Source: Actinomycetota bacterium (lineage in GTDB: Bacteria; Actinomycetota; Humimicrobiia; Humimicrobiales; Humimicrobiaceae). Taken from it: a stretch of DNA of 51,010 nt. The DNA lies in NCBI GenBank assembly GCA_026392215.1, contig JAPLCN010000144.1:1-51010 (forward strand). The letters are read 5' to 3'. This document shows positions 1-51,010 of this stretch, piece after piece. A program made the position numbers and the translations under genes. The notes below the pieces were generated by a model. The model did not search any database and had not been told where the DNA came from. It saw only the letters and a program-made list of their open reading frames with translations. Position 1 is the first letter of the stretch. Every line of letters begins with the position of its first letter.

Positions 1-1250
1 TAAACGAAAAAGAAAAAGAAAAAGTTAAAATCGGAGGCGTTGGATCTAAAGTATTGTTTTACTTTAAGTACCTGCCGTTAAAAATATCTTTTAAGAACTC
101 TCCCGTCCCGGGTACAGACATAAATGAAAAAGATGAATACCCTGGGGTAATAAAGGGACTTAACATCAGGGAAAACAAAATTACAAGTGAAGATCCTGAT
201 ACATATGAAGGCAGCCCAGACAGGCAGAATTTGTTTAAGTTCGCAAACAAAAGCTTTAAATATTTAAGCGGGTTTTATGACGCACAAAAGGATGCAGACA
301 GGAACATAACAAGAAAAATAAAAAATGAAGCTCTTGCCGGTGTTCCTGTTGCAGATAAAAATGATGATATCAATCTGGAAATCATGGTTTTATTTATTAA
401 ACCTTCTGCAATCCTTAAAATTTCACTGGAAGATGAAGAGATTATAAGCCTTGCAGGTAATGATTTAAAGTTTAATAGCGTAAATTCTACGGGGGAAAAT
501 ATCAGCAGCAATATTGAAGCTATAGAAAAAGATGCCGGCGATATTGACAGTAAAATAAGTGATAAAAATAATGATAATAAATCAGCAAATGATTTAACAT
601 TTAAGACAATTAACATAAGGATTCCAAAAGAAAAATTCAACTACTGCCAGGATATAGTAAACAGCTGCGGCAGCATGATAAACAAGTCTTTTTATGCGAG
701 GGAAATTGGTTATGAGAGTTTTGATAAAAATACTTCTGACAAACCTGCCGAAGTTTTTGCTTTGCCGGGCTCAAGCTTTATAATAAAAAAAGAGCTTATA
801 GAAGAAGAAGGGCTTTTTGATGAAAAGTTTTTTACTTATTACGAGGATATTGATTTTTTCTGGAGAGTAAGGCTTAAGGGATGGAGATTTTTTACAGAGC
901 CCAAATCGGTTGCAAGACATTTCCATTGCGGATCAGGCGAGGAGTGGTCATATAGTTTCACTTACCATGTTTTAAGAAACAGGCTTTTAATGATATATAA
1001 ATGCAGCTGGTTCTTAGGCTTTTTAAAAAATTATTTAAGTTTTTGCGCTTCTGCATTTATTAATCTTGTTTATTTGGCTGCAGCTAAAATCAGGGGAAGA
1101 AATTCGGATAGAACAGACATTCCAATCAGACTGAAGATATTTTTTGAATTTTTTGTTTTAATGGTTTCATGTCTTGGAAAAAGAATTAAAATAAGAACAG
1201 GTACCCGTATTTCAGATAAAGAAATTAAAACATGGCAGGAAAATTTTTAA
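1..1250 (+). CDS. Family 2 glycosyltransferase, 5'-truncated by window edge
   Basis: Frame stays open from base 3 (NEKEKEKVKIGGVGSKVLFYF...); C-terminal GT2 features FALPGSSFIIKKELIEEEGLFDEKFFTYYEDIDFFWRVRLKGWRFF. Confidence 0.75.
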   Translation, partial: NEKEKEKVKIGGVGSKVLFYFKYLPLKISFKNSPVPGTDINEKDEYPGVIKGLNIRENKITSEDPDTYEGSPDRQNLFKFANKSFKYLSGFYDAQKDADRNITRKIKNEALAGVPVADKNDDINLEIMVLFIKPSAILKISLEDEEIISLAGNDLKFNSVNSTGENISSNIEAIEKDAGDIDSKISDKNNDNKSANDLTFKTINIRIPKEKFNYCQDIVNSCGSMINKSFYAREIGYESFDKNTSDKPAEVFALPGSSFIIKKELIEEEGLFDEKFFTYYEDIDFFWRVRLKGWRFFTEPKSVARHFHCGSGEEWSYSFTYHVLRNRLLMIYKCSWFLGFLKNYLSFCASAFINLVYLAAAKIRGRNSDRTDIPIRLKIFFEFFVLMVSCLGKRIKIRTGTRISDKEIKTWQENF

Positions 1251-1391
1251 TGACGCTTTTTTGACGATATACCAGCATTATTTGAAGTATAAAGCATATT
1301 TTAGAATTATTTAGTTTTAAAAAATTTCATTGTTTGTCAGCCGATCTAGCTGATAATTTAATAAAGCGTAAATACTTATTAAAGGAACAAG

Positions 1392-3095
1392 TTGATGCTT
1401 AAGATAGGCATTTATGACAGGTATTTAAATACACTTGGCGGCGGGGAAAGGTACAGCTGCAAGATGGCAGAAATCCTTTCAAAAAAAATACCGGCAACGG
1501 TTGATCTGATCACAGATATTTACAGCAACCTGGAAGATGTTTCAAAAAGGCTCAATCTTGATTTAAGCAAAGTCAACCTGAAGATCTTTCCCTTTATTTC
1601 TGAAGATTATGCATCAAAGATAACAGGCAGCTATGATATTTTTATAAATGCCACTTATTTGAGCTCGCTTCCTGCAAGCGCCGGATATAATATTTATCTG
1701 TGTTATTTCCCTACATCTTTCAGCTCGGATTTTAAATTCATACACAGGTTTCTCCTACTGTTCTTCAGGCTGCCTGCAATATGGCTTTTTAAAATTGCAG
1801 ACAAAATGATTGAAAGCTCCAGCTTTATGGAAGTAAAAGAAGGCCTATATGACGTAAAAAGATTTATGTTAAAGAGAGGAAGCTGGAGTTCGGGCAGGGT
1901 TATATTTAAAGTAAAAAACTTCAGTTTAAAAAACATTTATTTCGGCAAATTAAATTTAGGCTTTAAGAATCCCCCCAGTTCTCAAATTAAGGAAATGAAC
2001 GTAACAGTAAAAGTCTTTTCAACAGGCAGGGATGGTTTTGACACTCGTGATGAAAGTGCTGATTTTGAAATGGAAAACGAAGGCAATTTATTTTTTGAAA
2101 AAAAATTCCTGCTGAAAAGTGAGGAAAAAATAAACTTTGAAATTCCTTTAACTGCAGAAAACGGCAACATGATTTTAATAACTTCTGATACATTTATCCC
2201 ATCACAGCTAAGTAAAGTTGTGGTGGATTCAAGAGAGCTTGGAGTAGTCGTATATGATAATAACAGATCAAGTGTTTTAAAAAAAATAATTCTTAAAGTG
2301 TTGGGTTTTATTCCATTATTTCTGGTTACATATCCTTCAAAACTTAAGTTTCTAAGTAGTTATCAGAAAGTTCTTTCCATTTCAAATTACTCACAGTACT
2401 GGGTTAAAAAGTTTTGGAGGAGGGAAAGCACGATTTTATTTCCACCCGTTGACATTGGAAGCTTTTACAGTAAAAAAAAGGAAAAAATAATATTAAGCGT
2501 CGGGAGGTTTTTCCCGGAGCATCACAACAAAAAACAACTTGAACTGGCACGGGTATTTATTGAGCTTTGCAGGCAGCATCCTGAAGAAATGAAGGGTTAC
2601 GAACTTGTGCTTGCAGGAGGTCTTGAAAACAGAAAAACGCATCTGGATTATGTTGATAAAATTAATGAAATTTCAAAAGGCTTCCCAATAAGGATAATGG
2701 CAAATATACCATGGAGTGATCTGGTGGAAATGTTTGCAAAGGCAGAAATTTTCTGGCATGGATCAGGCATAGGCGAAGACGAACAGAAACATCCTGAAAA
2801 ATTTGAGCATTTTGGCATAACTACTGTTGAAGCAATGGCGGCAGGCTGCATTCCGATTGTAATAAACAAGGGCGGACAGAAGGAAATTATAAGCGAAGCA
2901 AAAAACGGATATAAATTTGAAAATTTTAACGAACTTAAAGAAAAGACACTGATGGTTATTAAAAATCCCCAAAAGTTAAATGAGATAAGGGAAAATGCTA
3001 AAAAAGATTCAAGATTGTTTTCAAATGAAGTTTTTGAAAAAAACCTTCTTGAAATAATAAAAATTGTGAGTATGGCATTAAATAAAAACGTCTGA
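1392..3095 (+). CDS. Group 1 (GT4-like) glycosyltransferase with large internal insertion
   Basis: N-term GIYDRYLNTLGGGERY; C-term HFGITTVEAMAAGCIPIVINKGGQKEII typical of GT-B enzymes. Confidence 0.8.
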   Translation: MMLKIGIYDRYLNTLGGGERYSCKMAEILSKKIPATVDLITDIYSNLEDVSKRLNLDLSKVNLKIFPFISEDYASKITGSYDIFINATYLSSLPASAGYNIYLCYFPTSFSSDFKFIHRFLLLFFRLPAIWLFKIADKMIESSSFMEVKEGLYDVKRFMLKRGSWSSGRVIFKVKNFSLKNIYFGKLNLGFKNPPSSQIKEMNVTVKVFSTGRDGFDTRDESADFEMENEGNLFFEKKFLLKSEEKINFEIPLTAENGNMILITSDTFIPSQLSKVVVDSRELGVVVYDNNRSSVLKKIILKVLGFIPLFLVTYPSKLKFLSSYQKVLSISNYSQYWVKKFWRRESTILFPPVDIGSFYSKKKEKIILSVGRFFPEHHNKKQLELARVFIELCRQHPEEMKGYELVLAGGLENRKTHLDYVDKINEISKGFPIRIMANIPWSDLVEMFAKAEIFWHGSGIGEDEQKHPEKFEHFGITTVEAMAAGCIPIVINKGGQKEIISEAKNGYKFENFNELKEKTLMVIKNPQKLNEIRENAKKDSRLFSNEVFEKNLLEIIKIVSMALNKNV

Positions 3096-3135
3096 TATAA
3101 AAAAGTAAAAATTATAAAAAATAAATTACAAATAA

Positions 3136-4125
3136 ATGGCTGATGTCAGTTTTATAATTGTTAATTACAACAGTCTGGCTTATATCAAAGACCTGTTAAA
3201 AAGCTTTGAAATTTTCAACACCAGCCGTCAAGCTCCAGATATTTATTCAAAACCTGATTCTTTAAAATCTGATACATTAAAATTTGAAATAATTATTTTT
3301 GACAATGGCTCTATTGACGGCAGCACGCAGTTTATTGAGAAAGAAGCTGAAATAAATAAAAATATTACATTAATAAAATCCAAATCAAATGTAGGGTTTT
3401 GCAGGGGATCAAATGAAGGCGCAAAAAATGCTGGCGGGAAGTATTTAATTTTTTTAAATCCGGATACAAAAATATTAAGCAGTAACCTGGAAAGTCTGAT
3501 TAATTTTTTTAAAGAAAAAGAAAAAAATGGTGAAAAGGTTGGAGTGTTGGGAGCAAAAACCATAAATATTGATGGGACTTTGCAATACAGCTGCAGATCA
3601 TTTCCTACAATTGCCAGGCAGTTTTTTGAGAGCTATTTTCTTTTTAAAATATTTAAAAAATCCAGACTTTTCGGCTCATATTTCATGACATGGTGGGACC
3701 ATGGAAATACCATGGAAGTTGACTGGGTTTCAGGCTCATTTATGTTTATGAAAAAAGAAATTTTTGATTTAACCGGAGGATTTGATGAAGAATATTTCAT
3801 GTACAGTGAGGATACTGATTTATGCTTGAGGTTAAAAAGAAAAGGATTTAAAAATTATTTTTTTACAGACTATAATATAATGCACCTTGACAGTGCCATA
3901 GCTTCAAGAAGTACGTCAACACGCGAGGTTGGAATCTGGAGAAGCAGGAGGCTTTATTTTAAGAAAAACTACAGCGAACTTTTTGCAAGGATCGTAAGTA
4001 CTATTTATTTTTTTGGGATTTTAAACAGATTGTTCTTATTTATTCTTTTATATATATTTACTCTTAATAAAAGTTCAAGAGAGAAAATAAGGTTATACTT
4101 TAATACATTAAACAATTATACTTAA
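3136..4125 (+). CDS. Family 2 glycosyltransferase (rhamnosyltransferase-like)
   Basis: SFIIVNYNSLAYIKDLL, IIIFDNGSIDGS, FLNPDTK, GGFDEEYFMYSEDTDLCLRLKRKG. Confidence 0.85.
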   Translation: MADVSFIIVNYNSLAYIKDLLKSFEIFNTSRQAPDIYSKPDSLKSDTLKFEIIIFDNGSIDGSTQFIEKEAEINKNITLIKSKSNVGFCRGSNEGAKNAGGKYLIFLNPDTKILSSNLESLINFFKEKEKNGEKVGVLGAKTINIDGTLQYSCRSFPTIARQFFESYFLFKIFKKSRLFGSYFMTWWDHGNTMEVDWVSGSFMFMKKEIFDLTGGFDEEYFMYSEDTDLCLRLKRKGFKNYFFTDYNIMHLDSAIASRSTSTREVGIWRSRRLYFKKNYSELFARIVSTIYFFGILNRLFLFILLYIFTLNKSSREKIRLYFNTLNNYT

Positions 4126-4156
4126 AACATAGAAAGATAGTAAAAGGAATTTTAAA

Positions 4157-5320
4157 TTGCTGCTGCAAAGTCCAAAAGAAAAACGATACGGGTTTATAAA
4201 AAATGTCAGCTTCATTTCTACTGTTTTTAATGAAGAAAAAACAATAGCGGGGTTTTTAAAAAGTTTTTTTGAGCAGGGTTATCTTCCGGAAGAAATGATT
4301 TTTGTTGACGGAGGATCAAAGGACAGGACTGCGGATATTTTAAGAGATTTTTTCTTAAATAAAATAAAAAGTGATTTCGGTCTTAAGTCTTCAGAAAATA
4401 GTAACGATAACTTTAAGTTAAATACTGAAAGCAGCGTAAAACTCATCAACAGTTTTGAGGTAAAGTTTTGCGGGGAAAACAACGAAAACAGCTTTAAATT
4501 ATCAGTTAAATTGCTTCAGAAAAATAATACAGGCATTTCAGAGGGAAGAAACATTGCAATAAGAAATGCCAATTGTGAAATAATATGCGCAAGTGATGCC
4601 GGCTGTGTTTTTGATAAAAACTGGGTTTATGAAATTACAAAATTCATACTCTCAAATATAAAAGCAGAAAATAATGAAAACACTGCCATGGTTTATGATG
4701 TTGCCGGCGGCTACAGCCGGCCGATTGCTATCTCCTTTATGGAAAAAATTCTGTCAATGTGCATAATGCCACAGTTAAAAGAAATAAAACCTAAAAAGTT
4801 TATGCCTTCTTCAAGAAATATAAGCTTCAGGAAATCAGCATGGGAGAAAGCCGGATGTTATCCTGAAAACCTGGATTACGGCGAAGATATGAAGTTTAAT
4901 TTTAATTTGAAAAATGAAGGATATAATATCAGGTTTAATCCGGATGCAGTTGTATTCTGGAGAATGCGCGAAAATATTATTCTGGTTTTTAAACAGTTTT
5001 TCAGATATGCAAAAGGAGATGCAAAAGGGGGAATGTATCCTTGCAGGCATCTTATCAGGTTTTTATCAGTTTTTGATTTTGCTGTTGTTCTGGTAATTTC
5101 AATAATTTTCAGCCCATGGTTTCTATTACTTTACGTTCCTTTTTTTGCAGCGTATGTTTTTAAGCCATTTTCAAGGGTAAATATCACCTTTAAGCATCAA
5201 AAAAACAGCATTGACAGATTTTTTGTAAAAATTGCTGCTCTCTTTTTTGCCCCGGCAATGCTTATTTATATAGATATTGCCAAAATGGCAGGCTATATAT
5301 TTGGTCTTGTAAAAAGATAA
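4157..5320 (+). CDS. Family 2 glycosyltransferase with C-terminal hydrophobic segments
   Basis: FISTVFNEEKTIAGFLKSF, FVDGGSKDRT, NTGISEGRNIAI, CASDAG. Confidence 0.8.
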   Translation: MLLQSPKEKRYGFIKNVSFISTVFNEEKTIAGFLKSFFEQGYLPEEMIFVDGGSKDRTADILRDFFLNKIKSDFGLKSSENSNDNFKLNTESSVKLINSFEVKFCGENNENSFKLSVKLLQKNNTGISEGRNIAIRNANCEIICASDAGCVFDKNWVYEITKFILSNIKAENNENTAMVYDVAGGYSRPIAISFMEKILSMCIMPQLKEIKPKKFMPSSRNISFRKSAWEKAGCYPENLDYGEDMKFNFNLKNEGYNIRFNPDAVVFWRMRENIILVFKQFFRYAKGDAKGGMYPCRHLIRFLSVFDFAVVLVISIIFSPWFLLLYVPFFAAYVFKPFSRVNITFKHQKNSIDRFFVKIAALFFAPAMLIYIDIAKMAGYIFGLVKR

Positions 5321-5586
5321 ATATTGTGTTAAGAATAAAATAAAGTAATATAATAATTGTTTAAATTATTTGCTGCAAATAAATTTTAATATTTACTTAT
5401 ATTATTTGTTGCATTTATTATAAATTAGTATTAATATTTTAGTTAATAAAAATTTTGTTATAATAATAATATATTTTTAAGATTTTTTGTTGTATTGTTT
5501 TATTTCAATATAAAAAATATTATTAAATTTTTATTAATATTTAGTTAACCATTTGTAATTAATATTTATTTTTAAAGGGGGATAAA

Positions 5587-5814
5587 ATGGAAAATAACGA
5601 AAAAATATCTGATATTGTTCTTAGGATAGACACTAATGATTTGAGGATTAATTTAACAAAATATTTAACCGAAAATCTGGGTGATACTATTTATATTACC
5701 AGATATAACAAACTTGTTGCAGAGCTAAGAGTTTATAATGAAGAAATAAAGAGAAAAACTGAACTAAGGCTTGCTAAGAAAATGGTTGAAGATGCTGAAA
5801 GAGAAAAAAAATAA
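5587..5814 (+). CDS. Small Phd/YefM-like antitoxin-type protein
   Basis: 75 aa, RINLTKYLTENLGDTIYITRYNKLVAELRVY; strong RBS AAAGGGGG upstream. Confidence 0.5.
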   Translation: MENNEKISDIVLRIDTNDLRINLTKYLTENLGDTIYITRYNKLVAELRVYNEEIKRKTELRLAKKMVEDAEREKK

Positions 5815-5854
5815 GACATTTATCAGCTTTTTATCGGTGATTTATTATTTATTT

Positions 5855-6787
5855 TTAAATATTTGCACAGCAGGTTTCTTCAAATCTAAATGGTATCTTA
5901 TTTGAAATCACATAATTTATAGACTCGCTTGCAGGAAAAGCAATAACATTGATTCCAACATTTAAGAGGTCAATTTCCAATTGGCCTCTTTTGTTTGTCA
6001 TGGGTTTTGCACATCCGAATGTAATAGGAACGCCCGGCATCAGATTTCTTGCAAATGATATGAGGGTTACTATTTCTTTTTCATAAGTACCTTTGCTTTT
6101 TAAAAAATCAGTTTTCATATCTGCAAGGTTTATTTCTTTTGTGAGTTTTTTTAATACAACAAATACAAGACTGTCCACTCCAATTTTTGAAACCAGGCGA
6201 ACTGCATCATATTCACTTTCAATTTTTCCATGATCAAGCCCTATTATTATATGAGGAGCGATTTTGTTTCCTGCTTTTTTCAGGTTTTCAAGAGTCACGA
6301 AGTAATCCTGGGGAGAAGCATGGGGAAGATTGTAAACCGTTTTAATTGCGTTGCTGCTGGAAATAACATTAGCAAGCACTCCGTCAATGCCGCTATCTTT
6401 TATTTCTGCAGCTTCGGTAAAGTCAACAAAACCGGCATGTGCGTAAATTTTAAGGTAAGGGTAATTGCTTTTTATTTTTTTAAGAGTGCCCAGGTAATCT
6501 CTTAGAGGAAGTTTGCCATTTTTATCAAAGCCCCCGCTGATTAAGAAACCTTTAAGTTTTCCGGTCTTTAACTTACCATATATAAAATTTTCCAGCATGG
6601 CGGAGCTTGTTAAGAAATCCATGCCCTTGAGCAGATGGGTTTTGCAATGAGGACAGTTTAACTCGCACTTTTCCCCTGTAATGCTTATATTAAGGAAGCT
6701 GCCCAATGTATTTTTATAATAATCGCTTATAAAAGTCTTGGAGCCAGGGACTGCAAAAATTATTTCCTTTTTTAAATGCTTTTCCAC
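5855..6787 (-). CDS. Radical SAM protein, candidate lipoyl synthase component (LipS1/LipS2 type)
   Basis: ITGEKCELNCPHCKTHLLKGM (CX3CX2C); co-located with a second radical SAM gene and a lipoate ligase. Confidence 0.65.
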   Translation of the reverse strand: MEKHLKKEIIFAVPGSKTFISDYYKNTLGSFLNISITGEKCELNCPHCKTHLLKGMDFLTSSAMLENFIYGKLKTGKLKGFLISGGFDKNGKLPLRDYLGTLKKIKSNYPYLKIYAHAGFVDFTEAAEIKDSGIDGVLANVISSSNAIKTVYNLPHASPQDYFVTLENLKKAGNKIAPHIIIGLDHGKIESEYDAVRLVSKIGVDSLVFVVLKKLTKEINLADMKTDFLKSKGTYEKEIVTLISFARNLMPGVPITFGCAKPMTNKRGQLEIDLLNVGINVIAFPASESINYVISNKIPFRFEETCCANI

Positions 6788-6960
6788 TCTTTTTTATGCT
6801 GGAAGATTTCAGTTTAATATTATTAAAAAATAAAGCCGCTTTTTTTTATTTCTTTCGCACTTTTTAGCAAAACTTTAGATTAAATCCCAATTTTTACGGC
6901 ACTACATTTTGTATTTTTTTATTATACACGGAGTTACTCGTCTTTTAATATCCGGCATTT

Positions 6961-8013
6961 TTAATTCTTTATTTCAAACAACAATTTTATTTGCTGCCTT
7001 ATAAGCTCTTTTTCATCTTCACCTGGCATATACGGATAATTTCTGAATGTTTCCGAAGGCCTTTCATTAGCAAGAGGCCTGTTGCACGCAGCAATATTCT
7101 TATCTTTGCCCATACACCCCGATGTCATAAAGGCAAAACCTTCCTTTATTATTTCCTCAATATCATAATCAAAACCAGAAACGACGTCATTTTCATCAAA
7201 CCTTATTTTATCCATACTTAAATTCTTTTCATTAATCAGATACCGGGCAATCTGAATTTTCCGGTACTTTAAAAGCTCCGGGGGATTTAACTTTTCAAGT
7301 GCGCTGAAAGCTTCAGGATAAAAGGAAAACAAATGTGTTTTTGCTCCACTATGATGGGCTTTATAAATTGTTTCAACCATTTCTTTTTCGGTTTCACCAA
7401 GCCCTGTTATCAGATGGATTCCAACGTTGTATCTTCCGAAAACCTCGACAGCTAAGTCAAGCACCTGCCAGTATTTTTCCCATTTATGCGGGCCTCTGAC
7501 TCCCTCTCCCCTGAATTTTTTAAAAAGTTCTTCAGTTGCAGCATCAATTGCTATTCCTGCCATGTCCGCCCCTGCATTTTTTAATTCTGACAGCTGATCT
7601 TTACTGTATATTAATGTGGGGGTAAGAAGAACGCTTACAGGGTGCGGCAAATTTTCTCTTATTTTTTTTATAATTGTAAGGCAGTCATTAACGGCATTTG
7701 AATTGGTTACCATTGAAACGCAAATGCGCTCAAAACATCCGGCATTTACTACGGTTCTTTTAATAATTTCATCAAGAAGATATATGGGCCATTTAACCCT
7801 GATAAAAGTTCTCACTTTTTTCTTTACGGAGCCATTTGACTGATCCTGCTGGCTTGACAAACCGCAATAAGCACATCTTCCAATGCATTTTTTATCATAA
7901 ACAAGGAGAAGGTTCAGGCCTGTAAGTTTTACTTTTTCCTTAAAACTTCCGGATTCAAGCCCTAAAGTTATTGCTGCTGCAAGGCTTGTCTGAATATATT
8001 TCGGGCTGTTCAT
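6961..8013 (-). CDS. Radical SAM protein, biotin/lipoyl synthase-like, candidate LipS1/LipS2 partner
   Basis: YDKKCIGRCAYCGLSS (CX3CX2C); HLITGLGETEKEMVETIYKAHHSGAKTHLFSFYPE. Confidence 0.65.
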   Translation of the reverse strand: MNSPKYIQTSLAAAITLGLESGSFKEKVKLTGLNLLLVYDKKCIGRCAYCGLSSQQDQSNGSVKKKVRTFIRVKWPIYLLDEIIKRTVVNAGCFERICVSMVTNSNAVNDCLTIIKKIRENLPHPVSVLLTPTLIYSKDQLSELKNAGADMAGIAIDAATEELFKKFRGEGVRGPHKWEKYWQVLDLAVEVFGRYNVGIHLITGLGETEKEMVETIYKAHHSGAKTHLFSFYPEAFSALEKLNPPELLKYRKIQIARYLINEKNLSMDKIRFDENDVVSGFDYDIEEIIKEGFAFMTSGCMGKDKNIAACNRPLANERPSETFRNYPYMPGEDEKELIRQQIKLLFEIKN

Positions 8014-8137
8014 ATTTTTATTGTTCTTGATTTAATCAATTTCATTCAATAATATTAGTAATAGAAATAATACATATATTTAAAATCGGCAATAATTATA
8101 ACAAGTCAGGAATTAAAATACTTAAAAATGATAAAAA

Positions 8138-8422
8138 ATGAAAAATCTTTCAGAAATTAAAGAAATATTGTCTGAGCACAAGGCAGATATCAAAATAAAA
8201 TATAATATTAAAGAGATTAGTATATTCGGTTCTTACGTGAAAAAAAAACAAAAAAGGACTAGCGATGTCGATATTTTAGTGGACTTTGAAAAACCGGTTA
8301 GCCTTCTTCAGATTGTTTCGCTTGAGAATTATCTTACTGACATCCTCGGCGTTAAAGCTGATGTTGTTCCAAAAAAGAATATAAGGAAAGAATTAAAAGA
8401 ATCCATTTTAAGGTTTTGTTAG
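8138..8422 (+). CDS. MNT-type nucleotidyltransferase domain protein
   Basis: ISIFGSYVKKKQKRTSDVDILVDFEKP; no HepT-like partner seen next to it. Confidence 0.75.
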   Translation: MKNLSEIKEILSEHKADIKIKYNIKEISIFGSYVKKKQKRTSDVDILVDFEKPVSLLQIVSLENYLTDILGVKADVVPKKNIRKELKESILRFC

Positions 8423-8605
8423 AAATAGAAAAAAATTTTTTATAATTATTTTTTACAATAGCTTAGTTTAGCGAAATAATTATTCTTAACAAAATTCCAG
8501 TACCGAAAATCCAGGATTACTTATCCTTTGCCAGTTTATTTTTGCTTGTCAAAAATCATGCTGCTTATGATAATAACAGCATTAAATAAAAGGGAATGGG
8601 TAAAT

Positions 8606-10165
8606 TTGGAAAAAGACAGAATTTTTAGAGTGATAGATACCGGAGAGCTTAGTGCTGCAGAGAACATGGCTCTTGACAGCATAATTCTTGAACTACGGGA
8701 AGAAAAGATTGTGCCTAATACTATAAGGTTTTTAAGCTTTAATCCTCATAGTGCACTTATCGGGCAGTTTCAAACTGTTGCAAAGGAGATACGGACTGAT
8801 TTTTGCAGGGAAAACGGAATTGATGTTAATAGAAGAATAACCGGCGGAGGCGCATTATACTGGGATACAAAAGATGTAGGCTGGGAAATTTTTGCAGCAA
8901 GGGAAGGAATTTTTAAAGTTAAAAATATAGAAAATTTTTATAAGATGTTCTGTAATGCAGCTTCAGACGGAATAAACAGGCTTGGAATAAATTCAAGCTT
9001 CAGACCCAGAAATGATATAGAAGTTGGGGGAAGAAAAATTTCCGGTTCAGGTGGAACTTCAATAAGTGAAGCATTCATGTTCCAGGGTACTTTACTGGTT
9101 GATTTAAATATTGAAATGATGCTTAGAGCTTTAAGGATACCGGTTGAAAAATTAAAATACAAGGAAGTCAATTCTTTAAGGGACAGAATCACCTGGCTTT
9201 CAAGAGAACTTGGATACTGCCCTTCAAGGAAAGAAATAATTGAAAAAATGCTGGAAGGATTTGCAGGCTCATTGGGATTTGATTTTTATTGGGGAGAGCT
9301 TTCAGATATTGAAAAGAAAAAGCTTGCAAAAAAACTGCCATATTTCAAGAGCAAGCTTTATGTAAATAAGATTAAGGATAAAAAAAGTTATTATTTTTTA
9401 ACTTCATTTTCCAGATCCCATAAGAAAGTAATAAAGTGCAGCGCCAATATGGATATAAAGAGGAAAGTAATAAGAAGCCTTTATTTCAGCGGTGACTACT
9501 TTCTTTATCCGGGAAGGGTTTTAAATGATATGGAGGCAAGGCTGAAAAATATCCCGGCAGACAAGGATATTTTTAAAAAAGAAATACACAATTTTTTTAA
9601 AAGCTATCCTGTTAAAATTGAAGGAATCAGTGAAAGAGATATTTCTGAAGTCGTAAATATCTGCATTGATAAGATCGGTTTTAAAAAATACAGGATACCC
9701 CTTAAATATTTTAATGATATTTACCTGATAAAAAGTGAATTTTCTGATAAGGACAGGATTGAAGTATTTCTGCTGCCATATTGTTCAAAATTGCCTGAAT
9801 GCAGGTTCAGAAAGAAAAATGGCTGCAGCATTTGCGGAAAGTGCTCAACCGGAAATGCAATAGACATTGCTAAAAAGTATAATATAAAAACCAAAACCAT
9901 ATTAAGTTATGGAAATTTAAAAGATACATTGCGTGAGCTAAAAAAAAGCGGTGTAAAATATTTTGGCGGAAGCTGCTGTGAAGCATTTTATATCAAGCAC
10001 AAGGATGATTTTGACAGGATAGGACTGGGCGGCATATTGTTAAATATTGAAAACAAAACCTGCTATGATCTGGGAAGGGAAGCCGTTGCCCATGAAGGCA
10101 AATTTGAAGGCTTCACTGACCTTAAGCTTGATTTGCTTGAAAGAGTATTTAAAATATTAACCTGA
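8606..10165 (+). CDS. Lipoate-protein ligase LplA-LplB-like fusion with C-terminal DUF116-like domain
   Basis: Ligase motif INRRITGGGALYWD / GRKISGSGGT; LplB-like GDYFLYPGRVLNDMEARLKNIP; C-term LPYCSKLPECRFRKKNGCSICGKCSTGNAIDIAKKY. TTG start at 8606 preferred to 8528 (RBS AGGGAATGGG). Confidence 0.75.
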   Translation: MEKDRIFRVIDTGELSAAENMALDSIILELREEKIVPNTIRFLSFNPHSALIGQFQTVAKEIRTDFCRENGIDVNRRITGGGALYWDTKDVGWEIFAAREGIFKVKNIENFYKMFCNAASDGINRLGINSSFRPRNDIEVGGRKISGSGGTSISEAFMFQGTLLVDLNIEMMLRALRIPVEKLKYKEVNSLRDRITWLSRELGYCPSRKEIIEKMLEGFAGSLGFDFYWGELSDIEKKKLAKKLPYFKSKLYVNKIKDKKSYYFLTSFSRSHKKVIKCSANMDIKRKVIRSLYFSGDYFLYPGRVLNDMEARLKNIPADKDIFKKEIHNFFKSYPVKIEGISERDISEVVNICIDKIGFKKYRIPLKYFNDIYLIKSEFSDKDRIEVFLLPYCSKLPECRFRKKNGCSICGKCSTGNAIDIAKKYNIKTKTILSYGNLKDTLRELKKSGVKYFGGSCCEAFYIKHKDDFDRIGLGGILLNIENKTCYDLGREAVAHEGKFEGFTDLKLDLLERVFKILT

Positions 10166-10458
10166 AATTAATATACATATAAAGATATAGCTAGCAAACG
10201 TTTATAGCAAATTACTAAACATAACTTTTATACTTAATGCGGCAGATTAATTTGCTATAGTATTTTTGCAGAAACTTAAAATATATAAATAGTTTTTGGT
10301 GAATAATTGATCAAAAAAGCCAAACTTAAGAAAATTATAAGCACAATTTAAGTGAATCATTTGATAAGAATTGAAATTTTCACCAATAACTAAATAGTTT
10401 TATTTATTATTAATAATAATTAACCAGGCTGTTTGGGAAAATAACTAAAATTAAAATA

Positions 10459-11673
10459 ATGGAAGGTAACATTTATGACGTGGCAATAATCGGGGCCGGC
10501 CCTGCCGGGGCAAGCCTTGCTTATTTTTTATCCGGGTTTAATTTAAAAGTCGCCCTTATTGAAAAGAAAAAATATGCTGATACTCCGGTAAGATGCGCTG
10601 AACTTGTTCCGAAAGCAATAACACAGTTATACGGTGATAAAATTGACGGAATTAATAATGAAGTCAGCCAAATGGAAACATATATTGAAGGCAGCCTGGC
10701 AAATATAATAAAATCCCCAGGCTTTATTCTGGACAGGAACATATTTGTTGATTTTCTGATAAAAAGTTTTTTAAAAAAAGGCGGAACATATTTAAACTCA
10801 TCAACTTTTTTAAATGCCTTGCATCTGGATAATAGCAGACAAAAGCATAAAAGTGATTTAAGCGTAAAACTTGCTGAAAATAGCAGCAGAAAATTTTTAT
10901 CTGCAAATATACTGAACGGGATTTCAATAAAAGTTAAGCAAAAAGATAAAATTATAAACTTAAAAACAAAAATTTTAGTTGGAGCAGATGGTCCGAATTC
11001 TGCGGTTGCTAAAATCATGAACTCTTTTTCTGATACTGATAATAAAGTTCAAAAGAAAATTCCATCAGGCAGTTGTTATATTGCAGGTTTTCAGGAAAAC
11101 CTTACAAAAGAAACAAATTATGAAAACAATACAAAAATATTTTTTTATCCGCATCTTACCTGCGGCTACGGATGGCTGTTTCCAAAAAAAAGCAGTATTA
11201 ATATAGGGGTGGCAATAAGCATGGAAGCTGTGAAAAGAGATGGTTTAAAAAATACTTACCAAAGATTTAAAAATGAATTAATAAAAAATAATGCTATCAG
11301 TGGAAATGAAAAACAAAATGGTGTTATTTCCGGCCTGGTTCCAGTCAGTGGTATCAGCCCTGAAGTTGTTAAAGATAATGTTATGCTTATTGGTGATGCT
11401 GCAGGGCTTTGCAACCCGATAACAGGTGCAGGCAATTTTAATGCTGCAGTTTCTGCAAAAATTGCTTCAGAATATATAAAAAAAGCTTTAAGCTCAAGCA
11501 GTCTTAATGTTTTAAAAGAGGCTGACAAGGAGATTAATAACTTTTTTAATGTAAGTCTTTCTCACGGCCGGAGTAAAAGGAAAATGCTTGAAGCAAACTG
11601 GACAACAAATGATTTTGAAGGCCTGATTAAAAAAACATGGATATCTTTTAGAGATTACTGGCACGAAAGATAA
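10459..11673 (+). CDS. FAD-dependent geranylgeranyl reductase family oxidoreductase (LipT-like candidate)
   Basis: DVAIIGAGPAGASLAYFLSGFNLKVALIEKK; GDAAGLCNPITGAGNFNAAVSAKIASEYI. Confidence 0.75.
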   Translation: MEGNIYDVAIIGAGPAGASLAYFLSGFNLKVALIEKKKYADTPVRCAELVPKAITQLYGDKIDGINNEVSQMETYIEGSLANIIKSPGFILDRNIFVDFLIKSFLKKGGTYLNSSTFLNALHLDNSRQKHKSDLSVKLAENSSRKFLSANILNGISIKVKQKDKIINLKTKILVGADGPNSAVAKIMNSFSDTDNKVQKKIPSGSCYIAGFQENLTKETNYENNTKIFFYPHLTCGYGWLFPKKSSINIGVAISMEAVKRDGLKNTYQRFKNELIKNNAISGNEKQNGVISGLVPVSGISPEVVKDNVMLIGDAAGLCNPITGAGNFNAAVSAKIASEYIKKALSSSSLNVLKEADKEINNFFNVSLSHGRSKRKMLEANWTTNDFEGLIKKTWISFRDYWHER

Positions 11674-11714
11674 ATGACTTACAAAAAACTAAATTAATCA
11701 ACAATAACTAATTA

Positions 11715-12010
11715 TCCTAATCGGAATTGACACTCTCTACGGCTAAAGCCAGGAGATTCTTAAGTGGTTAGCGCCCTCTGTCCGTTTCCGTTTCGGGCAA
11801 CCCTTAAGTTTGGGGCTGTGTCAGATAGCCCATCCCGAGAAGGATATACAATCTCGGGCAGCGATGCTGTTACCACATCGCCAGATAGTTTTACTTATAA
11901 GATTTTATGTATTTCAAGATTTGGAAATACAACCTCATATCTTATCAAAGAACTATTTATAGCGTGCGGCATTAAGCCACAGGCTCGGTTGATTGCTCAA
12001 CTATAAAAAG
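11715..12010 (-). mobile_element. Probable IS200/IS605-type remnant (tnpB 3' tail and right-end hairpin)
   Basis: Minus strand CTCCTGGCTTTAGCCGTAGAGAG end hairpin preceded by several perfect stems (CCCGAGA/TCTCGGG, GCGATG/CATCGC, GTATTTC/GAAATAC); minus-strand peptide ...CGDVVTASLPEIVYPSRDGLSDT...*ESPGFSR resembles TnpB tails. Confidence 0.4.
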
Positions 12011-12096
12011 TTTATCAAAAATGAAGAATATTGTCAAAAAAAACTGCCATTCATCTCCATGATTGAAATCGGGAGCTTTCTGGCAAGAAAGAGTGT

Positions 12097-12129
12097 AAGG
12101 AAGCAAGAGAACCGTCCCCTTGCTTCCTT
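12097..12129. repeat. REP-like hairpin copy 1 (AAGGAAGCAAG-AGAACCGTCCC-CTTGCTTCCTT)
   Basis: Perfect 11-bp inverted repeat around AGAACCGTCCC. Confidence 0.75.
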
Positions 12130-12222
12130 CTTACATAAATTTTTTAATATGATAAAATATGCACAATTAATAATTTGGATAATTAAATTGCTTAAAGCAA
12201 AACTGCTTTCAGGAGTGATTAT

Positions 12223-13167
12223 TTGCAGGATTTAAAAGAAAATATAAAAGATTTTAGTACTCAAAAACCTGACAGGCAAAAGGTTGTTTCAATTATTATT
12301 GTAAGTTTTAACAGCCTAAAATTTTTAAAAAAATGCATTGATTCAATAATAAAATTCCCGCCCAGGCTTACCGAAGACCAGTATGAGATCATTATTATTG
12401 ACAATAACTCCAGTGATGGTTCAGCAGAGCTTATTGAAAAGAATTACTTCAAATACAGTTTTGTAAAGTTAATAAAAAATAATGCAAATATGGGTTTTTC
12501 CTATGCAAACAACCAGGCAATAAAAAGTACAAATTCCAGGTATTTTCTTTTTATTAACAGCGACACTGAAGTATATGAAAATTCCATAAGCGGATTAATT
12601 GAATTTTTTGAAGAATCCGCCGTGAAAGGAATAAATATCGGGGTTGCAGGTCCTAAAATAATCAATTCTGACGGTTCAATCCAGCTTTCATGCAGGCGGT
12701 TCCCTTCTTTTATCAATGCTGCTTTTTATACCATTCTTGCAGGCATAAAGCCGGATAATAAATTTTCAAGAAGGTATAAACTGGCGGATGCTGACAGAAG
12801 CCAGCCGTTTGAAGTTGACTGGGTATCAGGTTCTGCAATGATGGTTTCAGGAAATGCCATTGGTAAAGCGGGCATGTTTGATGAGAAATATTTTATGTAT
12901 GTTGAAGATGTTGATTTATGCTACAGAATGTGGCAGAAAAAACTTATGGTTTATTACTATCCTTTTGTAAAGGTGCTTCATCACATCGGGGGCAGCGGAG
13001 AAAATAACTTAGTTCTCCCGCAGGTAAGAATGCAAAAAAGTGTAATGTATTTCTATATTAAAACGTATAAAAAAAGCTGGAAAATAATCCTTATCCCTCT
13101 GGTGTATCCTGTTCTGGGTTTTAGAATTCTAATAACTTATTTAAAAAACATTAATAAAAAAAAATAA
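12223..13167 (+). CDS. Family 2 glycosyltransferase
   Basis: SIIIVSFNSLKFLKKCIDSI, IIIIDNNSSDGS, GKAGMFDEKYFMYVEDVDLCYRMW. Confidence 0.85.
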   Translation: MQDLKENIKDFSTQKPDRQKVVSIIIVSFNSLKFLKKCIDSIIKFPPRLTEDQYEIIIIDNNSSDGSAELIEKNYFKYSFVKLIKNNANMGFSYANNQAIKSTNSRYFLFINSDTEVYENSISGLIEFFEESAVKGINIGVAGPKIINSDGSIQLSCRRFPSFINAAFYTILAGIKPDNKFSRRYKLADADRSQPFEVDWVSGSAMMVSGNAIGKAGMFDEKYFMYVEDVDLCYRMWQKKLMVYYYPFVKVLHHIGGSGENNLVLPQVRMQKSVMYFYIKTYKKSWKIILIPLVYPVLGFRILITYLKNINKKK

Positions 13168-13382
13168 AGATTTTTTAGTTTAAAGCTGCTATTGTTTTTT
13201 GATTTATAACAAAAATAAATATAGAATATTATTCACAACAAAGACGGTCTGTTTATTAAATTAAAAATTAAGGCAAAGCTTAATAAAATAAGGATAAATA
13301 GCGCAAATTCTGGTATAAATTATGTTATTAATTTCAGGAAAAATATGATACTTGGCATAACGACTAGAAAGGGAATAATTTT

Positions 13383-14345
13383 TTGAGAATTTTAATTACC
13401 GGCATCAATGGTTTTGTAGGTGGTCATCTTGCCAATTTTCTATATAATAAGAATGAAAGCTATGAAATAGTAGGGCTTGATTTAAATACCTCTGATTTTT
13501 TTACACGGTTTCAGGGCAGGATGGGAAAAATAAGGCTTGTAAATATTGACTTGACTGATGCCGTAAAAATTGAGGAGCTTATAAAAGAGTTCAAGCCGGA
13601 GCAGGTTTATCATCTTGCTGCGCAGGCTTCTGTGAGCGAATCATGGAAAAACCCGATTGAGACTTTTAAGGTCAATGTTTTTGGCGGGGTCAATATTCTT
13701 GAAAGTATCAGAAAATTTTATGCCATCTGCAAGTTTCTTTCTGTCTGCACTGCTGAAGAATATGAAATAATGAAAAATAACGGGTGTGCAATTGCCGAGG
13801 ACGCAAAAATTTCTCCATCAAACCCTTATGCGATAAGCAAGTCAGCACTGGACTTTTTTTCCACCACTTATTTTACCGCATACAAAATTCCTGTTTTTGT
13901 AAGCCGTTCCTTTAATCATATAGGTCCAGGGCAATCTGAAAGATTTGTGTGTTCGGATTTTGCAAGGCAGATAGCAGAGATAGAAAAAGGAGTAAGAGAG
14001 CCAAAGATCTATGTCGGCAATCTTGCTGCATACAGGGATTTTCTGGATGTAAGGGATGTCATAAAGGCTTATTATTGCATTATGAACAAGGGCAAAGCCG
14101 GAGAAGTATACAATATATGCTCGGGTGAAAAACAAAGGATTTCTGATTTGCTTGACATACTGCTGTCTTTCAGCAGTAAAAAAAATATAGAAATAAAAAT
14201 AGATAATTCAAAGTTAAGGCCTATTGATAACGAAGTAATATATGGAGATAATTCAAAATTAAAAAAGCACACAGGATGGAATCAGGATTATACAATTAAA
14301 CAAGCTTTAAAAGACACGTTAGAATATTGGAGGCAAAAAGTATGA
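13383..14345 (+). CDS. NAD-dependent epimerase/dehydratase, GDP-4-keto-6-deoxymannose reductase-like
   Basis: RILITGINGFVGGHLANFL; YX3K-type core NPYAISKSALDFF; neighbours gmd. Confidence 0.7.
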   Translation: MRILITGINGFVGGHLANFLYNKNESYEIVGLDLNTSDFFTRFQGRMGKIRLVNIDLTDAVKIEELIKEFKPEQVYHLAAQASVSESWKNPIETFKVNVFGGVNILESIRKFYAICKFLSVCTAEEYEIMKNNGCAIAEDAKISPSNPYAISKSALDFFSTTYFTAYKIPVFVSRSFNHIGPGQSERFVCSDFARQIAEIEKGVREPKIYVGNLAAYRDFLDVRDVIKAYYCIMNKGKAGEVYNICSGEKQRISDLLDILLSFSSKKNIEIKIDNSKLRPIDNEVIYGDNSKLKKHTGWNQDYTIKQALKDTLEYWRQKV

Positions 14346-15457
14346 AAGCAGTTATACTTGCAGGGGGTTTTGGAACCAGAATCAGGCCGCTTACTTGTTT
14401 AAATCCCAAACCGATGCTGCCGTTAGTAAATAAACCATTCATGCATAATTTTATTTCATGGGTTAAATCACATGGAATCAAGGACATCATTTTGTCAACA
14501 GGCTATCTTCCGGGAGTTTTTGAAGATTATTTCGGGGATGGTAAAAATTTTGGAGTTAAATTAACTTATGTTACTGAAGAAGTTCCGCTGGGGACATGCG
14601 GGGCAGTCAAAAATGTTGAAGGCTATCTGGATAACGAAAGCTTTATGGTTTTTAACGGGGATGTATTATCGGGAATCAATCTGAGCGAAATGATGAAATA
14701 CCATAAGGATAAGAAGTCTGATATAACAATAGCGCTTACTCCGGTTGAAGACCCCACTTCTTACGGGCTGGTTCCTATTGACAAGGACGGCAGAGTTGAA
14801 AAGTTTCTTGAAAAGCCAAGCTGGGATGAAATGACAACCAATTTAATTAATGCAGGGGCATATATCATTGAGCGGAACCTGCTTGATCTGGTGCCGTCTA
14901 AAGAAAACTACTCTTTTGAAAGAGGGCTTTTCCCCAATGCGCTTGAGATAGGCTACAGGATTTACGGGCATGTTTCAAATGCATACTGGCTTGATCTTGG
15001 AACCCCGGCAAAATACCTTCAGGCCCATCAGGATATATTAAACGGGAAGATAAGCTTTAATTTTCAGGGAGAAGAACTTTTTAAAAATATTTACCTGGGA
15101 AAATTTTCCAAATTCCATAAGGAAAGCCTGTTGTCGGGACCTATAGTAATAGGTGAAAACTGTGTTATTGAAAGCGGAGCAGTCATAAATCCCTTGACAG
15201 TAATTGGAAATAACTGCCACATCTTAAGCGATGCACATATAAGCGGAAGCATTATCTTTGACGGCTGCAAGGTTGGAAGAGGCTGCATAATAAAGGATTC
15301 AATATTATCTTATAATGTTCAGGCGGGAGATAAGGTAATCATAGAGGGCAATTCCGTTATCGGAGACAACACAATAATAAGTGACGGCAATATTTTTAAA
15401 AACGGCATCAAGATCAATATAAATTCAAATATTAATCCGGGCGAAATCAGTTTTTAA
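14342..15457 (+). CDS. Mannose-1-phosphate guanylyltransferase / NDP-sugar pyrophosphorylase
   Basis: MKAVILAGGFGTRIRPLTCLNPKPMLPLVNKP; hexapeptide C-term; ATGA overlap with previous gene. Confidence 0.85.
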   Translation: MKAVILAGGFGTRIRPLTCLNPKPMLPLVNKPFMHNFISWVKSHGIKDIILSTGYLPGVFEDYFGDGKNFGVKLTYVTEEVPLGTCGAVKNVEGYLDNESFMVFNGDVLSGINLSEMMKYHKDKKSDITIALTPVEDPTSYGLVPIDKDGRVEKFLEKPSWDEMTTNLINAGAYIIERNLLDLVPSKENYSFERGLFPNALEIGYRIYGHVSNAYWLDLGTPAKYLQAHQDILNGKISFNFQGEELFKNIYLGKFSKFHKESLLSGPIVIGENCVIESGAVINPLTVIGNNCHILSDAHISGSIIFDGCKVGRGCIIKDSILSYNVQAGDKVIIEGNSVIGDNTIISDGNIFKNGIKININSNINPGEISF

Positions 15458-15542
15458 TTTTTTAAATAGCTTTTAGGTTTTGTAAAATTAAATTAAGGGC
15501 ACATAAAAATTAATATTAATTTAAATATTTAAGGAGGCTTTT

Positions 15543-16505
15543 TTGAAAAAAGCGCTTATTACAGGAATTACAGGCCAGGACGGCTCATATCTTGCAGAGC
15601 TTTTACTTGGTAAAGGCTATGAAGTTTACGGCATGGTAAGACGCTCATCTACAGAAAATTTCGGCAGGATCGAACATATAAGGGAAAAGATAAAATTCCT
15701 GCAGGCAGACTTGCTTGACCAGTTTTCTATAGTAAGTGCGGTTAAGGAAGCAAACCCTGATGAAATATATAATCTTGCAGCACAATCCTTTGTTCCGACT
15801 TCATGGGACCAGCCGGTGCTGACAGGAGAATTTACCGCACTTGGCGTTACGCGCATTCTTGAAGCAATAAGGCACGTAAACAGGGGAATCAAATTTTACC
15901 AGGCATCAAGCTCTGAAATGTTCGGCAAGGTACTGGAAGTTCCGCAAAAAGAAACTACACCTTTTTATCCGAGAAGCCCTTACGGGGTTGCAAAAGTTTA
16001 CGGGCATTATATAACTGTAAATTACAGAGAAAGCTACAATATTTTCGGCTGCTCCGGAATTTTATTTAATCATGAGTCTCCAAGAAGAGGGCTTGAATTT
16101 GTAACAAGAAAAGTGACATATAATGCTGTCAGAATTAAACTTGGCCTTCAGGACTTTATTTCTCTTGGAACCCTTGATGCAAAAAGAGACTGGGGTTTTG
16201 CAGGAGACTACGTTGAATCAATGTGGCTAATGCTTCAGCAGGATAATCCGGATAATTATGTTGTTGCAACAGGCGAAACCCATACTGTCCAGGAATTAAT
16301 AGAGGTTGCTTTTGAATATTTAAACCTGGACTGGAAAAATCATATAAAAATCGATCCTAAATTTATAAGGCCGGCTGAAGTTGAACTTCTGATTGGTGAC
16401 TCAAGCAAGGCAAGAGCTAAACTTGGCTGGAATCCAAAGGTAAGCTTTGAAGGCCTGGTAAAAATGATGGTAGACGCTGATTATAAATTACTTACAGGCA
16501 AGTGA
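15543..16505 (+). CDS. gmd: GDP-mannose 4,6-dehydratase
   Basis: [54 protein letters not shown]. Confidence 0.95.
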
Positions 16506-16512
16506 CGAAAGC

Positions 16513-16548
16513 AAAAGGAAACAAGAGAACCGTCCCTTTGCTTCTTTT
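16513..16548. repeat. REP-like hairpin copy 2 (AAAAGGAAACAAG-AGAACCGTCCC-TTTGCTTCTTTT)
   Basis: Same AGAACCGTCCC core as 12097-12129 with imperfect arms. Confidence 0.65.
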
Positions 16549-16567
16549 AAGGGAGAGGGAAAATAAT

Positions 16568-18031
16568 TTGGAAAAAATAAAAAATAAAACAATAAAATTT
16601 GGAACAGACGGCTGGCGCAGCATTATCGCCAGGGATTTTACATTTGAAAAAGTCCAGCTTATTTCACAGGGGATAAGCGATTATTTAAAAAATAAAAAAA
16701 GCCCCAAGGGCAAAAATCCCAAAGTAGTCATTGGGTATGATACAAGGTTTTTGTCAGACTTGTTTGCAAAAAGCGCAGGTGAAATATTTGCTGCCAATGA
16801 AATTGAAACTGTATTTTCAGAAACATTTATCCCAACTCCTGTTCTTTCAAATGCTGTTGTTTCAAGGAGTGCCGATCTTGGAATAATGATAACTGCCAGC
16901 CACAATCCTTACATGTATAATGGCTATAAAATCAAGGGCCCTTACGGCGGGTCTGCCACAATGGATATAATTAATGATATTGAGGATTTTGTTAACAGCG
17001 GTATAAATAACGGGTCTTACCTTGAAAAGGTAAGAATAATAAGTAACAATAATAACTTTGCTGCTTGTTTTAAAACAGACAATTTTATGGCTGACTATAA
17101 AAAGCAGATCTTAGGACTGATTGATACAAAGCTTTTAAGAGAAATTGATTTTGATGTTTTAATTGATCCTATGTATGGTGCAGGTCAGGGCATTTACTTC
17201 TCAATTTTAAAAGAATTAGGCCTTAAAAATATACACGAGATCCACAATGTCTTTAATCCGTCGTTCGGAGGAATCAATCCGGAACCGATAGGAGACAATA
17301 TTGCCGAAGCTGTTAACTATGTTAAACAAAACAAAATGAGGGTAGGAATTTGTGTTGACGGTGATGCCGACAGGATTGGCGCCATAGGCGAGGATGGCAA
17401 TTTTATCAGCTCTCATCATATATTTGCAATAGTTCTTGCTGACTTGATTAAGAATAAAAAAACGAAAGGCAGAGTTATTAAAACTGTTACAACTTCTTCA
17501 ATTATTGACAGGATGGCAAAGAAAAACAACCTTGAATTATTTCAGACTCCTGTAGGTTTTAAATATATCGCAGAGGAAATAATGAAAGGCGATGTAATTA
17601 TGGGCGGAGAAGAAAGCGGAGGGCTCTGGATAAACGGCAATATCCCTGAAAGAGACGGAATGCTGATGGGGCTAAAGCTTTTGGAAATAATGTCAAAGGA
17701 AAATAAAACGTTAAATAGCATACTGGAAGAGCTTTACAGGGAATATGGCTATTTTGTTTACGAGCGCAACGATTATGAAATTGAAATAAGTGAAAGAGAC
17801 GAGCTTAAATTGATGCTTAAATTAAAAGTGCCGCTGCTTATTGAGAAAGAGAAGGTAAAAGAAGTCATTGCAATTGATGGCTTTAAATATATTCTTGAAG
17901 ACGGCAGCTGGCTTATGATAAGGCCAAGCGGAACAGAAGCAGTAGTCAGAGTTTACGGCGAAAGCTCAAATGAAGACAGGCTTAAAGATTTACTGAGAAT
18001 TGGAAAAAAAGTTATAGAAGGGAAAAATTAA
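16568..18031 (+). CDS. Phosphomannomutase/phosphoglucomutase
   Basis: IKFGTDGWRSIIARDFT; ITASHNPYMYNGYKIKG; CVDGDADRIGA. TTG at 16568 after AGGGAGAGGG preferred, since the 16502 start would translate the REP-like repeat. Confidence 0.9.
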   Translation: MEKIKNKTIKFGTDGWRSIIARDFTFEKVQLISQGISDYLKNKKSPKGKNPKVVIGYDTRFLSDLFAKSAGEIFAANEIETVFSETFIPTPVLSNAVVSRSADLGIMITASHNPYMYNGYKIKGPYGGSATMDIINDIEDFVNSGINNGSYLEKVRIISNNNNFAACFKTDNFMADYKKQILGLIDTKLLREIDFDVLIDPMYGAGQGIYFSILKELGLKNIHEIHNVFNPSFGGINPEPIGDNIAEAVNYVKQNKMRVGICVDGDADRIGAIGEDGNFISSHHIFAIVLADLIKNKKTKGRVIKTVTTSSIIDRMAKKNNLELFQTPVGFKYIAEEIMKGDVIMGGEESGGLWINGNIPERDGMLMGLKLLEIMSKENKTLNSILEELYREYGYFVYERNDYEIEISERDELKLMLKLKVPLLIEKEKVKEVIAIDGFKYILEDGSWLMIRPSGTEAVVRVYGESSNEDRLKDLLRIGKKVIEGKN

Positions 18032-19102
18032 ATGAATATTTTAGACGATCTTGAGAAGATCAAAGCTTTAGATCCTGAAGATATGCTTGGGATAGAAGAA
18101 AATTTTTACAATCAGTTAAGCCAGGCAAAAATAATAGGTGAAAAGACAGACATATCAAAAATCAGAAGCAGGGATTTTGCAGGGCTGGCATTCCTGGGCA
18201 TGGGTGGTTCCGGATTTACCGGAGATATATTAAAAAGCCTGGTTAAATATGATATTTCAATTCCGGTAGAAACAGTTAAGGGATATAAGCTTCCTGCCTT
18301 TATAAACAAAAACTGGCTGGTAATAGCTGTAAGCTATTCGGGAGGAACTGAAGAAACTGTTGCTGCTGCCAGTGAAGCAATAAAGAGAGGCTGTGAAGTT
18401 ATATTTTCAACGTCAGGCGGCAAAATGGAAAAACTTGCGCGTGAAAATGATAAATGCCTTGTAAAAGTTCCGCAGGGTTACCAGCCAAGGGCTGCTTCCG
18501 GATATTTATTTCTACCTTTATATATATTGCTAGCAAGAATCGAGCTTATTGATGTGGATATGAAAATTATTGATAAAGCTATCTTAAATATTAAGGGAAA
18601 ATCAGAACTGTATAATAGAAATGTCTCTTCTGAAAATAATTTTGCAAAAAAATTAGCCATTGAAATCGGCACGAACCTGCCGGTTGTTTACGGGGTTGAA
18701 GGCATTATGTCACCAGTGGCATTCAGATGGAAATGTGAGATTAATGAAAATTCAAAATGCCCAGCTTTCTGGAATGAATTTCCCGAACTAAACCATAATG
18801 AGACTGTAGGGTGGGAAAGGCTTAAGGAAATAACAAAAAATTTTGTGCTGATAATTTTTAACGATAAAAGCCAGTCCCAAAGGATAAAAACAAGAATTGA
18901 AACCACTGTAGGATTAGTAAAAGATAATTTTAACAAAATTATTGAAATTGAAGTTGAAGGCGGCTCTGACTTTGAGAAAGCAATGAACACAATGTATCTT
19001 GGAGGGATATCCAGCGTTTATCTTGCGCTTTTGAACAATATAAACCCGACACCGGTTGAGAAGATAGGTGTCTTAAAGTCTGAACTTGCAAAAATTAATT
19101 AA
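18032..19102 (+). CDS. Bifunctional phosphoglucose/phosphomannose isomerase
   Basis: FLGMGGSGFTGDIL; VIAVSYSGGTEETV; PELNHNETVGWE. Confidence 0.9.
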   Translation: MNILDDLEKIKALDPEDMLGIEENFYNQLSQAKIIGEKTDISKIRSRDFAGLAFLGMGGSGFTGDILKSLVKYDISIPVETVKGYKLPAFINKNWLVIAVSYSGGTEETVAAASEAIKRGCEVIFSTSGGKMEKLARENDKCLVKVPQGYQPRAASGYLFLPLYILLARIELIDVDMKIIDKAILNIKGKSELYNRNVSSENNFAKKLAIEIGTNLPVVYGVEGIMSPVAFRWKCEINENSKCPAFWNEFPELNHNETVGWERLKEITKNFVLIIFNDKSQSQRIKTRIETTVGLVKDNFNKIIEIEVEGGSDFEKAMNTMYLGGISSVYLALLNNINPTPVEKIGVLKSELAKIN

Positions 19103-19354
19103 TACCTGATACATGGCCTGATGGAATCTAAATTTATTGAAATTTTTAAGACTTTAAAAACTAAAAGAATTTATAAAAAATTAAATTTATTACCTATGAA
19201 CTAATTAACTGTAACTTTCGTCTGGTATTTACTGATATTAAATAAATATTAAATAGAACCAAAAAATAATTTATAACTTTAAGGCAGTAAAAAAACTTTC
19301 AGGTTTACACTATAATAAATGTTAAAAAGTTTAAAATAAAAGAAGGGGTTTACA

Positions 19355-20620
19355 ATGGAATTTGATGTAAAAGATAAAAATTTATCCGGCCTTGGCAAAG
19401 ACAGGATTGAATGGGCTGAAGCAGATATGCCTGTTTTAAGAAGCATAAAAAAAGAATTCAGCAAAACCAAACCTTTGAAAGGCATAAGAATTGCTGCTTG
19501 CCTTCATGTGACAACAGAAACTGCAAATCTTATGATTACTTTAAAGGAAGGTGGAGCTGATGTATATTTATGTGCATCAAATCCATTAAGCACCCAGGAT
19601 GATGCTGCTGCCGCTCTTGTATCTGAATACGGCATATCCACGTTTGCTATAAAAGGCGAAGATAATGACACTTATTACAAGCATATAAACAGCGTGCTTG
19701 ACTTTAAACCGAATATAACAATGGATGATGGAGCCGACCTTGTTTCTATTTTGCACAGCAAAAGACTTGATCTTATTAAGAACATTGTTGCAGGAACTGA
19801 AGAAACCACAACAGGTGTTATAAGGCTTAAAAGCATGGAGGAGAATGGCGTGCTTCTTTATCCGATCATTGCCGTAAATGAAGCAAAAACAAAGCACTTT
19901 TTTGACAACAGATATGGAACAGGCCAAAGCACTCTTGACGGTATCATGAGAGCTACAAACGTGCTGCTTGCAGGGAGAAGATTTGTTGTGGTCGGCTACG
20001 GATGGTGCGGAAGAGGAGTTGCAATGAGGGCAAAGGGAATGGGCGCCGACGTAATTATACTTGAAATAAACCCGCTTAAAGCTCTTGAAGCAAGGATGGA
20101 CGGATTCCAGGTAATGAAAAATACAGAGGCTGCTTTAATAGGAGACATATTCCTGTCAGTTACAGGCAATAAGAATGTAATCGGCGAGCCCATACTTTCA
20201 AAATGCAAGGACAGGACCATAGTTGCAAACTCCGGCCATTTTGATGCTGAAATTGATTTAAATTATTTAAAGAAAAATTCCAGATCCGTCAGAAAAGTAA
20301 AGCCGATGGTTGAAGAATATTTAATGAATGACGGAAGAAGGATTTACGTGCTTGCAGAAGGCAGACTGGTAAATCTTGGAGCGGCAGAAGGGCATCCGGC
20401 AAGCGTAATGGATATGAGTTTTGCAAATCAGGCTTTCAGTGTTGAATATATTGCAAAACTTAAAAAAGAAGGCAGGAGCCTGGAGAAAAAAGTTTATACT
20501 GTTCCTGAAGATATCGATAAGAATATTGCAAAGCTTAAACTTGCCAGCATGGGAATTGAAATAGATAAGCTGACAAAAGAGCAGGAAGAATATCTTTCTT
20601 CATGGACGTCAGGAACCTAA
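19355..20620 (+). CDS. ahcY: Adenosylhomocysteinase
   Basis: [68 protein letters not shown]. Confidence 0.95.
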
Positions 20621-20735
20621 AGTAAGTTTGAACTCAAATTATTTTTAAATTTAAATATTTATTTTTTAAAATTTACTTGTGATTTTAAAATAATTTTATC
20701 AACACAATATTTTTCTTAAAGGAAGCTGTTTTTAA

Positions 20736-21791
20736 GTGGAAACTGACAGTAAAGTTCAGACTTTAATATGGGATGGCAGAAGCTTAATGCTTATTGACCA
20801 GCGCAAACTTCCTTTTATAAAGGAATACGTAATATGCGATACTTATGAAAAAGTCGCTGTTGCAATAAAGGATATGGTTGTAAGAGGAGCTCCGGCAATC
20901 GGAGTCAGTGCAGCTTACGGCGCTGCAATTGCAGGCATGCAATATGAAGGCGTATCAAAAAAAGATTTTACCCGATTTTTTGAGAAGGCAGTCTCGTTTT
21001 TAGCTGCTTCAAGGCCTACTGCAGTAAACCTGTCCTGGGCATTAAAAAAAATGAAGGAAGTCTTTATTAAGTATGAACATCTGGGAATTGAAGCCATCAA
21101 AAAGAAATTAATTGATGAAGCTAAACTGATGGAATCTGAAGATATCAGCATTAATAAAAAAATCGGGGAAAACGGAACTCATGCTTTTAAGAATTTTAAA
21201 GGAAAAGTTAAGATTTTAACCCATTGCAATGCAGGAGCGCTTGCAACGGCCGGCTACGGCACAGCACTCGGAGTAATCAGAAGCCTTGCCTTAATTGATA
21301 AAATCAAGCATGTTGTGGTTGATGAAACGAGACCTTATCTTCAGGGCGCAAGGCTTACAGCCTGGGAGCTCTATCAGGAGAAGATTCCGTTTTTTATTAT
21401 TACGGATAATATGGCAGCTTATATGATGTCAAAGGGAGAAGTTGACGGTGTTGTTGTTGGGGCAGACAGGATAGCTTCAAATGGCGACAGTGCAAACAAG
21501 ATAGGCACACTTGGACTTTCGATTTTAGCTTCTTACTACAGGATTCCTTTTTTTATAGCAGCTCCCATATCTACAATTGATATGAATATAGAAAGCGGCA
21601 CAGAAATTCCAATTGAAGAAAGGGATGGCAGGGAAGTAAGAGAAGTGATGGGTAAAAAGATAATAAGTGATGAAATGCCTGTAAGAAATCCTTCTTTTGA
21701 TGTATCTCCCGCGGAAAATATTACAGCAATTATTACAGAAAAAAAAGTTATTCTTCCGCCGTTTAAGGAAAATATCAGGAAATTATTTTAA
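20736..21791 (+). CDS. mtnA: S-methyl-5-thioribose-1-phosphate isomerase
   Basis: MVVRGAPAIGVSAAYGAAIA; LTHCNAGALATAGYGTALGVIR; GADRIASNGDSANKIGTLGLSILA. Confidence 0.95.
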   Translation: METDSKVQTLIWDGRSLMLIDQRKLPFIKEYVICDTYEKVAVAIKDMVVRGAPAIGVSAAYGAAIAGMQYEGVSKKDFTRFFEKAVSFLAASRPTAVNLSWALKKMKEVFIKYEHLGIEAIKKKLIDEAKLMESEDISINKKIGENGTHAFKNFKGKVKILTHCNAGALATAGYGTALGVIRSLALIDKIKHVVVDETRPYLQGARLTAWELYQEKIPFFIITDNMAAYMMSKGEVDGVVVGADRIASNGDSANKIGTLGLSILASYYRIPFFIAAPISTIDMNIESGTEIPIEERDGREVREVMGKKIISDEMPVRNPSFDVSPAENITAIITEKKVILPPFKENIRKLF

Positions 21792-21877
21792 GATATAATA
21801 TTGTTTAAAATTATTTTTATTTGACAGATGAAAATTTTATAAATTTCTGTTCTTAAAAAGATTTTCAGGAGACAAAT

Positions 21878-23035
21878 ATGACTTCAAAAAATAAAGCAAT
21901 GGTTTTGGCAGCAGGCCTTGGAACAAGGTTAAGGCCTCTTACGGACTTAATTTCAAAACCAATGACCCCAATTGTAAACAAACCGGTAATGGAGCATATC
22001 ATTGAACTTCTGGTGGAACATGGTTTTGATGAGGTTGTGTGCAACCTTCACTGGTATCCTGAAGCAATTAAAGATTATTTTGGAGACGGCTCAAAATACA
22101 ATATAAAAATTACATATTCTTATGAACCGGAACTACTCGGGACAGCCGGTGGGGTAAAAAAAGTTGAAGCTTTTTTTGAAGGGCAGACTTTCCTGATTTT
22201 AAGCGGTGATGCATTAACTGATATAGATCTGACGGAGCTTATGGACTTTCACAGAAAAAAAGGGGGAATCTGCACGCTTGTCCTGACAGAAGTTGATGAC
22301 CCCTCGCAATATGGAGTTGTAATCACCGATGATGAGAGCAGGATTACAGGCTTTCAGGAAAAACCGCTTATGGGTGAAGCAAAAAGCAGCCTGGCTAACA
22401 GCGGCATCTATGTATTTGAACCTGATATTTTTAGTCACATACCTTACGGCTCTTTTTATGATTTCGGAAGAGATCTGTATCCGAAATTGCTGAAGGCCGG
22501 AATTGCCTATTACGGCTACAAGCATGACCGGTACTGGAATGATGTGGGAAGTCTTGACCAATACCAGCAGGGGAATTTTGATGCGCTTGAAGGAAAGGTA
22601 AAATTAAATATCCCCGGAATGCAGATTAATGAGGGGATATGGCTTGGAAAGAATTGCAGGATTGAAGAAGATGTGGTAATGATACCGCCTCTTGTGATCG
22701 GAAACAATTGTACAATAAAAAAGGGCGCAAAATTATATGGGCCAATCATTATAGGTGACAATACAATAATTGACGAAAGGGCCATAATGTATAGGGGAAT
22801 AAAATGGGGCAGTGGTTATATAGGTAAGGATGCTTCACTGATTGGTGCAATTATAGGCTATGATACAAAAATTAAAAGGGGGGCTTCAATACTTGAAAAA
22901 GCAGTTATAGGATCAAAAAGTGTTATTGAAGATGGAATTATAATTCATCCCAGTGTAAAAATAATGTCAAATGTTATAATAGAAAATGACAGAATGTCCA
23001 GTGATGACCAGTCGGGAGGAGAAACAAAGATATAA
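21878..23035 (+). CDS. NDP-sugar pyrophosphorylase / mannose-1-phosphate guanylyltransferase-like
   Basis: AMVLAAGLGTRLRPLTDLISKPMTPIVNKP with left-handed beta-helix tail. Confidence 0.85.
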   Translation: MTSKNKAMVLAAGLGTRLRPLTDLISKPMTPIVNKPVMEHIIELLVEHGFDEVVCNLHWYPEAIKDYFGDGSKYNIKITYSYEPELLGTAGGVKKVEAFFEGQTFLILSGDALTDIDLTELMDFHRKKGGICTLVLTEVDDPSQYGVVITDDESRITGFQEKPLMGEAKSSLANSGIYVFEPDIFSHIPYGSFYDFGRDLYPKLLKAGIAYYGYKHDRYWNDVGSLDQYQQGNFDALEGKVKLNIPGMQINEGIWLGKNCRIEEDVVMIPPLVIGNNCTIKKGAKLYGPIIIGDNTIIDERAIMYRGIKWGSGYIGKDASLIGAIIGYDTKIKRGASILEKAVIGSKSVIEDGIIIHPSVKIMSNVIIENDRMSSDDQSGGETKI

Positions 23036-23898
23036 TAAAAAAGCAAGTCAGGCCAGCTTCAAATAATATTTTAAAAGAACTATTTAAAAATATTTTTATC
23101 CCCGATATCTGTTCTTCCTGCGGAGAGATAAATAATGGATTTCTATGTGAAAAATGCAGGCAGGATATAGCTGAAATAAAAGGTTTGATTTGCAATTTTT
23201 GCGGCGCGCCCCTCTTTATAGAAAAACTGCCATACGCAGCCAGTTTAATAAGCTCAGCTTATCAGCCAGGGAAAAGGTTTTTTGAAGAGCAGGTAGAAGA
23301 AAAAAATATCACTACCTTGGAAATGCACTTAAAAACAAATAATGGCTGGGGATGCTCAATATGCAGGAACTCTGAATTTAGTTTTTACAGGCTAAGAAGT
23401 TTTGGTATTTACAGCAAAGTTTTAAAAAAATTAATTATCAAGTTTAAATATAACAAAATCTACTTGCTTGCTCCTGTTTTATGCAGTTTTTTAAAAGAAG
23501 CTTATCTTGCCTATTACAGGGAAGAAAAAATTGATTTTATTGAAACTGTTCCGGATTTTACTTCCGGCAAAACGGTTTCAGGGAACTCTTTATATAACAC
23601 GGAAAATCACATGCAACTACTTGCAAGGCTGTTTTCAAAGGAAGTCAAATTGCCTTACACTGACAATATAATTAAAATAAGAAAAACTTTAAGGCAGCAG
23701 AATCTTGGAATGTATGAAAGAAAAGTTAATCTTGAAGGCGCGTTCAAAGCAGGCAACTTATTTAACGTGCTCCACAAAAACATATTGCTTCTTGATGATG
23801 TCTGGACCACAGGCAATACGCTTAATGAAATTTCAAAAACATTAAAAAGATGCGGAGCAGACAAAATTTATTTGCTGACTATTGCCAGGGCAATATGA
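23035..23898 (+). CDS. ComF family phosphoribosyltransferase (start codon uncertain)
   Basis: Zn-finger IPDICSSCGEINNGFLCEKCRQDI upstream of ORF-track start; PRPP motif ILLLDDVWTTGNTLNEI. Confidence 0.8.
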   Translation: MKKQVRPASNNILKELFKNIFIPDICSSCGEINNGFLCEKCRQDIAEIKGLICNFCGAPLFIEKLPYAASLISSAYQPGKRFFEEQVEEKNITTLEMHLKTNNGWGCSICRNSEFSFYRLRSFGIYSKVLKKLIIKFKYNKIYLLAPVLCSFLKEAYLAYYREEKIDFIETVPDFTSGKTVSGNSLYNTENHMQLLARLFSKEVKLPYTDNIIKIRKTLRQQNLGMYERKVNLEGAFKAGNLFNVLHKNILLLDDVWTTGNTLNEISKTLKRCGADKIYLLTIARAI

Positions 23899-24073
23899 TA
23901 AAGTTTAAATTATAATATAGAGTATAATTATAAAAATTTATTTATCATTTAATGTTTTATAAGCCAGGAATTAATTTAAGACTTAAGGCGTTAATTTTTT
24001 AATAGCAGCTATTTAAAAAAAAGCAGGACAGAAGAAAATAATTTAATATTTTCAGGAAAAAGGAGGGCTAAAA

Positions 24074-24619
24074 ATGGATTACATCTTAAAAAGCAGAAAT
24101 GTTGAATTAAATGATGAGATAAAGGAATATGTTGAAAGGAAAATCAAGTCCAAAATTGAAAAGTTTGATGGTAAAATCATTAAGGTTGAAATAGAATTTT
24201 CTCTTGAAAAAAATCCGAGTATTAATTTAAATAACAAAATTGTGGTGACAATATTTACTCCAAGGGCAGTCGTAAGAGCTACCGAATTTGGCGTAGACTT
24301 TTTTGAAGCAATAGACAGGGTAAATCATAAGATTGAAGAGCAAGTAAAAAAATACAAGAATAAGATGATTCAGAAAGGGAGAAAAGGACCGGAAGCAAAG
24401 GTTGAAGCCCAAGAGCCCCAGGAAAGTTTTGAGGATTTAAAAAAGATAGTAAAAACTAAAAAATTTGAAATAAAGCCGATGACACCTGACGAGGCTTCTC
24501 TTCAGATGGAGCTTATCGGGCATGATTTTTTTCTGTTTGTCAATGCAGAAACCGGCAAGACTGCTGTTTTGTATAAAAGAAGAGATGAAGATTATGGCCT
24601 GATAGAACCTCAAAATTAA
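24074..24619 (+). CDS. hpf: Ribosome hibernation promoting factor, long form
   Basis: N-term HPF/YfiA fold plus C-term KPMTPDEASLQMELIGHDFFLFVNAETGKTAVLYKRRDEDYGLIEP. Confidence 0.9.
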   Translation: MDYILKSRNVELNDEIKEYVERKIKSKIEKFDGKIIKVEIEFSLEKNPSINLNNKIVVTIFTPRAVVRATEFGVDFFEAIDRVNHKIEEQVKKYKNKMIQKGRKGPEAKVEAQEPQESFEDLKKIVKTKKFEIKPMTPDEASLQMELIGHDFFLFVNAETGKTAVLYKRRDEDYGLIEPQN

Positions 24620-24743
24620 TTTAGTTTTGATTAAATCAATATACTCTATTAGAATACTTAAATTATTATTAACAATAAATTTTAATATTCTGGTTTAAAT
24701 ATTTTTTGTTTTAAACCCCTAAATAAAAATTCTGGTGATACAT

Positions 24744-27284
24744 ATGTTTAAATTTGGAAATATCTTAAAAGCAGGACAAGGCAAGATTCAAAAAAAATAT
24801 GACACTATTATTACTCAAATAAACGCAATTGAGCAAACCGTCAGTGAGATGAGCGATGAAGAGCTAAGGTTAAAAACGCCCGAGTTCAAGTCAAGATTTG
24901 AAAAGGGCGAAAGCCTGGAAGATCTGATGGCTGAAGCTTTTGCTGTTGTAAGGGAAGCTGCAAAAAGAACGCTTAACATGAGGCATTTTGATGTCCAGCT
25001 TTATGGAGGGATAGTATTATTTGAAGGTAAAATTGCAGAAATGAAAACCGGTGAAGGAAAAACGCTTGCTGCTACCCTGCCGGCTTATCTGTATTCAATT
25101 TCAGGCAAGAGTACACATATAGTTACAGTAAACGACTATCTTGCTAAAAGAGACAGCATCTGGATGGGCAATATATATAATTTTCTTGGAGTAAAAGTCG
25201 GGCTTCTTCAAAATAACCAGGAATACTCTGAAAAAAAGGAAGCTTACTCAAACAGCATAATTTACGGAACAAATAATGAATTCGGATTTGACTACTTGAG
25301 AGATAACATGGTTGCCTCAAAGGAAGCAATGGCTCAGGACGGGCATTATTATGCAATTGTTGATGAAGTTGACAGCATCTTAATTGATGAAGCCAGAACT
25401 CCCCTTATTATTTCAGGGGTTCCTTACCAGTCAACGGAGCTTTACAAAAAAATGTCAAAAGTTGTTCCAAAATTAACAGCAGAAGTTGATTTTGAAATTG
25501 ATGAAAAGCAAAAAACTGCAGCAATTACTGAAGAAGGCGTGGAAAAGGTTGAAAAAATAATAGGGATGGGTAACTTATATGATCCCAGCAACTATCTTTA
25601 TATTCATGCTTTAAACCAGGCGCTTAAAGCACATCATTTGTTTAAGAAAGATGTTGATTATATTGTAAAAGACGGGGAAGTGTTAATTGTTGACGAATTC
25701 ACAGGGAGAATTCTGCAGGGCAGAAGATACAGTGAAGGCTTGCATCAGGCAATTGAAGCAAAAGAAAATGTTAAGATAATGGAAGAAAACCAGACTCTTG
25801 CAACTATTACCATTCAAAATTATTTCAGGATGTATGAAAAACTTTCCGGCATGACAGGAACCGCGCTAACTGAATCTGAAGAATTCCGGCATATTTACAA
25901 GCTTGAAACTGTTGTCATCCCCACAAACAAGCCGATGATCAGGAACGACATGCCTGATCTGATTTATAAATCAGAAAAAACAAAATTTGAAGCAGTAGTA
26001 AAGGATATTAAAGAGAGATATGAGAAAGAACAGCCAGTTCTGGTTGGAACGATTTCAATTGAGAAATCCGAAACTTTAAGCAGGATGCTGCAAATGGAAG
26101 GTATTCCGCATCAGGTTTTAAATGCAAGATACCACGAAAAAGAAGCAGAGATAATTGCAAATGCAGGTCAGAAAAAAACTGTAACAATTTCTACCAACAT
26201 GGCCGGCAGAGGAACAGACATTGTTCTTGGTGAAGGTGTTATAGGGCTTGGAGGCCTTCATGTTTTAGGAACTGAAAGGCACGAAGCAAGAAGAATTGAC
26301 AACCAGCTTAGAGGAAGAAGCGGAAGGCAGGGAGATCCGGGTTCAAGCCAGTTTTATTTAAGTTTGCAGGATGACCTGCTTAGACTATTTGGTTCAGACA
26401 GGATAGGGGGCATAATGGAAAGGATGAATTTTCCTGACGATCTTCCCATAGCCCATCCTATCATAAACCGTTCAATTGAAAATGCGCAAAGGCAGGTTGA
26501 GTCAAGAAACTTTGAAATCAGAAAACATGTCCTTGATTATGATGATGTCATGAATAAGCAAAGGGAAGTAATTTATGCAAGAAGAAAGAAAGCATTGTTT
26601 GAAGAAAACTTAAAAGATGTTTCTTTTGAGATGATAGAAAATCTGATAGATTTAAGTTTTGATACGCACCTTAATGCCAATACTTACCCTGAAGAGTGGG
26701 ATATTGAAGAGTATAAGAATTACCTGATTTCCATGTTTGGAAAGGACATTTCAAAGGGTATTATTGAAAAAGACAGTCTTTCATCTGCAAGAGCAGACAG
26801 GATAGAATTGAAAGAAAAAATTCTGGAGCAGGTATTAAAAGCATACGAAGAAAGAGAAGCTGATTTTGGAGAAGAGATAATGCGTCAGCTTGAAAAAATT
26901 GTAGCATTAAATGTAATTGACAACAGATGGCGGGATCACCTGCTTGAGATGGATTATTTGAAGGAAGGTATAGGGCTGCGTTCATACGGGCAGCATGATC
27001 CCCTTGTTGAATACAAACACGAATCTTTTCATTTGTTTAAGGATATGATTGAAGAAGTTAAAAATGACACTGTGAGGCTTCTTTATAATGCAAGGATTTA
27101 TACAGGAGAAGAACAGGCAAGACAGCATGAAAAACAATATAAAAATGTTTCAACCAGCGGTCCGGGTGATGAGACTACGCCCAAAAAGGCACCTGTTGTA
27201 AACAAGGACAGGGTTGGAAGAAACGATCCGTGTCCATGCGGCAGCGGAAAAAAATATAAAAAATGCTGCGGCAAAGATCTCTGA
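24744..27284 (+). CDS. secA: Preprotein translocase ATPase SecA
   Basis: [33 protein letters not shown]-term [18 protein letters not shown]. Confidence 0.97.
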
Positions 27285-27406
27285 AATCTTTAACGAAGAT
27301 TTTTGTTTTTTAAATAGGAAAGCGGCAAATATTAAAAATAGTTTTGCATCATAATATTAATTTTAAAAAGTAATTTAAAAAAAATAAGCAAAAAGGCAGT
27401 GATAAA

Positions 27407-28508
27407 ATGTTTGAAGAATATAATGATTTTATACATGAGCTTACAGAAAAATTCAATTATCTAAGGAGCTGTCTTTGAAATAGACAGCAAAAAAGAAGAG
27501 CTTAAATCTCTGGCTGAATTGACCTATAAAGAAAACTTCTGGGATAATTACCAGGAAGCTCAGAAGGTAATGCAAAAAATTGAAAAAACCAGAAACGTTA
27601 TTGAGCTGTTTGATGATATCAATAGCAAGATAGAAAATGCAAAAGTTGCACTTGAAATCCTGATGCAGGAATCTGATAAAAGCATCGTTTCCGAACTGGA
27701 TAATAATGTTAAAGATATCCGAAAGCTCCTTGATGATGTTGAGGAAAAAACACTTTTAAGTGGGCCATATGATTCTAACCCTGCAATATTAAATATCCAT
27801 CCTGGCGCCGGCGGAACGGAATCGCACGATTGGGTTGACATGCTTCTCCGAATGTATATAAGGTGGATTGATAATAAAAAGTTCAAGTACAGAATTACAG
27901 ACTACCTTCCGGGAGAAGAAGCCGGAATTAAGAATGTCACATTAACAGTGCATGGGCTGAATGCTTACGGGTTGCTTAAGTCCGAAAAAGGTATTCACAG
28001 GCTTGTCAGGATAAGCCCCTTTGATTCTTCAAAAAGAAGGCACACCTCCTTTGCTGCAGTAGACGTAATCCCCTTGTTTGAAGAAGATGTTGAACTGGAA
28101 ATAAATAAGGAAGATTTAAGGATAGATACTTACAGGTCATCAGGAGCTGGAGGGCAGCATGTCAATGTAACCGATTCTGCTGTAAGGATTACCCATATTC
28201 CTACAGGAATTGTAGTTGCATGTCAGGATGAACGTTCGCAAATAATGAACCGGGAGACAGCAATGAAAATTCTGAAATCAAGGCTTTATGAAATGGAGCT
28301 TAAAAAGAAAATGGAGAAGCTGGACAACATCAGAGGCGAAAAAAAGGATATCGGGTGGGGAAGTCAAATCAGAAGCTATGTTCTGCAGCCTTATCAGATG
28401 ATTAAAGACCACAGGACTGATGCAGAGGTAGGAGATGTCAATTCTGTCCTTAACGGTGGAATTGATGTTTTTATAAAGGCTTATCTGAAAAGCACCGTAA
28501 AAAAATAA
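27407..28508 (+). CDS. prfB: Peptide chain release factor 2 with programmed +1 frameshift at CTT TGA
   Basis: Frame 1 MFEEYNDFIHELTEKFNYLRSCL* ending CTAAGGAGCTGTCTTTGA (27461-27478); +1 frame continues EIDSKKEELKSLAELTYKENFWD; GGQHVN catalytic motif. Confidence 0.95.
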
Positions 28509-28780
28509 TTAAAATAAGGGACTTAAGGTTTGTTTTTTGTTTTACGCAAAATTTTAAAATGCTAATATATTATAATTTGAAGGCAGATGATATTTTTGGG
28601 CAAATGGCTTTAACGAAGCATAATTATATGGACTATATAAATTCGTTATGCTAATATCCATTTAGTATTTTTTAAAGACCGAAAGTAAAAAATCAAAAAA
28701 ATAAAAATATTATAAAAATATAAAAATTAATCAGAAATTTAAAGTAAGTTTAAGATATACAAGAACAAGGTTTTAATAAG

Positions 28781-29467
28781 ATGAACATAATTGAATTCAG
28801 AGATGTCAGCAAAATTTATGAAAATGGTACAGCTGCATTAAAAGATATAAACCTTGTCATAAAAAAAGGGGAATTTGTTTTTCTTGTCGGCCCCAGCGGC
28901 TCCGGGAAATCCACATTCGTCAAATTGATGATCAAAGAAACTCCTGTAACGAGCGGAACTATTTTTGTTGCAGGAAGAAATATCTGCATCCTTAAATCCA
29001 GCAAAATACCGCAGCTTAGAAGAAATATCGGCTGTATTTTTCAGGATTACAAGCTTCTTTCAGACAGAACTATTTTTGAAAATATCGCTTTTGCGCTTGA
29101 AGTTATCGGCAAGCCTAATTACATAATCAAAGCTCAAGTTCCGCAGGTCTTAAAACTCGTAGGCTTATATAGCAAAATGGATTCATACCCTCATCAGCTA
29201 TCAGGAGGAGAACAGCAGAGAATATGCATAGCAAGGGCATTTGTAAACAGGCCGCCTATTTTGCTTGCTGATGAACCTACGGGAAATCTGGACCCAGCAA
29301 CTTCGGAAAGCATCATGAAGCTGCTTTCAAGGATTAACCTGATTGGAACAACTGTTGTCATGGCAACACACGAAAAATCCATAGTTAATGCCATGAGAAG
29401 AAGAGTTGTAGAGATGGAAGAAGGATTGATAATCCGGGATCAGAAGAGAGGAGTATACGGATCTTGA
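28781..29467 (+). CDS. ftsE: Cell division ATP-binding protein FtsE
   Basis: LVGPSGSGKSTFVKLM; LSGGEQQRICIARAFVNRPPILLADEPTGNLDP. Confidence 0.95.
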   Translation: MNIIEFRDVSKIYENGTAALKDINLVIKKGEFVFLVGPSGSGKSTFVKLMIKETPVTSGTIFVAGRNICILKSSKIPQLRRNIGCIFQDYKLLSDRTIFENIAFALEVIGKPNYIIKAQVPQVLKLVGLYSKMDSYPHQLSGGEQQRICIARAFVNRPPILLADEPTGNLDPATSESIMKLLSRINLIGTTVVMATHEKSIVNAMRRRVVEMEEGLIIRDQKRGVYGS

Positions 29468-30381
29468 GTTTGATATTAAGACCAAAACATATTTTTGGGG
29501 AAACTTTTTTAAGCTTTAGGAGAAACTTTTTAATGGGGTTTACTGCAATCACTACTGTAGCCATAACATTATTTATTGTCGGAGTTTTTTCTGTCATTCT
29601 TTTTGATGTGCAAGGCGTACTAAATTCCATTGAGGGGCAGGTTGAAATTGCTGTTTACCTTAAAGACAATGTTTCAAATGATCTTAAAGTATATCTTGAA
29701 AATGAAATAAAAAAATGGCCTGAAGTAGACAGCATAGCTTATGTGTCCAAAGAACAGGCGCTGGAAAAGTTTAAAGTCCAAAATGAGGGCAGCGACATAT
29801 TAAAGGAGATCCAGGGCAATCCGCTTCCGGCATCTTTTGAGATAAAATTAAAAGATGCCCAGAAAGTTGAACAGGTTGCGCTGCGCTTTGTAGATAAGGA
29901 CGGCAAGAGCATTGACGGCGTTGATGAAGTAATATACGGCAAAAGTTATATCAGAAAGCTTTTTTCAATAACTGCTATAGCAGGAACAATAGCCCTGCTT
30001 ATAATAATTATTTTAATTCTTGCTACAATGGTATTAATTTATAACACAATCAGGCTTTCAATTTACGCAAGAAGGAAGGAAATTGAAGTAATGAAGCTGG
30101 TTGGTGCAACCAACGGGTATGTCAGAGCTCCATTTTTGTTTGAAGGTTTTTTTGAAGGCTTTCTAGGTGGAGGCATTGCAGTAGTGCTGCTTTATTTACT
30201 TAATAAATTTTTGCTCATCAAGGGTGAAACTGTTATTGTTGAGACCATGCATATCAAGAATCTGGCGATACTTGGTTCAAGCAATATTATTTTAATTGCA
30301 TACTTTGGAATCATAATAATTGGCGGCCTTATCGGAATTCTAAGCAGCGGATTTGCTTTAAGGCGATATTTAAAGGTATAA
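29464..30381 (+). CDS. ftsX: Cell division permease FtsX
   Basis: FtsX topology; EVMKLVGATNGYVRAPFLFEGFFEGFLGG; TTG start overlapping ftsE stop. Confidence 0.9.
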   Translation: MSLILRPKHIFGETFLSFRRNFLMGFTAITTVAITLFIVGVFSVILFDVQGVLNSIEGQVEIAVYLKDNVSNDLKVYLENEIKKWPEVDSIAYVSKEQALEKFKVQNEGSDILKEIQGNPLPASFEIKLKDAQKVEQVALRFVDKDGKSIDGVDEVIYGKSYIRKLFSITAIAGTIALLIIIILILATMVLIYNTIRLSIYARRKEIEVMKLVGATNGYVRAPFLFEGFFEGFLGGGIAVVLLYLLNKFLLIKGETVIVETMHIKNLAILGSSNIILIAYFGIIIIGGLIGILSSGFALRRYLKV

Positions 30382-30392
30382 TCACATTAATT

Positions 30393-31553
30393 ATGAAAAA
30401 AAGAAGCAATTTATTCGTAGCAATATCAATATTTATTATTTTTATTCTGTTCTTTATTCCCAATGCTTCTATTTTTGCTTCATCTCTTGAGGAACAGCTT
30501 GATCAGATAAAAAAGGAGAAGGCGCAAACAGAAAAGAAGATTGAGGATGCAAAGAAAAAAGAGAAGGACTATCTGAATCAGGTTAATCAGGTAGAGACCC
30601 AGCTTCTTTCGAGTCTGGACCAGTTAAATACATTAAATAAAAATTTTGCTGACGTAAAAAGTGAAATTGACAAGACAAATATTGAACTGGCAGTAAAAGA
30701 AAATGATTTAGCTGTAATTAACAAGGATCTGGATGAGAAAGAAGGGATTTTAAGCAACAGAATTGCCTCGCTTTATAAAAACAGAAGTTCAAGTTTTTTT
30801 GAAGTTTTGTTTAAATCTAAAAGCTTCATTGAATTACTTTCCAAGTTAAAACTCATGAACCTGCTTGCTGCGCAGGATACCAGCATCATTGAAGACATTA
30901 AAAGTAAAAAAAGCGCTACTTTAAGTGTTAAACAAAGCATTTTGGAGTTGAAAAAAAAGCAGGATGATCAACGCAGTAATCTTGAAAAACTTGTAACTCA
31001 GTCAGAACAAAAAAATACGGAAATTTCCGGAATTCTTGACGACAAGAAAGTCCTGCTCTCAAGTGCAAAGGCAGACAAAAATGCCTTGATTAAAATGGCA
31101 GCACAGCAAACTGCAAAGGAAAATGAAATCCAGAGAGTACTTGAATCTTTAAAATATGGAAGCGCACCTAATGGTAGATTAATGTGGCCTGTTGTTGGAA
31201 GACTGATGTCAGGATTTGGCAGCAGAATGCACCCCATACTTGGATATGTAAGATTTCACTCGGGCATAGATCTGGCAGCACCAAGAGGAACTCCCATTGT
31301 TGCTGCAGATGGCGGTCAGGTAATTGAGGCAAGTTATGACGGCGGTTACGGAAATTCAATTTTAATATACCATGGCGGCGGTTTTGCTACATTTTATGCT
31401 CATATGTCAGGTTTTGCCGTAAGTCAGGGTCAGATGGTCAAAAGAGGTCAGATTATAGGTTATGTCGGGTCCACCGGCTTGGCTACCGGACCACACTGTC
31501 ATTTTGAAGTCAGGATAAACGGCGCGGCTCAAAATCCTCTCGGATATCTATGA
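30393..31553 (+). CDS. Murein hydrolase activator, coiled coil plus M23 peptidase domain
   Basis: Signal peptide, coiled coil, HPILGYVRFHSGIDLAAPRGTPIVAADGG, GPHCHFEVRING. Confidence 0.9.
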   Translation: MKKRSNLFVAISIFIIFILFFIPNASIFASSLEEQLDQIKKEKAQTEKKIEDAKKKEKDYLNQVNQVETQLLSSLDQLNTLNKNFADVKSEIDKTNIELAVKENDLAVINKDLDEKEGILSNRIASLYKNRSSSFFEVLFKSKSFIELLSKLKLMNLLAAQDTSIIEDIKSKKSATLSVKQSILELKKKQDDQRSNLEKLVTQSEQKNTEISGILDDKKVLLSSAKADKNALIKMAAQQTAKENEIQRVLESLKYGSAPNGRLMWPVVGRLMSGFGSRMHPILGYVRFHSGIDLAAPRGTPIVAADGGQVIEASYDGGYGNSILIYHGGGFATFYAHMSGFAVSQGQMVKRGQIIGYVGSTGLATGPHCHFEVRINGAAQNPLGYL

Positions 31554-31584
31554 AGAAACATAGGGACGGTTCTCTTGTTTCCTT
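31552..31584. repeat. REP-like hairpin copy 3 (reverse orientation, GGGACGGTTCT core)
   Basis: GAAGAAACATA-GGGACGGTTCT-CTTGTTTCCTT. Confidence 0.65.
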
Positions 31585-31991
31585 GCTTACGATCAGGATA
31601 ATTAGTTATTGGTGATTAATTTAGTTTTTTGTAATTTTTTCAGCTATAAAAGCTTAAAATTTTTATAATATTTATTTAACTGCAAATTTATTTTCAAATA
31701 TTTTTAGTATAAGCACAGTATCCGGTGATATTATTAATCCGGTTTGCAAAGTTATCCTTTTAACTCCAGCGCAAATAACAGAAAATATATTTTTCTACGA
31801 AAAAATATTCTTTACTTTTTTCTTAAATTTCAAAATAAAATTTGTTTAAAACATAAGATATAAATATCTTGCCATAATATGTATAATTAAATTTTTATAA
31901 AATTTGAATTTGTGGTAAACATTATTACTGAAATAAATTATTATAATTAAAATTATTAAAACAGAAAATAAAAGAGAGCTGACTTAAAAAT

Positions 31992-33239
31992 ATGAAAAAG
32001 TTTAAGGCATTAAAAATTACAGGTGTGATTATAGGCGTAATTTTGATATTTACAGCAGGATTTTGGCTTGGGCTGGATTTTACGTATAAATTTAATATAA
32101 ATCTTCCAAAATTTGATCAGATATTTTCAAAAGCCGGCAGCGGTGATTCATCGTCAACAGGCAACAGTAAAAATGAAAGCGAGTTAAGTGTTAAAGCTTT
32201 GGAGCAGACAATAGATTCTGTATCAAAGGAAGCTCTTACGCCAAAGACAAAAGAAGAACTGGTAGTTGCAGCTATTAATGGAATACTTGATAGTCTGGGG
32301 GATAAGCATTCAGAATATTTTACAAGAAATCAATATACTAAAATAATGGAGTCTTATCAGGGAATAATGAGCGGCGGTATAGGCGTTGTTGTAACAATGA
32401 ACGACAATAAAGAAGCGGAAGTGGTAAAGGTAATAAAGGGCAGCCCTTCTTCAAAACTTGATATCAAACAGGGAGATTTGATTAAAAAGGTGGATGGAGC
32501 TGATATTTCAGGCCTTTCACTGGAAGAAGTAGTATCAAAAATCAAGGGTCCGGTGGATACAGAAGTAAATCTTACATTTTTCAGACCGGAAGGCAAAAAA
32601 ACTTTTGACCTTAAAATAAAAAGAGGAACTTTTGCTGTCCCGAATTTTGATGCAGAAATAATTGAAGGAAACATAGCATATGTCCAGTATTATGACTTTC
32701 AGGAAGGCGGAGCGCAGCAGCTGGAGAAAGAGCTTGATGGTTTGATAGCCCAGGGTGCCAAAGGTATTATCCTGGATTTAAGAGATAACCTTGGAGGAGT
32801 ACTCGATGATGCTGTTTATTTATGTGACTTGTTTTTAGATAATGGGACCATAGTTACCGTAAAAGGCAGAAACAACGGCAAGGACAGTTTTGAGGAATTC
32901 AAGGCAAAAGAAGGAAAATATCTGGATATTCCTCTTGTAGTATTAATAAATGGATATTCAGCAAGCGCATCCGAATTAACTGCAGGCGCCTTAAGAGACA
33001 GCAAGAGGGCGCTTCTTATTGGTGAAAAAAGCTATGGGAAGGGAACTGTTCAGGCTCTTCATATATTATCAGACGGTTCCGGAATCAAATTTACAACTGC
33101 AAAATATTTTCTTCCTTCCGGAGAGTCAATAGATGGAACGGGAATAATTCCGGATATTACCGTAAAATTAGATGCGCAGTCAAAGTCTGATGTTCAAAAA
33201 GAAAGAGCAATTGAAGAAATTAAAAAATTAATCAAGTAA
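31992..33239 (+). CDS. S41 family carboxyl-terminal processing peptidase
   Basis: PDZ domain, GIILDLRDNLGG, NGYSASASELTAGALRDSKRALLIGEKSYGKGTVQ. Confidence 0.93.
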   Translation: MKKFKALKITGVIIGVILIFTAGFWLGLDFTYKFNINLPKFDQIFSKAGSGDSSSTGNSKNESELSVKALEQTIDSVSKEALTPKTKEELVVAAINGILDSLGDKHSEYFTRNQYTKIMESYQGIMSGGIGVVVTMNDNKEAEVVKVIKGSPSSKLDIKQGDLIKKVDGADISGLSLEEVVSKIKGPVDTEVNLTFFRPEGKKTFDLKIKRGTFAVPNFDAEIIEGNIAYVQYYDFQEGGAQQLEKELDGLIAQGAKGIILDLRDNLGGVLDDAVYLCDLFLDNGTIVTVKGRNNGKDSFEEFKAKEGKYLDIPLVVLINGYSASASELTAGALRDSKRALLIGEKSYGKGTVQALHILSDGSGIKFTTAKYFLPSGESIDGTGIIPDITVKLDAQSKSDVQKERAIEEIKKLIK

Positions 33240-33332
33240 TATAGTGGATAATAATTCAAATTTAGTTAAATGTTTTTTAATAATTTTTTTGTTGGTTTTT
33301 ATTTTTAAAGTATATATACAGGAATTAAAGTC

Positions 33333-33806
33333 ATGGGGAAGCAAAAAGAGGAAAGCAAGGTAATTGCTGCTCAAAACAAAAAAGCGTTTCACGATTTTCT
33401 TATAATTGATAAGTTTGAAGCGGGGATTATCCTGCGCGGGAATGAGGTTAAATCTATAAGGGAGCATAAGGTTAATCTTACAGACAGCTATGCCAGGATT
33501 AAAAACGGAGAGCTGTTCTTATATAACATGCATGTTTCTCCCTACAGCAAGGCAAGGATTGAAGAAACCAATCCGCTAAGAATTAAGAAATTATTAATGC
33601 ACAGACAGCAGATCCAGAAAATAAATGGCAAATTAAATGATAAAAGCTTAACCCTTGTTCCTTTAAGTGTTTATTTTGTTAATAATTTTGCAAAAGTTGA
33701 GCTTGGGCTGGCAAAAGCAAAATTAAAACAGGACAGGCGGCAGGAGCTGGAGAAAAAGGCAACAGAAAGAGAAATCCAGAGAACACTAAAAAATTTCAGC
33801 CGGTAA
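33333..33806 (+). CDS. smpB: SsrA-binding protein SmpB
   Basis: NKKAFHDFLIIDKFEAGIILRGNEVKSIREHKVNLTDSYARI; directly upstream of tmRNA. Confidence 0.97.
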   Translation: MGKQKEESKVIAAQNKKAFHDFLIIDKFEAGIILRGNEVKSIREHKVNLTDSYARIKNGELFLYNMHVSPYSKARIEETNPLRIKKLLMHRQQIQKINGKLNDKSLTLVPLSVYFVNNFAKVELGLAKAKLKQDRRQELEKKATEREIQRTLKNFSR

Positions 33807-34087
33807 TATGTTTTATTATGGCATTCGGCATTTTATATGAGAATTTATCAGCCTGATATACCTGTATTAAATATTAAATCAGGCAAAAGCCATAATCTAT
33901 TTAATTAGTAAACAATAAGAGGGTTGCCCTTAAAAACAATACAGGCTACACACTTTAAACCTGCTGAAAATTTTAAGCTAAAGAAAAATATTTTTCTTCA
34001 CCCATCTAAACCAGGTAAATTTAATTTACATTTTACTTGCATTTATGTGATAAAATATATTATGGATTTCAAAACCAATAATTTATT

Positions 34088-34440
34088 GGGGGCGTTTTGG
34101 ATTCGACAGGGGTAGATTGAGCTTAGATGGCAAACCGAGTACCAGAGACTCGTAAAACGCTGGAACAAAAATAAACGCAAACAAAAGCGAATTAGCTTTA
34201 GCTGCCTAAACGCAGCTAACGTCCTTTAAGAGTTTCCTTCACTTTTAAAAGGGCGCCGTTAGAAGGATACCTTTTTAAGGAGCGGCCGTTTCCTTAAAAG
34301 AAGGGAAAATTAAAACAGCATAGCAATGAAAGATACTGTTCATGTGATTTTTCAAAGCGAAAATTAGACATGAACTATGTTTGTAGAAGTTTAAGTGCCA
34401 TTGTCTTTGGACGCGGGTTCGACTCCCGCCGCCTCCACCA
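34088..34440 (+). ncRNA. ssrA: tmRNA
   Basis: GGGGGCGTTTTGGATTCGACAGGGGTAGA ... GGGTTCGACTCCCGCCGCCTCCACCA; tag ORF GCAAACAAAAGCGAATTAGCTTTAGCTGCCTAA (34177-34209) = ANKSELALAA*. Confidence 0.96.
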
Positions 34441-34568
34441 TGAACTGATTGCATTTGGATATAAGATCTATCATGCCTGAGCGTCAACTTCTATGGTTTG
34501 TCTGCCCTTAATGTCACGGATTTGTCACGGATTAACTTAAGGTTATAAGAGAGAGGTAAGGAAAATAA

Positions 34569-34901
34569 ATGAAAGTTAAAAACATTATTTTAAGAGGATT
34601 ATATCAATCACTTGGCCTTGCAACTTATTGTATTCTTGTTGTAGTTATTATGAGCAATCTGCCTAAACTATTTACTTCTAATCCAGGTGTAACAAATAAT
34701 CTATTACAGGGCTTTATGTTTTTGATTATCTTTCTTGTAAGTGCATTAATCACAGGCTCAATTGCCTTGGCGTATCCTATATCTTTAGCTTTTAGGAAAA
34801 ATATAAAGGAAGCTGCATTTATTGTTTTATCTACTGTATTATGGTCAATTTTATTTTTAATAATTGCTTTGGTTACAGCTATTATTATATATAAACCTTA
34901 A
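34569..34901 (+). CDS. Small membrane protein, unknown function
   Basis: 110 aa, three hydrophobic segments. Confidence 0.6.
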   Translation: MKVKNIILRGLYQSLGLATYCILVVVIMSNLPKLFTSNPGVTNNLLQGFMFLIIFLVSALITGSIALAYPISLAFRKNIKEAAFIVLSTVLWSILFLIIALVTAIIIYKP

Positions 34902-34996
34902 CTTTCATTTGGCTGCCCCAAGGTGTGAAATTTCGAACCAAATTTTAAGAGAATTAATTGATTTAAAAGATCTGTTCAGTAATTAAATAATATAAA

Positions 34997-35086
34997 TGTC
35001 CGCTTTGGCTGGTCACCATACGCAATGTCAGAAACAAATTTTTGTTATTAAGTGAAGATATCTTTATACCCGAATTGAGTTTTTAA
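34997..35086 (+). pseudogene. Degenerate C-terminal coding repeat, copy A
   Basis: CPLWLVTIRNVRNKFLLLSEDIFIPELSF*; homologous to copies B and C. Confidence 0.6.
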
Positions 35087-35247
35087 AGTTTTTACTTCAT
35101 TGTTTGAATTTGAAATATTCTTTTATCATTTAAAAAAATAATCTAAAACTAAAACTTCCCAAAAATATTTACATTAAAATCTTATTTATATAAAAAACGT
35201 CTAATAGATTGCGATAATTAGTAAAAATAAATTGAATGAGATAGCAA

Positions 35248-35685
35248 ATGGAAGATAAGAAAAACAAAATCTATATATTCACTCTTGTTATTTTCTGGAT
35301 TATATTTGCGTTCTTTATTTTAAATGTATCCAGTATGTATCTACCCTTTATTCCATTTATAGGATTTATAGGCCTACCTTTTAATGCTGCAATATCCTTA
35401 TTGGGAATAGCACTTATTGTTTTAGTGGTAAGAGCAAAGATTACAAAGATTTCAAGGGCTTTCTTTATACTAACAGGGTCATCTGCAGTAGGTATTGGTT
35501 TTGGAGCTTATTTACACAATCTTGTATTTGCTCTTTTTATAAAACTATTTGGGGAAAGTTTCTGGGCAGGTATGGGAGATGAACCAGTATTTTTTATTTT
35601 AGCAACAATAGTGTGCCCAATAGCATTACTGGTTGGTGCAATCGGTAGTATGGTTTTTATAGCAAAGAAAAAAGTTATAGCATAA
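35248..35685 (+). CDS. Membrane protein, unknown function
   Basis: 145 aa, several transmembrane-like segments. Confidence 0.6.
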   Translation: MEDKKNKIYIFTLVIFWIIFAFFILNVSSMYLPFIPFIGFIGLPFNAAISLLGIALIVLVVRAKITKISRAFFILTGSSAVGIGFGAYLHNLVFALFIKLFGESFWAGMGDEPVFFILATIVCPIALLVGAIGSMVFIAKKKVIA

Positions 35686-35860
35686 AAAAAGCTATATATA
35701 AATTTATTGATAAATAGAAAATATGAAAAGTAGTTTAAATTAAGTTTTAACAATTGTTAGTAATAATTTAATAAAAATTACAAAGGAGATAGTTTTAAAT
35801 ATTTACAATCCTTATTAAATGATAACAGTCGTAAGAACCTGGTATAAAGTGAGGTAGCAA

Positions 35861-36841
35861 GTGCCAATAGGACAGAAATCAACCTTCAGTAGTGATGTTC
35901 GGGAAGCTGGAAATCGACCCTTGAGCAGCAAAAATATTCATATCGGGTTTAGAGAAGCCAAATGGGAAAGGGTTCGATTTTACACCCTATTTGCTTGGCG
36001 CTTTATTGTACTGCGACGTCTGGAACCGCTCTTCTACGGTATTGCGGTGACGGATCGTTGCAACCTTGGATGCCGTGGTTGTAAAGTTTCAAATACCGGT
36101 CGTCCTGACATGACGTGGGACCAGCTTATCAATACGATGCAGAACGCATGGAGACGTGGATTCCGTGAGTTGTACTTTAGCGGCGGAGAACCGATGCTGT
36201 GGTGTGATGGAGTACGTACTCTGGAGGATGCAGTTGTTGAGGCAAGGCGGATAGGTTTTTTCCATGTACACGTTTATACAAACGGTACACTCGGACTCGA
36301 TATCCCGGCTGACCTTGTTTGGGTTAGTATGGACGGGCTTCCTGGTACTTTCGAGATGAGACGAGGTAATCATTTCAATCAAGTCGAACATGCAGTCCGC
36401 AAGAATCAGAACCGGAAGATTGCAGTCATATATGTCATTGATAGCAACACCAACAATGGTGTTGAACCATTTTTACAATGGGTGAGTGAAACAAAGTTTC
36501 CTATTATTGGTGTAATGTTCTATTTTCATACACCATATTATGGACTCGATGAGCTGTTCCTTACAGCTGAAGAGCGTGCACCGATAATCGACCGTCTTCT
36601 TGGTTATAAACGAGCGGGGCTGCCAATAATCAACTCGAGAGCTGGACTTCTAGCACTAAAGTCCGGCAACTGGCCGAGGCGTTTATCTGTTACCTATGTA
36701 GCGGATATCGATGGTGAGTATGTCTGCTGTCGTGCGTCAGATGACATATGTGTGAACTGCGGTTACGCCGCCTGCACCGAGATTACGGAGTTTCGACGTC
36801 TACGACCAAGTGCTATACTAGGCATGAGGAGATATTTGTGA
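35861..36841 (+). CDS. Radical SAM protein
   Basis: VTDRCNLGCRGCKVSNTG (CX3CX2C); ELYFSGGEPMLW; C-term CVNCGYAACTE. Confidence 0.85.
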   Translation: MPIGQKSTFSSDVREAGNRPLSSKNIHIGFREAKWERVRFYTLFAWRFIVLRRLEPLFYGIAVTDRCNLGCRGCKVSNTGRPDMTWDQLINTMQNAWRRGFRELYFSGGEPMLWCDGVRTLEDAVVEARRIGFFHVHVYTNGTLGLDIPADLVWVSMDGLPGTFEMRRGNHFNQVEHAVRKNQNRKIAVIYVIDSNTNNGVEPFLQWVSETKFPIIGVMFYFHTPYYGLDELFLTAEERAPIIDRLLGYKRAGLPIINSRAGLLALKSGNWPRRLSVTYVADIDGEYVCCRASDDICVNCGYAACTEITEFRRLRPSAILGMRRYL

Positions 36842-38133
36842 GTAAGTGCGGCAACATATTATCGCAAATTGTAACGCGCGCCATACGCCGCTGCCTCGTT
36901 GGCCCTAATCAACAATGGCGCTTTGATCCGCCCCCGCAGGACTGGACACCTCCGCCTGTAAAACAAACCTCGCTGTATCTGCATGTACCCTTCTGCCGTA
37001 ACTGCTGTCCATACTGCCCTTATACCAAAGTAACTTATGATGAAATGTTGGTAGGCCCCTATACGCAGGCTGCTCTTGCAGAGGTCAACTGGTGGGCTGA
37101 TAAAATTGGGCATGCTGAAATAACGAGTATTTATATCGGCGGTGGCACTCCAACGCTTGCGTTGGACAGTGTAGCAAGAATACTAACACTAATACGTAAA
37201 AAATTCCGCCTGACGGGTGATATATGTATTGAGACAAATCCCTCTGACGTGGATGATATTACGATACAGAAATTACATGATTCAAATGTCTCACTTGTTT
37301 CACTTGGTGTGCAATCATTTCGTTCCGAGAACCTTAAGGTTATAGGACGCAATTATGAATCAACCGTTGCAGAGCACGCACTTACCCTGCTCGTCAATGG
37401 CGGCTTTGCCTCGGTTAACGTGGATCTTATGTTCGCTTTGCCTGGCCAGACAGTTGGCGATGTGATTAAAGATCTTGCCAAAGCTACCAAGCTTGGAGCA
37501 AGTCAGATCACTACATACCCGCTCTTCACATTTCCTTATACATCGATAGGTAGATACCTAAACCTGACATCAGTGCGTATGCCGGACCTGCGAGTTCGTA
37601 GGTCGCACTACCGGGCAATTACCGAGTGGTGTGTGGAACATGATTTCAAACGAGTGTCTGTGTGGGGGTTCAAACGTGGTGCCGTTCCTCGTTACTCTTC
37701 AGTTACAAGGGATAGCTATATCGGTATTGGTCCTGGTGCTGGTTCGCACCTGCCAGATGAATTTGTGATAAACACATTCGATCTCAATAGCTGGATACAC
37801 GTAATGTGTGAAGGACGTACAGCAATCGCTCTGCGAATGCCGTTTACTGTTGAGATGTCTAATTGGTGGTGGTTGTACTGGCGCTTTTATGATACACGAA
37901 TACCAATGGACTGCTTCAAAGCGTACTTCGGTAAAGAAACCCGCAAAGCTCACCGCTTATTTAGAGTCATGGAGCTGATCGGATTCGCGGTACATAACGA
38001 GGGATATCTTGAACTCACAGAGCCGGGTGCGTTTTGGCTTCACCTTGTGCAAAATCACTTCGCGCTAAGTTACATCAACACATTGTGGACCCAAGCACGA
38101 CGTGTCCCGTGGCCGCAGACGGTTGTTATCTAA
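36838..38133 (+). CDS. HemW-like (coproporphyrinogen dehydrogenase-like) radical SAM protein
   Basis: LHVPFCRNCCPYCPYTK; SIYIGGGTPTL; VDLMFALPGQT; GTG start with GTGA overlap and RBS GAGGAG. Confidence 0.85.
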   Translation: MSKCGNILSQIVTRAIRRCLVGPNQQWRFDPPPQDWTPPPVKQTSLYLHVPFCRNCCPYCPYTKVTYDEMLVGPYTQAALAEVNWWADKIGHAEITSIYIGGGTPTLALDSVARILTLIRKKFRLTGDICIETNPSDVDDITIQKLHDSNVSLVSLGVQSFRSENLKVIGRNYESTVAEHALTLLVNGGFASVNVDLMFALPGQTVGDVIKDLAKATKLGASQITTYPLFTFPYTSIGRYLNLTSVRMPDLRVRRSHYRAITEWCVEHDFKRVSVWGFKRGAVPRYSSVTRDSYIGIGPGAGSHLPDEFVINTFDLNSWIHVMCEGRTAIALRMPFTVEMSNWWWLYWRFYDTRIPMDCFKAYFGKETRKAHRLFRVMELIGFAVHNEGYLELTEPGAFWLHLVQNHFALSYINTLWTQARRVPWPQTVVI

Positions 38134-38264
38134 GAATACCATTCAGGATAACTTGGGTAGGTTTTCTGTTAAATCATCAAAAGCAAAAAATATTTTCTAT
38201 GAGATTGTTCTAGTAAATTGACAAGCAAACTATTCCTTTTTTGGGTTAGATATCCTTGACAAAT

Positions 38265-38354
38265 GTGTCTTACTGGCTGGGGATAGTGGACAATGTTAGA
38301 ACTGCAATATTGAGCTTAAATGAGGATATTTTTATACCAGAATTGAGTTTTTAA
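38265..38354 (+). pseudogene. Degenerate C-terminal coding repeat, copy B
   Basis: VSYWLGIVDNVRTAILSLNEDIFIPELSF*. Confidence 0.6.
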
Positions 38355-38399
38355 CTATTAAACTAAACTTTTTCCAAATGATGAGATTCATATCAAATT

Positions 38400-38672
38400 T
38401 CATTCAAGAAAATTTAAAAGCTGTTTTATTTCCAGGTCATTTCCTGTCGTAATTGTTGTAACCATTACAGCACGACTTGTTTCCCTTACTTTCTTATATG
38501 CCTTAAATATTATGCTGTATAGCTTATCTTCATTGTCAGACCAGGCTATGGTACTGAGGGGCGTTATTTTAAAATCAATATTTTCATTTTTCAGAATATC
38601 CCAGAAAACTTTTAATTTACTTTCAATATCTTTTTCACCAATAGGATAAAGGCTTACTTGGATTGCAATCAT
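38400..38672 (-). CDS. Thiamine-binding (YkoF/MTH1187-like) protein
   Basis: MIAIQVSLYPIGEKDIESKLKVFWDILKNENIDFKITPLSTIAWSDNEDKLYSIIFKAY. Confidence 0.8.
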   Translation of the reverse strand: MIAIQVSLYPIGEKDIESKLKVFWDILKNENIDFKITPLSTIAWSDNEDKLYSIIFKAYKKVRETSRAVMVTTITTGNDLEIKQLLNFLE

Positions 38673-38716
38673 TTTTTTAATTTACCTTTCACTTAAAATT
38701 ATTCTTGCTCTCATAA

Positions 38717-38756
38717 CTGATGAGACCTTCCTTTCTCTTTTTTAGGTCCTCATCAG
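38717..38756 (-). promoter_or_regulatory. Long stem-loop upstream of the thiamine-binding protein gene
   Basis: CTGATGAGACCT (38717-38728) pairs with AGGTCCTCATCAG (38744-38756), one bulge. Confidence 0.45.
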
Positions 38757-38973
38757 CTTATTTTAACTTAAGTTATTTTAGTATACAATGTGTCCAAGGG
38801 AGTGGGTTCACTCCAGGGGTTGATGAAGATGGACCTTTAAAAAATTAAGTAGTCTATAGTAGCAAACGTATGATGAGGTTAAATGGAGTATTCCGCTCCG
38901 CATGGGTGCAGATCTATCAAATATTTATTATGTTATAATTTATACCTATTATTATTTGTTTTTGGAAAAAAAT

Positions 38974-39204
38974 ATGAATGAAAAAAAAGAATTTTTATAT
39001 TTTATTGAAGTAAAAGAAAAGAATGGTAATAGAGCCAAATATCCTGTTTATAAAGATAATGAAAAATACTATATTAATGATCACCCTGTTAAGATCGGTA
39101 AAGGCATAGAAGATGAGATTAAAGATTTTTTTGAAGCAGAAGTGATTGGACCGATATTGGAAAAATCTGTTCATCAGGATTTGAAGTTTAAAGATATAAA
39201 ATAA
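38974..39204 (+). CDS. Small hypothetical protein
   Basis: MNEKKEFLYFIEVKEKNGNRAKYPVYKDNEKYY...; lacks recognised domain. Confidence 0.5.
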   Translation: MNEKKEFLYFIEVKEKNGNRAKYPVYKDNEKYYINDHPVKIGKGIEDEIKDFFEAEVIGPILEKSVHQDLKFKDIK

Positions 39205-39215
39205 TCAAGGTTATA

Positions 39216-39296
39216 TGGCTGGCCACAGTACGCAATGTTAGAACCAGAATATTTAGATTAAATGAAGATCTTTTTATCCCTGAATTGAGTTTTTAA
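39216..39296 (+). pseudogene. Degenerate C-terminal coding repeat, copy C
   Basis: WLATVRNVRTRIFRLNEDLFIPELSF*. Confidence 0.6.
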
Positions 39297-39389
39297 CTAA
39301 TCCCTATTATGCTTTACTAAATATATATAATTTCAATATTGAAATTTTTTTACATATTTAATAATAAATTAGAGATTAAAGGATTTATA

Positions 39390-39890
39390 GTGAAAGAAAT
39401 ATTTGAAAGGCGAAGCATAAGAAAATATTCAAAATTACCTATACCTGATGATTACATTGAAAAACTACTTAGAGCTGCAATGGCTGCTCCTTCAGCAGGA
39501 AATCAGCAACCCTGGGAATTTATACTCATCAAAGATAAAAACATTCTAACTGATATAACAAAGGTGCATCCTTACTCTCAAATGTTAAAAGAGGCTGCAT
39601 TGGCGATAGTGATTTGTGCTGATTTAGACAAAGAAAAACACGGTGGTTGTTGGGTACAAGACTGTTCGGCTGCGACAGAGAATATTCTAATTGAAGCACA
39701 GCATTTAGGGCTTGGTTCAGTATGGCTTGGTGTTTATCCAAGAGAAGATAGAGTTAAAGGATTAAAAGAATTGTTTAACCTTCCTGAAAGAGTAGTGCCA
39801 TTATCAATTGTCTCATTAGGATATCCAGCGGAAAAAAAAGATCCTTCTAATAGGTATGATAAATTAAGAGTTCACATAAATAAATGGTAA
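39390..39890 (+). CDS. Nitroreductase family protein
   Basis: EIFERRSIRKYSKLPIPDDYIEKLLRAAMAAPSAGNQQPWEFI. Confidence 0.9.
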   Translation: MKEIFERRSIRKYSKLPIPDDYIEKLLRAAMAAPSAGNQQPWEFILIKDKNILTDITKVHPYSQMLKEAALAIVICADLDKEKHGGCWVQDCSAATENILIEAQHLGLGSVWLGVYPREDRVKGLKELFNLPERVVPLSIVSLGYPAEKKDPSNRYDKLRVHINKW

Positions 39891-40041
39891 ATTTATGATG
39901 GGTTTGTTTGGCGTAGTATTTGTATTAATTTTCAATATCCTAAATTATTAAAACCAGAGGAAAATTGACTTAATTTAAAGTGTTATATATTATTTATACT
40001 AAACATATAGGATAACTGATGTTCTTGTGAGGTAATAACAG

Positions 40042-40488
40042 ATGAAAATTTCCACAAAGGGAAGATATGGATTAAGAGCTTTATTAGACCTTGCAACAAA
40101 TTATAATGGTCAATATATAGCATTAAAAACCATCGCAAAAAGACTGGAAGTTTCGGAAGATTATCTTGAGCAGGTATTTTCAATACTTAGAAAGGCCAAT
40201 CTTGTAAAAAGTATTAAAGGTTCTCAAGGTGGATATACCCTAACTAATGATCCTTCAAAAATGACAATTGGTTCTATTCTACGGACGCTGGAAGGTGATT
40301 TATCAGTTGTAAATAATACAATTGATGAAAAAAAATATGACAATGCTGTAGATTATTGCCTTAAAATAAATGTATGGGATAAAATTAACAAAAATGTCAA
40401 TAGGCTTATTGAATCAATGACTTTGGAGGATCTTGTCAATAAATATAAAATTATAAATCATGATAACTCACCTATGTTTTATATTTAA
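40042..40488 (+). CDS. Rrf2 family transcriptional regulator (Fe-S cysteines not conserved)
   Basis: MKISTKGRYGLRALLDLATNYNGQYIALKTIAKRLEVSEDYLEQVFSILRKANLVKSIKGSQGGY. Confidence 0.9.
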   Translation: MKISTKGRYGLRALLDLATNYNGQYIALKTIAKRLEVSEDYLEQVFSILRKANLVKSIKGSQGGYTLTNDPSKMTIGSILRTLEGDLSVVNNTIDEKKYDNAVDYCLKINVWDKINKNVNRLIESMTLEDLVNKYKIINHDNSPMFYI

Positions 40489-40634
40489 TTTACTCAAGAG
40501 ATTTTGGAATAATATAAGTCTATTCTAATAACATTTTTCAATCTAATTAAAGTATAGGATTTAGACAGTTAACCTGTTTTTTTAAATTATTAAAAATAAA
40601 AATTAATATACCTGTAATTGGCAGGTGAATAATA

Positions 40635-41084
40635 ATGAAATTATCTACAAAAGGAACTTATGGAATGAAAGCGATTCTTGATCTTGCATTACATTCTGAT
40701 GGAAATCCTGTTGCAATTAAAAGTATCGCTGAAAGGCAGAATATCTCTGAAAATTATCTAGAACAACTATTTGCAATACTTAGAAAATCAGGGTTACTCC
40801 AAAGCATTAGAGGTGCTCAAGGAGGATATATCCTGGCAAAAAATCCTGGAAAAATAACTGCTGGTTTGATATTAAGAATTTTAGAAGGTTCGCTGGCACC
40901 TGTCCATTGTGTGGAAGAAAATAAACCGGCAGCCTGTAATAGATCCGAAAATTGCATTACAAAGTATGTTTGGGCAGAAATAAGAGACAAAATTTATGAT
41001 GTGGTTGACTCCATAACCTTAGCAGATCTTGTCGAAGAATATAATAAACAAGAATCTGATAAAGACTTCATGTATCATATTTAA
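40635..41084 (+). CDS. Rrf2 family transcriptional regulator, IscR-like Cys cluster
   Basis: MKLSTKGTYGMKAILDLAL; CVEENKPAACNRSENC. Confidence 0.9.
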   Translation: MKLSTKGTYGMKAILDLALHSDGNPVAIKSIAERQNISENYLEQLFAILRKSGLLQSIRGAQGGYILAKNPGKITAGLILRILEGSLAPVHCVEENKPAACNRSENCITKYVWAEIRDKIYDVVDSITLADLVEEYNKQESDKDFMYHI

Positions 41085-41107
41085 TTTTTTTAATTATATA
41101 TACAACT

Positions 41108-41197
41108 ATACCTATAGGAAAAATAATTTTTTTTAAAATAATGTTGACATCCCCTATCTATAATAATAAAATAAAATACAACTAAAATGATAGGTAT
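41108..41197 (+). promoter_or_regulatory. Promoter TTGACA-17-TAAAAT flanked by ATACCTAT / ATAGGTAT dyad
   Basis: TTGACA 41144-41149, TAAAAT 41167-41172; inverted arms at 41108-41115 and 41190-41197. Confidence 0.45.
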
Positions 41198-41293
41198 TAT
41201 TATATATAAAATATAAGTAAATAATATTGAAGCGTAAACTGCAAAAATAATTAGGCTAGGGATATTTATTTTTCAGAAAGGAAAGACCGGATT

Positions 41294-42658
41294 ATGGGTA
41301 TCGCATATAATAACATACTTGAAACTATCGGAAGAACTCCTTTAGTAAAATTAAATAATATTACAAAAAATATAAAATCAAAAATATATGTCAAGGTAGA
41401 ATATTTTAATCCAGGTGGAAGTGTTAAAGACAGAGTTGGCATATCAATGATTGAAGCGGCAGAAAAAGAAGGTCTTTTAAAACTCGGGGGCACTATAATT
41501 GAAGCCACGGCAGGAAATACCGGTGTTGGTATTGCAATAGCTGCTTCTATAAAGAAATACAGGACAATTTTTATACTTCCTGACAAAATGAGTGAAGATA
41601 AGATTGCATTATTAAAAGCTTACGGAGCAGAAGTTATAATAACTCCCACATCTGTTCCGCCGGATTCACCTGAAAGTTATAATGGAGTAGCAGAAAGGCT
41701 TTCTAAAGAAATCAAAGGAGCATTCAGGCCAAATCAATTCATGAATAAATATAATCCTATTGCTCACTATTTAACAACTGGACCTGAAATATGGGAAGAT
41801 ACTGAAGGTAAAATAGATGTTTTTGTAGCAGGGATTGGAACTGGCGGCACTATTTCAGGAATCGGTAAATATTTAAAAGAAAAAAATCCAAATATAATAA
41901 TTATAGGGGCTGATCCGGAAGGTTCAATATTATCCGGAGATTCTCCAAAACCTTTTAAAGTTGAAGGTATTGGTGAAGATTTTATTCCAAAAACATTTAA
42001 TAACCAGATAGTTGATGAAATGATCAGAATAAGCGATAAGGAATCATTTAATACGGCCAGAGAACTGGCAAGGCTGGAAGGTTTACTTGTGGGTGGTTCA
42101 TCTGGCACAGCAGTAGCTGCTGCTATAAAATTTGCCCGCAGACTTGATGTTTCAAAATATATAGTAGCTCTTTTACCTGATACAGGCAGAAATTATATGA
42201 ATAAAATATTTTCAGATAAATGGATGCTGGAAAATGGTTTTTTCGAAAAAAATGTATCAAAAACAAAGAAAATCAAAAATATACTTGAAAGTAAAATAGA
42301 TTTTCCAAAAATTATTTCAATCAGCTCCACAGAACCATTAGTAAATGCAATCAATATAATAAAGAAGTATAGCATTTCGCAACTACCTGTTATTGATGAT
42401 AAAAAACTTGTCGGAAGTTTAAATGAAGCTTCAATCATGAAGATAGTTAAAGATAATTCAAATTATCCAGGTCAAAAAATTGCGTCAGTAATGGGTAAAC
42501 CATTGCCAAAGCTGGATGAAGACCTGGATGTCTTAGAAGCATATAGAATTCTTTTAACAGATGCTTCAGGCATAGTAGTTACAAGAGAAAATATACCGGT
42601 TAGCGTAATAACCAGAACAGATCTAATTAATTTTTGGCTCATAGAAGGTGAAAAATGA
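41294..42658 (+). CDS. Cystathionine beta-synthase (PLP domain plus C-terminal CBS pair)
   Basis: NPGGSVKDRVGISMIEAAE; GTGGTISGIGKYLKEKNP; C-term CBS-like ISQLPVIDDKKLVGSLNEASIM. Confidence 0.9.
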   Translation: MGIAYNNILETIGRTPLVKLNNITKNIKSKIYVKVEYFNPGGSVKDRVGISMIEAAEKEGLLKLGGTIIEATAGNTGVGIAIAASIKKYRTIFILPDKMSEDKIALLKAYGAEVIITPTSVPPDSPESYNGVAERLSKEIKGAFRPNQFMNKYNPIAHYLTTGPEIWEDTEGKIDVFVAGIGTGGTISGIGKYLKEKNPNIIIIGADPEGSILSGDSPKPFKVEGIGEDFIPKTFNNQIVDEMIRISDKESFNTARELARLEGLLVGGSSGTAVAAAIKFARRLDVSKYIVALLPDTGRNYMNKIFSDKWMLENGFFEKNVSKTKKIKNILESKIDFPKIISISSTEPLVNAINIIKKYSISQLPVIDDKKLVGSLNEASIMKIVKDNSNYPGQKIASVMGKPLPKLDEDLDVLEAYRILLTDASGIVVTRENIPVSVITRTDLINFWLIEGEK

Positions 42659-43791
42659 AATTTGAAACAAAAGCTATTCACTTTGGTCAAAAACCAGATT
42701 TTGCGACTGGAGCTGTAACAGTTCCGGTTTATCAAACTTCAACTTATGAACAGGAAGCTATTGGAAAGCATAAAGGTTATGAATATTCAAGAACAGATAA
42801 TCCAACAAGGAAAGTCCTGGAAACCGTTGTTGCTGTGTTGGAAAACGGGGAATATGGCGTTGCTTTTGCATCAGGTCTGGCTGCTGAAACTGCAGTGTTT
42901 CAACTTCTGAAGAATGGCGATCATGTAATAGCAGGAGCAGATATATACGGCGGAACTTACAGGTTGCTGGAAAAAGTATTTAAACCATGGGGGTTAGAGG
43001 TAAGCTTTGTAGATGTTGATGATATTAATAATTTTAAACAGGCTATTAAAAAAAATACCAGACTTATCTGGATTGAAACTCCAACCAATCCTCTTTTAAA
43101 AATAATAAGCATTAAAAAGTTATCAGAAATATCAAAAAACAATAAAATAATTTTTGCTGTTGATAATACGTTTGCAAGTCCTTATTTCCAAAGGCCATTA
43201 AATTTTGGAGCAGATATTGTTGTTCACAGTACAACCAAATATATCTCCGGACACAGTGATATAATTGGCGGAGCTGTAGTAACTTCCAGCAAACAAATCT
43301 ATGAAAATATAAAATTTTACCAAAATGCTGCCGGAGCTGTTCCTGGTCCATGGGATTGCTGGCTAATATTGCGCGGTATAAAAACATTGGCAATAAGAAT
43401 GAAAGAACATGGGAAAAATGCGCTGTATTTAGCGAAACATCTGGAAAAGCATCCTGAAGTTGAAAGAGTATACTACCCGGGTTTGGAAAACAATGATGGT
43501 TATGGAATTGCTAAAGGACAAATGAAAGGTTTCGGCGGTATGGTTAGTTTTGAAATAAAAGGTGGATTTGAAGATACCCAAAAATTTATTTCAAAACTTA
43601 AAATATTTACTTTGGGAGAAAGTCTGGGAGGCGTTGAATCACTTGTGAGCTGCCCTTCAAAAATGACCCATTCCTCAATTCCTTTAAAAGAAAGAGAAAG
43701 GTTAGGGATTAAAGATAATTTAATCAGGCTTTCAATTGGAATTGAAAATAAAAAAGATTTACTTGAGGATTTACTGCAAGCTTTAGAATAA
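42655..43791 (+). CDS. Cystathionine gamma-lyase / trans-sulfuration PLP enzyme
   Basis: YEYSRTDNPTRKVLETVVAVLENGEYGVAFASGLAA; HSTTKYISGHSDIIGG; ATGA overlap. Confidence 0.92.
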   Translation: MKFETKAIHFGQKPDFATGAVTVPVYQTSTYEQEAIGKHKGYEYSRTDNPTRKVLETVVAVLENGEYGVAFASGLAAETAVFQLLKNGDHVIAGADIYGGTYRLLEKVFKPWGLEVSFVDVDDINNFKQAIKKNTRLIWIETPTNPLLKIISIKKLSEISKNNKIIFAVDNTFASPYFQRPLNFGADIVVHSTTKYISGHSDIIGGAVVTSSKQIYENIKFYQNAAGAVPGPWDCWLILRGIKTLAIRMKEHGKNALYLAKHLEKHPEVERVYYPGLENNDGYGIAKGQMKGFGGMVSFEIKGGFEDTQKFISKLKIFTLGESLGGVESLVSCPSKMTHSSIPLKERERLGIKDNLIRLSIGIENKKDLLEDLLQALE

Positions 43792-44055
43792 TAAATATAT
43801 AAATTTATTAAGTAACTTTGTCAGATTATTTCTTGTCATTAAATTCATTCGCAATATAATAATTATAGAATTATACGAATTTTTAAAATATACAGAAAGG
43901 CAACTCCTGAAGTAATAAATAAAGCCTGTAATTTTGAATTTGCTATTTTTGCTCTGGTACAATAAAAAACTAGCTTCCCACTTAAAAAAATCAAAAATAT
44001 CTGTTATAGTTTTAGAATTTATTTTTTTAATAATTACTTACAAATTTATTTCATA

Positions 44056-44880
44056 ATGGATCAGAAAAAAATTTATAATCATGCAAAGATTTCAAAAGAT
44101 TACGCCCGGCGTGATTATCTTGATAAAGCAGAGCAACAGATAATTGAAGAATTAAAGAACGTGCTGCCAAAATTTAATATGCTTGATATGGGCGTGGGCG
44201 GCGGCAGGACTACAGGATATTTTCTGGCTCTTGTTAACAGTTATATAGGCGCTGATTATGCTCCCAATATGATAGCAGAGTGCAAAAAAAAGTTTAAAAA
44301 CAAGAAAGTCTTTGAAGTGCTGGACGTTCGCAACATGTCAAAATTCAGCGACAACATGTTTGATTTCATACTGTTTAGCTATAACGGAATTGACAGTTTT
44401 GGATTAAAAGACAGAGAAACAGCGCTAAAGGAAATAAAGAGAGTTTTAAAAAATGGCGGCTATTACTCTTTTTCATCCCATAACATAAACTGGAAAGGCT
44501 TGTATAATCTTTTTACATTCAGAAATATTTATACAAAATTAGTTAATAAAGCAGATAATGGAAAGAATTTATTATCAAAATTCATTATATTTTTAGAAGC
44601 AGTTTTTATAAACATATGGCTTAATTTCCAAAATAAAAGCTTCAATATTAAATTTCATATTGACCGCTTAAGAAAAGAAGGACAGGGAAATTTAACAGAT
44701 AATTCATTAAATGGAAAAGCAAAAATATTTTATACATCTTACAAATCTCAAATTCTGCAATTAACAAAATCCGGATTTAAAAATATTTCTGCTTATTCAA
44801 TAAACGGCATAAAAACTCGAGATGAAAATGAACTTAACCAGGGCGGATGGATTTATTATTTATGCCAGATCGAAAAATAA
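44056..44880 (+). CDS. SAM-dependent methyltransferase
   Basis: FNMLDMGVGGGRTTGYFLALVNSYIGADYAPNMIAECKKKF. Confidence 0.8.
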   Translation: MDQKKIYNHAKISKDYARRDYLDKAEQQIIEELKNVLPKFNMLDMGVGGGRTTGYFLALVNSYIGADYAPNMIAECKKKFKNKKVFEVLDVRNMSKFSDNMFDFILFSYNGIDSFGLKDRETALKEIKRVLKNGGYYSFSSHNINWKGLYNLFTFRNIYTKLVNKADNGKNLLSKFIIFLEAVFINIWLNFQNKSFNIKFHIDRLRKEGQGNLTDNSLNGKAKIFYTSYKSQILQLTKSGFKNISAYSINGIKTRDENELNQGGWIYYLCQIEK

Positions 44881-45002
44881 ATTTTATTTTGTATTCTGCC
44901 ACAACCGATATTAAATGCCTTTTAATTGATAAATATCGCTATTAAATTATAATTATTAACTAAAGTCGTTATTTTAATAATAAATTTTTAAGAAAGTATA
45001 AA

Positions 45003-45746
45003 TTGGACAACAGACCTATCGGCATTTTTGATTCAGGGCTTGGCGGGCTTACTGTATTAAGAGAAATAATCAAAGAAGTTCCAAATGAAAATATTATTTT
45101 TTTTGGAGATACAGCAAGATTTCCTTACGGTCCCAGGGAACTGGGTGAAGTTAAGATATTTGCACTTAGAATTGCAGATTTTTTGTATGAGCAAAACGTT
45201 AAGCTTCTTGTTATTGCATGCAATACAGCAACCGCTTCCGCACTTTCTGATATCAAGGCAAAATTTAACATACCTGTGATAGGAGTAATCGAACCCGGGG
45301 CAAGAACAGCAGCAGCAGCTACTGTTTCAAAAAGAGTTGGCGTTATTGCTACCAGAGGCACTGTTGGAAGCAAGGCATATGATAATGCAATTAACAAAAT
45401 AGACAGTGAAATAAAACTATTTTCCAATGCCGCGACTTTGCTGGTTGAATATGTTGAGGAAGGGATTTTGGAAGGCAGCATGCTTGACAAGGCAATATGC
45501 GGTTATCTAAAGCCTTTATTTAAGGAAGATATTGACGTCCTGATTTTAGGTTGCACGCACTTTCCTTTAATTGAGGGCAGCATAAAGAACTGCTGCGATG
45601 GCAGTGTTAAGGTTATAAGCTCGGCAATTGAGACTTCAAGGGATGTAAAAAATACCCTTGAAAAATTTAATATTGAAAATGACGGGGAAATAAAGCCCCA
45701 AAGAATATTTTATGAAACTGGGAATACAAGCAAAAATATTTTATGA
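45003..45746 (+). CDS. murI: Glutamate racemase, C-terminus altered by 31-bp tandem duplication
   Basis: RPIGIFDSGLGGLTVLREI; VIACNTATA; LILGCTHFPLIE. Confidence 0.92.
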   Translation: MDNRPIGIFDSGLGGLTVLREIIKEVPNENIIFFGDTARFPYGPRELGEVKIFALRIADFLYEQNVKLLVIACNTATASALSDIKAKFNIPVIGVIEPGARTAAAATVSKRVGVIATRGTVGSKAYDNAINKIDSEIKLFSNAATLLVEYVEEGILEGSMLDKAICGYLKPLFKEDIDVLILGCTHFPLIEGSIKNCCDGSVKVISSAIETSRDVKNTLEKFNIENDGEIKPQRIFYETGNTSKNIL

Positions 45747-45766
45747 AACTGGAAATACAAGCAAAT
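45705..45766 (+). repeat. 31-bp tandem duplication inside murI 3' end
   Basis: ATATTTTATGAAACTGGGAATACAAGCAAAA / ATATTTTATGAAACTGGAAATACAAGCAAAT. Confidence 0.9.
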
Positions 45767-45992
45767 TTTTCAGTGTAAGCAAGATGTTTCTAGGGGAAAA
45801 AATTAAAGAAGTAATAAAAGTTGATTTAAAAATGTAAATTATTATTTTAGAAAGCAAATTTTTTAAAAATACTGATTTTATCAATCGTTTTTTAAATATT
45901 TACACAACAGCTTCAATTGGCAGAATGCAGATAAATAATATTTATTAATTCTAATTTTTGTTTTTATAGTTTTAGCGAAAGGCAGTTTAAAT

Positions 45993-46718
45993 ATGAGCAC
46001 AAGAATTGATGGCAGATCAAATGATGAATTAAGGCAGGTCAAAGTAACAAGAAACTACATATCCCATGCTGAAGGTTCCGCCTTCATAGAAGTTGGAAAG
46101 ACCAGAGTTATATGCACGGCTACTGTAGAAGAAAAAGTCCCACCGTTCCAAAGAGGCAAGGGTATCGGATGGGTTACTGCAGAATATGACATGATTCCAA
46201 GATCAGCGCAGGTGAGAATAATCAGGCCTCAAACAACGGGCAAAATCAAAGGAAGGACTCATGAGATTCAGAGGTTGATAGGGAGGTCGCTGCGTGGTGT
46301 TGTTGATTTCCAAAAACTTGGCGAGCGGACTATCTGGATAGACTGTGATGTTATTGAGGCAGACGGAGGCACAAGATGCGCTTCTATTACCGGCGGCTAT
46401 ATTGCTTTATTTGACTGCTGCAGATATCTGGTTGAACAAAAAATAATTACAGAAATGCCTGTGAGCGATTTTCTGGCAGCAATTAGTGTAGGCATAGTCA
46501 ATGGAGAGATCATGGCTGATTTATGTTTTGCTGAAGACAGCACTGCAGAAGTTGACATGAATGTTGTAATGAATTCAAAAGGCAATCTGATTGAAGTTCA
46601 GTCTACTGCTGAAAATAAAGCCTTCTCAAGAGAAGATTTTAACAAGCTGCTTGATCTTTCAATGGTTTCCATAGAAAAACTTTTCTTAATTCAAAAAAAA
46701 GTATTGCTTGAACAATAG
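45993..46718 (+). CDS. rph: Ribonuclease PH
   Basis: [53 protein letters not shown]. Confidence 0.95.
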
Positions 46719-46839
46719 TATTGGAAGATATCTGCCGGTTATCTTGCATGGATAACCTTTAGGTTCTACTGAATGTTTTTACAATTGTGACAAATAATTA
46801 ATAAAATTTTTATAATTTAAGAGTACTGTTTAAAATAAC

Positions 46840-47457
46840 ATGGAAAATGAAACTTCAATAATAATTGCTACAAAAAATAAAGGAAAAGTTAAGGAAATAT
46901 GGCATTTTTTAAAGGATTTAAACATAAATCTTTTGTCTCTTAATGATTTTGAAAATTTATCCGAAATCATTGAAGATGGCAAAAATTTTAAAGAAAATTC
47001 CATAAAAAAAGCAAAAATAATTGCCGAAACTTTTCAGAAATTAACTCTTGCTGATGATTCAGGGCTGGAAGTTGACTTTCTTAATGGCAATCCTGGTGTT
47101 TATTCATCAAGATACAGTGGTGAAAATGCAACAGATAAATCCAACAGAGACAAGCTCTTATCAGGACTTGCAGAGATAAAGGATTTAAATGAAAGAACGG
47201 CAAGGTTTGTATGCCACCTTGTTTTATGGGATCCGCAAAGGGGACTTTTATTCGAAACTGACGGGTTTTGTGAAGGGTGGATAGGTTTTGAAGAAACCGG
47301 AAGCGGCGGATTCGGATATGACTGCATCTTTATTCCAAAAGGATTTAATAAAACTATGGCGCAGCTTAGCAAGGATGAAAAGAATGAAATCAGCCACAGG
47401 GGCAAAGCTTTAAAAGATTTTACTGGTTTTATTAACAAAAATAAGTTTCTTTTTTAG
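46840..47457 (+). CDS. rdgB: XTP/dITP diphosphatase
   Basis: IIIATKNKGKVKEI; LADDSGLEVDFLNGNPGVYSSRYSGENATD; GSGGFGYDCIFIP. Confidence 0.93.
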   Translation: MENETSIIIATKNKGKVKEIWHFLKDLNINLLSLNDFENLSEIIEDGKNFKENSIKKAKIIAETFQKLTLADDSGLEVDFLNGNPGVYSSRYSGENATDKSNRDKLLSGLAEIKDLNERTARFVCHLVLWDPQRGLLFETDGFCEGWIGFEETGSGGFGYDCIFIPKGFNKTMAQLSKDEKNEISHRGKALKDFTGFINKNKFLF

Positions 47458-47482
47458 CTTGTTTGAATTAAAATAATAAATT

Positions 47483-47680
47483 AGCCGAAAGCCCCTTATT
47501 TCAATGATGGGGATGAAGGCTTTTTATAAAAACGTCTTGAAACGGGCGTTATACTATCGTTAATGGATTGAAATGGAATCTTTGATAGTGAAAATCTTAG
47601 AGAAACCAATTGGTCGTTATAAGTTTTGGCTTATATCGAAAGCTGGTCAGTATCTAAGAACCAGCCGACTTTAGTCGTGT
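47483..47680 (+). ncRNA. Candidate structured RNA / IS605-like end region with a chain of hairpins
   Basis: Stems AGCC..CCCC/GGGG..GGCT, AACG/CGTT, ACTATC/GATAGT, TATAAG/CTTATA, GCTGGT/ACCAGC, CGACT-TT-AGTCG in under 200 bp. Confidence 0.4.
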
Positions 47681-47707
47681 AAGAATTTCAGTTCTTGTCT
47701 GTAATAT

Positions 47708-47787
47708 CGGGGTGTAGCGCAGCCTTGGTTTAGCGCACCTGCTTTGGGAGCAGGGGGTCGGAGGTTCAAATCCTCTCACCCCGACCA
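47708..47787 (+). tRNA. tRNA-Pro (TGG)
   Basis: CGGGGTG...CACCCCGACCA cloverleaf, anticodon loop TTTGGGA. Confidence 0.93.
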
Positions 47788-48014
47788 GTACTTTGAAAGT
47801 AAAAGTTAGCTTTGATTGGAGTTTAAATACGCCGGTGGCATATTTAAACAAAAGGATTTGAATGGACGGACTGAAGGCGGCAGCCGAAGGAGTCCGCGGC
47901 TCTGCAGCGAGCGATAGCGAGACGAAAGACCAAATCCTCTCACCCCGACCAGTACTTTGAAAGTAAAAGTTAGCTTTGGTTGGAGTTTAAATACGCCTGT
48001 GGCATATTTAAACA
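47767..48014 (+). repeat. tRNA-3'-end-linked tandem element at tRNA-Pro (164-bp period)
   Basis: 84 bp 47767-47850 repeated at 47931-48014 with two mismatches; palindromic core 47853-47938 between. Confidence 0.9.
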
Positions 48015-48117
48015 CTAAGCCCTTTAGTTAATTCCCCTTTTTAAGTTTTTTATATTATTTGTATCAATAATAATTACCATAAAATATACCATAAAAAAAT
48101 ATTGATATTTAGCAATA

Positions 48118-48363
48118 GTGACAATACTGCCGATTACATCATTAAAACCTGGAAGAAAAATATATCCCAATGAAGTTTTAATTGAAAAAGATGAGAATAA
48201 AAATACCGGTCTTTCAATTGATTCCATTATTATGGCTCACCAGATTAGAACTGTTTTTAGAACTGTTTCAAAAAATAGACTAAAAAGAAATATCGGAAGT
48301 ATTGATGGTATGGAAATCATGGAAGAAGTCAATGAAGCTTTAAGGATTCATTTGAATTTATAA
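48118..48363 (+). pseudogene. 5'-truncated MazF/PemK-type toxin remnant
   Basis: VTILPITSLKPGRKIYPNEVLIEKDENKNTGLSIDSIIMAHQIRTV...IGSIDGMEIMEEVNEALRIHLNL; in-frame stop at 48103 and no typical N-terminus. Confidence 0.6.
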
Positions 48364-48599
48364 GAATTTCTGTTTTATGTAATTTATATGATTTTTTTAC
48401 CTCCCAAATTATTTTAATAGCAGGACTTGAAGTTTCCAGGTTTTTTGTATCCAAGCTATTAAAGAATTGATTGGCTATTGATTATTTTTAATTTTTATAT
48501 AAAATTTATTATGCAAATTAGATGGATAACTGTTAAAATAACTTGCTACTCTGTATGCAAGCTTTAAAGGGCTATTATTTGCAGGCATTTTGTATTCAA

Positions 48600-48676
48600 G
48601 CGGGAATAGCTCAGCTGGCTAGAGCGAAAGCCTTCCAAGCTTTAGGTCGCGGGTTCGAATCCCGTTTCCCGCTCCA
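48600..48676 (+). tRNA. tRNA-Gly (TCC)
   Basis: GCGGGAA...TTCCCGCTCCA; anticodon loop CTTCCAA. Confidence 0.93.
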
Positions 48677-48756
48677 TTTTTTTAAAATGATTCATTTTTT
48701 ATGCTGATTATTCTGGTTTATTAAAAAAATTATTAAAATTTCAGGAGAAAGATAAA

Positions 48757-49953
48757 ATGAGTAGAAAAATAAGATTATTAATAATTTTTACTGTTATTTT
48801 ATGTTTGTCTTTTACTTTTATTCCTAACAATATATATGCAGCTACAAAAACCCAGGCGACTGATTTTGTAACAAGATTTTATACACATATTCTGGAAAGA
48901 AATCCTGATGCTGCAGGCCTTGATAGCCATGTAAAACAAATATTAAAAAAACAGATTACCGGGGCTCAACTTGCATATAATTTTGTGTTCAGTGCAGAGT
49001 TTTCTGCAAAAAATAAGAGTAATGAAGATTATTTAAAGATTCTTTTCAGGGCTTGCTTTAACAGGGAAGCTGATTCTGCCTCTTATGGCAACTGGCTGAA
49101 TTTATTAAACAAGGGCTATTCCCGCCAGTATGTGCTGGCAGGTTTTGTAAATGCGGATGAATTTAAAAACCTTTGCGGCAGCTATGGCGTAAAGGCAGGA
49201 AGCCTTGACGGGGGATCGATTCCTCAAATAACCGCAACTCAAATACCTATAATAGAATTGCACGGGATTGAAAATAGTCCAATGGGAAGATATGAAATTA
49301 GTGCCGGAGCTTTTGATTATATGTGCGGCACTTTAAAAAATATGGGATATGAAACAATCACACTCATTGATTTATATAATCATTTTGCAAAAGGCACAAA
49401 ACTGCCTGCTAAACCGGTTATTATTACAGCTGATGATGGTTATCAAAGCATGTATACTACTGCATTCCCAATCCTTAAAAAATATAAATACAAAATGACT
49501 GTTTTTTTAATTACAAGCTTTATTGGTGATAATGAAAAAACAAGAAGATTAAATGATTTTGACAGCGGTATGGAAAATATACCGCAAAGGGCGATGCTGA
49601 CATGGCCGGAAATCGGACAGATGAGTAAGTATGGCTTGGAATTTCAATCTCATTCATGGGGCCACACTATAATGAGCAATATTCCTATAGACAGGGCAAA
49701 ATTTGAACTTATTCAGTCAAAGCATGATATAGAACTGCATACTGGGAAGCCTGTTATATTTATTGCATGGCCTCACGGGGCAAGTTCAGATGAAGTAATT
49801 TCATTATTGCCACAAGTCGGTTATGTCGGGGCATTAAATGCATCTGGCGGCGTTCAAAGTCTGACGTCAATTGATTTAACCAGATTAAACAGAGTTGAGA
49901 TTGTTTCAGGGATTCCTCCCCAGGCTTATGCAGAAGTTTTAAATCTGCACTAA
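48757..49953 (+). CDS. Secreted DUF4214-like plus polysaccharide deacetylase (NodB-like) protein
   Basis: Signal peptide; DFVTRFYTHILERNPDAAGLDSHV; PVIITADDGYQSMYTTAFPILKKYKYKMTVFLI; FQSHSWGH. Confidence 0.85.
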   Translation: MSRKIRLLIIFTVILCLSFTFIPNNIYAATKTQATDFVTRFYTHILERNPDAAGLDSHVKQILKKQITGAQLAYNFVFSAEFSAKNKSNEDYLKILFRACFNREADSASYGNWLNLLNKGYSRQYVLAGFVNADEFKNLCGSYGVKAGSLDGGSIPQITATQIPIIELHGIENSPMGRYEISAGAFDYMCGTLKNMGYETITLIDLYNHFAKGTKLPAKPVIITADDGYQSMYTTAFPILKKYKYKMTVFLITSFIGDNEKTRRLNDFDSGMENIPQRAMLTWPEIGQMSKYGLEFQSHSWGHTIMSNIPIDRAKFELIQSKHDIELHTGKPVIFIAWPHGASSDEVISLLPQVGYVGALNASGGVQSLTSIDLTRLNRVEIVSGIPPQAYAEVLNLH

Positions 49954-50129
49954 ATTAAATGATATCGTTTTTTTAAATTCTTTTTCTAAATTCTTATTGA
50001 CTTGCATATTAATATTTTTTAAAGTATTATTTCGTTGCAATTAATTCAGAATAGTTGTCGGATGCTGTTAATTTTTTTATACACTGATTTTGTTATAATG
50101 AGTTAATTTGAATAGTATTAAATTAATAT

Positions 50130-50206
50130 GCGCTTGTAGCTCAGCTGGATAGAGCTACGGACTTCTAATCCGTAGGTCGGGGGTTCGAATCCCTCCAAGC
50201 GCACCA
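50130..50206 (+). tRNA. tRNA-Arg (TCT)
   Basis: GCGCTTG...CAAGCGCACCA; anticodon loop CTTCTAA. Confidence 0.93.
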
Positions 50207-50527
50207 TTGAACTTTGATAATTTATTTGCAACTTTAGATAAGAGTTTAAATCTGCCGGTGGCTGATTTAAACAAAGGGATTCGAATGGACGGAGCGAAGG
50301 CGACAGCCGAGTGAGTCCGCGGCTACGTAAGCGAGCGATAGCGAGACGAAAGACCGAATCCCTCCAAGCGCACCATGATACTTTGGTTTTAAGTTTTAAA
50401 ACTTTGAATGGACGGAGCGAAGGCGACAGCCGAGTGAGTCCGCGGCTCTGCAGCGAGCGATAGCGAGACGAAAGACCGAATCCCTCCAAGCGCACCAAGA
50501 TACTTTGGTTTTAAGTTTCAAAACTTT
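50186..50527 (+). repeat. tRNA-3'-end-linked element array at tRNA-Arg(TCT): two cores, three tRNA 3' ends
   Basis: CGAATCCCTCCAAGCGCACCA at 50186-50206, 50355-50375 and 50477-50497; cores ~50276-50362 and ~50406-50484. Confidence 0.9.
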
Positions 50528-50565
50528 TTGCTAAGCCGTTAGAATACTAATGGCAAAGGAATTTT

Positions 50566-50642
50566 GGTGAGAATAGCTCAGTTGGTAGAGCGCAGGTCTG
50601 TGGCACCTGATGTCGCGGGTTCGAGCCCCGTTTCTCACCCCA
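50566..50642 (+). tRNA. tRNA-His (GTG)
   Basis: GGTGAGAA...TTCTCACCCCA; anticodon loop CTGTGGC. Confidence 0.92.
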
Positions 50643-50739
50643 TTTTTTTATTATTATCTTGTTTTTAATGATAAGGATTTAAAATATTAAATCTTATTTA
50701 ACAAATAAATGTTTACTCTTTGTAGTAGAAAAACAACTT

Positions 50740-50816
50740 GCGCCTGTAGCTCAGCTGGATAGAGCGACGGACTTCGAATCCGAAGGCCGGGGGTTCGAAT
50801 CCCTCCAGGCGTGCCA
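50740..50816 (+). tRNA. tRNA-Arg (TCG)
   Basis: GCGCCTG...CAGGCGTGCCA; anticodon loop CTTCGAA. Confidence 0.93.
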
Positions 50817-51010
50817 AACACTTTAAAGTTTAAAGAATAACTTTTGATTAGAGTTTAAATATGCCTGTGGCTTATTTAAACAAAGGGATTCGAAAGGACG
50901 GAGTGAAGCGAAGCGTAATGAGTCCGCGTCTCTGCAGCGAACGATAGTGAGACGAAAGAACGAATCCCTCCAGGCGTGCCAAACACTTTAAAGTTTAAAG
51001 AATAACTTTT
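50796..51010 (+). repeat. tRNA-3'-end-linked tandem element at tRNA-Arg(TCG) (165-bp period, cut by window end)
   Basis: CGAATCCCTCCAGGCGTGCCA repeated at 50961-50981; following 29 bp 50817-50845 repeated identically at 50982-51010. Confidence 0.9.

Follow-up and report, generated by a model that had tools for sequence, protein, structure and literature searches.

The closest known counterpart of the tRNA-anchored modules analyzed here is the RtT repeat of Escherichia coli. In strain K-12, three exact 19-nt copies of the end of tyrV follow the gene with a period of 178 nt, and the repeat unit carries a 10-nt reverse complement (GGGGAAGGAT) of ATCCTTCCCC, a match length reached in 6 of 2000 shuffled units. 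RtT is also present at tRNA-Pro (proK), where the arm GAGGAT matches ATCCTC in the tRNA and the number of complete units differs among E. coli strains. The pairing of the arm with the copy of the tRNA end is already drawn as an outer helix in the Rfam model of RtT (RF00391). An RNA product of the tyrT repeat was described in 1991, as cited in PMC11623569, and RttR is annotated in E. coli with its end at the CCA of a tRNA copy. Integrative elements with attB sites in tRNA genes (tyrosine recombinases, T-loop sublocation) likewise use and duplicate the tRNA 3' end, and integron attC cassettes are likewise structured tandem repeats that end in a short inverted pair. An antisense arm is not known from the tRNA att sites of integrative elements, and attC is not known to show tRNA anchoring or locus-matched arms.

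We examined contig C72 (JAPLCN010000144.1; 51,010 nucleotides, the whole stretch of DNA analyzed and hereafter the window) of a 2.15-Mb Actinomycetota assembly in 207 contigs (GCA_026392215.1). A first-pass annotation had noted that the last ~21 nt of one tRNA-Pro and two tRNA-Arg genes are duplicated downstream, with periods of 164, 169/122 and 165 bp, and both observations hold, each copy reproducing tRNA nt 56-76 at 21 of 21 positions. The unit starts directly after the CCA of the tRNA (or of the tmRNA, in other genomes), is commonly repeated in tandem and consists, in this order, of an AT-rich spacer, a terminator-like hairpin, an antisense arm, an RNA core and a copy of nt 56-76 of the local tRNA. 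The 8-nt arm had been overlooked and the spacer and hairpin had not been seen as parts of the unit; the core proper, given as ~85 bp, measures ~67-71 nt in the window copies.

All three arrays lie on the plus strand, behind tRNA genes located with ARAGORN. In the first, the host gene is tRNA-Pro(TGG) (47708-47787), which is duplicated over its last 21 nt (47767-47787). It is followed by the spacer and hairpin (47788-47852; stem 47821-47849, GTTTAAATACGCCGGTGGCATATTTAAAC), the antisense arm AGGATTTG (47853-47860), which is perfectly complementary to nt 56-63 of its own tRNA (CAAATCCT), the structured core of unit 1 (47861-47930; match of covariance model R1 at 47853-47938, E 3.7e-24) and the tRNA-end copy (47931-47951). 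A trailing partial unit (47952-48014; repeat family D7) contains a second spacer and hairpin and then gives way to unrelated flank. The second array follows tRNA-Arg(TCT) (50130-50206; end at 50186-50206) with a spacer and hairpin (50207-50275; stem ~50243-50272), the arm GGGATTCG (50276-50283), likewise perfectly complementary to nt 56-63 of its own tRNA, a core with the variant loop ACGTA (50284-50354; R1 match 50276-50362, E 1.2e-20) and the copy that ends unit 1 (50355-50375). Its unit 2 has a short spacer (50376-50405) and a core (50406-50476) found by both the core search and model R1, and ends in a complete tRNA-end copy (50477-50497), yet it carries no matched arm; because this arm and the hairpin are missing, its period is 122 bp. 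The third array, behind tRNA-Arg(TCG) (50740-50816; end at 50796-50816), comprises a spacer and hairpin (50817-50884; stem ~50853-50881), the arm GGGATTCG, exactly complementary to nt 56-63 of this tRNA as well (50885-50892), the core of unit 1 (50893-50960; R1 match 50885-50968, E 5.6e-24) and the copy (50961-50981). A further unit begins at 50982 and is broken off by the contig end at 51010; the array resumes on contig C42 (locus L010, reverse strand), a continuation that the first-pass annotation had missed. The ORFs that overlap the modules are all spurious, and tRNA-Gly, tRNA-His (both as already noted) and the tmRNA of the window (34088-34440) have no module.

The modules resemble RtT in the order of their parts (tRNA, spacer, hairpin, antisense arm, GA-rich structured core and copy of the tRNA 3' end), in tandem repetition that ends with a truncated unit, in locus-matched arms, in an outer helix formed by the upstream arm with the tRNA-end copy, and in standing directly 3' of a tRNA and ending in its copy (19/19 positions in E. 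coli; 21/21 in 48 of the 63 first Humimicrobiaceae units that have an upstream tRNA). They differ in the tRNA nucleotides with which the arm pairs, which are nt 59-68 (Tyr) or 59-64 (Pro) in E. coli and nt 56-63 in Humimicrobiaceae, and in that two tRNA types are seen as hosts in E. coli against at least 22, plus tmRNA, in Humimicrobiaceae. Furthermore, RttR overlaps the tpr ORF, whereas the Humimicrobiaceae modules contain no such ORF. An Rfam scan of the window modules returned no family other than tRNAs and weak reverse-strand plastid matches, RF00391 had no match at E ≤ 1 in window positions 40000-51010, and model R1 had no significant match at the E. coli tyrT and proK loci. With no covariance-model link in either direction, the two families may be convergent, and we class the Humimicrobiaceae family as the same kind by layout but not as a member of RF00391. 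The family had been called new-looking, a label that calls for qualification, since E. coli RtT equals it in layout. In E. coli a processed stable RNA released from the tRNA transcript is annotated. The Humimicrobiaceae modules are new, of the RtT kind by layout, and far more widespread.

The arm immediately precedes the core, 61-73 nt downstream of the tRNA, and in 47 of the same 63 first units it is perfectly complementary to nt 56-63 of the local tRNA. When tRNAs were permuted among loci (10,000 trials, in which the relatedness of genomes is ignored), the mean number of matches was 8.9 and the maximum 20. The lowest arm scores include L087 and L028, the latter a script artefact (the actual match is 8/8). 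The arm tracked the variable tRNA positions 57, 59 and 63 in 97, 97 and 78% of cases, compared with 53, 56 and 50% after shuffling, and the tracking ended at position 64. An invariant AA follows the arm and is complementary to the invariant T54-T55 of the tRNA. Arm and tRNA also change together within a tRNA type across genomes, as observed for Asp, Leu-TAG, Pro-CGG, Ser-GGA and Trp. At Trp, for example, the tRNA/arm combinations in different genomes are CGAATCCC/GGGATTCG and CGAGTCCC/GGGACTCG, and at Leu-TAG they are CGACTCCC/GGGAGTCG and CAAGTCCC/GGGACTTG.

The core folds, together with the arm and the copy, into a structure made of P1, in which the arm pairs with the tRNA copy, the helices P2 to P4, and a single pair that connects a loop to a junction (columns 50-86). 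In 48 distinct cores (alignment A1), 97.8% of the cells at paired positions were paired. Changes on both sides occurred in 13 of the 21 pairs, compared with 7.4 in shuffled alignments, and none of 500 shuffles reached 13; sliding the fold by one column lowered the pairing to 23 to 45%. The G-U wobbles (columns 20-40 and 21-39) are on the tRNA-sense strand, and in genome G005 a hairpin with tandem G-A mismatches (GCGARC..GYGAGAC) has been swapped for a perfect stem (GCAAATCC-AGCA-GGATTTGAC). Together, these features point to selection acting on an RNA or on the sense single strand. A structured RNA that trails the tRNA and has a tRNA-like 3' terminus was one of the two possibilities raised in the first-pass annotation, both of which are partly supported; its structured part agrees with the covarying sense-strand fold, and its terminus would be as annotated for RttR of E. 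coli.

Searching the core against the genome and its relatives, as proposed earlier, found matches mostly 3' of tRNAs. Fourteen matches were retrieved from the whole source assembly, of which one was a chance 17-nt match within an ORF and 13 were real copies, all just 3' of a tRNA. They are at Pro-TGG, Arg-TCT (2), Arg-TCG (2), Arg-ACG, Pro-CGG, Ser-GCT and Tyr (2), with decayed copies at Pro-GGG, Asn and Leu-TAG; further remnants are at Asp, Ser-GGA and Ser-CGA. With 45 tRNA matches in this assembly, most of its tRNAs have no element. A tRNA was present within 700 nt upstream of 73 of the 87 strong matches in the loci collected. The other 14 comprised nine at contig edges, two after tmRNA, one with a group II intron lying between it and its tRNA, and two isolated remnants. 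An exact degenerate pattern searched in GTDB species genomes matched 46 contigs, including Candidatus Humimicrobium oleiphilum and Candidatus Hydromicrobium americanum, the rest being from Actinomycetota or bacterial MAGs, and we read the carrier family as Humimicrobiaceae. Model R1 was positive in 24 of 35 Humimicrobiaceae genomes and in none of 5 other genomes of the same class; among 297 genomes of the phylum, it gave just one weak match outside the family (E 0.005). The core was not found in the viral contigs, phages and plasmids searched, and the open-access literature yielded no description of such a repeat family. The host genes across the family represent about half of the tRNA types in addition to tmRNA.

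The cores, in contrast to the arms and copies, are common to different tRNAs of one genome. Among 54 first units, the mean core identity within a genome, where all tRNAs are different, was 0.862 compared with a permuted maximum of 0.829, whereas identity within the same tRNA type (0.764) was not above chance. In G004, for instance, the cores at Arg-TCT and Pro-TGG are identical while their arms (GGGATTCG and AGGATTTG) each fit their own tRNA, in agreement with the earlier remark that the duplicated end is local and the core shared. The Arg-ACG and Ser-GGA units of this genome likewise have ~95% identity in core and spacer but differ in arm and copy as their tRNAs do. Thus, the core moves or is homogenized between loci. 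A comparison of occupied and empty sites among relatives, another of the checks first proposed, gave chiefly one clean locus, tRNA-Trp. In G000 the site is empty (CCA|TATATTTAAATTTTAAAGAACAGG), and in G002 two units are present, with the same flank as in G000 (TATATTTAAATTAAAAAGAACAGG) right after the last copy. The Trp locus is thus a clean insertion after the CCA, spacer and hairpin included. Units also follow tmRNA: in G001, three identical 165-bp units carry an arm (GGGAGTCG) that fits CGACTCCC, and two further genomes have one unit each at this gene, with a matched arm in one and a 6/8 arm in the other (L060).

We consider it somewhat probable that these are RtT-type, tRNA-anchored structured RNA modules that spread in a genome between tRNA 3' ends. 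To the observed layout, locus-matched arm and copy, sense-strand fold, core sharing and clean Trp site, this explanation adds several conditional steps. The unit would be co-transcribed with its tRNA and, in analogy to RttR as annotated, maturation of the 3' ends at the two CCA sequences could free an RNA of up to ~165 nt with a tRNA-like 3' end. New tRNAs may be reached when the unit is copied, or the template is switched, where T-loop, T-stem and CCA are near-identical; such microhomology in the T-arm and CCA would recreate the local 3'-end copy automatically. The arm would then be kept, or re-fitted afterwards, by selection for pairing, and tandem copies could arise from unequal exchange between repeated tRNA ends. 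Because the tRNA stays intact, a hitch-hiking element that is tolerated is the simplest reading, and a cellular role is hypothetical. Some observations count against this explanation. Gene conversion of cores without insertion would give an equal identity pattern at established loci; the 6/8 arm of L060 and the unmatched second Arg-TCT unit do not fit, and the predicted pairing of the arm with the tRNA itself competes with P1. The first-pass proposal of a tiny element that uses tRNA 3' ends is in line with the location of nearly all copies at tRNA or tmRNA genes, the occupied and empty sites and the shared cores; no mobilizing enzyme was found. A classical integrase att site is inadequate as an account, since the acceptor-stem copy is locus-matched and an antisense arm is present. 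In this respect the ~165-bp unit also differs from elements at tRNA attB sites, for it carries no integrase or cargo and its acceptor-stem copy is always local.

A non-autonomous mobile element that a dedicated enzyme moves in trans, with the arm and the AA as guides to tRNA nt 54-63 and the 21-bp copy as a target-site duplication, is a doubtful alternative. Such guidance would suit the fit of the arm to its target even in units otherwise decayed (Asn, Pro-GGG, Leu-TAG), the reach of the complementarity to T54-T55, which are present in the tRNA itself only, the clean boundary at the CCA and the patchy occupancy of sites. However, among the 35 genomes, neither Y1 transposases nor tyrosine integrases tracked the elements, and reverse transcriptases did so probably on account of group IIC introns. 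Y1 transposases were present in 13 of the genomes in no pattern with element presence, which also led us to reject a single-strand (IS200/REP-type) element; integrases were encoded in all 35, element-bearing or not, and never inside a unit; and both reverse transcriptases with inspected ends, those of G001 and G030, are parts of group II introns.

Unlikely, too, is a non-mobile functional cis RNA, in which an ancestral tRNA trailer domain would serve in tRNA maturation or as a switch of the arm between T-arm and downstream copy while gene conversion homogenized the cores. The strong conservation of the structure and the two alternative arm pairings available at every complete locus tested agree with such a role, as do the spacers, the nearest relative of which was the same tRNA of another genome in 15 of 54 units and another tRNA of the same genome in 7 of 54. 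Its weakness is the distribution: decayed copies are frequent, 11 of the 35 family genomes and most tRNAs of any genome are without the element, and the empty Trp site is also without spacer and hairpin. A nearest-neighbour model, which leaves aside tRNA tertiary structure and co-transcriptional folding, preferred the arm paired to the tRNA itself at 44 of 46 loci, with the distal copy completing the tRNA; given what the model ignores, this preference is no more than a lead for the switch or for an intron-like reading. In the latter, to which we assign a very low probability, the arm would be an internal guide to nt 54-63 or to the copy, and a small catalytic or protein-assisted core would cut out an RNA of unit length, so that nt 55 becomes joined to the distal nt 56, and could reinsert it via RNA at other tRNAs. 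That the arrays are an artefact of assembly, or tRNA ends simply duplicated in tandem, hardly deserves credence. Arrays do lie at a number of contig ends, a common place for repeats in short-read MAGs, but the recurrence of the structure in 24 genomes of the family refutes this reading, and tandem duplication creates neither a locus-matched antisense arm nor a core common to loci.

The E. coli tyrT repeat has so far been a one-locus curiosity, and an equal layout is now present in a distant phylum. The many occupied, empty and decayed sites of Humimicrobiaceae that can be compared make the origin of this layout testable. Furthermore, the locus-matched arm provides a precise rule for the pairing partner of the RNA, which lets one ask if such modules act as selfish hitch-hikers, regulate tRNA maturation or do both. 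These modules also reveal that tRNA 3' ends can bear a class of tiny repeats that integrase att sites do not explain.

Several known classes were considered and set aside. Integron attC and IS200-type models account for the hairpins but not for the locus-matched copy; hammerhead-type and other known small ribozymes were dropped, the motif being absent and Rfam giving no match; and a group I or group II intron was rejected because the window modules contain no Rfam intron core. A single unit, at tRNA-Pro-CGG in one genome, was hit by a group II intron, which interrupts its arm. Reverse transcriptases were encoded in 11 of the 24 element-bearing genomes and in 0 of the 11 others, a post hoc comparison in which phylogeny is ignored; the introns that carry those of G001 and G030 lie behind ordinary terminator-like hairpins. 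Group IIC introns insert after intrinsic terminators (PMC4424553), and the link between reverse transcriptases and the elements is therefore probably indirect, via these introns. Their placement after terminators also supports the terminator-like nature of the element hairpin.

Elements were also found immediately 3' of tmRNA, at three loci (L169, positions 398-808 on contig C60 of genome G001; L072; and L060), and the T-arm of the tmRNA was matched by the element arm in two of the three genomes. The G001 tmRNA is followed by three units, all of them identical. At tRNA-Pro-CGG, the element was interrupted by a group II intron (locus L066, 3867-6010; locus L175 likewise). The intron is preceded at its 5' junction by the element hairpin and AGGATT, and its 3' junction leads into the rest of the element, which comprises TG, the core and the tRNA copy. 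Among E. coli strains, the number of complete RtT units 3' of tRNA-Pro (proK) varies, and the final unit is cut short ahead of a REP-like sequence in the six strains read (L130, L160-L164).

Genome G000 also carries isolated pieces of tRNA-Gln, spanning the T-arm to CCA, ~60-150 nt 3' of tRNA-Leu-TAA and tRNA-Glu-CTC (L107, L104). These fragments lack the core and look like attachment-site scars left by a different element. The core is also absent at tRNA-Gln-CTG (L103, contig C34 of G000), the last 15 nt of which are duplicated directly 3' (CTCCCTCCCCAGCCA). Furthermore, a tandem duplication of ~40 bp (TGGTGGCCAGCCAAAGTAAACATTTATATTCTTTAATTA) lies 3' of tRNA-Val-CAC (L101, contig C169 of G000). 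Within the window, the ORF at 45003-45746 has its 3' end inside a 31-bp tandem repeat (45699-45765; two copies, 94% match).

Follow-up and report, generated by a model that had tools for sequence, protein, structure and literature searches.

RtT repeats (Rfam RF00391) are tandem units of about 170 nt that lie behind a tRNA gene in Escherichia coli, and they have so far been regarded as a peculiarity of one locus, the tyrT operon. In RefSeq, RttR is an annotated ncRNA that finishes at the CCA of R', the copy of the tRNA 3' end that terminates the unit, and in another strain it is described as 'processed from tyrT transcript'; no paper on the RtT mechanism was found in the openly accessible literature. 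Genes for tRNAs and tmRNA are also the residence of tDNA islands, whose usual marks are a T-loop crossover and a displaced 3' fragment of the tRNA (PMC4383910, PMC1762012). This article describes a family of short non-coding elements found behind tRNA and tmRNA genes of the Humimicrobiia, one arm of which follows the sequence of the hosting tRNA; a literature search returned no earlier description of the Humimicrobiia element.

The starting point is a stretch of 51,010 nt (the window) from an actinomycetotal host among the relatives of Candidatus Humimicrobium. Units are ordered as tRNA (with its CCA end), a linker of about 45 nt, the hairpin HP1 (GTTTAAA-n-ATGCC...GGCAT-n-TTTAAAC), a left arm (L), a core of about 68 nt and R', an exact 21-nt copy of host tRNA nucleotides 56-76, from the T-loop to CCA. 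The original of this segment within the tRNA is referred to as R, and the helix between L and the beginning of R' as P1. Linker, HP1, L and core together occupy about 145-150 nt without genes, no integrase or cargo was found inside these units, and a displaced tRNA 3' fragment, as at tDNA islands, is present at the far end. The earlier note had taken the right arm for a duplicated tRNA T-arm, and it is indeed the start of the 21-nt copy.

R and R' are 96-100% identical at each of the 21 positions, and in elements outside tandem arrays the far end of the copy usually lies at A76 or a few bases off. Conservation of R' outside P1 goes beyond what helix selection alone explains. Differences between R and R' generally reflect decay on the R' side, and in one element (L093) L fits the tRNA and not R'. 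The two segments also co-vary between related species, even outside P1 (e.g., Asp-GTC in genomes G012 and G017), and some homogenising process therefore acts as well.

Units lie behind three tRNA genes of the window (Table 1), and they were scored against a covariance model (R1) built from the elements of relatives; no tmRNA-hosted element was found in the window. The host genome as a whole holds about a dozen copies (13 core matches by BLAST), at tRNAs for Pro (three isoacceptors), Arg (three), Ser, Tyr, Asn, and Leu. A fourth core in the window, the second one behind Arg(TCT), scores 73.8 bits despite broken arm pairs, and the position of its left arm reads AAACTTTG, which is unmatched. It looks like a unit that has lost the end of its linker, HP1 and L. 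A newborn insertion with duplication of native flank was considered for this core and rejected, because the 31 nt preceding it resemble the linker; it is thus read as a deletion derivative.

Table 1. Features of the tRNA-associated units in the window (positions are those of the 51,010-nt stretch).
Feature	Position	Strand	Details	Basis
Host tRNA-Pro(TGG)	47708..47787	+		ARAGORN, sequence
R of tRNA-Pro(TGG)	47767-47787		Final 21 nt, tRNA positions 56-76, duplicated segment	
Pro linker and HP1	47788..47852	+	HP1 at 47821-47849, GTTTAAATACGCCGGTGGCATATTTAAAC	Sequence
Pro left arm L	47853..47860	+	AGGATTTG, complementary to tRNA 56-63	
Pro core	47861..47930	+	P2, P3 with tandem G-A motifs, X-Y covarying pair; 98.2 bits	CM R1
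Pro R'	47931..47951	+	Copy of tRNA-Pro 56-76 with CCA at end; pairing segment CAAATCCT, 47931-47938	
Pro second linker and HP1	47952..48013	+	Coreless, remnant tandem unit	Sequence
Host tRNA-Arg(TCT)	50130..50206	+	R at 50186-50206	ARAGORN, sequence
Arg(TCT) linker and HP1	50207..50275	+	HP1 at 50244-50272	Sequence
Arg(TCT) left arm L	50276..50283	+	GGGATTCG	Sequence, covariance model
Arg(TCT) core	50284..50354	+	88.1 bits	CM R1
Arg(TCT) R'	50355..50375	+	Copy of tRNA 56-76; pairing segment CGAATCCC, 50355-50362	
Arg(TCT) second unit	50376..50476	+	Linker remnant 50376-50406, core 50407-50476; no HP1, no matching L	
Arg(TCT) third 56-76 copy	50477..50497	+		Sequence
Host tRNA-Arg(TCG)	50740..50816	+	R at 50796-50816	ARAGORN, sequence
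Arg(TCG) linker and HP1	50817..50884	+	HP1 at 50853-50881	Sequence
Arg(TCG) left arm L	50885..50892	+	GGGATTCG	Sequence, covariance model
Arg(TCG) core	50893..50960	+	98.2 bits	CM R1
Arg(TCG) R'	50961..50981	+	Copy of tRNA 56-76; pairing segment CGAATCCC, 50961-50968	
Arg(TCG) further tandem unit start	50982..51010	+	Linker copy at contig end, identical to 50817-50845	

Central to the description of these elements is the relationship between L and the tRNA that hosts it. The earlier note had read the left arm, from the arm pairs at tRNA-Pro, Arg-TCT and Arg-TCG, as a complement that changes with the resident tRNA; the sequence agrees at all three loci, and the relationship extends well beyond them. 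L and R' covary over 12-13 arm types. Among 103 non-redundant elements (one per genome and tRNA), with 12 different 7-mers represented, L is exactly complementary over 7 nt to its own R' in 96. Shuffling R' within each genome gives an expectation of 42.6 exact matches, with a maximum of 57 over 5000 shuffles, and chance is thereby excluded. A GGGATTCG arm that stays invariant at all copies, the outcome that would have made the tRNA-Pro case a coincidence, is not what the copies show.

By tRNA position, pairing with L reaches 95-100% at nucleotides 56-62 and 81% at 63, and it is at chance level from 64 onward. An arm of 7-8 nt therefore stands, whereas one of 10 nt does not, since the adjacent 'AA' is invariant core and is unchanged even at tRNA-Asn, whose T-loop is TCCGAG. 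P1 is paired in 96.9% of cases, and its non-Watson-Crick cells amount to two G-U and four A-C among 480. This strictness, with almost no G-U intermediates, is equally expected from template copying. At T-loop position 59 all four Watson-Crick pairs occur (UA 43, CG 10, AU 4, GC 2), and at position 57 the pairs are CG 38 and UA 22. Position 59 is one that is free to vary in tRNA.

The core enclosed by P1 is a conserved, covarying, RNA-like fold maintained by compensatory change. Its parts are P2 (GGAC/GTCC), an internal loop with tandem G-A and covarying pairs, the variable P2b, P3b with a further tandem G-A, and a long-range X-Y pair that joins GCG[G/T]CTC to AAAGA[C/A] (GC 36, UA 22, other 2). 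Double changes are found in 14 of 24 pairs, against 9.0 in shuffles, and the structure-wide covariation score of 0.306 was reached by none of 500 shuffles (0.128 +/- 0.007). Single-sequence folding is modestly better than that of shuffled sequences (z of -1.6, -3.3, and -2.3). Outside P1, G-U combinations outnumber A-C by 36 to 9, and HP1 shows the same preference (920 Watson-Crick, 14 G-U and 1 A-C over 86 elements), which favours an RNA, or a single strand, of tRNA sense. No Rfam family, ribozyme and riboswitch families included, matched the window element beyond one chance-level match (CRISPR-DR30, E=6.6), and neither group II intron domains nor an intron-encoded reverse transcriptase (RT) was found inside the unit. 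Functional base pairing, one of two explanations offered in the earlier note for the fitted arm, is backed by the L:R' covariation, by the four Watson-Crick pairs at position 59 and by the covariation of the other core helices.

The elements are probably a mobile, non-coding, RtT-like family behind tRNA and tmRNA genes, in which the pairing of L with R' closes a structured RNA derived from the tRNA transcript. Read-through from the tRNA promoter would transcribe the unit together with the tRNA, and the unit RNA would fold by pairing L with the opening 7-8 nt of R' to form P1 around P2 and P3. This RNA would then be cut from the tRNA transcript, leaving a tRNA-like CCA end matured in the manner of a tRNA. 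Were P1 required, with its 3' strand set by the hosting tRNA, selection would be expected to fit L to the local tRNA; units whose L pairs the target T-arm would persist, and mismatches would be repaired by compensatory change, possibly aided by template switching. Mobility would involve a 56-76 copy that is acquired from the target and not carried. A bolder version would make L a guide, such that the unit RNA folds by L:R', selects tRNA and tmRNA genes by their T-arm, and inserts between A76 and a fresh 56-76 copy. We regard this version as doubtful; if true, it would define a class of gene-free mobile RNAs that find tRNA genes through complementarity to the T-arm, and E. coli RtT would be a sibling.

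The distribution of the elements is confined and patchy. In the host's family of uncultured actinobacteria, 24 of 35 genomes carry elements, at 1-18 model matches per genome, and 11 do not; the hosts across the family include more than 20 tRNA isoacceptors as well as tmRNA, the latter in several genomes. All but two of 133 extracted cores lie in tRNA sense behind a tRNA or tmRNA gene, or else at a contig edge or N run. None of five other genomes in the class carries an element, and the 18 positives among 296 scanned genomes of the phylum all fall within the family. When GTDB genomes were scanned for the exact pattern, 65 stretches came back, all from metagenome-assembled genomes that bear the label Actinomycetota/Actinobacteria, Ca. 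Humimicrobium/Hydromicrobium, or unclassified bacterium; the exact core pattern had no match in viral contigs, and BLAST gave none in phages and plasmids.

Gain, loss, and spread of units are evidenced by empty and occupied sites, by tandem arrays and by near-identical units at different tRNAs. At Ser-GGA, a site empty in one genome (L271 in G017) and occupied in another (L099 in G013) shares 69 of 72 flanking positions directly after CCA, and at Trp the empty and occupied sites (L219 in G000, L045 in G022) are identical at 218 of 250. A partial R' scar is left at Gln-CTG in G000. Leu-GAG and Glu-CTC were considered as additional empty-site pairs and set aside, their flank alignments being unconvincing. 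Exact tandem arrays occur, with units of about 160-200 nt, and many copies are decayed. Linkers in related genomes are 71% identical at the same tRNA and 54% at different tRNAs, and core likeness is 0.836 between tRNAs within one genome and 0.832 between orthologues. The alignable same-tRNA linkers with their identical R', the equal core likeness and the status of E. coli RtT as an annotated RNA would all suit an RNA of tRNA operons that serves the host in regulation or processing, is essentially vertical in descent and homogenised by gene conversion, and does not move. Such an RNA is nevertheless unlikely, given the absence of elements from nearly a third of the family's genomes, the wide range in copy number, the orthologous sites that are empty in close relatives and the abundance of decayed copies.

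The second explanation in the earlier note was that the left end is generated from the local tRNA by self-primed or foldback copying. Extended to quasi-palindrome template switching during insertion or replication, it makes the match of L a mutational, unselected product. The nearly pure Watson-Crick composition of P1 would fit such an origin, as would the joint change of R, R', and L in related elements, and template switching is documented to create and preserve the arms of RNA hairpins (PMC8794818). A copied arm, however, should vary in length, and the complement ends at 62/63 throughout; it should also always fit the local tRNA, and some arms have not been re-matched and still show G-U wobbles or mismatches (L018, L071, L167, L007, and the TGGATTCG arms). 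Such un-updated arms include GGGATTTG at CGAATCCC (a G-U case), GGGATTCG at CGAATCCT, and both TGGATTCG and GGGAGTCG at CGAATCCC. In addition, X-Y and P2/P3 covary with no tRNA template to copy from, and closely related units with a common linker, HP1, and core have arms one base apart. Copying as the source of the left end is therefore considered decidedly unlikely, and the claim is not upheld; correction of the inverted repeat by template switching, through the mechanism of PMC8794818, may help to maintain the match of L.

Related units at different tRNAs also bear on the origin of R. In G025, the units at Arg-ACG and Ser-GGA are 94% identical in the linker and 96% in the core, and their arms are GGGATTCG and GGGGTTCG, each fitting its own tRNA. 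As such units differ in R, the simplest view is that the target supplies R and the element does not bring it along. Linkers in genus g6 resemble each other more when tRNAs for different amino acids have a common T-arm (permutation p 0.0035), and no such likeness is seen in genus g1 (p 0.28). A minimal integrative element moved by a tyrosine recombinase in trans would cross over in the T-loop, carry R, and leave R' as the displaced fragment, with the L-core-R' hairpin as a folded attachment site. The crossover point and displaced fragments are typical of tDNA islands, and tandem arrays are present as well; at least one tyrosine recombinase homologue occurs in each of the 35 family genomes, and its presence is for that reason uninformative. 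Units that share linker and core and differ in R and L argue against a carried R, which would be expected to break the tRNA there; the units of about 150 bp are gene-free, and the G-U bias and tandem G-A motifs indicate RNA. We judge this recombinase scheme quite improbable, and an RNA intermediate is weakly preferred to site-specific DNA recombination.

No linked mobility gene was found. Of the 24 genomes with elements 12 have RVT_1, and of the 11 without elements none does, a weak association in raw genome counts uncorrected for phylogeny; a link to Y1 transposase was rejected on counts of 10/24 and 4/11. Retrotransposition in trans by the RTs of resident group II introns is very improbable, for although the 56-76 copy terminates at a mature RNA 3' end, CCA, half of the element-bearing genomes are without RT, several of the RTs are group II introns placed behind terminator hairpins, and the RT beside a core in G028 belongs to a passenger, a group II intron inserted into the L arm, which also removed an RT-encoded autonomous version from consideration.

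Several known systems share individual features with the Humimicrobiia elements. Like tDNA islands of the T-loop class (e.g., phage Ms6), they have a T-loop breakpoint and a duplicated tRNA 3' end, but the unit is a structured, gene-free stretch of about 150 bp with a locus-matched inverted arm, and it occupies many tRNAs per genome. In group II introns a short pairing segment likewise fits the insertion flank (EBS/IBS pairing), and a hairpin lies just upstream in class IIC introns, which insert after terminator hairpins; the unit, however, is without domains I-VI and without an ORF. The ends of IS200/IS605 elements and REP/RAYT-type palindromes are also short hairpins with guide-like flanking sequence, whereas the Humimicrobiia copies are restricted to tRNA and tmRNA 3' ends and show no Y1 transposase link.

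The closest system is RtT, and RtT shows the same tailoring of its arm, from two tRNA species. E. coli K-12 units (133-138 bits with RF00391) run from an L of GGGGAAGGAT through the core to an R' of AATCCTTCCCCCACCACCA, with L complementary to tRNA-Tyr 59-68 and R' copying 58-76. A unit behind tRNA-Lys in Providencia (97.5 bits) has GTGCAGG as L, set against ATCCTGCAC in R' (ATCCTGCACGACCCACCA), so that the arm is re-matched at tRNA-Lys. Duplexes of the own pairs are predicted at -17.8 and -13.5 kcal/mol, against -5.5 and -2.1 for the crossed pairs. At E. coli lysV, R' is retained and an exact L is absent. In both families tandem units lie behind a tRNA, R' extends from the T-loop to CCA, a closing helix joins L to the start of the tRNA 3' copy and a CGAGC-loop-GCGAG hairpin is present in the core. 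The core sequences differ, and neither covariance model detects the other; P1 spans tRNA 59-68 in RtT and 56-63 in the Humimicrobiia, R' measures 19 and 21 nt, respectively, and the Humimicrobiia element has an additional HP1 before L and occupies many tRNAs plus tmRNA in one genome. RF00391 gave no match in the window at its gathering score, and none in 47780-48030 up to E=10. The Humimicrobiia element is thus a new RtT-like family, which works like RtT and, lying below the 45-bit membership cut-off of RF00391, is not supported as a member by model scores. Elements of one layout, with an arm fitted to the host tRNA, thus recur in a second phylum, where they occupy over 20 types of tRNA as well as tmRNA, which suggests that RNA elements tailored to tRNAs form a general class. 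An orphan RNA of E. coli is joined to a large family whose clean covariation amounts to a natural experiment on the structure of RtT, and the role and origin of RtT repeats are now testable in E. coli.

Among the 35 genomes of the window host's family, reverse transcriptase genes were found in 12 of the 24 that carry the element and in none of the 11 that lack it. At one locus, a group II intron with its own reverse transcriptase, which has one internal TAG, interrupts the left arm of a tRNA-Pro element at AGGATT^TG, directly 3′ of hairpin HP1.

Coordinates of features at the loci discussed
Locus	Positions	Feature
L295 (G028 contig 126)	686-2720	Group II intron with reverse transcriptase
The window	48757-49953	398-aa ORF flanked by tRNA-Gly and tRNA-Arg
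The window	50982-51010	Contig end inside an element tandem array
L316 (E. coli lysV)	865-990	RtT-like copy

The same element also lies behind tmRNA genes (loci L056, L091, L097, L103, L108, and L113), where the left arm fits the tmRNA T-arm, as in GGGAGTCG with CGACTCCC. The Leu-GAG linkers of L026 (genus g10) and L094 (genus g6) are almost identical, and this likeness between two genera suggests either horizontal transfer or strong constraint. Since contigs of these metagenome-assembled genomes often end inside tandem arrays of the element (in the window and at, e.g., L004 and L057), the copy numbers given for it are underestimates.

Scattered pieces similar to the tRNA-Gln 3′ end (GGTTCGAATCCTCTCTCCCCAG), located 60-120 nt downstream of unrelated Glu, Leu, and Arg tRNAs at L229, L231, L232, L277, and L250, are a repeat distinct from the RtT-like element. 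The window ORF may encode a DUF4214 plus polysaccharide deacetylase protein, judging by a likeness seen by eye.

In E. coli, home of the tyrT-operon repeat RNA RtT, the RtT-like copy at lysV has lost its left arm, and the flanking duplication takes in the lysV terminator as well.
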